From a virus: a stretch of DNA of 48,295 nucleotides. The translations under genes and the position numbers were made by a program. Of this stretch, positions 1 through 48,295 are shown in pieces; positions within the stretch are counted from its first letter, which is position 1, and each line of letters starts with the position of its first letter. Under the pieces are notes generated by a model. The model ran no database searches. It saw only the letters and a program-made list of their open reading frames with translations, and had not been told where the DNA came from. The stretch covers positions 1 through 48,295 of IMG/VR virus record IMGVR_UViG_3300047666_000595. One strand, given 5' to 3'.

Positions 1-76
1 TGAAAAACTTTAGTTCCATTTCTCCAAACCCGCATTTTTCCGTTAACCGGCCACCCATTTGCTGTGCGTATTGTCC
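1..76. repeat. Left copy of the 76-bp terminal overlap
   Basis: Bases 1-76 are identical to 48220-48295. Joining the ends on this overlap keeps the tail-fibre reading frame open (1438 + 485 = 1923 bases, 641 codons). The overlap is therefore best read as an assembler overlap of a circular or circularly permuted genome. A true 76-bp direct terminal repeat cannot be excluded from sequence alone. Confidence 0.9.
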
Positions 77-1514
77 AAAGAGACATCCCCATTGTGTACG
101 AGGATGGCACCACCGCCACTCCTGGCGCTAAACTTGAAAACGGGGTATTGATAAAATTATTCGACGCTAGGTTTAGGCCATGCATGATATCCTCAAACGT
201 CATTTGCATGACCGGCCAAATAATAGTGTGGTTAAAAGTTCCATCAGGATGTATTGATCCCGCGCCGCCAGGGTTGTCCATCCACAAGCCAGCCCCTTGT
301 TTGGAATCTTGAAACATAGAATACGTGTCAAAAAACACAGCCTGATGTTTACGACATATCTTTCTTAGCTCTGGAATTATCTGCTCGTACCAGTCAGTGC
401 TTCTATTTGTTGTCGGGCTATCTGTAGAGCATGGCGACATAACAACAATCGCCAAATTAGTGACAGATTTAAAAGCTCGTAACTTACCTAAAGCGGCGTC
501 CATGTTTGATATGTATGTGCTGACATTGCCGTGTATAGATCCATCATTAATTCCCCACCTTGCAACATACAAATTCATGTCCGCATGAGCTGCAATGTCC
601 GCCGCGACTCTTGTCGCATTCCAATCAACTGCAGTTTCACCGCTATGACCAGAATTAATATTTGTAGTTTCCCACAATCCCAATCTAAGACCCATAACAC
701 CGCTTAATGCTGAAGGCGTCCACGCTCCTGCATTATTTCCGGCGGTTGTAGAATCACCCGACCAAATAAGTTTTAAGGGTAATAAATTACCGCCGTCAAG
801 AATATATTTGTGCATCCCCCACAAGTATTCTTGGCCGAATACATGTCGATTAGGTGTCATAGTATATTTAGTTAGCTGCTCAGTTGTTTTAAAGCTTTCG
901 TTGCCAGCTGGATTACTTCTCACAAATGTATTAGTTGGAACACCTACAGATACTAAAATATCGTCTGCTCTTGCTGTGACTGATGATGTCAAAGCAACGG
1001 TAAAAGAAGGAGAAGCAAAGCCGCCATTTAAAGGCTCTTTAATGTTTATTGTTTTTTTAACTGGGAATGCAATTGTGCTATCTAACATCAATTGAATAGT
1101 TTCAAATTCAAAAGGGATTGATAAGCTTTCGACATCAGAAGATTTAACGATCCATTTATTTCCCGCGCCTGGTTCTTCTTGGTTTGCATCTTCAACAGAC
1201 AACCAATTTTGACTGGCATGAACAACAACCATGCCAGCAGAATAAGAAAAAGCAACACCAGTGCCGTTGTCTTGTATCCAAGTGGGATATAATTCTTCTT
1301 GCCACTGTTTAAGGTTTTTGGTTATTCCAAAATTTAACCCGTTATACAAAGGTCGCTCAATTCGTTTTCTAGCTGCAGACCCTTGTGGCAACTCATAATC
1401 TGGGCCAAAGCCAGTGTCATAACCAACAGCGCCTGCTGTGCTTACGTCCGGCACTTCTGATTTATTTCCGCTTTCTGCAAACGGTGTCTTGTAGTATCTG
1501 TTTTCATTAGCCAT
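1..1514 (-). CDS. Tail fibre with SGNH/GDSL hydrolase domain (N-terminal part; runs off the contig end)
   Basis: This is the first 504 codons of a 640-residue receptor-binding fibre; the rest is at 47811-48295 across the circular junction. The start ATG at 1514 follows an AAGG site. Residues 1-140 resemble fibre N-terminal attachment regions (YDTGFGPDYELP near residue 35; LKQWQEELYPTW near 68). Residues about 245-430 carry SGNH-hydrolase blocks: SGDST with Ser255 as nucleophile, GHSGET at 289-294, GIND with Asn323, and HPDG with His422. The Asp usually three residues before the catalytic His is a Gly here, so another acid may serve, Asp413 being a candidate. The likely role is binding and de-esterifying a host surface glycan. 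It is the last gene of the virion operon, 31 bases after the DUF2612 gene. The fibre call is firm; esterase activity is inferred. Confidence 0.85.
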   Translation of the reverse strand, partial: MANENRYYKTPFAESGNKSEVPDVSTAGAVGYDTGFGPDYELPQGSAARKRIERPLYNGLNFGITKNLKQWQEELYPTWIQDNGTGVAFSYSAGMVVVHASQNWLSVEDANQEEPGAGNKWIVKSSDVESLSIPFEFETIQLMLDSTIAFPVKKTINIKEPLNGGFASPSFTVALTSSVTARADDILVSVGVPTNTFVRSNPAGNESFKTTEQLTKYTMTPNRHVFGQEYLWGMHKYILDGGNLLPLKLIWSGDSTTAGNNAGAWTPSALSGVMGLRLGLWETTNINSGHSGETAVDWNATRVAADIAAHADMNLYVARWGINDGSIHGNVSTYISNMDAALGKLRAFKSVTNLAIVVMSPCSTDSPTTNRSTDWYEQIIPELRKICRKHQAVFFDTYSMFQDSKQGAGLWMDNPGGAGSIHPDGTFNHTIIWPVMQMTFEDIMHGLNLASNNFINTPFSSLAPGVAVVPSSYTMGMSLWTIRTANGWPVNGKMRVWRNGTKVF

Positions 1515-1545
1515 TTTATTAACCTTGTATTAAATTATTTAAAAA

Positions 1546-2208
1546 CTAAAGAGCGCCCGCAAAAAAGTTTCCGTTATTAAAGTTTTCATCAAATTCAGAA
1601 AATCCAAAATTTTCCACTGTTATGATCCTTATTTCTGACACTTCAATACCAATTGGCCTTGGCAACAAATCACGGTTATTTATTTCAATAATAAAACTTG
1701 AAAGAGTGGATTCAAGCAATTGATAAAGATAAGACATATTGAAATTATCAAAGGCCAGTATAACACCACTACCAAAAATATTAGCCATTGCTGTATTGGT
1801 TTGAAAAACTGACCCGCCGATGGCTAAAACTTTAAACGCCTTTAACTGTAAAAGTATTCTTTTCTGCTCTGTTGAAAACTCGTAAGTAATGCCATCTTGA
1901 GCAGCGAATGATCCGTCAGAAAAGTTTTGATCATCAACACCAAACCCAAAACTAGGGTAATCTTGAGGCGCTGATCCTTGAAAACCAAAAATATCCTCAT
2001 CTAAAATAATAGACCAAACAGCTAAACCAAAATCATTGGCAGTTGCTAAAGAAAAAACATCTTTTGTCCAATTATTCCAAAAATCACAGTGATTAATATT
2101 AAGCCAATCTTGTTCATTCTCAATAAATTTTTTAACAATTTCAGCGCCGGATCTTTGCCAATCTAAAGCACTAAGTAGGTTTATCTCGCAATTATACGGA
2201 TCGCTCAT
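1546..2208 (-). CDS. DUF2612-type tail protein (tail protein I-like), 220 aa
   Basis: Probably the baseplate protein that connects the J-like wedge to the tail fibre, the position held by P2 gpI. The family call rests on the length, the aromatic-rich N-terminal half with FGFGVDDQNF near residue 90, and the place between the J-like gene and the fibre. The ATG at 2208 follows a GGGGG ribosome site 6 bases upstream. The gene sits 10 bases after the stop of the J-like gene and is cotranscribed with it. No catalytic motif is visible. Confidence 0.7.
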   Translation of the reverse strand: MSDPYNCEINLLSALDWQRSGAEIVKKFIENEQDWLNINHCDFWNNWTKDVFSLATANDFGLAVWSIILDEDIFGFQGSAPQDYPSFGFGVDDQNFSDGSFAAQDGITYEFSTEQKRILLQLKAFKVLAIGGSVFQTNTAMANIFGSGVILAFDNFNMSYLYQLLESTLSSFIIEINNRDLLPRPIGIEVSEIRIITVENFGFSEFDENFNNGNFFAGAL

Positions 2209-2218
2209 TCACTACCCC

Positions 2219-3403
2219 CTAAGTTACTATTGTAACGGTAATTTCACCAAGCACGATTGTGGCTTTTTCAAATATTGCATTGATAATAGTGTCAGTGCTA
2301 AACGCGCCACCCACCAAACCCAACTGACATTTTTTTACAAAAACATTTGGTAGCTGAGCATTGACGGCGCTAGCCACTTCAAAAGGTGACGCATCAAGGC
2401 CAATTGCAAATCCTGGCTCACCTTCAACCAGACCATTTGCATAATCAAGGATCGCTTGTGAGACATCTGCAATAGCATTTTGTGATTGTGTAACTCGGAC
2501 TTCTATTGAGCATTTAACCGGTATTTCTGTTGGACGCTCAATTTTGACGCTTGCAATCTGACCAGATATTGGATCAGTATATTGAGAAGTAACAGATCCG
2601 TTGAAGTCGGTGCCCCATCGATTGTTATAATAAAGTGGCACTATTTCAGATGTGACGCCACCGTCAACACAAAGCCATGATGATTTGGCAATTAATGTAA
2701 CACCATCAATCACAGCGGTTGCACTGGTGTTGTTTTCTCTAAATTGTATGCCAGCAACACCTTCAAGTTTGAAGACCGCAGCTATGACAGACGCAGCAAC
2801 AGAGCGAGTATTTGCGCCAAGCTCTAATCTTCTTTGGCGCTTTGCTGAAATATCATTTTGCTCTATTTTACCTAATACGGCGGTTGCAGCATTGTTGACA
2901 GTTTCCCAGCCAACAACGCCAGAAATTATTTTAGTTATCTCGCCAATTGCTGCAGGTATGGGCCCATAATTTACAGACCTAAATGAAGCCGTGACGGTGT
3001 TACCTGTACCTATTTGAGCGGTAGAAACCAAAAACCAAAGCTGCTGATTATCATCTTCAACAAACGAACCTAAAAGAATATTGGTTCCTACAAGGCCGGT
3101 CAAAGTTAATTCAACGGTTGATTGCTCTTGACCATCACGCGCACCGCCAACTAATGATAAATGGGCATCAACAAAGGATCCGTTTGCCATGTTTGGATTA
3201 AGTTGATTAGCTAAATCTGAATTATTACGTGCAACGCTTATTCGCTCGTTTGTTGTCGCGTCAATTAATCGACCCTCAAACGATGATGGATCAATGGTAG
3301 CATCTTCGCCCGCAATTAAGCGCCATTCGGCTTCAACTTCTGTTTTTATCGTTGACGTGTTTGGCACTATTACGCCATTGCTTACAATATAGTTATAACT
3401 CAT
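2219..3403 (-). CDS. Baseplate J-like protein, 394 aa
   Basis: Baseplate wedge component of the gpJ / T4 gp6 family. It forms the ring that opens when the sheath contracts. Length (394 aa) fits the family. The central part has the repetitive beta-rich content of J proteins (GWETVNNAATAVLGKIEQND near 170-190, followed by the RRLELGANTRS segment). It overlaps the gp25-like gene by four bases (ATGA), as expected for translational coupling of wedge subunits. The neighbours are the gp25-like wedge upstream and the DUF2612 protein downstream. Confidence 0.8.
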   Translation of the reverse strand: MSYNYIVSNGVIVPNTSTIKTEVEAEWRLIAGEDATIDPSSFEGRLIDATTNERISVARNNSDLANQLNPNMANGSFVDAHLSLVGGARDGQEQSTVELTLTGLVGTNILLGSFVEDDNQQLWFLVSTAQIGTGNTVTASFRSVNYGPIPAAIGEITKIISGVVGWETVNNAATAVLGKIEQNDISAKRQRRLELGANTRSVAASVIAAVFKLEGVAGIQFRENNTSATAVIDGVTLIAKSSWLCVDGGVTSEIVPLYYNNRWGTDFNGSVTSQYTDPISGQIASVKIERPTEIPVKCSIEVRVTQSQNAIADVSQAILDYANGLVEGEPGFAIGLDASPFEVASAVNAQLPNVFVKKCQLGLVGGAFSTDTIINAIFEKATIVLGEITVTIVT

Positions 3404-3747
3404 ATTTGATTCGCCACTGTTATTGCTCCATAAATCGTACTTATGACAGCATTGTAACTTAAAACATTATCATTGAATTCAAAATTAAAACTTATAATAC
3501 CGGACACACCATCAACGGCAGATATTGCACGCCTTGCTTGTGACTCAAAACGCTGAAAATTTGGGTTGCCTGTAAAGATATTATCAAAATACTGGATACC
3601 TTTATCTGCAGCATAATTAAGTTCGCCAAGTTGTTGGCGCATTGCTTGTTCGCAATTTTGCGAAACAACATCGGCATTGAAAACAAAAACAAAGCGGCCG
3701 CTGGTGATCACTGGGTTTCTGTTTGCATCAATTTTTATTGCTCTCAT
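3400..3747 (-). CDS. Baseplate wedge protein, gp25/gpW-like, 115 aa
   Basis: A small wedge protein related to T4 gp25, which starts sheath assembly at the baseplate. Evidence is size, position between the spike and J-like genes, and the C-terminal pattern of an alternating beta-strand segment (ISFNFEFNDN near residue 85) followed by a short end. The start at 3747 overlaps the stop of the spike gene by one base. Sequence similarity is not strong enough to name the exact subfamily. Confidence 0.65.
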   Translation of the reverse strand: MRAIKIDANRNPVITSGRFVFVFNADVVSQNCEQAMRQQLGELNYAADKGIQYFDNIFTGNPNFQRFESQARRAISAVDGVSGIISFNFEFNDNVLSYNAVISTIYGAITVANQI

Positions 3748-4511
3748 TAATTATTTACCCCTGTTGGTGCAATTGGGCCTGTGGGTGCCGTCGCTGATCC
3801 TGCGTGCGTATGCCCAGTTAATTCTTTGCCATCAGCCAACACACTTGGCGCGGCTAATGATACAGGGCTAGCTGCCGCGCCATTCGCAGCAATAGTGAAG
3901 CCATTTAAATCAAAGCCACCAGGCGCAACACCGGTGACAGCGCTGCCGGTAATATTTATGGTAACTGAAGATGTGGAAACATCAATGCTATCAACACCCA
4001 TAACAACAATAGCATCATTATTTTTTATTCTGATCTCATCGTTATCAACCGCGATTTTTACAGTGCCATCACGGGTTTGAATAACCATCGCGGTTGCATC
4101 TTCTGCGGCAACAGTAATGTTAGTCATAATGTCAGGCAAGAAACATGCATCACTAAAACTGTGCATTCGATTAGTCGGCGGTTCTACGTTGCCATAGGAT
4201 TGCAAAAACAAACTGATATCTCTATCGCACGCATTTAACCAACCAATATTACCAACGGCAACGGGAAATGAAATAAACTTATCGCCGGCACCAGCAGTAA
4301 AAACTGGCAAGCCTTCAATAATAGCTCTGTCAATTGATGTGCCATCTCTGGCCACTATTTTTATTAGTGGCCTAACATCCACTTTTGTTCGGCTAATTAC
4401 TTTGGTAACAATACAGGGGATCGATACTTCAAGAGATCGCTTTGTTGCCGCTAGTATTTCCCTGACTAGATCAGGTAATAAATTTTCAAACTCGTCAATT
4501 TCGTCAATCAT
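3747..4511 (-). CDS. Baseplate spike, gp138/gpV-like, 254 aa
   Basis: The membrane-piercing central spike of the contractile tail. Residues 10-115 look like the OB-fold N-terminal domain of the Gp138 family. Residues 125-215 are short-period beta repeats (TDGTVKIAVDNDEIRIKNN-type) as in a triple-stranded beta-helix. The C-terminus ends in GHTHAGSA, whose His-x-His is the usual iron-binding apex of gpV-type spikes. It overlaps the hub gene by four bases upstream and the gp25-like gene by one base downstream. Confidence 0.82.
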   Translation of the reverse strand: MIDEIDEFENLLPDLVREILAATKRSLEVSIPCIVTKVISRTKVDVRPLIKIVARDGTSIDRAIIEGLPVFTAGAGDKFISFPVAVGNIGWLNACDRDISLFLQSYGNVEPPTNRMHSFSDACFLPDIMTNITVAAEDATAMVIQTRDGTVKIAVDNDEIRIKNNDAIVVMGVDSIDVSTSSVTINITGSAVTGVAPGGFDLNGFTIAANGAAASPVSLAAPSVLADGKELTGHTHAGSATAPTGPIAPTGVNN

Positions 4512-5347
4512 CGGCTTCTATCGATCCTGTTGCATTCGGCTACATAATAAAAAGGCTGATCACGGCTTGTGACATGAAAAGGTAATTTTCTCACGACATA
4601 AGATCCGCTTAATGATGGGTTTATTTCTGAGGTCAAATCTATTTGCCCGCCAATTTTGGTGACCGAATCAAACAGCATTTTAATCTTAGCACCGTACTCC
4701 GTACCTTCTGCGGATATTAAACCAGTTGATTTATCCAATATGCGAACAGGCAACCCGTTAGCGGGTTTATTTGAGTCTTTAATATACAGAGTCGAATTAT
4801 CCACATAAACGTTTGCACCGTTTGTAATCGCTTCTAGCTGAGTCAATGCAGCCTGTGCAGATCCAGTAAATGAATAGCGGGCTATTTTTTTGTCTGTTAT
4901 TTCAAATGATAAATTATAACCGTTATCCTCTGCCACCCATCTTGCAATAGAAGAAAGATCCGTTACCTCGGTTGCACTGCGCGAAACTATCTTGGCTTTA
5001 TTGTCAAAACCTTGAATGCATTTTAATATCACACCCAGGTTAGGCTTTGGCGTTGCACTTGATCTAAATAAACTACCGGTATAAAGAGTAGTTGTGCCAT
5101 AGCTAACCCGACCCGCTTCAACAATAATTGATATTCTTGGGCCAGTTCTGAAAAATGGATTTGTTTCTTTTAATATACGCTCTCTATCTTCTCGTTTTAA
5201 ATTTAAAATAGTTACATCACACTGAGCCATTACGGTTTCAGATGTTTTAATGCCTTTGGCTTCAATACTGAGCCCCTCGTATGTCGTGGCAACGCCATCA
5301 GATACAAGGGTAACAATGACAATCCTTTGATCAAGATCGCCGCTCAT
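4508..5347 (-). CDS. Baseplate hub protein, gpD/gp27-like, 279 aa
   Basis: Hub protein that holds the spike under the tail tube. It is rich in beta strands, begins with a short strand-forming segment (DQRIVIVTLV near residue 6) and lies directly before the spike gene with a four-base overlap. The length fits the gp27/gpD group. The call depends mostly on order within the baseplate operon. Confidence 0.65.
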   Translation of the reverse strand: MSGDLDQRIVIVTLVSDGVATTYEGLSIEAKGIKTSETVMAQCDVTILNLKREDRERILKETNPFFRTGPRISIIVEAGRVSYGTTTLYTGSLFRSSATPKPNLGVILKCIQGFDNKAKIVSRSATEVTDLSSIARWVAEDNGYNLSFEITDKKIARYSFTGSAQAALTQLEAITNGANVYVDNSTLYIKDSNKPANGLPVRILDKSTGLISAEGTEYGAKIKMLFDSVTKIGGQIDLTSEINPSLSGSYVVRKLPFHVTSRDQPFYYVAECNRIDRSR

Positions 5348-5667
5348 AAGCCAGCAGCCAATCGATAAGCGGTTGTCTCATCTTCAGTTAAATAATATAA
5401 AAATTGAGAAAGGCCAAACCTTGTATAATCGGGGATCTCGTCCTCTGCTATTTGGAGCAAAATATTGCCGCTAACTTCTTGATGTACGTATGCCAGTAAA
5501 AGCACATCATTAACCATTTTAAAACCTGCAATAATCTGAACGCTATTAATCGATAAATCATAAGACATATGACCATCAATAGAGTAAATTTTTATCTCGT
5601 AATTATTGCCACCTAAAGTAACTGTAAATAATTGGCTTGGTAGCGCTTCAATGGTAATTAATTCCAT
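5344..5667 (-). CDS. Small baseplate plug-like protein (DUF6983-type), 107 aa
   Basis: A protein of this size between the hub and the Dit-like gene is usual in this group of myoviruses, where it is taken to plug or stabilise the hub. The N-terminal half alternates strands (QLFTVTLGGNNYEIKIY near 12-28). It overlaps the hub gene by four bases and the upstream gene by one base. The function is inferred from position. Confidence 0.5.
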   Translation of the reverse strand: MELITIEALPSQLFTVTLGGNNYEIKIYSIDGHMSYDLSINSVQIIAGFKMVNDVLLLAYVHQEVSGNILLQIAEDEIPDYTRFGLSQFLYYLTEDETTAYRLAAGL

Positions 5668-6194
5668 TATAAGATCCCCGACGAATTCAATAAATCCAAA
5701 AGCGTGGTTGACTGTTCTTTTGGTAATTTCTGCCCACTGTTTACCGTGTCGGCGTCCGGTGGGCTTTTCACTTTTTCAGGCGGTAAATTTTCAACTTTTA
5801 CTTCAACAAATTGTTGTTCAATAAAATTAATTGTAATGGCAATGGTATTGGCAATAGCTGAACTTTCACTATATGGATATGATTCAATATACATATTCCT
5901 GTAGGTGTCAACTCTGTTTTGAATCGTGAATTTTGTGCTGTTCTGGTCAGCTTCTTTTATATTTGCATATGCTTGTTTAAAATCTTCAGGCGATAAAATA
6001 GCCGTAACAGAGATAGGAACCCTGTTAATTATTTTGTTATCAATTACGACCCTTCCGTCTTCCAGCGTATGTTCTGCAAATGTATTGGATGGAGCCGTTG
6101 ACATTTCAAGGATCCCAACCGTTTCAAATAGTTGGTTGCCATCTTCATCAAATAAAGCCGTGACTGGATCTTTTTCATTTTCAAAGAAAAACAT
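5667..6194 (-). CDS. Dit-like / DUF6046-type tail protein, 175 aa
   Basis: Likely a distal-tail or hub-linking protein at the tube-baseplate joint. It follows the tape measure gene directly with a one-base overlap and precedes the hub genes. The first 130 residues form one domain. Residues 130-175 are a Pro/Lys-rich linker and a short helix (TTLLDLLNSSGIL) that may thread into neighbours. The family assignment is tentative. Confidence 0.5.
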   Translation of the reverse strand: MFFFENEKDPVTALFDEDGNQLFETVGILEMSTAPSNTFAEHTLEDGRVVIDNKIINRVPISVTAILSPEDFKQAYANIKEADQNSTKFTIQNRVDTYRNMYIESYPYSESSAIANTIAITINFIEQQFVEVKVENLPPEKVKSPPDADTVNSGQKLPKEQSTTLLDLLNSSGIL

Positions 6195-7693
6195 TATCTT
6201 TCCACCCCATCAGCTAATTGACCAAGCGCCATAGTAACACTTTCTTTCATGCTGGCATTAATTGCGCTTTTGGCCTCGCTACCTGTCATGCCGCGCGCGT
6301 CAATAGTCGATCCGCCAACGCTTACATTGTTGGTCTGCGTGCGCTGGTTTAACGTGCTGCCGCCGTGATTTAGGTTAGTTGCTGAATAACTGTTAATTGT
6401 TTCCATTGCTGCGGCGTTGTTTGATTGCATAACCTCGGGACCAAGTTCGCTACCTGGACCGGTAACAATTTCGCCTGATCTTTCAGCTTGGGATTCAACT
6501 TCAACATCACCAGAAAAAGAAAAGAAATCTGCAATTTTTGATGATGTACCATCTAGCAAATCCATGAAGCTTTTCCATTGTTCTGTAATAGAATCAAAAG
6601 CACCATCTAAAGCACTTGATATTTTAGCCTTTAAATCTTCAAATGAGCCTAGCAGTTCACCAATTGCTGATTGGCTACCATTAACCCATGCTTTAATGTC
6701 TTCATAAAGAACAGCAACGACAACACCAACAGCCGCAACCGCTGCGCCAATAAGTACAAATGGTGCTATGGCAATAAGCGTTGCCGCTGCTGCCGCAACA
6801 ATAGCAGGCAAATAGATTGCGGTAATAACACCACCAACACCAATAAAAAAGCCTTGAACTAAGGTGCTGTTATCTCTAACCCACACCGCCGTTGATTCAA
6901 GCCCTTTTAAAATGCTTTGAAACAATGGCAAAATGGTACTGTTTGAAGTCATCCATAACGCATTGAAAGCCGTTTTAGTATCTGCCCATTGATCATTAAA
7001 TAACGCTGCTGCTTCATAGCCTTCTTTTGTGACTCCACTAAGTGATTTTTGACGTTCAATTAACGAGTCAATTTCAAATCGTGTTTGTTGTAACGTTAAT
7101 ATTGTTCCTTGATCTAACCCAAGTCTTTTACCAAATGCAAAAGATTGCTCGGTTGACATCCCCTTAAAAGCCTCGGCAATTTCTGGCAATACTTCAAACG
7201 CGCTTTTAATTCTACCGCCTGAATCAGTAGCCTGGACGCCGATCATGGCAAGTGTATTTATTATTTCACCGCCACCGGTGATACTGATGTCTTGCAATGA
7301 GCCTTGAAGTGATTCTACGGTCCCGCGAAAAGCTTCAGCGCTTCCGCCGTTTCTTTTCGTGGCTGCGCCCCATGCATCAAGTTGAGCAATGTTAAAGCCA
7401 AGGGTTTGTGAAAATTTGCCGATTGTATCGACGTTTGATGCAGTGTCAAAAACCTTTGACGCTATGGCATCAAAAGTAACAAAAGTAGCGATTAAACCAA
7501 ACATTGATTTAGTTAATGCACCCGCGCTTGATGAGTTGTCGTTATATGCTTTTGTTGCATCGTCAACGCCATCAGTAGCACCTTCAGCAGATTTTTCTAC
7601 ATCATCCAAAGCATCAGACAACCCTTCAGTTTCTTTCGTTGCTGTTTTGGCATCGGTTTCAAATAAAATTGCAAAGGTTGACAAAAGAGACAT
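6194..7693 (-). CDS. Tail tape measure protein, 499 aa
   Basis: Sets tail length and is ejected with the DNA. The N-terminal 60 residues are an Ala/Asp/Glu-rich helical region. Residues about 270-320 hold hydrophobic stretches rich in Ala/Val/Ile, as in tape measures that insert into the inner membrane. It sits after the chaperone pair and before the baseplate genes, its standard place. At roughly 1.5 angstrom per residue, 499 residues suggest a tail near 70-75 nm, short for a myovirus. The ATG at 7693 has a GAG nine bases upstream. Confidence 0.85.
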   Translation of the reverse strand: MSLLSTFAILFETDAKTATKETEGLSDALDDVEKSAEGATDGVDDATKAYNDNSSSAGALTKSMFGLIATFVTFDAIASKVFDTASNVDTIGKFSQTLGFNIAQLDAWGAATKRNGGSAEAFRGTVESLQGSLQDISITGGGEIINTLAMIGVQATDSGGRIKSAFEVLPEIAEAFKGMSTEQSFAFGKRLGLDQGTILTLQQTRFEIDSLIERQKSLSGVTKEGYEAAALFNDQWADTKTAFNALWMTSNSTILPLFQSILKGLESTAVWVRDNSTLVQGFFIGVGGVITAIYLPAIVAAAAATLIAIAPFVLIGAAVAAVGVVVAVLYEDIKAWVNGSQSAIGELLGSFEDLKAKISSALDGAFDSITEQWKSFMDLLDGTSSKIADFFSFSGDVEVESQAERSGEIVTGPGSELGPEVMQSNNAAAMETINSYSATNLNHGGSTLNQRTQTNNVSVGGSTIDARGMTGSEAKSAINASMKESVTMALGQLADGVER

Positions 7694-7788
7694 TGATTAA
7701 GCTCAAGGTTAGGTGTTAATAATTATTATATTACAAATGATTGTTTCTATCTAGTGGGGCGAAATATGATATAAATTTTAGGCAAAAA

Positions 7789-7814
7789 AAAGCCCCATCA
7801 GCAAATAGGGCTTT
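7789..7814 (-). terminator. Terminator after the tail chaperone genes
   Basis: Stem AAAGCCC / GGGCTTT with a 12-base loop, followed on the minus strand by a run of eight T. It lies between the chaperone end (7877) and the tape measure start (7693), so it would lower tape measure expression relative to sheath and tube. Confidence 0.8.
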
Positions 7815-7876
7815 AAAAACAACAGGGAGAACAACATCACTAACGACTATACACGTTGTTTATATTTTTGCTAGTT

Positions 7877-8077
7877 TTAATTTTTAGGTTTACTAGCATC
7901 TTTATATGCCCAATATTTGTTTGCCTCTTTAACCATAAGCGCCTCCCAAATATTTAACATGTCTTCAACGTCATAATCTTCTCTTAGCTCTTTGATCGTC
8001 GCGGCTTTTTCACCAAGGATGAATCCGACAATTGGCCCAATATTTTCTTGCCTAACTCTTGGGCCTTCTCCATCCAT
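7877..8077 (-). CDS. Tail assembly chaperone, frameshift extension (gpT-like)
   Basis: This frame is -1 relative to the 157-aa chaperone gene and overlaps its last 94 bases. An ATG exists at 8077, but no ribosome site precedes it, so it is probably reached by frameshifting, as for lambda G-GT. A slip at GAAAAAG (8011 to 8005) would give a 193-residue fusion adding 42 residues, including EDMLNIWEALMVKEANKYW. It precedes the tape measure gene, the protein it would chaperone. Confidence 0.7.
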   Translation of the reverse strand: MDGEGPRVRQENIGPIVGFILGEKAATIKELREDYDVEDMLNIWEALMVKEANKYWAYKDASKPKN

Positions 8078-8457
8078 TTCTGGGAGCGATTCAAGAGGTT
8101 TGCGCTGCTGAAAAGTGCGGTATTATAGTCGTGTACCTCCCGCATTAATTTTAATGCTATGTCGGGATCTGGTATTGCAACCTTTAACATGCTAACAGTT
8201 TCAAGCGAGGCAACACCATCATCATTCACAAGCTCGATATATTTGCCCTGTTCTTTCAGCATGTCTTGTAATTTTTTAGCAAATATTTTATCGGTTGCTA
8301 ACATTTTTTTACGTGCTGCTGAATCAATCAATTCAGCGCCCAGGCCGATCATATAAATTCCGGTATAGCCATCGTACCGGCCAATATTATAAGTCCGTTC
8401 TTCTATTTCGCCATTGACATTACTTGTCAGCGTAATTTGTTTTGGTTTTTTTAACAT
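7984..8457 (-). CDS. Tail assembly chaperone (gpG-like), 157 aa
   Basis: Lies between the tube and tape measure genes, the fixed site of the tail chaperone. The first 60 residues look like a small beta domain (KQITLTSNVNGEIEERTYNI), and the rest is helical with a basic C-terminal end. The C-terminal coding region overlaps a second open frame in -1 phase. The start at 8457 lies 33 bases after the large hairpin at 8490-8543. Confidence 0.75.
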   Translation of the reverse strand: MLKKPKQITLTSNVNGEIEERTYNIGRYDGYTGIYMIGLGAELIDSAARKKMLATDKIFAKKLQDMLKEQGKYIELVNDDGVASLETVSMLKVAIPDPDIALKLMREVHDYNTALFSSANLLNRSQKWMEKAQELGKKILGQLSDSSLVKKPRRSKS

Positions 8458-8489
8458 AGATCACCTATCTAATGCACTTATAAAAAGGT

Positions 8490-8543
8490 GGCGATTAACA
8501 AGGGAGGTGCGCCCTTTTCGGTTCTAGAGCCTAGTTAATCGCC
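8490..8543 (-). promoter_or_regulatory. Structured RNA element between tube and chaperone genes
   Basis: A perfect 10-bp outer stem, GGCGATTAAC with GTTAATCGCC, encloses 34 bases. These can fold a second stem AAGGG/CCCTT with a 7-base loop and a weaker GG-CC stem. On the minus strand the outer stem is followed after four bases by five T. It could be an attenuator or an mRNA-protecting structure that separates abundant tube mRNA from chaperone mRNA. Confidence 0.65.
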
Positions 8544-8559
8544 GTTTACAACTTACTAA

Positions 8560-9030
8560 TTAAAAACCTGTTTCAATTAACAATGCAGGTGTTCTAAACA
8601 CTTTATACCATTTGAACATATATACCGGCGTTTTAATTTTGCCGGATGAACCAAGTGAAGTGGTTGCCGGTCCGCTGGTGATCTTACCCCTCATTGTAGT
8701 TGTTTCGCCATTCGGCAAAATTCGTACAAGAGTGATCGTATCATTAGCGCTGGGAGATCCTTTTTCACTGCGATTTGCGTTATAGATAGTTTGCAAAATT
8801 TCATGATCATCAGTTGCAGGTATAACCGCAATAGATGCCTCAATTGGATTTTGAACGGTCCATGAAATATCATCGCCGTTGGTGCCAAGCTCCATATCTG
8901 CAATGTCAGTATTTGGAACATCAAACGGATCCGTGTCTTTCGGAAATGCCGAAATAGGCAGCGGCACATTTGCAAAAGTTTTTGACGCGCTGATCGTGTA
9001 TATCGCGCCATTGTGGGAAGTATCAGCCAT
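8560..9030 (-). CDS. Tail tube protein, DUF3277-type, 156 aa
   Basis: The inner tail tube subunit. Size, and position directly after the sheath and before the chaperones, are the main evidence. The N-terminal half begins with an ASKTFANVPLPISAFPKD-type segment and is followed by DPFDVPNTD, typical of DUF3277 proteins. It follows the sheath gene by 11 bases and is expected to be one of the most expressed late genes. Confidence 0.78.
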   Translation of the reverse strand: MADTSHNGAIYTISASKTFANVPLPISAFPKDTDPFDVPNTDIADMELGTNGDDISWTVQNPIEASIAVIPATDDHEILQTIYNANRSEKGSPSANDTITLVRILPNGETTTMRGKITSGPATTSLGSSGKIKTPVYMFKWYKVFRTPALLIETGF

Positions 9031-9041
9031 GTTATAACCCC

Positions 9042-10520
9042 TTAAATTAAGCTGTGACGGCCATTAACTTTGTCAACGCTGTCTCTTTTAGCGTAAACAA
9101 GTAAATAGTCCATAGTGTTATCGGTGGCGTTTGTTGTAACGTTGTACCAATAACCGCGAGATTGCACTTCAAGATAGGCTGTGCTATTGCCCGTTATCTG
9201 AGTGATGAAATTAATCTGAGTGGTTGTTAATGTTTTGCCAACAGCAATTGAACCATTAGAAAGTGCCAAGGCAATTCCAGCATCTAAATAACTGATGCCG
9301 ATACTTTGACCAACCAGGTCAGCAGATACCTGTTGCAGTGCCAAAAACATGCTTAAAAACTGTGATTTTAAATATGACTTTAACCACTGTTCGTTGGCGT
9401 GCACACCCATTGCTTTCGGTGCAGTTGAGCCACCTGTTAAACGTCCACGTTGGAAAAACGATCTTTGCACGCCAGCTTCTTGTGTTTGACCATAATAGTT
9501 AACACCTAAATCATCATTTATTTTGGCTTCTGCATCATCTAAAACTGATGGAGTTAAGCGACTGTCAGCGTAAAACATAAAGCTTGCACTGGCTGCGGGT
9601 CGCTCATAGTTCAATGAGGCAAGAATTGCAGCGGGTAACAACTCAGGATATTGAGTGGCAAGCGGTGCCAAAACCAATCCAGTTGAAGCAAATCCACTTA
9701 CCAAGCCAGCAATTGCGGATCGGTTAGTTGTTAATACTCGCTGAAAGTTCATAAACTCAACATTGCGACCATTGGCAAACGTTGCACGTTCAACAATCTG
9801 ATCGTTAGTTAAATCTCCAATAAAATCATACGAGCCGTAATTATTACTTAATGACGTTGAAGTGCTTAAAGCATCTGTAACAGTTTGCACGGCAACACCA
9901 TTGCTAAACGTGGCATTTTCGCCAAACCCTAATGAGTCAAGCAATCCAGCGGTCACAACAGCAAACGAAATTTCACCATCTGCAGTGCCATTGGTATCAA
10001 AATCAAAGGTTGTACGTGAGGCGTCAAAGGCAACGGTGGTTGCAGCCATTGCGCCGCCCGTGGCTTGTATAGCTGTTTGCAATGCGCTTGCCACTTCTGC
10101 ATAAGTTGTATCGGCTGAGAAGTCCAAAGCCGTTACATTAAACGCAACACCCGCTAGGGTGATATTAAAGGCACCAGCGGTAACCGCATTTAATACGCTT
10201 AGCAATGGCAATTTAGAGCCGAATACTTGCGCGCTTGTTGCTGCGTCTGCAAAGCGTGAAAATTGAATATTCTTGGGTGACGTGGCGACTTTGGAAATAA
10301 ATCCAAAGTAATAAGCGGCCCGTTTATATTCTTCACTTGTTGAGCCGAAATACTCGCGCAGTGATGTTTCAAGCGTGCTTGATGAAAAGTTAAGCACTGC
10401 ACCAGTCGGCACGCGCTCGTTCGTTGTAAAAAGTCTCAGCAGTAATTCGCGGGTTGGAACGGCATCACCGCCACCCACCGCGCTTACTACGTCAACATAC
10501 CGGTTACTTGATATTGACAT
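9042..10520 (-). CDS. Tail sheath protein, DUF3383, 492 aa
   Basis: The contractile sheath subunit. Length, the N-terminal arm (SSNRYVDVVSAVGGGDAVPT), the central FSADTTYAEVASALQTAIQA segment and the C-terminal QLITQITG-like region fit DUF3383 sheath proteins. It is followed by the tube gene, the universal sheath-tube order. The ATG at 10520 has an AGAAGG site about 8 bases upstream. Upstream are plus-strand cassette genes, so this gene needs its own promoter or readthrough antisense to them. Confidence 0.85.
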   Translation of the reverse strand: MSISSNRYVDVVSAVGGGDAVPTRELLLRLFTTNERVPTGAVLNFSSSTLETSLREYFGSTSEEYKRAAYYFGFISKVATSPKNIQFSRFADAATSAQVFGSKLPLLSVLNAVTAGAFNITLAGVAFNVTALDFSADTTYAEVASALQTAIQATGGAMAATTVAFDASRTTFDFDTNGTADGEISFAVVTAGLLDSLGFGENATFSNGVAVQTVTDALSTSTSLSNNYGSYDFIGDLTNDQIVERATFANGRNVEFMNFQRVLTTNRSAIAGLVSGFASTGLVLAPLATQYPELLPAAILASLNYERPAASASFMFYADSRLTPSVLDDAEAKINDDLGVNYYGQTQEAGVQRSFFQRGRLTGGSTAPKAMGVHANEQWLKSYLKSQFLSMFLALQQVSADLVGQSIGISYLDAGIALALSNGSIAVGKTLTTTQINFITQITGNSTAYLEVQSRGYWYNVTTNATDNTMDYLLVYAKRDSVDKVNGRHSLI

Positions 10521-10606
10521 TAATATTTACCTTCTGTTTATTACATGCATGTAAAGACATCATTCTACATCCAGAATGTTTTATAAGCAAAATATTGAAA
10601 TAAAGT

Positions 10607-10634
10607 TTGCACAACTGCAATACTGTGTTATTGT
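10607..10634 (+). promoter_or_regulatory. Promoter of the shared family (site 1)
   Basis: TTGCAC, a 16-base spacer (AACTGCAATACTGTGT) and TATTGT, followed by GTGGG. CAATA and TATTG flank six bases as an inverted repeat. It drives the cassette beginning at 10672. Its 5' leader (CTAACC-GAAGCGAG) is nearly the same as that of the gene at 44121. Confidence 0.8.
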
Positions 10635-10671
10635 GTGGGTATTGAAGCAACTAACCCGAAGCGAGAATATT

Positions 10672-10860
10672 ATGAGTGATGAAGTAAACTGGAATAATCC
10701 TGTGACTTTCCAAGCATCAAAAGAAGGGTTTGAGGTTAAAGCTATAAAATTTAACGATGGGTACAAAATAAGTTCTCCCCATTTAGGGTTTTGCGTTGAT
10801 AAATACGGCAAACCTTTTAACAGGGGGTTAGGTAAAGAGTACCACGTTAAAAATGAATAG
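10672..10860 (+). CDS. Small unknown protein, 62 aa (cassette 1)
   Basis: First gene of a plus-strand cassette inside the minus-strand virion operon. The start ATG at 10672 is chosen over an in-frame upstream start because it follows the AAGCGAG site and lies downstream of the promoter's -10 box. The protein is soluble and aromatic-rich, with no recognised domain. Confidence 0.7.
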   Translation: MSDEVNWNNPVTFQASKEGFEVKAIKFNDGYKISSPHLGFCVDKYGKPFNRGLGKEYHVKNE

Positions 10861-10879
10861 CTTACTTTAGAACTAAACC

Positions 10880-10891
10880 GCCCCACGGGGC
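10880..10891 (+). other. Short GC hairpin between cassette genes
   Basis: GCCC and GGGC arms around CACG just after the stop at 10860. A related sequence (ACCCTACGGGGCATC) follows the next gene at about 11126. These repeated intercistronic elements may stabilise mRNA or mark cassette joints. Confidence 0.45.
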
Positions 10892-10913
10892 ACCAACCAA
10901 AAAGGCACTAACC

Positions 10914-11108
10914 ATGTGGATTTTAATATTGACTTTAACCATGACAAACGTTATGGACGGCGGCACCAGTATAGAAATTGAAGTAATACAGGGAATTTCA
11001 ACCAGTTCTTTGTGCTCAACAATTGGATCTAGTTGGAAGGGATCAATTCAAAATCCACAAAATACAGATGTAAAGGCGTCATATATCTGCAGACGGGCTC
11101 AAAACTAA
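10914..11108 (+). CDS. Small secreted or membrane-anchored protein, 64 aa (cassette 1)
   Basis: Begins MWILILTLTMT, a short hydrophobic N-terminus that could be a signal or anchor, and has two Cys residues (SSLCST and YICRR) that could pair outside the cytoplasm. An AAAGGC site precedes the ATG. Function not recognised. Confidence 0.6.
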   Translation: MWILILTLTMTNVMDGGTSIEIEVIQGISTSSLCSTIGSSWKGSIQNPQNTDVKASYICRRAQN

Positions 11109-11154
11109 ACATCCTTAATATTAAAACCCTACGGGGCATCAACGAGGTAAGACA

Positions 11155-11772
11155 ATGGATATTAAAAGTACAATGTGCAGGATTAGTGATTTGACACCAG
11201 ATCAGGTTGATAGCTTGCGTGCTGCAATGCCTGATAGTGATGCTTTTGATTTTGGCAGAAATGAATTTTTTATAGGGGTTACTGCAATTGGAACGTCTGG
11301 CACTTGGGTTGACGCAGGTGAATCAACAATTGTAAGCTACGACGAAATGATGCAACTACTAACGGGGAAAGATATGGGATTTACTAAGCAAGATTTAATT
11401 AAGTTGGCAGAGACTGAAAGTGTATTTGTTAGATACAGAAAGGGCGACTATAGAATTTATCTTGACGGTATTTTTAACGGTGAAAATTGGGTTTCTATCG
11501 ATGATTTTAATGAAGATTTAAATTGTAGTAACAATAGTAGATTAGATGTGATGTCTGTCTACACATGCAACCCGCGACAAGCTCTTTTAGGTCAGCTTGA
11601 AGGCATTGGATTAACCCAAGTCTGGGAGCGTACAGAGCTAACCCCAGCACAGCAAGAAATGGAAGTGTTGCAAGCTAAAATGGATAAGTTTCAAGCTAAG
11701 ATGGACGAGCTGCAAGAGCAAATGAAAGTCGCCAAGGCTAAACTTTACCTTCAGGGCGATTGGGGAGAGTAA
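11155..11772 (+). CDS. Unknown protein with C-terminal coiled coil, 205 aa (cassette 1)
   Basis: Residues 1-160 are a mixed soluble domain with no motif I recognise. Residues 163-198 form a clear heptad coiled coil (MEVLQAKMDKFQAKMDELQ), suggesting oligomerisation. The ATG at 11155 follows a GAGGTAAGAC site. It ends 44 bases before the convergent end of the tail completion gene, with no strong terminator between them. Confidence 0.7.
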   Translation: MDIKSTMCRISDLTPDQVDSLRAAMPDSDAFDFGRNEFFIGVTAIGTSGTWVDAGESTIVSYDEMMQLLTGKDMGFTKQDLIKLAETESVFVRYRKGDYRIYLDGIFNGENWVSIDDFNEDLNCSNNSRLDVMSVYTCNPRQALLGQLEGIGLTQVWERTELTPAQQEMEVLQAKMDKFQAKMDELQEQMKVAKAKLYLQGDWGE

Positions 11773-11816
11773 TTATGAACCCCTTAAAAGTCACTTTGCC
11801 AAACCGTCAATGATGG

Positions 11817-12374
11817 CTAAACATCCTCAATAACTCCAACCCCCACATCAACATAATCAGCTACTTTAGTAATTTTACTTGAGTAGTTGATTTGTAAATC
11901 AAAATTAGGCAGTGATTCAAAGCGGTCTTTATCGTTGGTAAAAAATACCGGTCTTACACTACTAAGTTCCTGCACAAATATTTTATTAACCCGCAATGCC
12001 TTGATCGCATCAGGGCTGTTTAGTAAGTCGCGGATCAGGTCTGCCATGTCTTCTGGCGTTCGTGCATTGATATCTGACTCATCAAAATAATGGGCAACAC
12101 TAATTTGAATGGCTTTGTTTAATTGTTGAAAGTCAGTCCGTTTGAAAGGTTCTCCACCGGCTTCAATGGCATAAGATCTGCCATGACCGTCATTGCCTTT
12201 AGTGACGGTAAAAAGAAAGACGCTTGTTTTAATCGGTCCATTCTGGCTTGCACCGGTGTACTGGTTTGTGGGTTGCTGGCTTCTTCCAACTTCAAAAGCA
12301 GTAACGCCCACCAAGGTTAATTGGCGCTCAATTTCTGCGATTATATAGTTAAACATTTGGTTATCATTCATCAT
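11817..12374 (-). CDS. Tail completion / neck protein (LIC_12616-like), 185 aa
   Basis: Position between the head-closure gene and the sheath gene, and the sequence character (LTLVGVTAFEVGRSQQPTNQ near 18-36), fit the neck-terminator family that caps the tail tube. Two adjacent ATGs exist; the second, at 12371, is better spaced from the GGGG site. It overlaps the preceding gene by 11 bases. Confidence 0.65.
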   Translation of the reverse strand: MMNDNQMFNYIIAEIERQLTLVGVTAFEVGRSQQPTNQYTGASQNGPIKTSVFLFTVTKGNDGHGRSYAIEAGGEPFKRTDFQQLNKAIQISVAHYFDESDINARTPEDMADLIRDLLNSPDAIKALRVNKIFVQELSSVRPVFFTNDKDRFESLPNFDLQINYSSKITKVADYVDVGVGVIEDV

Positions 12375-12741
12375 ATTTCCCCAAGCGAACGCACATTACA
12401 AAAGTCCAGCCACCCGCCAAAAACCAAGCCGTGTCTTCTGCAACTTGCCACAAATATCCGTCATAAATAATCTGATCGGCATTAGTATCGCGTGACAGAG
12501 TACTTATCAAATTTGTGTCATATATTTTTATATATGCCTTTTTAAAGTCAAGGCCCATGCTTTTATATTGAGTAGAATTTACCGGCTGAACACTTCCTGC
12601 CATGTTGTCGGGTTCACCAAATGAACTAATGAAAAAGCCAGCAGCGTTTCGGGTTCTGCTTTCGTATTTTCTAAGCTGATAATCTTGCTTGCCAATGACC
12701 GTTTGTGCAGTGGATAACAGGTTTATTGGGAAATTACGCAT
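12364..12741 (-). CDS. Head closure / head-tail joining protein, 125 aa
   Basis: A small beta-rich protein in the connector block. It contains the QLRKYESRTRNAAGFF and DNMAGSVQPVN segments, the latter typical of collar proteins of this phage group. It overlaps the gene before it by one base and the tail completion gene by 11 bases. The role follows from position. Confidence 0.6.
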   Translation of the reverse strand: MRNFPINLLSTAQTVIGKQDYQLRKYESRTRNAAGFFISSFGEPDNMAGSVQPVNSTQYKSMGLDFKKAYIKIYDTNLISTLSRDTNADQIIYDGYLWQVAEDTAWFLAGGWTFVMCVRLGKYDE

Positions 12742-13295
12742 TATTCAAACTCTCCCACGTTGTAAGTGATCGTTGTAAACATTGTACTAGAATCTTTCAA
12801 GGGCGTATTATTTGCGAATGGCTCACCAAGTTGGCCCGCTCCAGTTTCTCCCCTTGCAATAGCTGCAGCAACCGCGCCAACTAAAGTGCCGTTGATAGTT
12901 TGACCATCATTTTTAAGCTTTCTTAGTGCTAGGGTAACAGGTGATAAAGCTCTGTGCTGTCCGTTGATGGCGTTTTTAACATCGGCTTGAGCAGTTAAGC
13001 CTAAACTATTAAAAACATTACTCATTGTGGTTCTACCCTCAACAACCGCATTGGCTCCGCTATCTACCAGAGCAGCCCATTTGGTTTTGTTGTCTGCAAC
13101 TGCAGGCCGGAAAAATGGCCTTGGTGGTGCTGTCTTGGTTCCGAATTCTTGCCAGAATGCAACCTGGGCAACGGGCAATGAATCATCATAATTAGCAGAT
13201 GAAAACCAACCCACCTGCAATTTTTCCGCATGAGCATCTGCCAGCGCTTCTTGAAGCTTTTTAATCGCTGATAGATCAACGGTAACACTTCCCAT
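12741..13295 (-). CDS. HK97 gp10-like minor virion / neck protein, 184 aa
   Basis: Contains the VAFWQEFGTKTAPPRPFFRP motif near residues 44-64, typical of phage minor tail or neck proteins of the gp10-like superfamily, in which a loop rich in Pro/Arg contacts the connector. The ATG at 13295 shares one base with the stop of a 29-codon gene just upstream. The following head-closure gene overlaps it by one base. Confidence 0.75.
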   Translation of the reverse strand: MGSVTVDLSAIKKLQEALADAHAEKLQVGWFSSANYDDSLPVAQVAFWQEFGTKTAPPRPFFRPAVADNKTKWAALVDSGANAVVEGRTTMSNVFNSLGLTAQADVKNAINGQHRALSPVTLALRKLKNDGQTINGTLVGAVAAAIARGETGAGQLGEPFANNTPLKDSSTMFTTITYNVGEFE

Positions 13296-13384
13296 TAAAT
13301 TAGTGAAAGCAACGCGACAAAAAGAGCGCTTGTAATAACGCCCAAAAATACGCCTACTGTAAATAGTTTAAATTTAATAGCCAT
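13295..13384 (-). CDS. 29-aa single-span membrane peptide inside the head-tail operon
   Basis: ATG at 13384, directly after the stop of the DUF4054 gene at 13385, and TAA at 13297-13295, sharing its last A with the next ATG. The peptide starts MAIKFKLF and continues with about 21 hydrophobic residues (VGVFLGVITSALFVALL). The exact fit between its neighbours supports a real gene. It could be a small holin-like or inhibitory membrane peptide. No family recognised. Confidence 0.65.
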   Translation of the reverse strand: MAIKFKLFTVGVFLGVITSALFVALLSLI

Positions 13385-13816
13385 CTAAAACACCCCTCCA
13401 CCCTTTCTAAATGCTGCACGCTCATTATTGCCACCAGCATAAAAACCACCGACAGCTTGCCCGCCAAGCAGCGCGATCAACTCACGACCAAACGGCGACG
13501 AGTTAAACCAATAATGCCATTCGTCATCAACCAATGGCGTTGCGAGGGAGACACTAACATCACCCTCACTGGCTTGTGTGATAACACCAATGTTATTACC
13601 GGCGTTAACCTGATCTCTAATATATAGCAAATGAGCGAGCATGGATTGCAATGCATATTCGCGGCACGTAGTCGCCATGGTGCAATCATTATCTGCAATA
13701 TAGCATTTGCCAATTTCATACTGGGCGTTTAGCAGCGCGTCAGGGTGAGTGGCTTGGTTAGCATAAAGCGGAAAGTTAACCCGAAAAGTTGCTATATTTA
13801 GAGCGATTAAAGCCAT
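13385..13816 (-). CDS. Head completion protein, DUF4054-type, 143 aa
   Basis: Connector protein binding the portal from below. The N-terminal FRVNFPLYANQ and the helical core with YALQSMLAHLLYIR, followed by a Gly-rich C-terminus, match DUF4054 proteins that follow DUF2184 capsid genes. Its stop is immediately followed by the ATG of the 29-aa peptide. Confidence 0.75.
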   Translation of the reverse strand: MALIALNIATFRVNFPLYANQATHPDALLNAQYEIGKCYIADNDCTMATTCREYALQSMLAHLLYIRDQVNAGNNIGVITQASEGDVSVSLATPLVDDEWHYWFNSSPFGRELIALLGGQAVGGFYAGGNNERAAFRKGGGVF

Positions 13817-13821
13817 TGTTT

Positions 13822-14238
13822 TTACTCGTCTACAGGGCCAGTTTTAGGAATAGCTTTAGACTTGGCTTTTAATTGTGCCTCAGTCATCTGTGCTGATTTG
13901 TCAGCTTTTTCCACTTCTGGTTGATCACCAATAGTAATAAAGCCAGCACTAACGCGACGCATAAAGCCTGGGTGATCTTTAAGAGTTTTAAGTTGTGATG
14001 CACTAACTTCAGTGATCGCCCATTTAGTTTTACGTTGCATTTTGTTTGACGCGCTAAAAGCTACATTTGCACCGCCCGCAATAATAATGGCGCTGTCAAT
14101 ATTATTATAACTTTGCTCTTTTGATTCTTTTTTCTTTTCGTAGTGAGCGATCACCACATCGTTTGATGCTTGAGAATAAATTTTTGTCATCAATTCTGAT
14201 TCTGGCTGTTCTGTTTTTGACTGTTCTGTCTTGTTCAT
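13822..14238 (-). CDS. Unknown head-operon protein, 138 aa
   Basis: Lies just downstream of the capsid gene and its terminator and begins with AGGTG five bases before the ATG. The protein is rich in Lys, Glu and Ser, has a SAIIIAGGANVAFS segment near residues 48-62, and ends in a Lys-rich tail. Possibly a head accessory or decoration protein. I do not recognise a family. Confidence 0.6.
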   Translation of the reverse strand: MNKTEQSKTEQPESELMTKIYSQASNDVVIAHYEKKKESKEQSYNNIDSAIIIAGGANVAFSASNKMQRKTKWAITEVSASQLKTLKDHPGFMRRVSAGFITIGDQPEVEKADKSAQMTEAQLKAKSKAIPKTGPVDE

Positions 14239-14330
14239 TTTTGCACCTGTTATTTTGTTGATTAATATTGATATGGGCTTTTAGTTTACACCGTAATATA
14301 AACAAAATCTATTCTTGAAGTTTTGGCAAT

Positions 14331-14361
14331 AAAAAAGGGAGCCTCTAAGCTCCCTTTTTTT
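14331..14361 (-). terminator. Terminator after the major capsid gene
   Basis: Perfect 12-bp stem (AAAAAAGGGAGC / GCTCCCTTTTTT) with a 6-base loop and flanking T runs in both directions. It follows the capsid stop at 14376 on the minus strand and would make the capsid mRNA the most abundant segment. Confidence 0.9.
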
Positions 14362-14375
14362 ATTACTTTTAGATA

Positions 14376-15503
14376 TTAAATATCAGTAAAGCGAACAACA
14401 GCGTAAGGACGCTTGGTAAAGATACCAGCATACGCCGCTGTATAACCTTCAGTTGTGCCACCCTTTTCATTCTGGACAGTGCCCATGGCGCGCATTTTAG
14501 CCGGTACAACTTGGATCATTGATTGACCGCCATCAGTGCCAGAGTTATCAACAGAAACCGCTTTAAGGTAAAAAACGTTTTCGCCTGCATTGGCAAGGTT
14601 GAATTGTGGAACAGTGACAACTTGCAAGGTTGGATAGTTTTTAGATAACCATTCCATTGCAGTCATGCCGTTAGTAAACGAACCATCCGAACGGGTTAAG
14701 AAATGATTAAACGCCAGAGGAATTTCAAGGCTTAGCGCGTTTGATGTCGGGTCGATGTTACCACCGGCCTGAATTTCTAAGGCGCGTAAAGCTGTTGAAA
14801 GATCGTTAATAATTTCAACCGTTGTTTTACTTGCAAATGTAGTGTTACCACCTGCACCCGTTGCAACAGTGACATAAGCGGGTAAATTAGGATCGTTTAA
14901 GATACCGTAAGTCTTTCCCGTGCCAACGTTAAAGCCGTTAAAAGCGATGTCATTACGTAAGATTTCAAAGCCTTCAGCAAGAGCAACGCGTTTTTCATTT
15001 TGTGGAGCAGTACCAGTGGCAGCGGATCGAGCGTCGGCTAATTGGGTTTGCTGCACACCTAATTCAAAGCGGACAACTTGACGGCGTTCATAAGTCTCGT
15101 TAAATGATACTAATGGAACGCCACCGTGATCACTATAAAGCTGAGCATTTGAAGTATGTTCCATTGTCTTTAAAACAATTTCTTCAAAGTGCCATTCACC
15201 AGCAGTAACAACCGGCGCAACCTGATCCGCTTTTCGTACAACCGTAAGGATGTTGACAACACCAGGTAAAAATTCCTGTAAAAATTGGACAGGCGTGCCA
15301 TTTGAGGGCGTGGTTACTGGTTGAGTTATGCCCGCATCCAATGCAATGCTTATCGCATTACGGTTGAAGCTGCGTGCAAATTCAGGACTAACCGAGATCC
15401 CAAGTTTTTCTAAAGATGAAGGACGAGAGGCCAAAGCCGTAACCGCCGCCGCATCCATTGCGATCCCTTCAGCAGGGAATTTATATTTTAATTGTGTTTG
15501 CAT
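14376..15503 (-). CDS. Major capsid protein, DUF2184-type, 375 aa
   Basis: HK97-fold shell protein. Residues 1-60 are a probable scaffold-like N-arm (AVTALASRPSSLEKLGI). The core contains GEWHFEEIVLKTMEH near 118-132, then the region YERRQVVRFELGVQQTQLAD typical of DUF2184 capsids. It follows protease/scaffold and decoration genes and is followed by a strong terminator. Length and order fit the family well. Confidence 0.88.
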   Translation of the reverse strand: MQTQLKYKFPAEGIAMDAAAVTALASRPSSLEKLGISVSPEFARSFNRNAISIALDAGITQPVTTPSNGTPVQFLQEFLPGVVNILTVVRKADQVAPVVTAGEWHFEEIVLKTMEHTSNAQLYSDHGGVPLVSFNETYERRQVVRFELGVQQTQLADARSAATGTAPQNEKRVALAEGFEILRNDIAFNGFNVGTGKTYGILNDPNLPAYVTVATGAGGNTTFASKTTVEIINDLSTALRALEIQAGGNIDPTSNALSLEIPLAFNHFLTRSDGSFTNGMTAMEWLSKNYPTLQVVTVPQFNLANAGENVFYLKAVSVDNSGTDGGQSMIQVVPAKMRAMGTVQNEKGGTTEGYTAAYAGIFTKRPYAVVRFTDI

Positions 15504-15514
15504 AGATTACCCCT

Positions 15515-16018
15515 TTATGCGGTTTTAGCTGCAGTGCCAGCCATATCGAAATAGATTTCAGCAACACCAGCGCCAGTAACGTTTGATCCTTTGACCAATC
15601 CACCAGGCAATCGAGTATGCGAAGCGGGAGCGGTGGTCTCAGGTGGTGCAGTGGCTAAAATACCGGTTGCATCTGCATAGTATACAAAATCACCGTTAGC
15701 CGCCACAGCCGCAAGAGTCACGAACAAGTAACCGCGCTCAGCCACTTCCACTTGGCTTTCATTTGGTAAGAAAGCTTGTGCAGCAAGTGAAGGACGGATC
15801 GACGTTTTAGGGCTACATAAAATGCCAGCAAAATTGCCGTTAGCCGCCACACCAACATTGTTATCAGTTCCATCGAAAGTATTTACAACACGACCAACAA
15901 CGTTGTTGGCTTCGGTCGCCGAGTTAATAATAGCACCGCGAGATTCTTGATTGTGAGATCGAGAAAATTCACCAGGAATGCCAGTGGCTTGAAATTTATT
16001 TACAACTGATGATTGCAT
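15515..16018 (-). CDS. Capsid decoration (cement) protein, gp24-like, 167 aa
   Basis: Beta-rich protein with Gly/Ala/Thr repeats (GVAANGNFAGILCSPKT near 55-71; AERGYLFVTLAAVAANGDFVYY near 93-114). It is placed between the protease and capsid genes, where the structural cement family occurs. The ATG at 16018 has GGGG eight bases upstream. It stabilises the shell after expansion. Confidence 0.75.
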   Translation of the reverse strand: MQSSVVNKFQATGIPGEFSRSHNQESRGAIINSATEANNVVGRVVNTFDGTDNNVGVAANGNFAGILCSPKTSIRPSLAAQAFLPNESQVEVAERGYLFVTLAAVAANGDFVYYADATGILATAPPETTAPASHTRLPGGLVKGSNVTGAGVAEIYFDMAGTAAKTA

Positions 16019-16020
16019 GA

Positions 16021-17193
16021 TTACAGCCCCATTTTATCAAGAGTTTCAGATTTGGCAGATTCTTGACCGTCTAAAGCGGTTCCAGGATCTACCGTGTATG
16101 ATGGCGCTTTGCGGGCAGCTAAGTAGCCGCGCAATGTTGCAAGCTCCGCGCCTGAATCGCAAGCAATACCAAGTTTTTCAACTGCATACTTTGCAACGCC
16201 TTGAGCATCCAGATCGGCATGGTCAAAAGCGCCGACAATTTGCGAGGCTTTAGCTGCAAGATCTTGCTTTTCAGCAAATGCTTTCATGAATGCGTTGCCA
16301 TCCATTGCAGTTGATTTAAGGGTTTTAACCTCTTCTTGCAAAGCTTGAATAGCTGAATCCATAGCGCCAGACTTCTTCTCCTTGTCCTCGTCTTTGGCTT
16401 TCATCATTTTGTCATAAGCATCTTTAACGGCTTTTTCGTCCATGCCGTCCTTATGCATATCGCCAGTTTTAAGCGCTTTGGTCATTTCATCCATCGACTT
16501 TTCTTTCATTTCCATGTCTTCGGCTTTTTCTTTTTTCATGTTTTCCATACCTTTCGACATTTCATCCATGGCGGTTTGCATTGGAGATAATGCCTCCGCG
16601 ATCGCTTTTGCTACTTCTTTAAGATCCATAATTTCACCATTTGGTTTTAGTTTAAAATCTATGGAATCAAGCGCAAAAACCGCCCGATCCATTGCTACAC
16701 GAACATCTGAGCCCATGCGTGCATTGTCCACGCTGGCCAAATGGTTTCCTCGTATTTGTCTCTGAATGACGTCGTAAGGCTTCCCGCCAAAAGTACCACT
16801 CTGCATAATCCATTGACAGCGAAAGCCTAATGACAGCTCATTTAAACCCGCTTTTATAAGCTTTTTAAGGTCTTCACCAAAAAGCTTTAATTTAGAATAA
16901 AGAGTATCACCAACAAATTCCACGGTTTCACCGGTAACGCCTTGGACGCCAACATTCTCAGCCGGTGTATATCCTTCGCCTAGCATGACGTGTTCAGATA
17001 TCCACGGCGTTAACCTAAATGATTCGATGGTTTCAGGGTTGTTTAACTCTTCAACGGGGCGCCATACGTTATACGTTCTATCAGGCTCTAATTCTGGGCT
17101 GATACTTTTGCCTAGGTACTGGAAGATCCCCGACTTTGAAATAGGGTTTTTCGGTATAGTAATATAGCCGTTTTCATCTTCTATGTACTGCAT
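16021..17193 (-). CDS. Prohead protease fused to scaffold (DUF2213), 390 aa
   Basis: Residues 1-195 are the DUF2213 protease domain (SPELEPDRTYNVWRP; EGYTPAENVGVQGVTGE). HLASVDNARMGSDVRVAMDR follows near 165-185, and the His and Ser in the strands are likely catalytic. Residues 200-300 are a Met/Lys/Asp-rich coiled coil (MTKALKTGDMHKDGMDEK) that would serve as internal scaffold and be digested. The start is placed at 17193 (MQYIEDENG), not at the longer in-frame start, because the upstream codons run back into the opposite-strand promoter region and lack domain character. Confidence 0.85.
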   Translation of the reverse strand: MQYIEDENGYITIPKNPISKSGIFQYLGKSISPELEPDRTYNVWRPVEELNNPETIESFRLTPWISEHVMLGEGYTPAENVGVQGVTGETVEFVGDTLYSKLKLFGEDLKKLIKAGLNELSLGFRCQWIMQSGTFGGKPYDVIQRQIRGNHLASVDNARMGSDVRVAMDRAVFALDSIDFKLKPNGEIMDLKEVAKAIAEALSPMQTAMDEMSKGMENMKKEKAEDMEMKEKSMDEMTKALKTGDMHKDGMDEKAVKDAYDKMMKAKDEDKEKKSGAMDSAIQALQEEVKTLKSTAMDGNAFMKAFAEKQDLAAKASQIVGAFDHADLDAQGVAKYAVEKLGIACDSGAELATLRGYLAARKAPSYTVDPGTALDGQESAKSETLDKMGL

Positions 17194-17270
17194 AATTTTA
17201 TTAGTAGCCGCCTTGGTTTTAGCTAGTATATTGTAGATTGGGTTAGTATGCAAAATAGGTTTTAAAAGGG

Positions 17271-17298
17271 TTGCACAATTGCGATGCTGTGTTATTGT
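17271..17298 (+). promoter_or_regulatory. Promoter of the shared family (site 2)
   Basis: TTGCAC, a 16-base spacer (AATTGCGATGCTGTGT) and TATTGT followed by TTGGG, 33 bases before the ATG at 17332. The spacer shares TGC-AT-TGTGT with site 1. Confidence 0.8.
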
Positions 17299-17331
17299 TT
17301 GGGTCTTGCAGTATCTAACCGGAACATAGAC

Positions 17332-17721
17332 ATGAAAAAGTTTAAAAAAGAAAGGCATAACCCATTAGAGCTAATCAAAAGCTTTTGGCCTAAAGCTAAT
17401 GTTGACCATATAATTTACGACCCCAACCTTAAAGTTGGCGATTTTAATGTTGTTAGGCAGTCGGGCGGTGATGGTACTTTATCATTCACTCTTGAAATGC
17501 TACAAAAAGGACTTATTGGAATTGCTAGAATGGAGGTTTGCTGTATATCCAATGAGCCTAGCGAACCGTCAAAAGTTAAGGGCATAAAATACACTGTTGG
17601 AAGCATGAAGCACGCAACAGTTTATGGCATGATAAACCTAAAATGCAATCCTGATCGTAAATTCCCAGGTCAAAGGGAGAGGATCAGCATGCCCGTAAAA
17701 TGTGAATACATATACTTTTAA
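17332..17721 (+). CDS. Unknown protein, 129 aa (cassette 2)
   Basis: First gene of the second plus-strand cassette inside the virion operon. The start at 17332 follows CCGGAACATAGAC and lies after the promoter, so an upstream in-frame start is rejected. No domain recognised. Sequence is mixed alpha/beta with no membrane segment. Confidence 0.65.
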   Translation: MKKFKKERHNPLELIKSFWPKANVDHIIYDPNLKVGDFNVVRQSGGDGTLSFTLEMLQKGLIGIARMEVCCISNEPSEPSKVKGIKYTVGSMKHATVYGMINLKCNPDRKFPGQRERISMPVKCEYIYF

Positions 17722-17724
17722 TAG

Positions 17725-17752
17725 TTGCAATAAGGCGATATTGTGATATTGT
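17725..17752 (+). promoter_or_regulatory. Promoter of the shared family (site 3)
   Basis: TTGCAA, a 16-base spacer (TAAGGCGATATTGTGA) and TATTGT, starting three bases after the preceding stop codon. CGATA and TATTG form a partial inverted repeat. It serves the gene at 17791. Confidence 0.75.
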
Positions 17753-17790
17753 ATAGGTCTTGAAGCAAAACAACCAAAGAGAACATGCAA

Positions 17791-18015
17791 ATGACAACTA
17801 CAATCCAACTTCAGCAAATCGGACGTGTACAAGCCAAGCCAGCGGGACAGTTTAAAATCGGTGATAAAATGGCTTGGAATTTCGGACATACAACCACTGT
17901 GATTGGCATTGCAAGTAAAACAAAGGCTTTTATTACATACATATTGAAGGATGATAAAAACTCTTCAGTACATGAAAGAAAGCTTAAAAATACAAGGCTT
18001 GTGGCTTTTGCTTAG
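17791..18015 (+). CDS. Small unknown protein, 74 aa (cassette 2)
   Basis: An ATG at 17785 is in frame, but the AGAGAA site is better spaced for 17791. Residues 20-60 have the look of a small beta-barrel (FKIGDKMAWNFGHTTTVIGI), perhaps nucleic-acid or ligand binding. Its separate promoter upstream and another downstream make it a single-gene unit. Confidence 0.65.
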   Translation: MTTTIQLQQIGRVQAKPAGQFKIGDKMAWNFGHTTTVIGIASKTKAFITYILKDDKNSSVHERKLKNTRLVAFA

Positions 18016-18022
18016 TAAAGAA

Positions 18023-18051
18023 TTGACGCAATAGTTATATTGCGTTATTGT
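18023..18051 (+). promoter_or_regulatory. Promoter of the shared family with perfect 8-bp inverted repeat (site 4)
   Basis: TTGACG, a 17-base spacer and TATTGT. Between the boxes ACGCAATA and TATTGCGT (18026-18045) form a perfect inverted repeat around GTTA, an operator-like arrangement. It drives the PP-loop gene at 18084. Confidence 0.8.
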
Positions 18052-18083
18052 TAGTTTGAATTTAATTAGTAAAGAAATCGTAT

Positions 18084-18911
18084 ATGAAAATTAAAAAGAC
18101 AATAGACGGCGTTGATTTTGAAAGCGTTACAAAAAAGTATATGTGTATAGTGCCAGTTAGCGGCGGGAAAGACTCGCAAGCATGTCTTAAAATGGCTATA
18201 GAAGAATTTGGATCAGATAATGTTTTAGGTTTTTTCTGTGACACTAAATTTGAACACCCAAAAACGTATGTTCACGTTAAATACATGTCCAAACTTTACG
18301 GTGTAAGAATAATTGCCGCAAACAGTGGTGAAGTTTTACAGCAAAGCAGTAAAAACAAAAGGTTCCCGGGCGGCGGCGCAAGGTTCTGCACTGATCATTT
18401 GAAGATAAGACCAACTAGAATCTTTCTAAAATATTACTCTGAAATGTTTGGCGGTGTTCAAGTATGGTACGGAATGAGAACGGACGAAAGCTCAGAACGC
18501 TCAAAACGTTACGAATTTAAAGACCCTGACGAACTTTATCAACCACACGAAGTCATTGGAAACTACCCCAAATACTTAGGTAAAAACGGAGTCAGATATC
18601 GTTTACCAATTGTTGATTGGTACGTTAATGAAGTTATGGAATATTTAGATGGAGAGCATAACCCTCTTTATAACTCATACCTTGATGATGACGGAATCAT
18701 GCAGCCTGGATTTACTAGGGTTGGTTGTTTCCCTTGTTTAGCTGGTGGTGACAAGGCAAAAGTAAAAGCTTTTGAATATGATAAATTTGGCGCGCAACAA
18801 TTAATCAATGTTAGAGTTGTTGAAAACGAAATAAATAAAAGCGTCTTTACTGCAAAAATAGGGCAAGCCTGGGATGATGATAATCAAGGCTGCCGAATTT
18901 GTGAGATCTAA
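18084..18911 (+). CDS. PP-loop ATPase, PAPS-reductase / DndC-like, 275 aa
   Basis: Member of the adenine-nucleotide alpha-hydrolase superfamily. The SGGKDS ATP-pyrophosphatase loop is at residues 26-31, and the GMRTDESSERS motif near 130-140 is typical of PAPS-reductase-like proteins. Cysteines are at 102 (FCTDHLK), 215 and 218 (GCFPC), and 270 and 273 (GCRIC), which could bind an iron-sulphur cluster. The fold fits CysH, phage PAPS reductases or the sulphur-transfer protein DndC. The window has no other dnd gene, so a phosphorothioation system is not supported. It is the last gene of cassette 2, on the plus strand, converging with the MuF gene (the ends overlap by four bases). Confidence 0.8.
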   Translation: MKIKKTIDGVDFESVTKKYMCIVPVSGGKDSQACLKMAIEEFGSDNVLGFFCDTKFEHPKTYVHVKYMSKLYGVRIIAANSGEVLQQSSKNKRFPGGGARFCTDHLKIRPTRIFLKYYSEMFGGVQVWYGMRTDESSERSKRYEFKDPDELYQPHEVIGNYPKYLGKNGVRYRLPIVDWYVNEVMEYLDGEHNPLYNSYLDDDGIMQPGFTRVGCFPCLAGGDKAKVKAFEYDKFGAQQLINVRVVENEINKSVFTAKIGQAWDDDNQGCRICEI

Positions 18912-19849
18912 CGCTTATTATCAAAACTAATCACCGGTTCCATAAAGCAATTGCAAAATGGTAAGTCGCCAGGTTTACCACGTTCACCCGTTTTTTTATC
19001 AATAATTGGCGGGTTGTCTAAACTAAAAGTTTGTCCATTTAATTCGTCGCGGTGGTAGTCTCTTGGCTTTTGACTGCCTCCGGCGTGCCTCCATATATAT
19101 TCACCTGATCCAATCTCTTGCATTCGGCTTGCAGTGATCCCCGTATAGGTTTTTTTAGTCTGATCCTTAGCCACATTAAAAGCTTTGTTTTTTTGGGTTT
19201 TATATTTTTCGCTAAGCATCGATTGAATATTACTTTGCAATTCTGCAAAGCTACTTGACGAGTCGGTGATAGAACGAGCAACGGCCTCTTTGATTTGGGT
19301 TGTATATTGTGGACCAATCGACTTTATGAGGCTTGCAGCCTGATCAGAACTGGCCAATATTTTATCACGGGTTTTAGCGCTTATTTGGCTGGTGTCGATT
19401 GTCAGACCCCCGCTTAGTTTTTTCATGCTTTTGCCCAAATCTTTAGCGCTTTGCTTTTCGGATACGCCAATCATTCTCTGGGTCCAGAGATCACCAAACG
19501 AGCTGAAACGCCTTGTCCACTTTAAAACAAGTTTGTCTGTTAATGATATGGCTCTTGAGCTAATCGAGGCGTCCATAGCTGCACCGGACACCATGCCAAC
19601 AGCTTGAAGGCTGGCAACATTCCTTGTTGTTTGTATAGAGTTTTTAGCCGTTGGGCTAGAAAATAGCTCAGTTAATTGATTGGCAATATCCAGATGCATT
19701 TTATCCACCATATGGACAACTTCATTGGCAAGCAAATTAACAGTTTGCGGGTTGATGCGCGTAGGCGTGCCACGTAATGTCGTGTCACGGCCTTTTAGCC
19801 ACTTAGTGCGCGTGCCGCTTAGTTTTAGCTTTCTATGCTTAATTGGCAT
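18908..19849 (-). CDS. MuF-like head morphogenesis protein, 313 aa
   Basis: Minor head protein following the portal gene. The C-terminal third has the MuF pattern, with QEIGSGEYIWRHAGGSQKPRDYH near 245-268 and ending in PFCNCFMEP, whose Cys pair is usual. It overlaps the portal stop by one base. It is thought to be packaged and needed for head assembly or early ejection. Confidence 0.82.
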   Translation of the reverse strand: MPIKHRKLKLSGTRTKWLKGRDTTLRGTPTRINPQTVNLLANEVVHMVDKMHLDIANQLTELFSSPTAKNSIQTTRNVASLQAVGMVSGAAMDASISSRAISLTDKLVLKWTRRFSSFGDLWTQRMIGVSEKQSAKDLGKSMKKLSGGLTIDTSQISAKTRDKILASSDQAASLIKSIGPQYTTQIKEAVARSITDSSSSFAELQSNIQSMLSEKYKTQKNKAFNVAKDQTKKTYTGITASRMQEIGSGEYIWRHAGGSQKPRDYHRDELNGQTFSLDNPPIIDKKTGERGKPGDLPFCNCFMEPVISFDNKR

Positions 19850-21387
19850 TATTCTTGATCTTCCTTGTCTTCGTCTTTGTCATCTGTTTTTACTGGATCA
19901 AGATCCGTGGTCAAAACCTCAACGCCAGAATAACCGCTGAGTTTATCCTTAGATATACGCTCCCGTTCGTCAACTTCACCAATCGCACCAATATTATCTA
20001 AATTGGCAGCGGTTTGAGATTTAGTATAATTAATATCAGCCTGTTCTTTTGCGCTTAATACCTTGAGCGGGTTCCAAACAATGTCCATCTCCATTTCTAC
20101 ATTAAAAGACGACATCATTAATCGTTCATAATGCGCGCGGGCAACGTCTTCAAGGTTGCCAGATTGCAATGTTTCAAGCATTTCAATATCATAATTTTCA
20201 TCGGTGTCACCGGTGCCCATACCGCCATGACCAGTACCAAAAAGCTTACTCACAGGGCGCTGGAAAATTGCAGCGACTAAGTGATAATTTGCCCACATAG
20301 AAGCATCAAGATCAGCCAGAGATGTTTCTAACTGGGTTGACTCTTCATCTAGCCCAATAACTTGGGTGCCATAATTATCTCTAAATTCAGCGGCAGCGTT
20401 AAGCGACTCAATAAACTTAGCTTTGTTTATTTGTGCCTTGGCTAAATCAGTTTTTCGCACATTCATGCGCTTAGTCATAACCAACTGGGGTATTTCGTTT
20501 GCTGTACGCTCACCAGCATAAACACGCTCGTAAACTTGCTGTGCCTTGCTTATTCCACCATATCGATACGTGGGTTTTAGATAATCAGCAACGGGATCGC
20601 CTTTTAATACTACAAGATGACTTGTATGGTATCGCCTGCCGTTTATCACCCAAAATGTGGGCTCATAATAGCCAATCGAGGTGGGGTCTGTTATGTCTTT
20701 GTCTTCTAGTTCTGGCGTGATCCAATACGGATCAATTTGAGAAATCCCCGCATATTTGCCGCCCTTAAAAGCCTCAGCGTTAAACGGTTGCTCATAGTCA
20801 AAATCCGGATCCGTATGTTTAAACAAAACGTGGCGAATACCAAACACATTATTAAATGTTTCAGCCTCAATAATATTTTGACTAAGTTTGTATTTTTTAT
20901 CTAGTTTGGCAATGTCGCGCTGTTCTTTTTTCTTAAGTTCTTCACCGTCTTCTTTTACCAGGTTGTAACCCTTTCGCATGGCATCCTTGGCAGCAGATGA
21001 GCAACCCATTTGCACGATTTTATTTTGTGCAACAACAGCCATTGCATAATAGCCAATGAATGATGCAGACGCGACAAAATAAGATAACACTTGTCTATTA
21101 ACAAAGGTAAACGAACCCTGATGATTAAGGCCCGCACAAGACGAGTCCATAGCGGTTCCAGATGCAGCTTTAACTGATGGGGCTTGCACTTGTGTCACAT
21201 TCTTTTCAATATACGCTGTACGCGCTTGATCAAGCCCCAACCCAAGCATCTCACCCGAATATGGATCATAATCATCTTTGGCTATGGCATCTTTTGATGG
21301 TCCATAGTTGCGCGGTATACCCTTTGATGACCGGCCTAATGATCCGCGCTTTTGTGGTGCGTGCTTTACTATCTTATTTGATGACAT
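19849..21387 (-). CDS. Portal protein, DUF1073-type, 512 aa
   Basis: Dodecameric DNA gate at the capsid vertex. Residues 1-110 are the variable N-terminal wing. The clip and stem region contains FGIRHVLFKHTDPDFDYE near 190-208, and FGTGHGGMGTGDTDENYD near 385-403 is typical of DUF1073 portals. The C-terminus is acidic. Of two starts, 21387 has the better spacing from AAGG. It begins the virion block but is separated from the terminase genes by about 9 kb of accessory genes. Confidence 0.85.
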   Translation of the reverse strand: MSSNKIVKHAPQKRGSLGRSSKGIPRNYGPSKDAIAKDDYDPYSGEMLGLGLDQARTAYIEKNVTQVQAPSVKAASGTAMDSSCAGLNHQGSFTFVNRQVLSYFVASASFIGYYAMAVVAQNKIVQMGCSSAAKDAMRKGYNLVKEDGEELKKKEQRDIAKLDKKYKLSQNIIEAETFNNVFGIRHVLFKHTDPDFDYEQPFNAEAFKGGKYAGISQIDPYWITPELEDKDITDPTSIGYYEPTFWVINGRRYHTSHLVVLKGDPVADYLKPTYRYGGISKAQQVYERVYAGERTANEIPQLVMTKRMNVRKTDLAKAQINKAKFIESLNAAAEFRDNYGTQVIGLDEESTQLETSLADLDASMWANYHLVAAIFQRPVSKLFGTGHGGMGTGDTDENYDIEMLETLQSGNLEDVARAHYERLMMSSFNVEMEMDIVWNPLKVLSAKEQADINYTKSQTAANLDNIGAIGEVDERERISKDKLSGYSGVEVLTTDLDPVKTDDKDEDKEDQE

Positions 21388-21437
21388 TGCCATAGCCTTG
21401 AATGTATGTGTTTTTAGTATATCACTAATTATAGAGC

Positions 21438-21463
21438 AAAAAAAACCCGCTTGATTTGCGGGC
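21438..21463 (-). terminator. Terminator after the secreted 109-aa gene
   Basis: CCCGC / GCGGG stem with a 7-base loop and eight T on the minus strand, 19 bases after the stop at 21482. It insulates the portal gene, which therefore needs its own promoter in 21388-21437 or readthrough. Confidence 0.8.
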
Positions 21464-21481
21464 TTTCTTGTTGGTGTTTAT

Positions 21482-21811
21482 TTATATATTAACAGGAGGT
21501 TTTAAAACTCGCCTATCTGCTAGTAATTCATTTTCAACGCTAACATTTTCAACTTCTTGAATGCCAACCAGTTCGACGTTGCTTGCGATGCCAACGTCTA
21601 ATATTGATAAATCCGATATTCGCGCACCCTCTTGTTTTACCTCCGCGCTAACATTTGATTCAAATGAACTTTTTAAAACTTCAACTTCGGCATTAAAAGA
21701 CACCTGATAACTTGACTCTTTATCGACGTGTTCTGGCTCCATCGCTTGCAACGTGAAAGCGGCAAAGCACATGGTTACAATAGATAACATGAAAGCTTTA
21801 ATATTACGCAT
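21482..21811 (-). CDS. Secreted protein with signal peptide, 109 aa
   Basis: The N-terminus is a classical signal peptide (MRNIKAFMLSIVTMCFAA then FTLQA) with a probable cleavage after QA at residue 23. The mature part is 86 residues, rich in Val, Glu and Ser, with no Cys. The start at 21811 follows AGGA with five bases spacing; the ATG six bases upstream is too close. Role unknown; a periplasmic exclusion or lysis-accessory factor is possible. Confidence 0.65.
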   Translation of the reverse strand: MRNIKAFMLSIVTMCFAAFTLQAMEPEHVDKESSYQVSFNAEVEVLKSSFESNVSAEVKQEGARISDLSILDVGIASNVELVGIQEVENVSVENELLADRRVLKPPVNI

Positions 21812-21891
21812 AAACATCCTCTGTGGTTTTGTTGGTGGTTAATTATTTTTTAAGGTTAGTGTAAATTATTCTTTAAATCAAATTTAATTGC

Positions 21892-22125
21892 CTATGCCAG
21901 AGCAACCCAATCCATATCATTATTGTAATATCCTTTTACACCTCTAATGCTGAATGGCATAGTGCCAGGTGTTGTAAGATAAAGAGCATGGCCATCCAGT
22001 AAACCATCAGAGCAAAGTAACTTTATCTTTTTAACTGGCTTAAACTTAGTCCTAAAATCTATAAATTTTTGTTTTGTAGTCTTCCAACTTCCGTTGCAGA
22101 CCATTCCTGTCAATCGCTTGCTCAT
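21892..22125 (-). CDS. Unknown protein, 77 aa
   Basis: Basic N-terminal half (TTKQKFIDFRTKFKPVKKIK) followed by a beta-rich end. It overlaps the preceding gene by four bases and is the last of a coupled group starting at 23628. Function not recognised. Confidence 0.6.
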   Translation of the reverse strand: MSKRLTGMVCNGSWKTTKQKFIDFRTKFKPVKKIKLLCSDGLLDGHALYLTTPGTMPFSIRGVKGYYNNDMDWVALA

Positions 22126-22322
22126 TTGTCGCTATTCCTTTTTTTCTGAGTTGCTAGGCCTTCTTTGATTGCCTTGGTGATAAGCGCGGTTGCCTTGCCA
22201 GGGTAATTGCCGCGAGAATAACGACCGGAAAAATCAGTTATTACCCCGTTAATTATTCCGGCGTGAACACTTTTAGATTCCAAGTGATCACGGATTAGTT
22301 TTTCAAAGGCTTCTTTTTTCAT
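22122..22322 (-). CDS. Unknown protein, 66 aa
   Basis: A short basic helical protein beginning MKKEAFEKLIRDHLES, with a Lys/Arg-rich end that may bind nucleic acid. It overlaps both neighbours by four bases. No family recognised. Confidence 0.6.
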   Translation of the reverse strand: MKKEAFEKLIRDHLESKSVHAGIINGVITDFSGRYSRGNYPGKATALITKAIKEGLATQKKRNSDK

Positions 22323-22882
22323 GCGTCTTCCCTAACATGCTCAACAGAACCATCTTCGCTTTGTTTACCCCACTTGCGCTTCTTATTTATTTCAAGCTTC
22401 CTTTCTGCGGCGGCGTGTATATCGCTCAATAGCACCCCGTTATTGCTTGCAATGTCCATTAGCAACATATAACAATCGGCATATTCCATAACGTCTTTTT
22501 GGTCTGACTCAAGCTCATTAACTTCTTTTCTTAAATGAGCAAATTTACCGCTGACAGGCTGATCTTTAAATTGATTACTGGCCCACTCGTATAAAGCTTT
22601 TTGCAGGCAATCTAATTTTTCATTAAATTCACTACCAACCTCAACAACCTCAACAACTTCAACAGCTTCTTTAACAACCTCCACAGCATCCCGCCCAGGC
22701 TTTATAAATTGAGCAAAATGCTTGCCAACTGAATCAGATTCAAGAAAGTCAATATATTCATTCGGGGTTACGTATTTATACGCAAATGTTTTGCCGCTTT
22801 TAAATTCGACATGCAGCTCTAATGCCAGAGAGTTATATCCAATTGCTGCAATGTTGCTTGATTTTACTGTTGTCATTTTCAT
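22319..22882 (-). CDS. KTSC domain fused to MazG-type (DUF550) pyrophosphohydrolase, 187 aa
   Basis: Residues 3-65 match the KTSC pattern (SSNIAAIGYNS, then VEFKSGKTFAYKYVTPNEY and a conserved SVGKHF), a domain also found with lysyl-tRNA synthetase and phage proteins. After a Val/Glu-rich linker, residues 90-187 carry the DUF550/MazG-like helical core, with LRKEVNELE as the metal-binding E-E-x-x-E type helix, EYADCYMLLMDI and KRKWG near the end. MazG-like enzymes cleave nucleoside triphosphates and in phages may clean nucleotide pools or counter (p)ppGpp. Enzymatic activity is inferred. Confidence 0.72.
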   Translation of the reverse strand: MKMTTVKSSNIAAIGYNSLALELHVEFKSGKTFAYKYVTPNEYIDFLESDSVGKHFAQFIKPGRDAVEVVKEAVEVVEVVEVGSEFNEKLDCLQKALYEWASNQFKDQPVSGKFAHLRKEVNELESDQKDVMEYADCYMLLMDIASNNGVLLSDIHAAAERKLEINKKRKWGKQSEDGSVEHVREDA

Positions 22883-22888
22883 TTTTTA

Positions 22889-23167
22889 TTACGCCTTAAT
22901 TTTGTTTAATTGCTCAATCATTGTAGATAGTGACTCTGTGCTGGGTTTGTGTTTTTTTCGCAGCGCTTCTTCAGCCCACTCTAAATTATTTGGATTTTTT
23001 ATTGTTGTGGTATACCCAAAGCCCACTTTAATAATAGATGTTCCATCAGGGTACATGCTCCGTCTAAGGACCGGCCCGTGTACAGCGGTAATAACACAAT
23101 CACCGTTTAATTGCGGTTGGCACTTGCTTTGCAAAATACATTCCTCACCTACTTTAAAATAACTCAT
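22889..23167 (-). CDS. Unknown protein, 92 aa
   Basis: Soluble protein beginning MSYFKVGEECILQ, with an SH3-like run of strands to about residue 55 and a C-terminal helix (EWAEEALRKKHK). It overlaps the amidase stop by one base. Not recognised. Confidence 0.6.
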   Translation of the reverse strand: MSYFKVGEECILQSKCQPQLNGDCVITAVHGPVLRRSMYPDGTSIIKVGFGYTTTIKNPNNLEWAEEALRKKHKPSTESLSTMIEQLNKIKA

Positions 23168-23628
23168 TATTTAACCTCTTTCATCCAATCACTAACACTA
23201 AAACAAGGGCACTCTTTCAGCCAATCTTGATTATTTATAATGCCATCACCGTTGGCATCACCATACCAATCGCGGTGGCCCTTTACGTTTTCATCTTCAA
23301 TAGAAAAAGAGCTTTGCAGGTATTTAACGACAGTATTTAGAATGAACATTTGAACGCTGCTGTACGTGTCGTCAGGCCTGCCAGTGTCGTTGTTCAATCC
23401 ACCCTCTAAGCAAACGCCTATATTATCTGTATTGTGACCTTTAACGTGCGCCCCGTTGCGACTAAGTGGACGGCAGAAGTGAACGCCACCATCGGTCGTA
23501 ATGTAAAAATGATAGCCAATGTCTGACCATCCATTTCTAGTGACATGCAAGTTGCGTAATTTTTCCACACTAAAATTGTGTTTTGGTTTGGTTGCTGAAC
23601 AGTGAATTGTGATAAATTTTGGTTTCAT
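23167..23628 (-). CDS. Endolysin: T7-type N-acetylmuramoyl-L-alanine amidase, 153 aa
   Basis: Cleaves the amide between MurNAc and L-Ala in peptidoglycan. Zinc ligands by T7 lysozyme alignment are His9, His118 (GHRD) and Cys140; the catalytic pair are Tyr39 and Lys138. Between GHRD and CPCF an insert of about 13 residues (DANGDGIINNQDW) has the D-x-N-x-D-G spacing of an EF-hand-like calcium loop, seen in many phage amidases. The start at 23628 follows GAGG seven bases upstream. No signal peptide, so a holin is needed. A holin gene is divergently transcribed next to it. Confidence 0.88.
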   Translation of the reverse strand: MKPKFITIHCSATKPKHNFSVEKLRNLHVTRNGWSDIGYHFYITTDGGVHFCRPLSRNGAHVKGHNTDNIGVCLEGGLNNDTGRPDDTYSSVQMFILNTVVKYLQSSFSIEDENVKGHRDWYGDANGDGIINNQDWLKECPCFSVSDWMKEVK

Positions 23629-23670
23629 TATTTGCCTCGGTTTAGTTGAGTTGTTTGCTGTTGGAAAATA

Positions 23671-23698
23671 ACTATAACACAATAATGCAATTACGCTT
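23671..23698 (-). promoter_or_regulatory. Minus-strand promoter of the shared family (site 9, amidase)
   Basis: TATAGT preceded by the family spacer AATTGCATTATTGTGT. The -35 position reads AAGCGT, a poor box, so it may need activation. It points to the amidase gene. Confidence 0.6.
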
Positions 23699-23725
23699 GT
23701 TTTATTTTCAATAGTGGTTTATTGT
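23697..23725 (+). promoter_or_regulatory. Plus-strand promoter for the holin gene
   Basis: TTGTTT, a 17-base spacer containing CAATAGTGG, then TATTGT followed by TTGGG. It is back-to-back with the amidase promoter, so holin and amidase are expressed from one 60-base divergent region. Confidence 0.65.
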
Positions 23726-23758
23726 TTGGGCTCTTTAATAAACCAGAGTAAAAAAAAT

Positions 23759-24157
23759 ATGTTTGAAAAAATATCGCGTATTTTAAGTGGCGGCGTGGTT
23801 AAGTCTATTGAAAATATCGCTCTTGAATGGATAGAAACCGACACCGAAAGCGCCGAAGCTAAAGTGTTGAAAATAAAAGCATTGGATCCAAACGGAAAAA
23901 TGCGGCGTGACATATCTAAGAACGTGGGCGAAATGTATAGGTTTTATTTAATATCAACAGCCGTTATGATTTTTGTTGAGCTTGTCTACTGCATGGTAAT
24001 GGGTGATAAGTTAACTGATACTGACTTTGTATTAATGGCAATAAGCACCGCAACAGACAAAATGACAACTTTATTCATTCCAATTACAGCCCTGTATGGC
24101 GCAATAGTAACAGCAAGTTTCGGCGTTAATTACGCAAACGTAAAACAAAACAAATAA
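23759..24157 (+). CDS. Holin, 3-TM (GTA holin-like), 132 aa
   Basis: The start at 23759 lies after the promoter; an in-frame start at 23714 would lie inside the -10 box. The N-terminal 65 residues are amphipathic and charged. Hydrophobic segments lie near 66-85 (FYLISTAVMIFVELVYCMV), 92-105 (weaker) and 109-125 (LFIPITALYGAIVTASFG). This fits holins of the 3TM gene-transfer-agent type. Pairing with the divergent amidase supports it. Confidence 0.72.
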   Translation: MFEKISRILSGGVVKSIENIALEWIETDTESAEAKVLKIKALDPNGKMRRDISKNVGEMYRFYLISTAVMIFVELVYCMVMGDKLTDTDFVLMAISTATDKMTTLFIPITALYGAIVTASFGVNYANVKQNK

Positions 24158-24171
24158 GGAAGGATCAGCAG

Positions 24172-24942
24172 ATGAGAACAACAAAAGATTTTAAAGATGC
24201 GGGCTTGGTACTTGTAACTGGTGACAAGGTTGACGGCGTGACCGGCGATCCTGATGGTATTCCTTTAGTTTTAGCATTCAGGCATGATACGCCTCACGAC
24301 GCCTGGACAATTAGGGGATTCGCTTGGCGAAAAAATACTGGTGAAAAACCAAGCTTTAAAGGTGACATTGAATGGTTTGATGGTGTAAATCCACCTAACA
24401 ATTCAAACACTGGTTGCATTAACTGGGATTCTAATATTGAATTTTGGCGCCCACTATTAACCCAACTAACCCCAATCCAAACAGAAACCGAAGAAGAAAA
24501 AGAAGCGCTTGACGAAATGTGTAGGGCCAACCCTGAATGGCCTGATGTCACAGATCAACAGCGCGGTGATAATTTTCTTAAGGCTTTGGCTGAGATGGAA
24601 ATGGTTGAACCGGAATTCACACAAGAAATGTATAATAATGGTGAAATGCCAAAAGTAGGAATGATATTTTCGACTGAGGCAGGTGAATATATTGCTGAAT
24701 ACACGAATGAAAAGTCAGTATGTTTCACCGATGAAAATGGTTTTTTAGTTGCTATAAACCGAGGATATGCAAAGCCATTAACCGAGCCACTTATTGATGG
24801 CAATGCTTATATGTTTGATGACGGTAATCAAAACACAGATGGAATCTATGACGCTGAATCAAAAAGATTTTATTTTACAAAAGGGCGGCACCTTTTAGTG
24901 AGCAGTTGCACAAACATCCGCCCATTAACCCTAGCCAAATAA
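24172..24942 (+). CDS. Unknown acidic protein, 256 aa
   Basis: Fourteen bases after the holin gene with AAGGAAGGATCAGCAG before the ATG, so in the same transcript. Acidic, with an EEEKEALDEMCRANPEWPDVT stretch near residues 107-127 and beta-rich ends. No membrane or catalytic motif. Not recognised. Confidence 0.65.
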   Translation: MRTTKDFKDAGLVLVTGDKVDGVTGDPDGIPLVLAFRHDTPHDAWTIRGFAWRKNTGEKPSFKGDIEWFDGVNPPNNSNTGCINWDSNIEFWRPLLTQLTPIQTETEEEKEALDEMCRANPEWPDVTDQQRGDNFLKALAEMEMVEPEFTQEMYNNGEMPKVGMIFSTEAGEYIAEYTNEKSVCFTDENGFLVAINRGYAKPLTEPLIDGNAYMFDDGNQNTDGIYDAESKRFYFTKGRHLLVSSCTNIRPLTLAK

Positions 24943-24946
24943 AAAC

Positions 24947-24973
24947 AAAGCCCTGAATTAACAGGGCTTTTTA
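24947..24973. terminator. Bidirectional terminator between converging genes
   Basis: AAAGCCCT / AGGGCTTT stem, 8 bp, with an 8-base loop and T runs in both directions, between the ends of the 256-aa gene and the opposing 176-aa gene. Confidence 0.88.
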
Positions 24974-24979
24974 TTGTGT

Positions 24980-25510
24980 TTAAACTGATGTAACTATAGT
25001 TGTCCATGACACTACTGTAATTGAAGCAGCATCCAAACTCTCAAACCTAATCCTAGTTGGGCCATCTCTTTCATCTGCATTACGAATAACAAAAGCACTG
25101 TTAAAAGTGAGACTTGTCCCTACCTTGGCAGTTTTATAATACGTGTGATTCAGCGTATGTTCATGTACTGAAGCTGTACCTTCTGCTGCGCTTAGAATCA
25201 TGTCAACTTCTTGAGCAGCAGCATTATTAAACAGAAGCCTTCCGGTGATATGGATTGTGTCACCAATTTTTAAACTCGTAAAATCATATGAATTAGTTGC
25301 TGGATTCCATATAACACTTTTTGAATCTGGATTATAGGAAGCTGTATCAGAACTTAAACCATTATTATTTAAGTATGTGTTAGTTGCACCGCCAACGTGC
25401 GTTTGTGCTGCGGCATTGTTTCCGGTAACAAACCAATAAGTTTTACTAAAGCCTGAAGCAACAGCACCAGCCAACCCAATTACCTTTGATCCTATTCCTG
25501 CGCTTGGCAT
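24980..25510 (-). CDS. Virion-type beta-rich protein, 176 aa
   Basis: Low-complexity N-terminus rich in Gly/Ala/Asn (GLAGAVASGFSKTYWFVTGN), then a domain ending in strands resembling jelly-roll fibre tips (DAASITVVSWTTIVTSV). It probably attaches to the virion or host surface. It follows the 91-aa gene by one base. Confidence 0.5.
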   Translation of the reverse strand: MPSAGIGSKVIGLAGAVASGFSKTYWFVTGNNAAAQTHVGGATNTYLNNNGLSSDTASYNPDSKSVIWNPATNSYDFTSLKIGDTIHITGRLLFNNAAAQEVDMILSAAEGTASVHEHTLNHTYYKTAKVGTSLTFNSAFVIRNADERDGPTRIRFESLDAASITVVSWTTIVTSV

Positions 25511-25511
25511 G

Positions 25512-25787
25512 TTATGCGCTCCCAGGTGAAACAGTGATTACGGCGTCTGCACTGTTCGCATGAGCCCATACAAAATCACTAGCGCCCACGCTAAAATAGG
25601 CCCAATCTTGTGATTTTAAAGTTGCTTCCATAATCGGCGTTGCCGCGCTTAATGCCGCTGGTGTAGTGGCCGATTCAGTGTATACAACAGTTGTATCACC
25701 CGACTGATGTCGAACAGAACCGGTTTTATCGGTAGTTGTTATTTGCACCCACGTTGCTGCAGGCAGTGAAACTTGAGTTGATGACAT
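25512..25787 (-). CDS. Small virion-type protein, 91 aa
   Basis: All-beta, Thr/Ala/Ser-rich sequence (AATWVQITTTDKTGSVRH near 10-27) like small phage tail or capsid decoration proteins. First gene of a two-gene minus-strand unit, divergent from the fibre module at 25909. Confidence 0.5.
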   Translation of the reverse strand: MSSTQVSLPAATWVQITTTDKTGSVRHQSGDTTVVYTESATTPAALSAATPIMEATLKSQDWAYFSVGASDFVWAHANSADAVITVSPGSA

Positions 25788-25908
25788 GGTTTAGCCTCGT
25801 ATTTAATTTAAGTATAAATGTTTATTTGTACAATTATACATCATTCCAACATCAATAAAAATAGTGCTATGATGAGCTAATATTTTAATTCAACTGGATG
25901 TTTAAAAA

Positions 25909-26538
25909 ATGTTAGAACTAAATGATTTTGAAACGTTGGCACTTGCTCAAGCTTACGAGTTTACCAATGATAAAAAACGCATTGGTTCGGGCCAGGCCAG
26001 AGGCTATTTAATCCGAAACGGTTTATGGTCAATTCTAAGAACTATGCAAGCCGATTTAAATAACCCTCTTTCATCTCTTGCGGACGGGACCATCATTACC
26101 GCTTCAGATGCTAATAGTCATTTTGGATTAGACCCAAGCAAAGCGGACGGAATTGGTAACCTCCAAAGTGTTGGCGTTTTCGTTTCTGAAGGCGTATTTA
26201 CGCAAGAGCAAGCGGATAAGTTTTTAAACCTGGCGATATCAATTGAAAATGTTTACGCAAACAAAACATTATTAGATTTTAAAATTGCTAAAGGGACTAT
26301 TGAACGGGTTAAAGTAACTAAAGACTTTGAGCGGGGCGAATGCGTCATCATAACCACGGCAGATTGTGAGGCTCATACGCCTCAAATATACGAACGTGTA
26401 CGGCGTGCAAACGGTAAAATCGAAGATATCCGAATAGCTGGGTTTAGAACTGTTGAAAAAGAAGGCACCTACCGCACCCATTGCCGTGATGTTAATAATT
26501 TATGGATAGATAACGCCTATGGCGTGATAACTGCCTAA
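25909..26538 (+). CDS. Tail-module protein of unknown function, 209 aa
   Basis: Soluble, with an N-terminal helical region and a C-terminal part containing TTADCEAHTPQIYERVRRANG. Its TAA overlaps the ATG of the lectin-like repeat protein, so the two are translationally coupled and probably interact. A promoter may be present with TATGAT at about 25870, with low certainty. Confidence 0.55.
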   Translation: MLELNDFETLALAQAYEFTNDKKRIGSGQARGYLIRNGLWSILRTMQADLNNPLSSLADGTIITASDANSHFGLDPSKADGIGNLQSVGVFVSEGVFTQEQADKFLNLAISIENVYANKTLLDFKIAKGTIERVKVTKDFERGECVIITTADCEAHTPQIYERVRRANGKIEDIRIAGFRTVEKEGTYRTHCRDVNNLWIDNAYGVITA

Positions 26539-27917
26539 TGGCTTATCTTCTAAGGTTTCCGGGTGTCACTCAATATGTAGCGCTTTCGAGCATGACTGGT
26601 GGCGCTTTTGCTGACCGAAATGATACCAATCAAAACTGGAGCTTAGAATTTGAATTTGCGCGGTCGGGTGCGAACACGTACGTTCACCGCCTTTTTTCGT
26701 CAACAATTCGTAATGACGAATTGTTATTTAGAGCTAGTGACGGTTTATTTAGGCTGCAAGGGTTAGCAGGGAGCGCCAGCTGGTCAGGAGTTACCATATC
26801 GACATCACGCTCTGTTTACAGGATTGAGCGTATAGTCGGAACTACAAATTATGAATTATTTGTAGACGGCGTTAGCGAAGGCATACAATCCGCATCCGTA
26901 ACAATATTTAATTTTGACATTATCGGCAAAAAAGGCTCCGGCGGTTATGTAAACGGTGATTTATATTACGTAGATTATAGCACCTCAAATTCTGGCGCTA
27001 GTTTGTATTTAGACCCATCCGCCACCAGTGGAACAGGAACAACATTAGAAGATACCGCAGGAACTAACGACGGCACATTAACTGACTTCACAGGTACAAC
27101 CAACAGCTGGTGGGTATCTTATGGCGGCGCAACTTACTCAATAACTTTAGCCGCTGGCAGCTACGCCTATACCGGCAATGATTTATCATTAAAGGCAGAT
27201 AGAAAATTATCGTTTGATGCAGGATCTTACAATTACGCAGGTAATGCCAAAGATTTGTTGGTGGGCAGAAAGTTAGCCTTTGACGCTGGTAGTTACTCAT
27301 ACGTGGGCAATGATGTTGATCTAAAAGCAAATAGAAAGTTAACTTTTGACGCTGGCTCGTATTTATATACGGGGAATGATGTAAATTTATCAGCAAATAG
27401 AAAGTTAAGTTTTGACGCCGGATCTTACATATATTCAGGCAGCGACTTAAACACAAAAGCAGATAGAAAGTTGTTATTTCAAGCTGGTGCATATGCATAT
27501 ACAGGCCAGCCATTAACGCTAACCTACACCCCAACAGGCGGCGCAACTTATACAATAACTCTTGACGCTGGATCTTATTCTTACGTAGGAAATGATATAG
27601 TTTTAGCCGCAAATAGAGCGATACTATTAGAAGCGGGTGATTACAATTATACAGGTCAGCCGGTCATACTTGCAGCAAACAGAAAGCTAAGCTTTGACCC
27701 AGGTAGTTATGCGCTAACGGGCAACGACGTTTTATTGTTGGCTGAACGTAAAATGTCACTGGATGCTGGTGTTTATAACTATGTCGGCAACCCAATGTCG
27801 CTGGTTTTCTCAGGTCAAACCGTTACTTTAATCGACGATTATAGTGTATCTTATGCAGATGATTACATCAGAGCAGCATATGCAGATGATGACATAACAG
27901 CAATTTATTTAAACTAA
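26538..27917 (+). CDS. Lectin-like (LamG/concanavalin) protein with 22-residue repeats, 459 aa
   Basis: Residues 1-190 look like a concanavalin-type jelly roll of phage adhesion proteins (TNQNWSLEFEF, FRLQGLAGSASW, YYVDYST). Residues 199-427 contain about ten copies of a 22-residue unit of type KLSFDAGSYNYAGND-x-x-L-x-A-x-R, each with an AGSY and a GND/GQP turn. The last 30 residues are an acidic tail (DDYSVSYADDYIRAAYADDD). Such proteins bind surface glycans. The repeats differ in synonymous codons, so they are old and not recently copied. Confidence 0.72.
   Translation: MAYLLRFPGVTQYVALSSMTGGAFADRNDTNQNWSLEFEFARSGANTYVHRLFSSTIRNDELLFRASDGLFRLQGLAGSASWSGVTISTSRSVYRIERIVGTTNYELFVDGVSEGIQSASVTIFNFDIIGKKGSGGYVNGDLYYVDYSTSNSGASLYLDPSATSGTGTTLEDTAGTNDGTLTDFTGTTNSWWVSYGGATYSITLAAGSYAYTGNDLSLKADRKLSFDAGSYNYAGNAKDLLVGRKLAFDAGSYSYVGNDVDLKANRKLTFDAGSYLYTGNDVNLSANRKLSFDAGSYIYSGSDLNTKADRKLLFQAGAYAYTGQPLTLTYTPTGGATYTITLDAGSYSYVGNDIVLAANRAILLEAGDYNYTGQPVILAANRKLSFDPGSYALTGNDVLLLAERKMSLDAGVYNYVGNPMSLVFSGQTVTLIDDYSVSYADDYIRAAYADDDITAIYLN
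27131..27810 (+). repeat. Tandem 66-bp coding repeats (22-residue units)
   Basis: About ten imperfect units inside the lectin-like gene. The FDAGSY part is written with different codons in consecutive units, for example TTTGATGCAGGATCTTAC and TTTGACGCTGGTAGTTAC. Two units carry insertions (a YTPTGGATYTITLD-type segment near 27520-27560). Confidence 0.85.
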
Positions 27918-27939
27918 TTCATAATATCGAGGTTTTAAA

Positions 27940-28353
27940 ATGTCAACTTTTAACAAATATCAAAGCGGTGTCACCATACTTGTAACAACTGCAAATGCAT
28001 CAACCGATGGGTTTAAGCTTGCCTTAACAAATACGGCACCAAATGCGGCAACTCACACAGTATTGGCAAACATCACGGAAATAGCAGCGGGCAATGGTTA
28101 TGCTGCTGGTGGTTTGGCTGTTGCTGTAACGGCTTCAAGCGCTACGGGAGTATATACGCTTACACAAGATGCCACGGTAACTTTAACCGCTGCAGGTGGA
28201 TCTGTTGGGCCGTTTAGATACGTTGTTTTTTATGATGATACGGTTTCTGGTGACCCGCTTTTATCATTTTTCGATTACGGCTCTAGTATTACATTACTTG
28301 ACACTGAAACTTTTGCACTGGGCGCTAATGCAACATTATTCACGGTCAATTAA
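27940..28353 (+). CDS. Tail-associated beta-rich protein, 137 aa
   Basis: Starts MSTFNKYQSGVTILVTTAN; repeated Ala/Thr/Gly strands (AVTASSATGVYTLTQDATVTL) suggest a virion decoration or fibre protein. The ATG follows GAGG. It is followed after two bases by the next gene. Confidence 0.6.
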   Translation: MSTFNKYQSGVTILVTTANASTDGFKLALTNTAPNAATHTVLANITEIAAGNGYAAGGLAVAVTASSATGVYTLTQDATVTLTAAGGSVGPFRYVVFYDDTVSGDPLLSFFDYGSSITLLDTETFALGANATLFTVN

Positions 28354-28355
28354 TC

Positions 28356-28688
28356 ATGGCACAAAATAAAATTATTAAAGGTGTCGATAATCCGGTCATA
28401 ATGAATTTTAGATTTAAGGGGGATTTTGCTGCACTTGGGTTAAATACGTTTACGTCGATTACCCTTGATCTGGGCAATGAGACCTATACCACTATTTTAA
28501 ACCCTGCCAATCTTTTTATTGTTAGTAACACACAATTAAGATTAAAAATTGGCGATACAACGGCGCTTGCTGTTGGTACATATTTGCCGGAAATTGTGGG
28601 ATTTAGTGCAACGTATAATGATGGCTATTTAATATCAGGTCTTTGTAACCTTGTATTAAGCTCAATTTATATTGTTGATTGCCCTTAA
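28356..28688 (+). CDS. Tail-associated protein, 110 aa
   Basis: Beta-rich protein (FTSITLDLGNETYTTIL near 32-48), last of the plus-strand fibre module that starts at 25909. It converges with the membrane-protein operon. No clear terminator is visible in the 36 bases between them. Likely a chaperone or accessory of the lectin-like protein. Confidence 0.55.
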   Translation: MAQNKIIKGVDNPVIMNFRFKGDFAALGLNTFTSITLDLGNETYTTILNPANLFIVSNTQLRLKIGDTTALAVGTYLPEIVGFSATYNDGYLISGLCNLVLSSIYIVDCP

Positions 28689-28724
28689 TTTCTCTTCAAT
28701 AACTTCGCTATAACGCTGCGGGTT

Positions 28725-28934
28725 TTACTTACTTTTCCAAGTCTTGTATAAATCCGTGGCGTGCTTTGCAGCCAATAGAATTAAAACAACCAATCCTACA
28801 ATACTTGTCAAACCCTGAACCGTTGGAAGCCCATAATCAAGCCAAACATTTGAAGTGAATGCAGCGGTTAAAAGTGCCGATGATTTGGGATGATTTCCAA
28901 TCACCTCAACCACCTCTTTTATTTCTTCTTTCAT
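28725..28934 (-). CDS. Class II-like holin candidate, 69 aa
   Basis: Acidic N-terminus (MKEEIKEVVEVIG), a weak hydrophobic stretch near 20-33, a strong one at 40-56 (LTSIVGLVVLILLAA) and a basic tail (DLYKTWKSK), the profile of small phage holins such as T7 gp17.5. The start overlaps the upstream stop by four bases. It ends the minus-strand chain of membrane genes. Confidence 0.6.
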   Translation of the reverse strand: MKEEIKEVVEVIGNHPKSSALLTAAFTSNVWLDYGLPTVQGLTSIVGLVVLILLAAKHATDLYKTWKSK

Positions 28935-29395
28935 TTTTGCTTGATATCCGTTGGCGTAATTTTATGCACTTTAACACGCGCTTGGCGGCTATCATAATTA
29001 CTAACGCAAAAAGTATCGCATTGTATACAGCGTCTATGTATTCCATTTAGGATCAGCCTGCCAATTAAAAGGGTAAATTGATATACTGAAAGCACAGCGT
29101 AAATGTGATTGTAATAATCTTTTATGCCATTTATATGCAGTATTAGACCAGCTATGTTGACGAGTATCAAAACATAACTCACGTATGATACATGTTTATA
29201 TTTTTCATTTAAAGTGTAAGCAATTGCCAACTCTATAATTGCAGACAATATAAAATATTGTTCAAAATTAGCGCCAAGAGCGGCGACAATATAAACGGCC
29301 CAACCTAGCAGAAATGCAGATGCAGCAAGTTTGGTGGCTTTATTGAAATAAAGCCCGACGAAGCCGAGCAATAATATGTATTGATAAATAAACAT
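28931..29395 (-). CDS. Multi-span membrane protein, 154 aa
   Basis: About four to five hydrophobic segments within residues 1-115 (YILLLGFVGLY, LLGWAVYIVAALG, ILSAIIELAIAYTL, VLILVNIAGLILHI, VYQFTLLIGRLIL), then a 40-residue Cys-containing cytoplasmic-type tail. Not recognised. It is preceded by the 22-codon ORF and overlaps the holin candidate by four bases. Confidence 0.6.
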   Translation of the reverse strand: MFIYQYILLLGFVGLYFNKATKLAASAFLLGWAVYIVAALGANFEQYFILSAIIELAIAYTLNEKYKHVSYVSYVLILVNIAGLILHINGIKDYYNHIYAVLSVYQFTLLIGRLILNGIHRRCIQCDTFCVSNYDSRQARVKVHKITPTDIKQK

Positions 29396-29401
29396 AGTTA
29401 T

Positions 29402-29470
29402 TTATTTTTTTTCTTCTTCAGGATCATCGGGGTCATTGCCGCCTGGCATACTACAAAATTTGTCTTTCAT
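29402..29470 (-). CDS. Possible 22-aa acidic peptide
   Basis: ATG with AAGG eight bases upstream; 22 codons ending in EEEKK. It fills part of the gap in the membrane gene chain. Support is a ribosome site and operon position only. Confidence 0.35.
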   Translation of the reverse strand: MKDKFCSMPGGNDPDDPEEEKK

Positions 29471-29533
29471 GGTGCTTACCTTTTCGGTTTGGGTTACACG
29501 GCGTGGTGCCGTGGTTTATAGTAGCACAGGTTT

Positions 29534-29683
29534 TTATTTTATTTCTATGGCGTGGCAAATAACACCAGCCAACAGGCAGAAAAAAGCGCCTGTGATTAAG
29601 CTTGATCCTCCTGGGCCTTCAATAAAGAGTGAAGCGACAGAAAGAAAAATTGCCGCTATACCCAGAGATGTTGAATTCTTCAC
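29534..29683 (-). CDS. 49-aa two-span membrane protein, GTG start
   Basis: The GTG at 29683 overlaps the upstream TGA by four bases (GTGA). Residues 7-22 (LGIAAIFLSVASLFIE) and 29-46 (LITGAFFCLLAGVICHA) are hydrophobic with a Gly/Pro turn between. A longer in-frame reading upstream is rejected because it crosses the gene at 29680-29859 and lacks a ribosome site. Confidence 0.6.
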   Translation of the reverse strand: MKNSTSLGIAAIFLSVASLFIEGPGGSSLITGAFFCLLAGVICHAIEIK

Positions 29684-29859
29684 GACAACTCGCTTAAAAA
29701 AGATTTTATATTTATCAAGTACTTTACAACTTGATACGCCACCAATAAAAAATGAATTACTGTGGAGCAAACTGCGGCAACATACCACCCCATGCATATA
29801 AAAGTTAGCGTTGCAACCATTAGCACTAGGCACAAGATGCAAGATGTGAAGGCGTTCAC
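29680..29859 (-). CDS. 59-aa hydrophobic membrane protein, GTG start
   Basis: The GTG at 29859 overlaps the upstream TGA (GTGA), and AAGGGG sits five bases before it, inside the end of the upstream gene. Nearly the whole first 45 residues are hydrophobic (ILCLVLMVATLTFICMGW, then STVIHFLLVAYQVV). Four Cys residues lie in that stretch. Confidence 0.6.
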   Translation of the reverse strand: MNAFTSCILCLVLMVATLTFICMGWYVAAVCSTVIHFLLVAYQVVKYLINIKSFLSELS

Positions 29860-30071
29860 ACCAGCCCCTTAACACTAAACCCATCAATCTTATGGTCAAT
29901 ACAGAACTTGGATACAGAACAAAGCATTTTAAACGTTCTGACTCCATCACGGTTACGCTCAAGGTTAACGCCATTGCGTGACATTACCCAGCCCAGCATA
30001 TCGCCAGCTTCGGTGCGTAGAGGCTTGACAGTGGTCGCGCCTTCTATTTCTAAAAATTCTTTTTGTTTCAT
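29856..30071 (-). CDS. Small soluble unknown protein, 71 aa
   Basis: The start at 30071 follows AGGATCAATT; its ATGA overlaps the previous stop. Mixed charged sequence with WVMSRNGVNLERNRDG in the middle. It is the only soluble member of the chain; perhaps a cytoplasmic partner of the membrane proteins. Confidence 0.6.
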   Translation of the reverse strand: MKQKEFLEIEGATTVKPLRTEAGDMLGWVMSRNGVNLERNRDGVRTFKMLCSVSKFCIDHKIDGFSVKGLV

Positions 30072-30298
30072 AATTGATCCTTGTTGTTCCATCTGACTGA
30101 GCCGTCTTTACAAAATACAAGCGGCTTGTGATTGTTACTGCTGTTATTAATGAATGAAACCCCACCATTTAACGAGCAAGTTTTTTTGTTTGATTCAATT
30201 GTTGGTTTTTCCATATTCACGCCTGCAATAATCATGATTATAATTATTGCAGAAACAATAATTAAAAACGCACGCTCCCCAAGTGATAAATTTCTCAT
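30068..30298 (-). CDS. Membrane-anchored periplasmic protein, 76 aa
   Basis: One N-terminal transmembrane helix at about 10-29 (FLIIVSAIIIIMIIAGV), then a 45-residue external part with two Cys. The start at 30298 follows GGTGAG; the upstream GTG/TTG starts are less well placed. First gene of the chain and 32 bases from the promoter at 30330-30357. Confidence 0.65.
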   Translation of the reverse strand: MRNLSLGERAFLIIVSAIIIIMIIAGVNMEKPTIESNKKTCSLNGGVSFINNSSNNHKPLVFCKDGSVRWNNKDQL

Positions 30299-30329
30299 GA
30301 TTCTCACCAAATTAATTAATCAATAACGC

Positions 30330-30357
30330 ACCTTAACACACTATTGCGATAGTGCAA
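30330..30357 (-). promoter_or_regulatory. Promoter of the shared family (site 6) with perfect operator
   Basis: On the minus strand TTGCAC, a 16-base spacer (TATCGCAATAGTGTGT) and TAAGGT, a weak -10. CACTAT and ATAGTG (30339-30354) form a perfect inverted repeat around TGCG inside the spacer. It controls the membrane gene chain. Confidence 0.75.
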
Positions 30358-30372
30358 AGTTTGTTGTTTGAT

Positions 30373-31863
30373 TTAACTCCAATCAACATCAAAAAAGTTA
30401 ACAGGCACTTCTTCCCGTGGAGCCCTCAGCATAATGATCGCGTCATTGATGTTCGGCGACTCTTGACCGGTGCGCTTTTTCATGGCTTCTTTGCTTTCAA
30501 CTTTCTTTTTGCTGTTCGCCTCAGATTTAACCCATAACGCCGAGGACATTTCACGCATTATTTTTTTCCACACAACGTCGCATTCAATGTCTAGGCTAAG
30601 CATTTCCTTAAAATCAATGCCACGCTCACCAAGTTCAATAAACCGGTATGTGTTATATAATTGTTGAGCGACTACGCCATGTGCATGGGCTTTTTGATTG
30701 CAATATGTTTCATAGGGCGTTTTTTCAGTTCCCTTTATTTTCTTGCCATCGTCCCAATCTTCCGGCTTTTCTATCGAGTCGCCAGCGTTAAAGGGCGTTA
30801 TGATAATCTCTAACTTTTCAAAATTAACGCCGTCCTCGTCTGTGCTTAGGCCTTTAATGTTATCTTTGGCAAATACACTGACACCATCACCAAAGCCGCC
30901 ACATTCGTCATACGTGAATTCTGTTGCCTCATGCTTGCGTGCCATTGATAACGCGCGGTTAGTCGCAACGCGCAGATCAGGCGACAATGGCCACTCATCT
31001 ACTTCTTTTACACAATTACCGTCCGAATAGGTAACCGCATGATTATCTTTGCCTTGACCGGCAGGGTCATATGCTACAACTTTGGGCCCAACTTTCACCC
31101 ATTCTTCATGGTTACTAGCAAATCTAGCAGCCTTCAGCCAGTCTTGATCGATGATAACATCGCCGCCACTACCTGCAGGAATTCCCAGCCATTTGTTTTT
31201 ATAACGCTTGGGCGGCAAAGTTTGCTCGTCATGCAATCTTTGAGCCTCTAAAAATGCAGGGAAATATTTATTATCAGGATAGTTGCAATTTGTTAGCAGT
31301 GTTCTACCTGGTGTGTTAACAATCCACGTTTGCCATGTGGCATCCAGCTCGTTATCAGGGTTAAATATTACAATAACAATAGCTCTGCCTGATGTTGGAC
31401 GAATGGATGGAAGAAGTTTATCCCATGAATTTTCGCTCACGTTTTCGGCTTCTTCCACTATCACAATGTCAACGTTGGCAATCGATTTAATATTGTTAAT
31501 GTTTTTCTTTAATCCTTTAAATACAAACCGGCTACCATTCAACCCGACGATCTTCTCTTCGGTTATTTTAAAGAAATGGCCCAGATCAAGTTCGTCAATA
31601 CAGGTTTCAATTTCGGCTTTGATCGACTCGCTTATTGATTCTTGAAATTCACGGGTAACCAGCACACGAACGCAGCGGATCGACGCTTCCAGGACAACTG
31701 ACTTAACTTTGTCCTTAGTTTTTCCACCACCACGCCCGCCATAGTCAACAAAGTAATCATAGCCAGAACTGAAAAATGACCTCTCAGCCATGATCACCTT
31801 TGTGTCAAGATTGTAAGCAGGGGCGAATACTTTTTGCGGGGTGAAGTGGAGGGCTTTACTCAT
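30373..31863 (-). CDS. terL: Terminase large subunit, 496 aa
   Basis: Packaging motor. The ATPase part has Walker A GGRGGGKT at 42-49 and Walker B IVIVEEAE at 133-140, with an FNPD coupling segment near 167-170. The nuclease part has Asp266 (VAYDPAG), Asp319 (TYDECGG) and a third acid near residue 480 (NINDAI), the RNase H-like triad. The length is normal. It overlaps the small subunit by eight bases. Confidence 0.93.
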   Translation of the reverse strand: MSKALHFTPQKVFAPAYNLDTKVIMAERSFFSSGYDYFVDYGGRGGGKTKDKVKSVVLEASIRCVRVLVTREFQESISESIKAEIETCIDELDLGHFFKITEEKIVGLNGSRFVFKGLKKNINNIKSIANVDIVIVEEAENVSENSWDKLLPSIRPTSGRAIVIVIFNPDNELDATWQTWIVNTPGRTLLTNCNYPDNKYFPAFLEAQRLHDEQTLPPKRYKNKWLGIPAGSGGDVIIDQDWLKAARFASNHEEWVKVGPKVVAYDPAGQGKDNHAVTYSDGNCVKEVDEWPLSPDLRVATNRALSMARKHEATEFTYDECGGFGDGVSVFAKDNIKGLSTDEDGVNFEKLEIIITPFNAGDSIEKPEDWDDGKKIKGTEKTPYETYCNQKAHAHGVVAQQLYNTYRFIELGERGIDFKEMLSLDIECDVVWKKIMREMSSALWVKSEANSKKKVESKEAMKKRTGQESPNINDAIIMLRAPREEVPVNFFDVDWS

Positions 31864-32470
31864 CCGCCACCGCTGTAATAGTGCCCCAAGGTGTTAGTTC
31901 TTCTTTTGCTACCACTTCTATCTGTTTGGGCGCTTCATAACCTGCAAGCTCTGCCAGTTGCTTCATGGCTGCAAGTGGGGAGTGTTGCTTGATACGATAC
32001 CAGCCAGCAACGCCGCTGGTGACTTCTGATATAGTTGCCATTTTTTCTTTGGTCAATTCTTCAGAGTTCTTAAAACGCCACACAGATTGCTTCAATCCTT
32101 TGGGAAGTTGGATCACCTCGCCATCTTCATCATGCTCTATAAGCTCATCAGGCTCAACCTCGCCCCATTCAATTAAATCTGATAGGTTGCCCCTAGCGAG
32201 AAGAGAAAGGCGCTCGGTCATCTCTTGGCGTCCCATGACTGCGGGATTAACGACGTGCGCGGCCATTGATTTGATGAAAGCGGCAACCTTACGATTACTC
32301 AAGATTTGACTAACGCTAGATTCCATTCCTCTTAACGTTTTAGCCTTTCCCCGCGAAGCTTTATAAGCATCAATATTATTCATGCCAGAAATGCAATTGA
32401 GAGCAATTTCTTTTTGCAGTGGAGTAAGAGCCTCAAATAACGCTGCTTGTTCTTCATTCATTTCAAACAT
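31856..32470 (-). CDS. terS: Terminase small subunit, 204 aa
   Basis: DNA-recognition subunit. The N-terminal 60 residues form the usual helix-turn-helix (TPLQKEIALNCISGMNNIDAY), then an oligomerisation region containing MTERLSLLARGNLSDLIEW. It ends next to the start of the large subunit. The ATG at 32470 follows AGGTG. Confidence 0.85.
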   Translation of the reverse strand: MFEMNEEQAALFEALTPLQKEIALNCISGMNNIDAYKASRGKAKTLRGMESSVSQILSNRKVAAFIKSMAAHVVNPAVMGRQEMTERLSLLARGNLSDLIEWGEVEPDELIEHDEDGEVIQLPKGLKQSVWRFKNSEELTKEKMATISEVTSGVAGWYRIKQHSPLAAMKQLAELAGYEAPKQIEVVAKEELTPWGTITAVADE

Positions 32471-32502
32471 AGTGCACCTATGGATTTATTTAACATGGCT
32501 AC

Positions 32503-32531
32503 AGTATAACGCTATTGCGTATATAATTCAG
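32503..32531 (-). promoter_or_regulatory. Promoter with operator upstream of the terminase genes
   Basis: TATACT as -10 on the minus strand, a 17-base spacer and a weak CTGAAT. ACGC and GCGT form a perfect inverted repeat (32509-32520) around four bases in the spacer. The ACGCAATAG half is the same as at 18026. Confidence 0.65.
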
Positions 32532-32534
32532 ATA

Positions 32535-32562
32535 TAAAAAAAGCGCCAGGTTTAGGCGCTTG
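32535..32562 (-). terminator. Terminator after the lipoprotein gene
   Basis: AAGCGCC / GGCGCTT stem, 7 bp, 7-base loop, with a run of T on the minus strand. It separates the early recombination operon from the terminase genes. Confidence 0.85.
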
Positions 32563-32570
32563 GTTTTGGT

Positions 32571-32780
32571 TTATTGAAATGGCCTTTTTTGCCTTTCTAT
32601 ATTGAACGACTCTCCATTCTTACAATGTGCTACGTGTTCATTAGTGTCTAAAATCTCAAGTCTGTAAACACCTTGTTTTTCTTGACATGCAGCATAGAAA
32701 ATAATTAAGTCCTTTTCAGTAATTGTTTTGCCGCAGGATGAAAGCGCAAAAATACAAATTATTAGGGTTATAGCTTTCAT
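32571..32780 (-). CDS. Lipoprotein, 69 aa
   Basis: Signal with lipobox ALSSC at residues 12-16 (signal peptidase II site before Cys16), then a 53-residue periplasmic part with two further Cys. GGGGAG precedes the ATG. An outer-membrane spanin-type or exclusion lipoprotein is possible, but no partner i-spanin is identified. Confidence 0.7.
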   Translation of the reverse strand: MKAITLIICIFALSSCGKTITEKDLIIFYAACQEKQGVYRLEILDTNEHVAHCKNGESFNIERQKRPFQ

Positions 32781-32782
32781 AA

Positions 32783-33754
32783 CTACTCCCCAAATTCGTC
32801 AGTATCATCTTCACCAAAGCCAATGTCTGCGTCTTCAATGGCTGGCGTTTTTTTATTTTGCTTGCCTTCCCATTTATGAATCTTATGACACTGTTGCTTC
32901 ACCCTGCCTTCTTCGTTTGCTTGCGACATCCCCGATGGCGTATCGGTATCAATTATTTCAGCATCTTCAACATCAACATCAAAATAAGGTTCTGTTGACT
33001 CTTCAACAACATAAGAGTTAATGCGGTCCTTATGCTTAACGTTCAAGGCAATCACCTCGGCGCTTCTGCTTGCCCATGTGCCGTCGCTTTGCATTTTAAT
33101 TCTAAGTTCACCACATGCAGACTTTAGGGTTTCAAGGTCGCCACACTCTGCCATAATTTCATCAATTTCTTGACTGCTTGGGCCTTGGGCTTGAGGAGTA
33201 ATATTTTTTTCAGAGCTGCCACCATTGCTTGAATTAATACGGTTAACTTCATCATCGTCAATAATTTCACTGATGCCAAACGCAATACGTGCCGCTTGAA
33301 TATACGCTTTATGTCGTAACATACGATTAGGCCAACGAGTCCACACGGCTGATTTTGCGTCTTTACATTCTGCCATGTATTCAGTCGCGCATATTGGACG
33401 AGAACGGTTTTTTAAATACATCTTGCAGGTGATAGAAACTATTTTGCCATCTTTGTCTAGGTTGTCGTCAAATTCCACACCATCAAAATCATCTTGACGG
33501 TTAACCATTTTGTACCAACCATCGACCATGACAATAATTTGCAACTTGCCACCGCTGACAAATGCTGCACATTCTTTGACTAATGGGTTCAAAGCGTATT
33601 TTGAACACACACCAGTAAAAACCGCTATTTCTGCTTTTGTTGCTACCGCGCCATGCTGCCCTTTACTACTGATGATCATACCTGTTACTACGGATAAAAT
33701 ATCTTCTTCACTTGCGCCGGTATTAGCGGCTACGATTGATAACGCTGTTTTCAT
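32783..33754 (-). CDS. recT: RecT/Bet-family ssDNA annealing protein, 323 aa
   Basis: Anneals complementary single strands in phage recombination. Residues 1-170 carry the RecT/Bet core, with KAEIAVFTGVCSKYALNPL near 45-63, GWYKMVNRQ near 87-95 and RMLRHKAYIQAARIAFG near 148-164. The C-terminus is acidic (FGEDDTDEFGE). The start at 33754 follows GGAGCAGC; the longer in-frame reading begins upstream of the ribosome site. It shares an operon with the RecE-like exonuclease upstream. Confidence 0.85.
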   Translation of the reverse strand: MKTALSIVAANTGASEEDILSVVTGMIISSKGQHGAVATKAEIAVFTGVCSKYALNPLVKECAAFVSGGKLQIIVMVDGWYKMVNRQDDFDGVEFDDNLDKDGKIVSITCKMYLKNRSRPICATEYMAECKDAKSAVWTRWPNRMLRHKAYIQAARIAFGISEIIDDDEVNRINSSNGGSSEKNITPQAQGPSSQEIDEIMAECGDLETLKSACGELRIKMQSDGTWASRSAEVIALNVKHKDRINSYVVEESTEPYFDVDVEDAEIIDTDTPSGMSQANEEGRVKQQCHKIHKWEGKQNKKTPAIEDADIGFGEDDTDEFGE

Positions 33755-33793
33755 TTTGCTGCTCCAATTGCTGATTAATAATAGTAATAAAAT

Positions 33794-33830
33794 ACAGCGT
33801 AACACTAATGCAATAGTGGAACGCTGTCAA
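33794..33830 (-). promoter_or_regulatory. Promoter and 34-bp palindromic operator upstream of recT
   Basis: On the minus strand TTGACA (33830-33825), a 17-base spacer and TAGTGT. A nested inverted repeat spans 33794-33827: ACAGCGT ... ACGCTGT outside and CACTA ... TAGTG inside, around TGCA. The inner core matches that of the site at 30339. Confidence 0.75.
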
Positions 33831-33841
33831 GTTGTTATCTT

Positions 33842-34042
33842 TTAAATCCTATTAAATGAGACCACTTCAAAAAACCCATTTGGCTTAATAGCCAATAGAT
33901 CTTCCTTAAACTTTTTGGACATATTATCAAATACAAATAGGCTATCTGATAATATAGAGGTGTAAGAGCCTATTGTTGATTTAAAACAATACCCGTTTTT
34001 ATCTGTACATTTTGCACTCATGTAATAATTTCTTGTAAACAT
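33842..34042 (-). CDS. Unknown protein, 66 aa
   Basis: Small soluble protein with Cys at residues 12 and 19 (KCTDKNGYCFKS). Three bases after the previous gene. Function not recognised. Confidence 0.6.
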   Translation of the reverse strand: MFTRNYYMSAKCTDKNGYCFKSTIGSYTSILSDSLFVFDNMSKKFKEDLLAIKPNGFFEVVSFNRI

Positions 34043-34045
34043 TAT

Positions 34046-34318
34046 TTATTTCCTTTTATATTTTGTTTTACCGCCTTTGCCGCGACTACCACCACGATAC
34101 GAATCGTCTTTTTTATATGTGTGAATCGGCTTAATTTCTTCAAAACCTTTAAAGCTAAAAAGATATTCAACCCTTTCATTTTCATTAAAATAAGCGATGT
34201 TATCGCTTGTATCGTTTTCAGGTTGGGAAATTAATATCACCTCATGTCCATGATTTGCCAAACCAATTGACAGATTAACTATCATTGAACAATCAAGCCC
34301 TAAAATTGCTATTTTCAT
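34046..34318 (-). CDS. Small Rossmann-like protein, 90 aa
   Basis: Begins KIAILGLDCSMIVNLSIGLANHG, a strand-helix start with a GLD instead of the GxGxxG of dinucleotide binders, then a Gly/Arg/Lys-rich C-terminal tail (YRGGSRGKGGKTKYKRK) that could bind nucleic acid. Not assigned to a family. Confidence 0.55.
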   Translation of the reverse strand: MKIAILGLDCSMIVNLSIGLANHGHEVILISQPENDTSDNIAYFNENERVEYLFSFKGFEEIKPIHTYKKDDSYRGGSRGKGGKTKYKRK

Positions 34319-34326
34319 AAAGCCCC

Positions 34327-35121
34327 CTAACGAATAAGCCCACGCATATCCAACTGCTCAACATCAAACCCACAGCCAAATTCGGCATACTCGCGGCATT
34401 TTTCAAGGCCGTCTAAGTATTCCATGCGCCCAATTTCAACCACTTCATCTGACAACTCCCAAACTCTAACCGGATGACGGCCTATACTGCGTTTTTCGCC
34501 TACGACGACAAAAACAAATCTTGGACGGTGACCGGTTAATTGAAAATAAACATCAGAATAAAAGGCGTGCTGCCTGTGATAACCAAAGTCACGCACCGAA
34601 TAAATAAACTTATCGATATCAGCTGTCTTTTTGACATCAATCAAAATATGCTTGCCGCCAAAAGATGCAGGATCCACAATCCTATCCGGTCGGGCTTTGA
34701 CTTTAAGCCCTTGAAGTTCTGCAAAAATAGACACTTCGCTTTGACCTGGTGATGTAAGTAAATGCCTAGCCACGGGATGAGCAAGTATTGATTCACGCAT
34801 TGTGATCACCTGTTGATAGGTGGTGTGGTCAAGTATTATTTTCCTATCCATATTATTCTTGAATGCTTCTGCTTGCAGTTTACCAGCCGATGTTTTGTCA
34901 AACTCAGGCATTTTCACATACTGCTTAGCAAATACATCAGGCTCAAGTACTGCACAATGTAAATGCGTGCCAAGGTCAACTGCCTCGCTGCCTTCGCTTG
35001 GCGTATTTTTTGACCATTCCAGAAGTGCAGGTGACTGCAAAACCATGCTGATATCAGAGTTTGACCAGGCTTTTACGCTGCGGTATTCGTCGTTTGTTAG
35101 TGCTGTTGTTGATGTTGTCAT
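34327..35121 (-). CDS. RecE-like exonuclease (DUF3799, PD-(D/E)xK), 264 aa
   Basis: Resects double-strand ends for RecT. Motifs: GTHLH at 51-55, an acidic residue in SEVSIF near 128-133, VKARPDRI with Asp146, IDVKK with Asp162 and Lys164, and YHRQHAFY with Gln184, the RecB-family pattern. It lies two genes upstream of recT in the same operon. Confidence 0.85.
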   Translation of the reverse strand: MTTSTTALTNDEYRSVKAWSNSDISMVLQSPALLEWSKNTPSEGSEAVDLGTHLHCAVLEPDVFAKQYVKMPEFDKTSAGKLQAEAFKNNMDRKIILDHTTYQQVITMRESILAHPVARHLLTSPGQSEVSIFAELQGLKVKARPDRIVDPASFGGKHILIDVKKTADIDKFIYSVRDFGYHRQHAFYSDVYFQLTGHRPRFVFVVVGEKRSIGRHPVRVWELSDEVVEIGRMEYLDGLEKCREYAEFGCGFDVEQLDMRGLIR

Positions 35122-35355
35122 TTACCTAACCTCTAAACCAATAAATTCAACTTCTGAATCAAGTGTTATGCCTTCATCTGGATCCGTAAAGCAACACATA
35201 GATTGCCTTAGAGAAACGTAAAACGGGTCTTTTTTGCAAGGGTTCAAACATTCCTCAACAATTGATCCTCTGCCATGTCTTTCAAGAACAATCCAAACTT
35301 TGCCATAACCAAAAAACCTTCCACCGAGCGGCATATTTTTAAATGGTATTTTCAT
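35122..35355 (-). CDS. Unknown protein, 77 aa
   Basis: Contains GGRFFGYGKVWIVLERHGRG near 11-30 and three to four Cys. Begins immediately upstream of the RecE-like gene (its stop abuts that ATG). Not recognised. Confidence 0.6.
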   Translation of the reverse strand: MKIPFKNMPLGGRFFGYGKVWIVLERHGRGSIVEECLNPCKKDPFYVSLRQSMCCFTDPDEGITLDSEVEFIGLEVR

Positions 35356-35365
35356 AATATTACGG

Positions 35366-35383
35366 GCGACTATTGCCGCCCCT
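35366..35383 (-). other. Intercistronic hairpin
   Basis: GGGCG / CGCCC stem with an 8-base loop between the 71-aa and 77-aa genes, with no T run. Probably affects mRNA stability or coupling and not termination. Confidence 0.45.
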
Positions 35384-35388
35384 CCTTG

Positions 35389-35604
35389 TTAAGTAATTTT
35401 TATTATTGAATCCCAAATTTCATCTAATGTAGCAATAGATTTTAAATCTCCACCTGTGCTGGCTACAATCATATAAACAACCACTAAGCTTTCCATGACT
35501 TCATGCTGTTCTTTAGTCATGCTTATTTTCTCAAGCTTGTTTGTAGTTGTTAATTTAGTAATTAGGTTTTTAATTTTATCTTCCACAACTTCTTTTTTCG
35601 GCAT
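35389..35604 (-). CDS. Small helical protein, 71 aa
   Basis: Predicted all-alpha; residues 1-35 are Lys/Glu-rich and amphipathic, 36-50 hydrophobic (ESLVVVYMIVAST). Nine bases after the coiled-coil gene. Not recognised. Confidence 0.55.
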   Translation of the reverse strand: MPKKEVVEDKIKNLITKLTTTNKLEKISMTKEQHEVMESLVVVYMIVASTGGDLKSIATLDEIWDSIIKIT

Positions 35605-35613
35605 AAATTACCC

Positions 35614-36753
35614 CTAATACTGAATTGAAATATTACGAACTTCCCGACGACCAATGGCGCGGATAACGGTTTTAGCATCTGCCTCGTTAATGCCAGCGGC
35701 AATCAAATCAACCAGAGCAGCGCGGTTAATCTTAATCTTATTATCCTTATCCGCTTCGCGGTCTTTAGCGGCTTGCGCTGCTTCTGCTTCTTCATCAGCT
35801 TGGCGCTTAACTTCTTCAAGCCTTGCTTTTTCCACAGCTTTTTCTTGAAGTTTTAGCAAGGCAACACGATTATTTTCAAGGTCAATTTTGTGCTGCTCGG
35901 CGGCTTTGGCTTGATCTTGCTTTGCCTGTTCAGCGTCTTGTTTTGCTTTTTGCTCTGCAAACTTTGCATTTTCTTCACGTTGACGAGACTCAGCAGCTCG
36001 GCGATCAACATCTTCACGGTCACTTTGTGCCTTTGCTTCTGCCAGTCGCGTTGCTTCTTTTGCTGCGGCCTCTGCGATCACACGGCTTTTTTCTGCTTGT
36101 TCGGATGCCGCTTGTTTTAGTCGCAGCTCTTCAAGCTCTGCCTCTCGCTGCTCAGCCTGCTCAACACGCTCAAGGGTAACCGTTGCAGTGGTCAATGCTG
36201 ATTCATGAGCAACTTTGAATTTCTTTTTAAGTTCGGGCCATACAAATTCATCAGAATAGCCGTTAATCGTATTGATTATATTGCCAAGAATTACAGCAGT
36301 TACATTAGGAGATGAACAATCGAAGGGCACGCTGGTCAACCAATTAATAATTTCATCTTGTCCAGCCTGTGCATCAGTCAGCGGCTTTAAAATATCCGCT
36401 TTAAGCTCATCAAATCTCGCCTTGCTTTCACGGGCATTTTTTTCTAGTAATTTAGGTTGGGTTTTTAACACCCGCAAATAATCACGGATAGGCGTATCTA
36501 ATGCCGCATTACTAGCAGCCACTTTTTTAGCATTGTCTTTGATATTCTTGCGGCCTTCAACGGTATTCACGTCGGGCACTTCTGCGCGGGCTTCCTTGCT
36601 AGCGTCGTTAAACATCTTTTTAAGCGATTCTTCGGTGAATGTGTGCGGTATTGAGGGTAGGTTAGTTTTACCTAACCCCTGATCGCTTTCGGTGCCTTCA
36701 GTTGCTTGTTGCGCCAATTTAACTTCTGTGCTGATTGCTGTAGTTGTTGTCAT
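35614..36753 (-). CDS. Long coiled-coil protein of the recombination operon, 379 aa
   Basis: Residues 195-330 are an uninterrupted Ala/Glu/Lys/Gln coiled coil, which often earns a false TolA label. The C-terminal 45 residues form a compact domain (LVDLIAAGINEADAKTVIRAIG ending in ISIQY), common in phage proteins encoded with RecE/RecT-type genes. The likely role is structural or accessory to recombination or replication. The function is not established. Confidence 0.6.
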   Translation of the reverse strand: MTTTTAISTEVKLAQQATEGTESDQGLGKTNLPSIPHTFTEESLKKMFNDASKEARAEVPDVNTVEGRKNIKDNAKKVAASNAALDTPIRDYLRVLKTQPKLLEKNARESKARFDELKADILKPLTDAQAGQDEIINWLTSVPFDCSSPNVTAVILGNIINTINGYSDEFVWPELKKKFKVAHESALTTATVTLERVEQAEQREAELEELRLKQAASEQAEKSRVIAEAAAKEATRLAEAKAQSDREDVDRRAAESRQREENAKFAEQKAKQDAEQAKQDQAKAAEQHKIDLENNRVALLKLQEKAVEKARLEEVKRQADEEAEAAQAAKDREADKDNKIKINRAALVDLIAAGINEADAKTVIRAIGRREVRNISIQY

Positions 36754-36770
36754 TGTTTTATTCCTGTTGA

Positions 36771-37205
36771 TTAATATTGGTTAACTGATTCCATATGGTC
36801 TAAATTTGACGAACCTTCGACCGTAATTCTCACTTGATTGCCATGTGGGGCTATCCACTTGTTTTTTACTAAATGCTTTAATAAATGCCTTGTAGCGCTA
36901 ACCTTTCGGTTTTTTGTGCTGTCTGCAAGATTTTTAAAGCAGCTTCTTTTTTCCACAACTTGCATCACTGATGAAATGTAGGCAAAGCCCAATTTATCTT
37001 GGGAACCCAATCTTGTCAGTGTTTTTAAAAAAGCTTTTGAAGATTTAAATATAAAACCCTCCTCGTGCTTTTCGTAGTCATACATAACAAGAAATGATTT
37101 AAGCATTAAAACTAAGTCATTTCTTTTGCAAGGCATACTATGTACGCCATCAATCAACCTAGAAATATATTCTTCTTGAGCTGTGTTTAGTTCTGGTAAA
37201 TTCAT
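36771..37205 (-). CDS. Unknown protein, 144 aa, possible winged helix
   Basis: Helical, with a basic C-terminal half (STKNRKVSATRHLLKHLVKNKWIAPHGNQVRITVEG) whose helix-helix-strand order resembles a winged helix. It lies beside the iteron region, so it is a candidate origin-binding protein. This is inference. Confidence 0.5.
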   Translation of the reverse strand: MNLPELNTAQEEYISRLIDGVHSMPCKRNDLVLMLKSFLVMYDYEKHEEGFIFKSSKAFLKTLTRLGSQDKLGFAYISSVMQVVEKRSCFKNLADSTKNRKVSATRHLLKHLVKNKWIAPHGNQVRITVEGSSNLDHMESVNQY

Positions 37206-37676
37206 GATTGATCCTCTTGATTTGTTTTACACATATTATACGTATTTATATTGTATGCAAGTAATTTGCTTATTATTTTTAATATAGGAAATTTCTTATT
37301 ATTTCTTATCGTATAGGAAGTGATATAGGAAATGAGTAAAGGCGGGTAAGTGACTGTATAATATAGAGTATATATATATATATATATATATTATACCTAC
37401 ATTTACACCATTTCCTACGTTCTAGCCCTTCCCTTTGCGCTTTATACTATTTACTGCTTATAGGTGAATAATAGATGACATACTCTTTACGACTATGCAG
37501 AATTTTAGGAAATGTAAGAAATCACTGTTAAGTGTCTGTTTTGTATAAGGAACAAATAGGAAATCGTTTCTTGTAGGTGGGAAATTTCCTATGGGCTTGT
37601 TGATTTATAGCAAAAAACAAAAAAGCCTAAATTTTTACAGAAAGGCTTTGCATTGTTTTAATATTGGTGATACGTG
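37206..37676. other. Non-coding AT-rich region with iterons; origin candidate
   Basis: No gene is visible in these 471 bases. They hold about seven copies of TAGGAAAT or its close forms in both orientations (about 37286, 37315, 37327, 37410, 37506, 37556 and 37582), a palindrome GGAAATTTCC at 37580-37589, and a (TA) run of about 25 bases at 37369-37392. It is flanked by the primase-helicase gene and a possible DNA-binding gene. A terminator lies at the right end. Confidence 0.7.
37622..37649 (-). terminator. Terminator after the primase-helicase gene
   Basis: AAAGCCT / AGGCTTT stem with a 14-base loop, then T-rich sequence on the minus strand, 28 bases after the stop at 37677. Confidence 0.75.
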
Positions 37677-40400
37677 TTATTTGTTTAGCTTTACTTTTTG
37701 ACCGTCAACCTTAATTTTTCCCTCGCCAGCTAACGATGCAATCGAATTTTCAAATGCGTCTTGGCTATGTTGAAGAAGATCCTTGGCTATGTCCTGGTAA
37801 TACTTTTGACGTTTCAAAAATTCTTTAAGCTTGGATTTGTAGCGCCATCCATCATCCTTGTCGCGTTTGTTAACGGTTAAACGTTTTATAATAGCCTCTT
37901 TTATACCCTCCAGTTTTGATTCAATGGTATCACCTTCAACGGCTTCATTTATTTTAAGATTGCTTTCTAAATGTTTGATTGAATTAAGAGCCACCAGCAA
38001 GGCATATTTAACGTGTTGTGCCTCAACCGTTACATTGCCATCAATTACATTATAAAGCGCCAGAGAGCTTGCCACGCTCATCACACGTTCAGACATTCGA
38101 GCATACAAAGCGCCAAGCCTTACATGGTTTAAATATTCGTGTTGATCATAGTGCTTGGCAATATTAAAAAACATCAGGCTGGCTTCAGGTGTTGCGTGTG
38201 TTCGACGATCAACACCATTAAATGCAGCCGTTATGCCTTCGGCGCGTTCATCGTTAGACATTTGGACAATCATTCCGACTTCTGCTTTAAGTCGCTCAAA
38301 CAGTACCTTATCGTCTTTGGATTCGTAGCCAGTTGTCGCCCACTGATCATGGCTAACCTGCAAACTTTCGTTTTGCACCCGCTCAACGCCACAATCAAAG
38401 ATAAGGGACCGACCGAGAAAGCCCGATTCTATGCTGTCCTCGTCAATTATCATGGCTAATTTTTGTGGTGTGGATAATGCCGCAAGATTTAAAGCCGGAT
38501 TACGAATGCCGTTTTCAATGGAATAAGCAACGCGCTCGAGCTCTTTTATTTTTTCTTTAATCTGCAAAATTTCGTAGTCAATAACTTTTATTTTTTCTTT
38601 TTCTAAATCAACGTTAAAGCCAAGTCTAATATCCTCTTTGGCTATCACCATTTTATCAAGTCGCATTCGCCTGGTTGCCAAGCTGCCTTCGAATTCTTCA
38701 GCGTGCAATTTTGACAAAATATACAATGATGATGTGGCTATTTCCATAAGCGTTGCCGGTATTTTTGACGTGTTTTTATCTTTGCCGCCAAGCGAATCAC
38801 CAAGCAAGGTATGGGCTTCATCTTTAATGTAAAAGCATCGTCCGTCGTCATACGCTGCAGCGCGAATGACGTCTTTATCTGATCGGATATCACCGTAAAC
38901 ATGAATACCACATTCACCAAGTAGACTTTTAGACACCGCCTGGGCTCGGTCTTTACCCGATGCAGAGACGCCGAGAGTAATAGTAATTAAACTTAATTTG
39001 CTGTTACGAAAACCACTTAAACCACTGCCAGCCATAGCCATGCATTGTATGGCCATGGCAGAAAACGCGCCGCCTTCAAGCTTACGATGCGCGCCAGCTT
39101 TCATGTAGTGCACTATCTCACCCGCTAGGCCTGGAGGAGAATCAACCTCGACATCATCAAGATTGATTCCTTCGGGTAAACAGTTAATGCCTTCAAGTTT
39201 TTTAGGTTTTGGCTTTTCACTGTTGCCCATCCATGATCCAAACGCTGGGGGCACCTGCTGTGGTGGTGCCTGCTGAACTGGTGCGGGTTTCGGCTCTGGT
39301 GTTTTTGTTTCTGGTGTTGGCTCCGGCTCTGGCTTTGGCTTAACACCAATAGCAGCACGTAAGGCAATTTTACATTGATCATCACCGTGGATTTGTCGGT
39401 AGTCGTCCCAATCGCCAAGCTCTGGCGGGAGTGCAACTTTAGCACCAAAAGGATCAGCGGCTTTGTTAGCATAATACTCACCTGGTCGCCTATCGTGCTT
39501 TATGTCTAACTTATCATGATCACCAAATACAATAATATTAGACTCAGGGTGATCTTTTTTTGCTTGTTTAACAGCGGCTTCAAGATTGGCTGCATTAAAT
39601 GCCACATACGTTTTAAATTTGGTTAATGTGTTAATAGTGACGCCGGTGGCATAGCCTTCAACTATACCAATATTTTTTGTAGGGTCACCAATAACATGGT
39701 TGACGCCGGTCATATCACCACCGGTAACTGGGCGCTTAATTCCATCCTTGGTGATTTTCTGCACGTTAACCAGCTTTTTATTTTTATAAACCGGAACTAA
39801 TAATAATTCGCCTTTTTCAATAATTCCGTCTTTGCCATAAATAGATTGTCCGTTAACCAGATACTTACCAGGCAAACCCTTTTTAGACATATACTCATGG
39901 TCACCGGTTACAGCAGATTCCACCAGCAGCGCAGCGCCTTTTTTTGCTTGTGCAATATTGACGGCTCTTTCTGCATCGTGATCAACAATGTGGACACGTT
40001 TTTTAGGAATAGTTTTTAATTTGACATCACCGATTAATTCTTTGGCGGTATCCATAACAGACTTGCCGATGTATCGAGACAACAATAATAAACCACCGCC
40101 GCTGTTTGGTTCACACTGAGAACAAAACCAAGTCCCGCGACCGTTTTTATCGTCAAACCTAAAGCGGTCTTTACCACCGCAAACGGGGCAAGCTCCATGC
40201 TTTCGGCCTGATGGCAATTCACAACCGTAATTATTGAGCACTGTTTGCCATTGACCGTGGAATTGATCGTGCGCTTTGTCAACTGGTGATGGTTCATTAC
40301 TGTTTGAATATTTGCGTTCACCGCTATGGCATTCACAACCAGGGTCATTTAGTGATTTTCTGGTTGTGTGTCCGCATGATAAAAGTAGAGGAAATTTCAT
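37677..40400 (-). CDS. Primase-helicase, 907 aa
   Basis: Bifunctional replication protein. Residues 65-100 hold a zinc ribbon (CPVC 71-74; CSQC 93-96, after KDRFRFDD). The Toprim primase domain covers about 240-340, with GIVEGY (Glu248) and FGDHD (Asp294, Asp296). A Pro-rich linker lies at 353-395. The C-terminal ATPase-like domain has a P-loop GVSASGKD at 477-484, with Asp in place of Ser/Thr, and a Walker B-like FYIKDEAH at 523-530. The arrangement resembles P4 alpha and large phage primases. The ATG at 40400 precedes MKFPLLLSCGH. It is a very likely replication initiator or helicase loader at the adjacent iteron region. Confidence 0.87.
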   Translation of the reverse strand: MKFPLLLSCGHTTRKSLNDPGCECHSGERKYSNSNEPSPVDKAHDQFHGQWQTVLNNYGCELPSGRKHGACPVCGGKDRFRFDDKNGRGTWFCSQCEPNSGGGLLLLSRYIGKSVMDTAKELIGDVKLKTIPKKRVHIVDHDAERAVNIAQAKKGAALLVESAVTGDHEYMSKKGLPGKYLVNGQSIYGKDGIIEKGELLLVPVYKNKKLVNVQKITKDGIKRPVTGGDMTGVNHVIGDPTKNIGIVEGYATGVTINTLTKFKTYVAFNAANLEAAVKQAKKDHPESNIIVFGDHDKLDIKHDRRPGEYYANKAADPFGAKVALPPELGDWDDYRQIHGDDQCKIALRAAIGVKPKPEPEPTPETKTPEPKPAPVQQAPPQQVPPAFGSWMGNSEKPKPKKLEGINCLPEGINLDDVEVDSPPGLAGEIVHYMKAGAHRKLEGGAFSAMAIQCMAMAGSGLSGFRNSKLSLITITLGVSASGKDRAQAVSKSLLGECGIHVYGDIRSDKDVIRAAAYDDGRCFYIKDEAHTLLGDSLGGKDKNTSKIPATLMEIATSSLYILSKLHAEEFEGSLATRRMRLDKMVIAKEDIRLGFNVDLEKEKIKVIDYEILQIKEKIKELERVAYSIENGIRNPALNLAALSTPQKLAMIIDEDSIESGFLGRSLIFDCGVERVQNESLQVSHDQWATTGYESKDDKVLFERLKAEVGMIVQMSNDERAEGITAAFNGVDRRTHATPEASLMFFNIAKHYDQHEYLNHVRLGALYARMSERVMSVASSLALYNVIDGNVTVEAQHVKYALLVALNSIKHLESNLKINEAVEGDTIESKLEGIKEAIIKRLTVNKRDKDDGWRYKSKLKEFLKRQKYYQDIAKDLLQHSQDAFENSIASLAGEGKIKVDGQKVKLNK

Positions 40401-40422
40401 TGATGTTTATCCGCTGTTGTTG

Positions 40423-40656
40423 CTAAAGAGCGTTTTTTATAGAGTCTAAAGCTTTGTGTATTTTTTTAATTTCTGCCATGTTAAAAGATGTTTTGTAGCG
40501 ATATGCGCCCACATTAACCACCGATGCAATTCTAAAATAAGTAATACCCGACTCTTTGGATATTGTTTTTATTTTAACCCCAGCTTTGACGGCAGAATTA
40601 ATCCTCTCGACTGTAGCAATGTTTGAATTTTCCAGATCTTCTTTTGTATGATCCAT
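40423..40656 (-). CDS. Small HTH regulator, 77 aa
   Basis: Starts at 40656 (AAGGTG six bases upstream); a longer in-frame start is inside the promoter. Residues 15-50 have a helix-turn-helix look (VKAGVKIKTISKESGITYFRIASVVNVG). It is transcribed from the left arm of the divergent promoter pair and would repress or balance both arms. Could be a Cro-like regulator. Confidence 0.65.
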   Translation of the reverse strand: MDHTKEDLENSNIATVERINSAVKAGVKIKTISKESGITYFRIASVVNVGAYRYKTSFNMAEIKKIHKALDSIKNAL

Positions 40657-40691
40657 TTCAGCACCTTTGTTATTTAGCTTTATAATACCGC

Positions 40692-40754
40692 CATTAAACA
40701 CTAAAAAAAAATAGATAACAAGTATTGCAAGCAATAAAAAATTAGTGTTTAATG
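40692..40754. promoter_or_regulatory. Divergent promoter pair with 13-bp inverted repeat
   Basis: CATTAAACACTAA at 40692-40704 and TTAGTGTTTAATG at 40742-40754 are perfect inverse copies. Each contains a TTTAAT -10. The rightward -35 is TTGCAA (40725-40730), spacing 17. The leftward -35 is TTGTTA (40721-40716), spacing 17. A third ACACTAATTA half-site lies at about 40775. It drives the SSB operon to the right and the HTH/primase genes to the left. Confidence 0.8.
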
Positions 40755-40805
40755 CCTCAAGTCAAAACGAACAACACTAATTAAAAACAATGGAGTAAAA
40801 ACAGA

Positions 40806-41414
40806 ATGAGCGGATTTTATTTAAGCCAACCGACAACAAATGATCTTGAATACGAAGGTTTTTTTGATGGTCAAAACCTCACTGTGCCTGACAACACAGA
40901 GTTGACTATCGCGGTGACTGATGGGTTTGTGGGACAAGAAGAGGGTAAGAGCCTGCAAATTTGCGTCATTAACTTTGTAGTGACTTCTGCAGGTGAATTC
41001 TTTGGGCAAAAATATAAATACAATGCAAAAATATTCGATATGGATGCAAGCAAGCGCGATTTAGCCATGCGTAATTTGGGCGTGTTAGATGCACAGGCAG
41101 GCTTTCCCATGACCAGCGGGCATATTGAGCTTGGCACTGAAAGCATCCAACAGCATTGGGCTGGCATTGCTGAAGCGAGAGTTAAATTTGGATTGCTTCT
41201 TAGTACTACTGATAAAGATGGCAAGCCAAAAGTTGATGAAAATGGTGAACCAAGAACTGATTTCATAAACTTTGTGCGCGGCTTTGGTTACCTGCGTGAA
41301 AAGATGATCAAGGCGAGCGGTGATCCTATTGTCCAAAGTGAGCCAGCACCGGAAAAAAAGTCAGCATTACAAGAGCCTAAATTTGAAGAAGCTGATGATG
41401 ACATTGATTTTTAG
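40806..41414 (+). CDS. ssb: Single-stranded DNA-binding protein, 202 aa
   Basis: First gene of the rightward early operon. The body (residues 1-165) has no named motif I can fix, but the C-terminus ends in EEADDDIDF, the acidic tail with terminal Phe shared by SSBs such as T7 gp2.5 and bacterial SSB, which recruits partners. Size and place beside replication and recombination genes support it. A DUF2815-type SSB is likely. Confidence 0.75.
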   Translation: MSGFYLSQPTTNDLEYEGFFDGQNLTVPDNTELTIAVTDGFVGQEEGKSLQICVINFVVTSAGEFFGQKYKYNAKIFDMDASKRDLAMRNLGVLDAQAGFPMTSGHIELGTESIQQHWAGIAEARVKFGLLLSTTDKDGKPKVDENGEPRTDFINFVRGFGYLREKMIKASGDPIVQSEPAPEKKSALQEPKFEEADDDIDF

Positions 41415-41429
41415 TAGTTGATTTAAACC

Positions 41430-41464
41430 AGCCGCCACACTCAACGAGTATGAGCGGCTTTTTA
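41430..41464 (+). terminator. Terminator or attenuator after ssb
   Basis: AGCCGC / GCGGCT stem with an inner ACTC / GAGT stem and a T run. It stands between ssb and the rest of the plus-strand operon, so ssb is probably expressed at a higher level. Confidence 0.75.
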
Positions 41465-41486
41465 CTCTAACAGCAAAGAGGTTATT

Positions 41487-41759
41487 ATGGAAAAGGCAAA
41501 ATTTACAAAGGGGCCGTGGGTTTTATTTAGTGGGGGAAATACATTCATAGAAATTAATGATCATAAAGGAATGGATGTAATTAGTTCTGGGGGATTTAGT
41601 GAATTTCACTCGTCGGATCAAAACGAAGCAAACGCACATTTAATAAAAATGGCACCTGAGATGTACGAGCTATTAGAATTTATAGCAAGCGCACCTTTAG
41701 CGGCACCTCATAAAGCTGTTGAAATTAAAAAACTACTAGCTAAAGCACGTGGGGAATAA
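41487..41759 (+). CDS. Small phage protein, 90 aa
   Basis: Pattern KFTKGPW near the N-terminus and NAHLIKMAPEMYELLE near 52-67, typical of a widespread phage early protein family of unknown function. AGAGG site before the ATG. Confidence 0.7.
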   Translation: MEKAKFTKGPWVLFSGGNTFIEINDHKGMDVISSGGFSEFHSSDQNEANAHLIKMAPEMYELLEFIASAPLAAPHKAVEIKKLLAKARGE

Positions 41760-41760
41760 C

Positions 41761-42066
41761 ATGGAAAAAACAGCAGCAGAATTTCGAATAGAATTTGCAA
41801 AAAGCCAGCGAACTAAAAAAAGCCGTGAAAAATATTTTGAGATGGCTATGCAGACAAATGAACTCGGTCGTTTTTCAGAAGTGTCTACTTATAACGGCGT
41901 TGCCATCGGTGACATAGTAAATTTTACAATCACAACTGAAAAGTTGGGCGGGTATCACATCAGCATGAAAGAGGCCCGCGCTTTTGCATTTGGAAAGAAC
42001 ACAATGCTTGTTATTTATCTTGGTAAAATTAGGCAGGTAAAATTGCCAAAGGCTGAGGGTAAATAA
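41761..42066 (+). CDS. Unknown protein, 101 aa
   Basis: The start at 41761 is two bases after the previous stop; GGGG lies six bases upstream. N-terminal helix (AEFRIEFAKSQRTKKSREK), then a beta-rich half (AIGDIVNFTITTEKLGGYHI). It directly precedes the helicase gene. Confidence 0.65.
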   Translation: MEKTAAEFRIEFAKSQRTKKSREKYFEMAMQTNELGRFSEVSTYNGVAIGDIVNFTITTEKLGGYHISMKEARAFAFGKNTMLVIYLGKIRQVKLPKAEGK

Positions 42067-42067
42067 C

Positions 42068-44041
42068 ATGGAATTTACCCTGCGACCATACCAACAAGAA
42101 GCAGTCGACGCAGCCATAGCCCACGTTAAAAAACGCCTTTCTCCTGCATTATTGGAGTTGGCCACCGGCGCGGGTAAAAGTCTGATCGTTGCTGAACTTG
42201 CAAAGTTCTTTGCCAAGGCTGCACCAACTAAACGTGTTTTGTGTATTGCGCCATCAAAAGAGCTGGTAGAGCAAAACGCAGAAAAATATGCCTTAACCGG
42301 TAACCAGGCTTCTATCTATTGCGCCAGCGCTGGTAAAAAATGCCTGCGTAGCCAGGTTATATTTGCTAGCCCACAAAGCGCTCTTGGAACTATTGATAAA
42401 ATCGCCCATATGGGCGTCAGTGCCATTATTATTGACGAAGCGCATAATGTGACACCAACCATGACAAAGCTAATCGACGCGATCCTCAACTACGAAATAA
42501 GAGATAAATTAGTTAATTCAAAATGTCGTATTATTGGCATGACCGCAACACCATATAGAATGGGCACCGGCTATATTTATGCGATTGATGCCACCGGACC
42601 AGAAGAAATCCATTACGATGAAAACAAAGCTATTGAGCCGTTTTATTCTAAACTTCTTTATAAAATAACCGCTGGCGAACTTGTTAGTGATAACTTTTTA
42701 TCACAGGTGAAAATAGGTGATAGTGATGGCTACGACACCAGCGGCCTAGAGACTGATAAATTTGGCCGATTTTCTGCAAAATCAGTTGAAAAAACTTTTT
42801 CAGGCAACACCAAAACCGAGCGCATCATACAACGAGTGATTAAAGAATCAGTTGATAAAATGGGCGTTATGATTTTTGCGGCTACTATTTCCCACGCTGA
42901 AGAAATAGCAAGCTACTTACCTGCCGATGATTGCATGGTGATCACCGGTAAATTAAAAAAGAAAGATCGCCAAGAAGCTATAGAGCTATTTAAAAGCCAG
43001 CAATATAAATACATTGTTAATGTGGATGTTTTAACCACTGGCTTTGACGCGCCCCATGTCGATGTCGTTGCAGTTATGCGAGCAACTGAATCAGCCAGTT
43101 TATTCCAGCAAATTATCGGTCGAGGTTTGCGCCTGCATGACAAAAAAGAATTCTGTCTCATTCTTGATTACGCTGAAAATATCGGGCGTCATAAATTACA
43201 TTCTGATATTTTTACGCCAGAGATCAATGCTCGGATAAAATCAGAAGAGTGCACAGAAATTAGCGTAATCTGTCCGGCTTGCAATGCTGTATCAAATAAA
43301 AAGCGACGCAATGATGCGGCTTACTCTGGCTTGGCTCATGACGTTTTTGGCAATCTTCTCGTTAGTGGCACTGAACAAGCTATTTTATGGGATGACGAAG
43401 GTGAACCGTGTCATTGGAAAGGCAAGACTTTAACAATGGAAATATTAGATCCAACAACTAAAGATGAGTTTGGCGAATGTTCCTTTAAAGAAGTGCCGAT
43501 CCCCGCGCATTATTCTAGGCGATGCAGTAACCCAGAAGCGTATATTATGAGCGGCAAGCCGATCCAGTGTGAGCACCGCTATAGCATGAAAGTCTGCCCA
43601 GAGTGCCACGCCGAAAATGACATTGCGGCGCGTCACTGTGTTAATTGCAAATGTCGCTTAGTTGATCCAAATGAAAAATTAGTGGAAAAAGCTGGACAGG
43701 CTGGAATTATTGCAACTGGCGAAACTAAAACGGTCCATTGCATAAGTGCGCGATATGAGCCGTATATTGGCGGCACTGGCTCTCATTCCGTAAAAGTTGT
43801 TTACGCCACTGAGATTGGCGCGGTGGTAGCTTGGCACACTAAAAAGCAGCATTGGGTGTTCAATAGGCTTTGCAAAGCGAATGGTTTTGAAGTTGAGACC
43901 ATCGACAATAAATATTCTCAGTGTGAAACCTGGCGGGTTGCACCAAATGAAATAAAAGTTAAAAAATCTATGGGTTTAAATGGCTATGCAAAATTTGAGG
44001 TGAAAGGCGTTGAATTCTTGGCTGAACAAATAACTGAATAA
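42068..44041 (+). CDS. SF2 DEAH-box helicase with zinc ribbons, 657 aa
   Basis: Motor domain 1-365: Walker A ATGAGKS (32-38), DEAH (123-126), GMTATP (157-161), TGFDAP (323-328) and QIIGRGLR (347-354). The C-terminal region carries two zinc ribbons, CPAC at 401-404 and CPEC / CVNC at 509-526, the latter likely for nucleic-acid binding. It resembles UvsW-type or RecQ-like phage recombination helicases that process branched DNA. It serves with SSB, RecE and RecT. The start overlaps no neighbour; the stop of the previous gene is one base before. Confidence 0.88.
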   Translation: MEFTLRPYQQEAVDAAIAHVKKRLSPALLELATGAGKSLIVAELAKFFAKAAPTKRVLCIAPSKELVEQNAEKYALTGNQASIYCASAGKKCLRSQVIFASPQSALGTIDKIAHMGVSAIIIDEAHNVTPTMTKLIDAILNYEIRDKLVNSKCRIIGMTATPYRMGTGYIYAIDATGPEEIHYDENKAIEPFYSKLLYKITAGELVSDNFLSQVKIGDSDGYDTSGLETDKFGRFSAKSVEKTFSGNTKTERIIQRVIKESVDKMGVMIFAATISHAEEIASYLPADDCMVITGKLKKKDRQEAIELFKSQQYKYIVNVDVLTTGFDAPHVDVVAVMRATESASLFQQIIGRGLRLHDKKEFCLILDYAENIGRHKLHSDIFTPEINARIKSEECTEISVICPACNAVSNKKRRNDAAYSGLAHDVFGNLLVSGTEQAILWDDEGEPCHWKGKTLTMEILDPTTKDEFGECSFKEVPIPAHYSRRCSNPEAYIMSGKPIQCEHRYSMKVCPECHAENDIAARHCVNCKCRLVDPNEKLVEKAGQAGIIATGETKTVHCISARYEPYIGGTGSHSVKVVYATEIGAVVAWHTKKQHWVFNRLCKANGFEVETIDNKYSQCETWRVAPNEIKVKKSMGLNGYAKFEVKGVEFLAEQITE

Positions 44042-44056
44042 AAGTTAAATTCATTG

Positions 44057-44084
44057 TTGCAATAGTGCGGTCTTGTGTTATTAT
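44057..44084 (+). promoter_or_regulatory. Promoter of the shared family (site 5)
   Basis: TTGCAA, a 16-base spacer (TAGTGCGGTCTTGTGT) and TATTAT. The leader from here to 44120 (CTAACCGAAGCGAG) is nearly the same as that of the gene at 10672, 33.5 kb away. Confidence 0.78.
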
Positions 44085-44120
44085 AACCCCACTGAAGCAA
44101 CTAACCGAAGCGAGATTATT

Positions 44121-44330
44121 ATGACTAATTTATACAAAACATCAGATATTAAAATTTCATCTGATTCAATGGGCGCAATTAGCGCAGAACATAAATATCA
44201 AGGAAGGTTAATTGACTCTCATATGTTTTGGGCTAGCAGCCAAGCAGAGTCACGCAAAATTGGGCGCCGCGCAGCAGTTATTGAGTTAAAAAACATTAAA
44301 TTAGAAAGAGAAGAAATGGCACAAATTTAA
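44121..44330 (+). CDS. Small unknown protein, 69 aa
   Basis: The start at 44121 is chosen because AAGCGAG precedes it; an in-frame start at 44073 lies in the promoter. Basic helical C-terminus (QAESRKIGRRAAVIELKNIKLE). Its 5' leader is shared with the cassette-1 gene, but the proteins are not alike. Confidence 0.65.
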   Translation: MTNLYKTSDIKISSDSMGAISAEHKYQGRLIDSHMFWASSQAESRKIGRRAAVIELKNIKLEREEMAQI

Positions 44331-44387
44331 TAATAAAAAACCGCCCCTTAACTGGGCTTTCAGGTGCAAAACAACCAAGGAAACATC

Positions 44388-44621
44388 ATGGAAATCAAAG
44401 ACCACAGCACAAAAAACAATACTTTTTTCTCAATAAAAAAAGGCAACTTTACCATTGCCTTTGATAAAGTTTCATCAGGTCCAGTGCCACAAAGTTTAAG
44501 CTTGTGGTCGAGTGGAGTATTTACGGGTTTAATTGAAGAAGGTGACGTTAAAGAAGCGTTGCAACTTATGCGTGAACTTGAAGTTAAAGTTACTCAAGAA
44601 GCTGACAAGGTAGGTGTGTGA
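44388..44621 (+). CDS. Small unknown protein, 77 aa
   Basis: The ATG at 44388 follows AAGGAAAC. A short beta-rich half, then a helical C-terminus (ALQLMRELEVKVTQEADKVGV). It ends in the KVGV sequence that also ends the gene at 44821 and includes the ribosome site of the following gene. Confidence 0.6.
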   Translation: MEIKDHSTKNNTFFSIKKGNFTIAFDKVSSGPVPQSLSLWSSGVFTGLIEEGDVKEALQLMRELEVKVTQEADKVGV

Positions 44622-44821
44622 TGAATACCAAAGTAATTTTACCTTGTTTGCCAAGCTCGTTATGCAGCGTTAATATTTTTCGTAACGGCACAATACAAAA
44701 AGTAACCGTTTCTTGGACTCGCTACACTTCTAATCTTAATGCCAAGCGTGGCCGCTTTGGCCTTAAAAAACGCAGTAAAAAACTTTGCAATCAAACTTAT
44801 GAACTACAGGTAGGCATCTAA
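44621..44821 (+). CDS. Small basic protein, 66 aa
   Basis: The ATG at 44621 shares its first base with the preceding TGA. Basic middle part (NAKRGRFGLKKRSKKL), possibly nucleic-acid binding. Stop TAA overlaps the next ATG by one base. Confidence 0.55.
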   Translation: MNTKVILPCLPSSLCSVNIFRNGTIQKVTVSWTRYTSNLNAKRGRFGLKKRSKKLCNQTYELQVGI

Positions 44822-45141
44822 TGCAAAACATAGAAGCACTTAAAGAGCTATTAAGAATGGCACATGAACAGCTAGACATTCAAACGGCTAAAAATGCGGA
44901 GCTTGAGAAAGCTGTCAAACAAGCCAATCAGTACGCACAGCAAGTGTTGGATGCATGTATGTTTACCCCTACTAGTTTAGAAGCTAACAATCTAGAGCAT
45001 CAGGCTAAGGGGGTTATGGATTCAGCGACTCATACGCAATGGGCGGCAATTACACCTAACACTCAGTTAGTTGTAGAGGCTTTGGTTTGGCAGTCGGAAC
45101 AGTTAAGAAGCCAAGCCAAAGCACTAAAGGTAGGTGTGTAA
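44821..45141 (+). CDS. Coiled-coil protein A of a tandem family, 106 aa
   Basis: Begins with a coiled coil of type IEALKELLRMAHEQL, shared with the 74-aa gene at 45332. C-terminus QAKALKVGV resembles the ALKEQGK ends of the genes at 45553 and 46053. LEANNLEHQAKG matches LEAHNLEQRIAG there. Part of a mosaic duplicated family. Confidence 0.6.
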   Translation: MQNIEALKELLRMAHEQLDIQTAKNAELEKAVKQANQYAQQVLDACMFTPTSLEANNLEHQAKGVMDSATHTQWAAITPNTQLVVEALVWQSEQLRSQAKALKVGV

Positions 45142-45332
45142 TGGCTTATTTTTTAGAGGTTGGAAAAAAGATTTGTCCAGATGCAAATTTTGTAAATCTT
45201 TGGCCTAAAAGCGTTACATTCGGAAAGTCAAAAACAACTTTTAATTTTCGGGATAAAGAGGATTATTTGTTTCAGCAAAAAAACAGCGCGCTTCTTAGGG
45301 AGTCAATACAGCTACAGGGAATAGATTACTAA
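45141..45332 (+). CDS. Small unknown protein, 63 aa
   Basis: The start at 45141 overlaps the previous TAA by one base; an upstream start is in the previous gene. Aromatic-rich (FVNLWPKSVTFGKSKTTFNF). Not recognised. Confidence 0.55.
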   Translation: MAYFLEVGKKICPDANFVNLWPKSVTFGKSKTTFNFRDKEDYLFQQKNSALLRESIQLQGIDY

Positions 45333-45556
45333 TGGATATCATAGAATCACTAAAAGAACAGCTAGCACTAGCACATGAGCGTTTAGAAACCGAAGTAGCT
45401 AAGAATGTGAAGCTTAAGAAAAGCGATGTAAAATGGCTAAACTTAGTGGTTAAATTGGGTGAAAATGCTGTAGAAATGGATTTAAAGATTGAAGCGCTTG
45501 AGCAGACTTTAAAAGTTGCGGGTATTTCCATTGAATCAATTAAGGATAAATCATGA
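45332..45556 (+). CDS. Coiled-coil protein B, 74 aa
   Basis: The first 30 residues (IIESLKEQLALAHERLETEVAKN) are like coiled-coil protein A. Ends overlapping the next ATG by four bases. No other domain. Confidence 0.55.
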   Translation: MDIIESLKEQLALAHERLETEVAKNVKLKKSDVKWLNLVVKLGENAVEMDLKIEALEQTLKVAGISIESIKDKS

Positions 45557-46056
45557 ACATAACAACTGATAACAGCGTAGTAATAGCCGCACTTAACGAA
45601 CGTATTGCAGGGCTTGAGAAGGAAGTTAGTATTGCATTAAGGCTGCACTCCAATATGAACTGTAATATCAAAGAGCTTAAGAAAGAAAATAAAGAGCTTG
45701 CATATAGGGGTGAGTTGATTGGTTTACCATTTAAAGACTATAAAACTGAATGCGCCGAATCAGTAGCAGGGATAGCACTTAGAAATCTAGGCAGTGAAAA
45801 GTTATGGGTTGAAATAGCGCGCCTGAATTCTTTAGATTTCCCTGATGTTGGACCTAATGATTATTATCCGGTTGGCACTGTATTGCTACTACCCATTAGA
45901 AAAACACTGGAAGCACATAACCTAGAGCAGCGCATAGCAGGGATGGCGGAAGTGGCGACACAAAGATGTCCTAATAGTGGTTTTGTTGTTAGGGATGAGC
46001 GGTCCAGAGCGGATATATTAGATTATGCTAAAGCACTAAAGGAGCAAGGCAAGTGA
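45553..46056 (+). CDS. Coiled-coil protein C, 167 aa
   Basis: Helix 10-50 (LNERIAGLEKEVSIALRLH), a middle soluble domain, then LEAHNLEQRIAG and the ALKEQGK end that also carries the GGAG for the following gene. Not assigned. Confidence 0.6.
   Translation: MNITTDNSVVIAALNERIAGLEKEVSIALRLHSNMNCNIKELKKENKELAYRGELIGLPFKDYKTECAESVAGIALRNLGSEKLWVEIARLNSLDFPDVGPNDYYPVGTVLLLPIRKTLEAHNLEQRIAGMAEVATQRCPNSGFVVRDERSRADILDYAKALKEQGK
46029..46056 (+). repeat. 28-bp direct repeat, copy 1 (gene end + ribosome site + start)
   Basis: Identical to 46394-46421. It encodes the last residues KALKEQGK, includes AAAGGAGCAAGGC as a ribosome site and ends in GTGA, which is both a start and a stop. Confidence 0.9.
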
Positions 46057-46421
46057 CTAAAACTGAAAATACACTTTATATTTTGCAAAACTTATCTTCT
46101 ACCGATTCGGAGGACTACCTAGAATCAGTCGAGATAGAAGTTTACTACGGAGACGACCAAGGCAATGAAGGTATGTCAACCACTTACGATATGCCAGCTA
46201 TTGCGGATGATGCCATATCAACCATTAACGAATTACAAAAACAAATTGCAGAGCTTGAGAAAGAGCTTTCAATCGTTATCGCTGGCTTATTTAGTGAGGA
46301 TGATTTAGCAATCCGTGACCTAGAGCAGCAAAAAGAAGTTATAGATATTCTTTACAAGGCTGGGAAATGTGACGCTGATTGCCTTAAATATTTTAAAGCA
46401 CTAAAGGAGCAAGGCAAGTGA
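46053..46421 (+). CDS. Coiled-coil protein D, 122 aa, GTG start
   Basis: The GTG at 46053 overlaps the previous TGA. N-terminal acidic beta part, then a coiled coil (ELQKQIAELEKELSIVIAG) and the ALKEQGK end. The final 28 bases of its gene are identical to those of gene C. Confidence 0.6.
   Translation: MTKTENTLYILQNLSSTDSEDYLESVEIEVYYGDDQGNEGMSTTYDMPAIADDAISTINELQKQIAELEKELSIVIAGLFSEDDLAIRDLEQQKEVIDILYKAGKCDADCLKYFKALKEQGK
46394..46421 (+). repeat. 28-bp direct repeat, copy 2
   Basis: See the copy at 46029-46056. It provides the ribosome site and GTG start of the 36-codon gene at 46418. Confidence 0.9.
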
Positions 46422-46528
46422 AAATAGAACCAACAGCAGTATTCATATTCGTCACCATTACAGTTGTGTTTGTCCTTGGATTTTTATTTGTTGCAACTGC
46501 TTTGGATGGTTCAAATGAACCTCTCTAA
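46418..46528 (+). CDS. 36-aa single-span membrane peptide, GTG start
   Basis: GTG overlaps the preceding TGA (GTGA). Residues 8-28 (VFIFVTITVVFVLGFLFVA) are a clear transmembrane helix. The short outer end is LDGSNEPL. It overlaps the next gene by 14 bases. Confidence 0.65.
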   Translation: MKIEPTAVFIFVTITVVFVLGFLFVATALDGSNEPL

Positions 46529-46931
46529 AATACCGCCACAAATACCGGTGTTTGGCGACATTAATTTTCGCGGTCCTTGCCCACTTGAAACGGCTGAGCA
46601 AATTAGTTTTCTTTGCTTGCTTCGAGATGAGTTTCCAGAACTGGCAAAAATTGCGGTCCACATTCGCAACGAGGGCAAGCGCACAAAGCGACAAGGTCAC
46701 CAGCAAAAACAAGAAGGCATGAACACCGGCGCAAGTGATATTGTGATCCCTTGCTGCCCACCTATGCTAATTGAAATAAAGCGACGTGACCATACACAAA
46801 GCACAAGCAGCGCCAAGCAGCTTAAATACTTGGTAGACAGTCAAGAGCAAGGCGCATTTGCTTGTTATGCGCTGGGGGCCATAGGCGCAATCGAGGCGGT
46901 TAAGCAATGGCACAAACAAAATCGAAGTTAG
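46515..46931 (+). CDS. VRR-NUC-type nuclease, 138 aa
   Basis: Residues 60-110 carry the PD-(D/E)xK-like core: GASDIVI with Asp75, LIEIKR with Glu87 and Lys89, then KQLKYL with Gln102. The domain is found in structure-selective nucleases and phage resolvases. The start at 46515 is preceded by GGA; longer in-frame starts overlap the membrane peptide fully. Confidence 0.75.
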   Translation: MNLSKIPPQIPVFGDINFRGPCPLETAEQISFLCLLRDEFPELAKIAVHIRNEGKRTKRQGHQQKQEGMNTGASDIVIPCCPPMLIEIKRRDHTQSTSSAKQLKYLVDSQEQGAFACYALGAIGAIEAVKQWHKQNRS

Positions 46932-47173
46932 GTTTATTACCTTGGGATCGATGCCCTGCCGATTCACAGTGGATCAGTGATAAGTTAGCTTGTTTAAACG
47001 ATGACGACAGGGCGAAAGTTTGCAGGGCTTACAGCAAAGCTTTTCGTGATGCGGTAGACAATGAACCGTTAGAACGTAAAAAAATTAATCAGGGTAGATT
47101 TATAGCAAACACCAGGTTAAGGATTTTTATAAATAAAAGACTGAAAAAACTTGCAACTCTTAATAAAGAATAA
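46907..47173 (+). CDS. Unknown protein, 88 aa
   Basis: Helical basic protein (LERKKINQGRFIANTRLRIFINKRLKK). It overlaps the nuclease gene by 25 bases. A DNA-binding role is possible; no family is recognised. Confidence 0.6.
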   Translation: MAQTKSKLGLLPWDRCPADSQWISDKLACLNDDDRAKVCRAYSKAFRDAVDNEPLERKKINQGRFIANTRLRIFINKRLKKLATLNKE

Positions 47174-47185
47174 ACAGGATCAGCA

Positions 47186-47257
47186 ATGAACAAATTAAAA
47201 TATAGAAATCATCAAGCGACAAAAAACTGGCTAAAGTTTTTAAGTATGGGCGGTTAG
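47186..47257 (+). CDS. Possible 23-aa basic peptide
   Basis: AGGA six bases before the ATG, 23 codons, starting MNKLKYRNHQATKNWLK, ending one base before the methyltransferase start. Support is the ribosome site and position. Confidence 0.4.
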   Translation: MNKLKYRNHQATKNWLKFLSMGG

Positions 47258-47258
47258 T

Positions 47259-47810
47259 ATGAAAATCGATATTTTTAACACTGACAAAAAATACTCTTTG
47301 ATAACTGCCGATCCACCGTGGAAATATGGCAGTAATGGGCCGAGAGGTGGCAAATTTGGCGCTCTTGATTATAGTGATATGACAATTGCGGATTTAAAAG
47401 ATCTTCCCGTGTCGGCCTTGTCTGACAACCCTTGTGCATTATTAATGTGGTTTACCGGATCGTTTGCCAAAGAAGCCATTGAAGTCTGCGAAGCTTGGGG
47501 CTTTAAATTTATCAGAATTGATACCGTTTGGAAGAAAATAAAAAAGACAGGCGGCAAACATGCGGCTTGCGGTCCGTGGGGAATGAGTGACGCTGAATTT
47601 ATATTGCTTGGCACCAAGGGCAAAGCTTGCTCAATGCAGAAAATAAGAAACCAGTATGTAATCCAAGAGGCATTCTATACCGGCGTGCACAGTGAGAAAC
47701 CAGAAAGCATACTTGAACTATTTGATAAAAGATTTGGCGACGTCCCCCGCCTTGAACTATTTAGCAGAAAACACCGCCAAGGCTGGGATTGCTTTGGCGA
47801 TGAGGTTTAA
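47259..47810 (+). CDS. MT-A70 family adenine N6-methyltransferase, 183 aa
   Basis: Motif IV DPPW at 18-21 and the preceding SLITA strand; TLW-type VWKKIKK and ILLGTKGK near the core; SEKPESILELFDKRFG as motif X-like and RLELFSRKHRQGWDCFGDE at the end. It probably modifies phage DNA against restriction. The last plus-strand gene, it converges with the tail fibre end. Confidence 0.87.
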   Translation: MKIDIFNTDKKYSLITADPPWKYGSNGPRGGKFGALDYSDMTIADLKDLPVSALSDNPCALLMWFTGSFAKEAIEVCEAWGFKFIRIDTVWKKIKKTGGKHAACGPWGMSDAEFILLGTKGKACSMQKIRNQYVIQEAFYTGVHSEKPESILELFDKRFGDVPRLELFSRKHRQGWDCFGDEV

Positions 47811-48295
47811 TTACTCTCCAGCGGACCACACCACGCCGTCAAAGTTAACAAATGTGCCCCCGTTTAGATATGGTTGAACGTTACCATTTGTAAGTATTAC
47901 TATTGACCCTGCGACACCATCAGTTGCAACAATAAACGTCCGAGGCGAACTAGGGCGCATTTCTACAGGCAGTGTGAAAATTGTTGTTCCATCCGTTCCC
48001 GTTCCAACAGTACCCATTAGTATGCAGGTGCCGTCTTTTTTATGTGTATATTTTGGAGTCCTTCCCGCAACTACGGCCCAACTATTGAGTAGCGCCGGTG
48101 TAACTGAACCGTTATAAAACTTTGTAAATGTATTCGATGCGGTATCACCAAACCTGAAAATTTCCGGCCTTGATTGTTCAGTTGGGCCCGCATCATCATC
48201 CGCAGTCTGGTAAATTTCTTGAAAAACTTTAGTTCCATTTCTCCAAACCCGCATTTTTCCGTTAACCGGCCACCCATTTGCTGTGCGTATTGTCC
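47811..48295 (-). CDS. Tail fibre, C-terminal part (continues from position 1514 across the circle)
   Basis: Residues about 480-640 of the fibre. It contains KMRVWRNGTKVFQEI and then a host-range tip domain (YTHKKDGTCILMGTVG, FTLPVEMRP) typical of fibre ends. The stop at 47811 abuts the methyltransferase stop at 47810. The 76 bases at 48220-48295 repeat 1-76. No start of its own is implied; the ATG at 48254 is internal. Confidence 0.85.
   Translation of the reverse strand, partial: TIRTANGWPVNGKMRVWRNGTKVFQEIYQTADDDAGPTEQSRPEIFRFGDTASNTFTKFYNGSVTPALLNSWAVVAGRTPKYTHKKDGTCILMGTVGTGTDGTTIFTLPVEMRPSSPRTFIVATDGVAGSIVILTNGNVQPYLNGGTFVNFDGVVWSAGE
48220..48295. repeat. Right copy of the 76-bp terminal overlap
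   Basis: Identical to bases 1-76; see that entry. Confidence 0.9.

Follow-up and report, generated by a model that had tools for sequence, protein, structure and literature searches.

A candidate replication origin downstream of a phage primase-helicase gene, exchanged together with a small winged-helix gene

The locus and its gene neighbourhood

The window analysed here, the whole 48,295-nucleotide stretch of IMG/VR virus record IMGVR_UViG_3300047666_000595, comes from a marine tailed phage and carries major genes of the contractile-tailed type. A non-coding gap of 471 bp (37206–37676), with a GC content of 0.29 vs. 0.41 for the window, extends from the stop codon of a 907-aa primase-helicase gene (37677–40400, minus strand) to the start of a 144-aa gene (36771–37205, minus strand). 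On the minus strand, the primase-helicase gene is followed in turn by the gap, the 144-aa gene, a conserved 379-aa gene (phrog_1376; 35614–36753, minus strand), exonuclease VIII, RecT, and terminase; beyond the opposite end of the primase gene lie a 103-aa gene and, in divergent orientation, an SSB-like gene and a helicase gene. The initial annotation placed the site next to the primase-helicase, and the two do adjoin; more exactly, the gap is 3′ of the primase-helicase stop codon and upstream of the 144-aa gene, all three being on the minus strand. Its description as the only gene-free stretch above 300 bases holds for open reading frames of at least 40 codons, at which threshold no other stretch of at least 200 bp in the whole window is free, but with a threshold of 60 codons positions 1096–1545 (450 bp) are likewise free. 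Elsewhere in the window, a match to phage phosphoadenosine phosphosulfate reductase (18084–18911, plus strand) represents an auxiliary metabolic gene amid the head genes.

Both ends of the gap carry presumed expression signals, read from the sequence. Behind the primase gene, a minus-strand stem-loop with a T run (AAAGCCT...AGGCTTTTTT; 37619–37649) is a likely terminator; it was absent from the list produced by a terminator scan, and the gap end containing it can still be aligned to Shewanella phage 1/41 (77.5% over 71 bp). At the opposite end, the 144-aa gene is preceded by a presumed minus-strand promoter with a ribosome-binding stretch (37206–37260), which includes TATAAT at 37235–37240 and GAGG before the ATG; a consensus scan made no promoter call there. 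An RNA gene was also considered for the gap and rejected: two weak miRNA matches, far under gathering scores, were all that was found, and they are explained by a TA run.

The primase-helicase has a zinc ribbon, a Toprim domain, a Walker-A-like motif (GVSASGKD), and a helical C-terminal domain that ends in a winged-helix-like strand pair in a model of low confidence (mean pLDDT 58.7), too uncertain for a fold search. The 144-aa protein (phrog_31721, of unknown function) was modelled confidently by AlphaFold2 (mean pLDDT 87.7), and its residues 43–144 match winged-helix proteins, mainly the MarR, PadR, and CggR regulators, with Z scores of 8.3–9.3. These scores are middling, no initiator family stood out among the fold matches, and Foldseek alone gave nothing below an E value of 0.001 for the model. 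At the sequence level, there was no Pfam family at 0.001 and no PDB match, nor any match to MarR or PadR, with which the protein has only the winged-helix fold in common. No plasmid relative was found, and a scan of viral contigs with the 144-aa protein as sole query returned no matches. As modelled, the matches point to a DNA-binding fold and to no specific function.

Repeated boxes around an AT-rich core

The cluster of boxes in both orientations, the palindrome, and the TA run that were noted at the outset are all present. Six exact copies of TAGGAAAT lie in the gap, at 37285–37292, 37326–37333, 37506–37513, and 37557–37564 on the plus strand and at 37410–37417 and 37584–37591 on the minus strand, around a TA run of 23 bases. 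Relatives with one mismatch include TAGGAAGT (37314–37321, plus strand) and TGGGAAAT at 37578. The palindrome GGAAATTTCC (37580–37589), which forms a double box overlapping the minus-strand copy at 37584–37591, occurs once in the window, and a similar GGAAATTTCC was found in the gap of the relative L026. In 2,000 dinucleotide shuffles of the gap, TAGGAAAT was present on average 0.04 times and at most twice, vs. the six copies observed, and a single further copy occurs in the 48.3 kb, at 27586 on the plus strand. The box is thus both repeated beyond chance and nearly confined to the site, as in iteron origins. The outlying copy falls within a 459-aa open reading frame without a PHROG match (26538–27917, plus strand).

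Between the boxes lies an AT-rich core (37345–37407), an imperfect inverted repeat of GTAAATGTAGGTATAATATA and TATATTATACAGTCACTTAC in minus-strand sense (80% complementary), with the TA run (37369–37391) at its centre. The AT-richest 50-mer (0.88) coincides with this core, a position corresponding to the melting tract of iteron origins. When folded as single-stranded DNA and compared with shuffled sequences, the core of the window is marginal (z −1.9; 9 of 200 shuffles folded equally well); at the same place, z was −3.1 in Shewanella phage 1/41, −4.9 in the relative L005, and −3.4 in Vibrio phage 1.100, and no hairpin was evident in the Vibrio type represented by 1.175. The element is most safely described as an AT-rich core in which an inverted repeat is often present.

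Two other types of origin signal gave little. The gap contains one exact DnaA box, at 37225, which is not kept in relatives, and no IHF site; with neither enriched, an origin of the DnaA/IHF type was rejected. A skew minimum had been predicted at about 37.4 kb, while the cumulative GC-skew minimum of the whole window is at 40.2 kb, where gene orientation switches. After correction for orientation, third-position skew gave the gap a small gain of 1.7–2.1 dLL units with the same sign in three genomes, but better positions exist elsewhere in all three, and GC skew was not retained as support for an origin.

Recurrence of the gap in related phages

Searches with the primase by tblastn found Shewanella phage 1/41 (75.7% identity), Vibrio phages (54–57%), and Aeromonas phage 62AhydR11PP, Erwinia phage Gungnir39, and Serratia phage Eta (42–47%), as well as further viral contigs. 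An AT-rich gap of about 470–650 bp follows the primase gene in about 25 relatives among the Shewanella, Vibrio, Aeromonas, Erwinia, and Serratia phages, beside primases 42–77% identical, so that the position next to replication genes is kept, as in iteron origins. In nearly all relatives, the gap opens with a terminator-like stem-loop after the primase gene. A gene related to that of the 144-aa protein follows the gap in Shewanella phages, many Vibrio phages, and some contigs, sometimes after a gene of 76–81 aa. Three examples of such an intervening gene (76–78 aa; L007:3556–3786, L010:6345–6581, and L030:7862–8095), which is absent from the window, share the C-terminal pattern F.TK...G..W..R. 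A phosphatase gene is inserted before the gap in Aeromonas phage 62AhydR11PP. In L028, several inserted open reading frames separate the primase gene by about 3.7 kb from the gap, its core, and the beginning of a 144-aa gene that is clearly related to its counterpart in phage 1.100; the gap therefore belongs to the 144-aa gene and not to the end of the primase gene. Phage T1 was rejected as a homologous case, since nothing like this gap follows its primase and Orf 26 genes.

The boxes of the relatives were identified from k-mer counts compared with shuffles, which in the window itself recovered TAGGAAA(T) six times. Enriched boxes are specific to lineages and include GGAAAT, CCCGGAAA, TGAGACA/TGAGTTT, and GGATAA. 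There are three copies of GGAAAT in Shewanella phage 1/41 and four in L005 (three to seven across gaps), six of CCCGGAA in L026, and about six each of TGAGACA and TGAGTTT in the group of 1.086, 1.191, and L030; the strongest boxes are the GGATAA of Eta, Gungnir39, L047, and L035, with 11–14 copies. The Vibrio types 1.175 and 1.100 have no significantly repeated box by this count. Most boxes of the relatives lie on both sides of the core and hardly any within it, with all three GGAAAT copies of 1/41 on its left. The suggestion that the boxes are conserved in relatives consequently fails for exact TAGGAAAT, which is abundant in the window alone while degenerate copies, GGAAAT or GGGAAAT, occur in the Shewanella relatives, but stands for the arrangement, several lineages having boxes of their own around an AT-rich core. 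Across lineages, the arrangement thus persists, unlike the box sequence.

Some features are peculiar to single lineages. The GGATAA boxes of Gungnir39, Eta, L047, and L035 resemble half a DnaA box, and the TA-rich tract of the same four relatives (Gungnir39 and Eta being L013 and L014) comes right after G-rich runs, GGGTGGGGGGGG in Gungnir39 being one example. Despite these boxes, no homologue of the 144-aa protein is detectable in this lineage. In L032 (7460–7580), a 12-base unit containing ACCTACGAA is repeated in tandem about ten times, immediately before the terminator-like stem-loop downstream of the primase gene.

Exchange of the gap together with the 144-aa gene

Pairs of Vibrio phages whose helicase C-termini are 97–100% identical allow the limits of the exchanged segment to be drawn: homology ends at the primase stop and returns at the end of the 144-aa gene. 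The same boundaries are seen in five pairs (1.175/1.100, L003/1.087, 1.246/L006, 1.225/1.201, and PS15B-5/1.175), which are homologous up to the primase stop codon (+0 to +6) and regain homology 16–35 bp before the 379-aa gene, just ahead of its start codon. Between these boundaries, the only DNA in common is a core of 66–97 bp with 78–82% identity, located at +334 to +468. Phages 1.175 and 1.100, for example, match at 95.8% identity as far as the final base of the primase gene and at 99.5% starting with the end of the 144-aa gene; in between, a 90-bp AT-rich core alone can be aligned (80%), and the 144-aa proteins are 29% identical. Likewise, among 40 pairs with helicases more than 90% identical, gap identity tracks that of the 144-aa protein (rho 0.57, p 1e-4) and not that of the helicase or the 379-aa protein, being 64–72% where the 144-aa proteins are at most 37% identical and 74–97% where they are at least 67% identical. 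A larger exchange, including the helicase half of the primase-helicase, is found in 1.086 and 1.191 (L009 and L015), in which the N-terminal half is 97% identical to that of other Vibrio phages and the remainder 43–57%; the switch point of these mosaic proteins lies in a proline-rich linker.

The gap and the 144-aa gene therefore move as a single cassette, while the core type and the primase-helicase are unchanged. The exchange supports a reading of the flanks by the 144-aa protein and falls short of proof, because adjacent segments can be co-inherited without a functional link and independent exchanges are few. It is unlikely that the helicase reads the flanks, since C-termini that are 97–100% identical adjoin unrelated flanks, while it may read the core, which is kept at a near-constant distance (+334 to +468) from the primase stop. 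Vibrio phage 1.158 (MG592526; L020, L186) is 99% identical to phage 1.175, but of the gap its record keeps exactly 88 bp of core, and the 144-aa gene is missing from it together with portions of several further genes. It was not used as a natural deletion mutant or minimal origin, as its other deletions fall where relatives diverge and the record is probably a mixed-strain assembly.

A candidate origin and its alternatives

The gap is a well-supported candidate for a replication origin, and we consider that it probably is one. This is the best explanation because a gap with an AT-rich core recurs at the same position in about 25 phages, with boxes particular to each lineage, and moves with the gene for the winged-helix 144-aa protein. 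The initial proposal of an origin is partly supported, in these respects and not in the exact conservation of the boxes or the place of the skew minimum. Several observations count against an origin: GC skew does not point to the gap, the Eta lineage has boxes without a 144-aa homologue, 1.175 and 1.100 are without repeated boxes, and the fold of the window's own core reaches only z −1.9.

The AT-rich, partly self-complementary core would be the site of unwinding and of loading of the conserved primase-helicase encoded just upstream, and the short flanking boxes would be bound by the winged-helix protein encoded just downstream. With protein bound to either flank, the core would be bent or strained and so let in the primase-helicase, and sites close to the right end may also allow the 144-aa protein to control its own promoter. 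The 144-aa protein, first suggested as the initiator, is more likely to recognise the boxes, with the primase-helicase acting at the core; we infer that it is the probable box-binding partner. The gap and the 144-aa gene would then constitute a specificity cassette swapped as a unit between phages. The fuller picture, of a two-layer origin in which an AT-rich core serves the conserved primase-helicase and exchangeable boxes are read by a co-exchanged winged-helix protein, so that phages with the same enzyme fall into different origin-specificity groups, is put forward tentatively and may well not hold in full.

The main rival is that the gap is a control region alone. The boxes would be operators at which the 144-aa protein controls the operon it belongs to (the 144-aa, 379-aa, exonuclease VIII, RecT, and terminase genes), and the AT-rich core would be a promoter element or a transcription boundary. 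The gap is immediately upstream of the 144-aa gene, the fold is nearest to those of transcription regulators (MarR, PadR, and CggR), and a repressor and its operator would be co-exchanged too. However, the boxes flank the core over a span of 300 bp, reach as far as 387 bp ahead of the 144-aa start codon, and are absent from the genome's other promoters; the gap and the 144-aa gene stand beside the primase-helicase in nearly all relatives; and the 66–97-bp core persists between unrelated flanks at a near-constant distance, which an operator model does not predict. As the sole function of the gap this seems rather unlikely, and an autoregulated operator may be partly true alongside an origin.

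A second possibility, which we judge unlikely, is that the boxes are read in the manner of P4 or the SaPIs by the C-terminal domain of the primase-helicase, the 144-aa protein being unrelated or accessory. The origins of SaPI and SCCmec lie directly downstream of a helicase gene and are read by the helicase C-terminus (PMC7581432), the low-confidence model of the present C-terminus shows helices and a strand pair, Eta, Gungnir39, L047, and L035 have boxes with no 144-aa homologue, and between 1.086 and 1.201 the helicase half was exchanged along with the gap. A domain that is 97–100% identical beside unrelated gaps cannot, however, distinguish the cassettes, although it may yet recognise the core common to them. 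A packaging, partition, or attachment site in place of an origin is highly improbable: such sites are also marked by inverted repeats and repeated boxes, and the PS15B.3 and Gungnir39 records begin or end within the gap, but the terminase genes are 5–7 kb away, no ParA-like or integrase match occurred among about 30 window proteins scanned, and the 53-bp end overlap of PS15B.3 looks like an assembler overlap.

If the gap is an origin, the cultured Vibrio phage pairs with nearly the same primase-helicase and different cassettes make its specificity directly testable. Origin specificity might also play a role in competition between co-infecting phages, a possibility that the cassette boundaries make testable.

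Relation to known origins

The replication module of the window consists of primase and helicase genes in opposite directions, exonuclease VIII, and RecT, with no polymerase found; a limited literature search found no report of a mapped origin for phages with such a module. The authors of a recent reannotation of phage TLS, which is T1-like, state that they found no iterons in it (PMC11447400).

Several known systems resemble the locus in part. In SaPI and SCCmec, the origin is directly downstream of the initiator helicase gene, and the helicase C-terminus binds its repeats (PMC7581432). The repeat-containing site is likewise directly downstream of the helicase gene here, with the exception of L028 (about 3.7 kb), but unlike the origins of SaPI Rep and SCCmec Cch2, the gap swaps with a downstream winged-helix gene beside a helicase C-terminus that is 97–100% identical, and a change of box type with the helicase C-terminus, as expected for SaPI, SCCmec, and P4, was not seen, identical or nearly identical C-termini adjoining unrelated gaps. 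In P4, the winged helix of the alpha protein binds the origin repeats (PMC4234260). The systems share a Toprim primase, a helicase, and a winged helix acting at repeats, but no sequence relation to a solved structure was detected, and the window encodes a separate box-binding candidate. In the crenarchaeal plasmid pRN1, the origin is a stem-loop that follows the primase-helicase gene and its terminator, an arrangement also proposed for phage BIP-1 (PMC4234260). The candidate site here is similarly downstream of a primase-helicase gene and past a likely terminator. In contrast, the pRN1 primase is archaeo-eukaryotic and its origin is without iterons, whereas boxes flank the core here; the corresponding stem-loop feature is marginal in the window (z −1.9), stronger in 1/41, L005, and 1.100 (−3.1 to −4.9), and not evident in 1.175.

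Lambdoid phages exchange O together with its iterons. In their origins, iterons bound by O accompany an AT-rich tract (PMC7466680), and repeated boxes by an AT-rich tract are found beside replication genes here as well. The lambda origin is inside the initiator gene, whereas this site is intergenic with boxes on both sides of the core, and a separate 144-aa protein and primase-helicase stand in place of O and P. The Vibrio satellite PLE has a non-coding iteron origin with a dedicated initiator, RepA, and uses phage machinery (PMC7145576); it resembles the locus in its non-coding iteron-type site and dedicated candidate initiator, but RepA belongs to the RepA_N family, while the 144-aa family has no sequence match to any solved structure.

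Judged by sequence features, the locus would work most like the SaPI/SCCmec, pRN1, P4, and lambdoid origins, whose defining features it appears to share as far as these are testable. It differs from them in its arrangement of flanks and core and in that the flanks are swapped along with a distinct gene for a small winged-helix protein.
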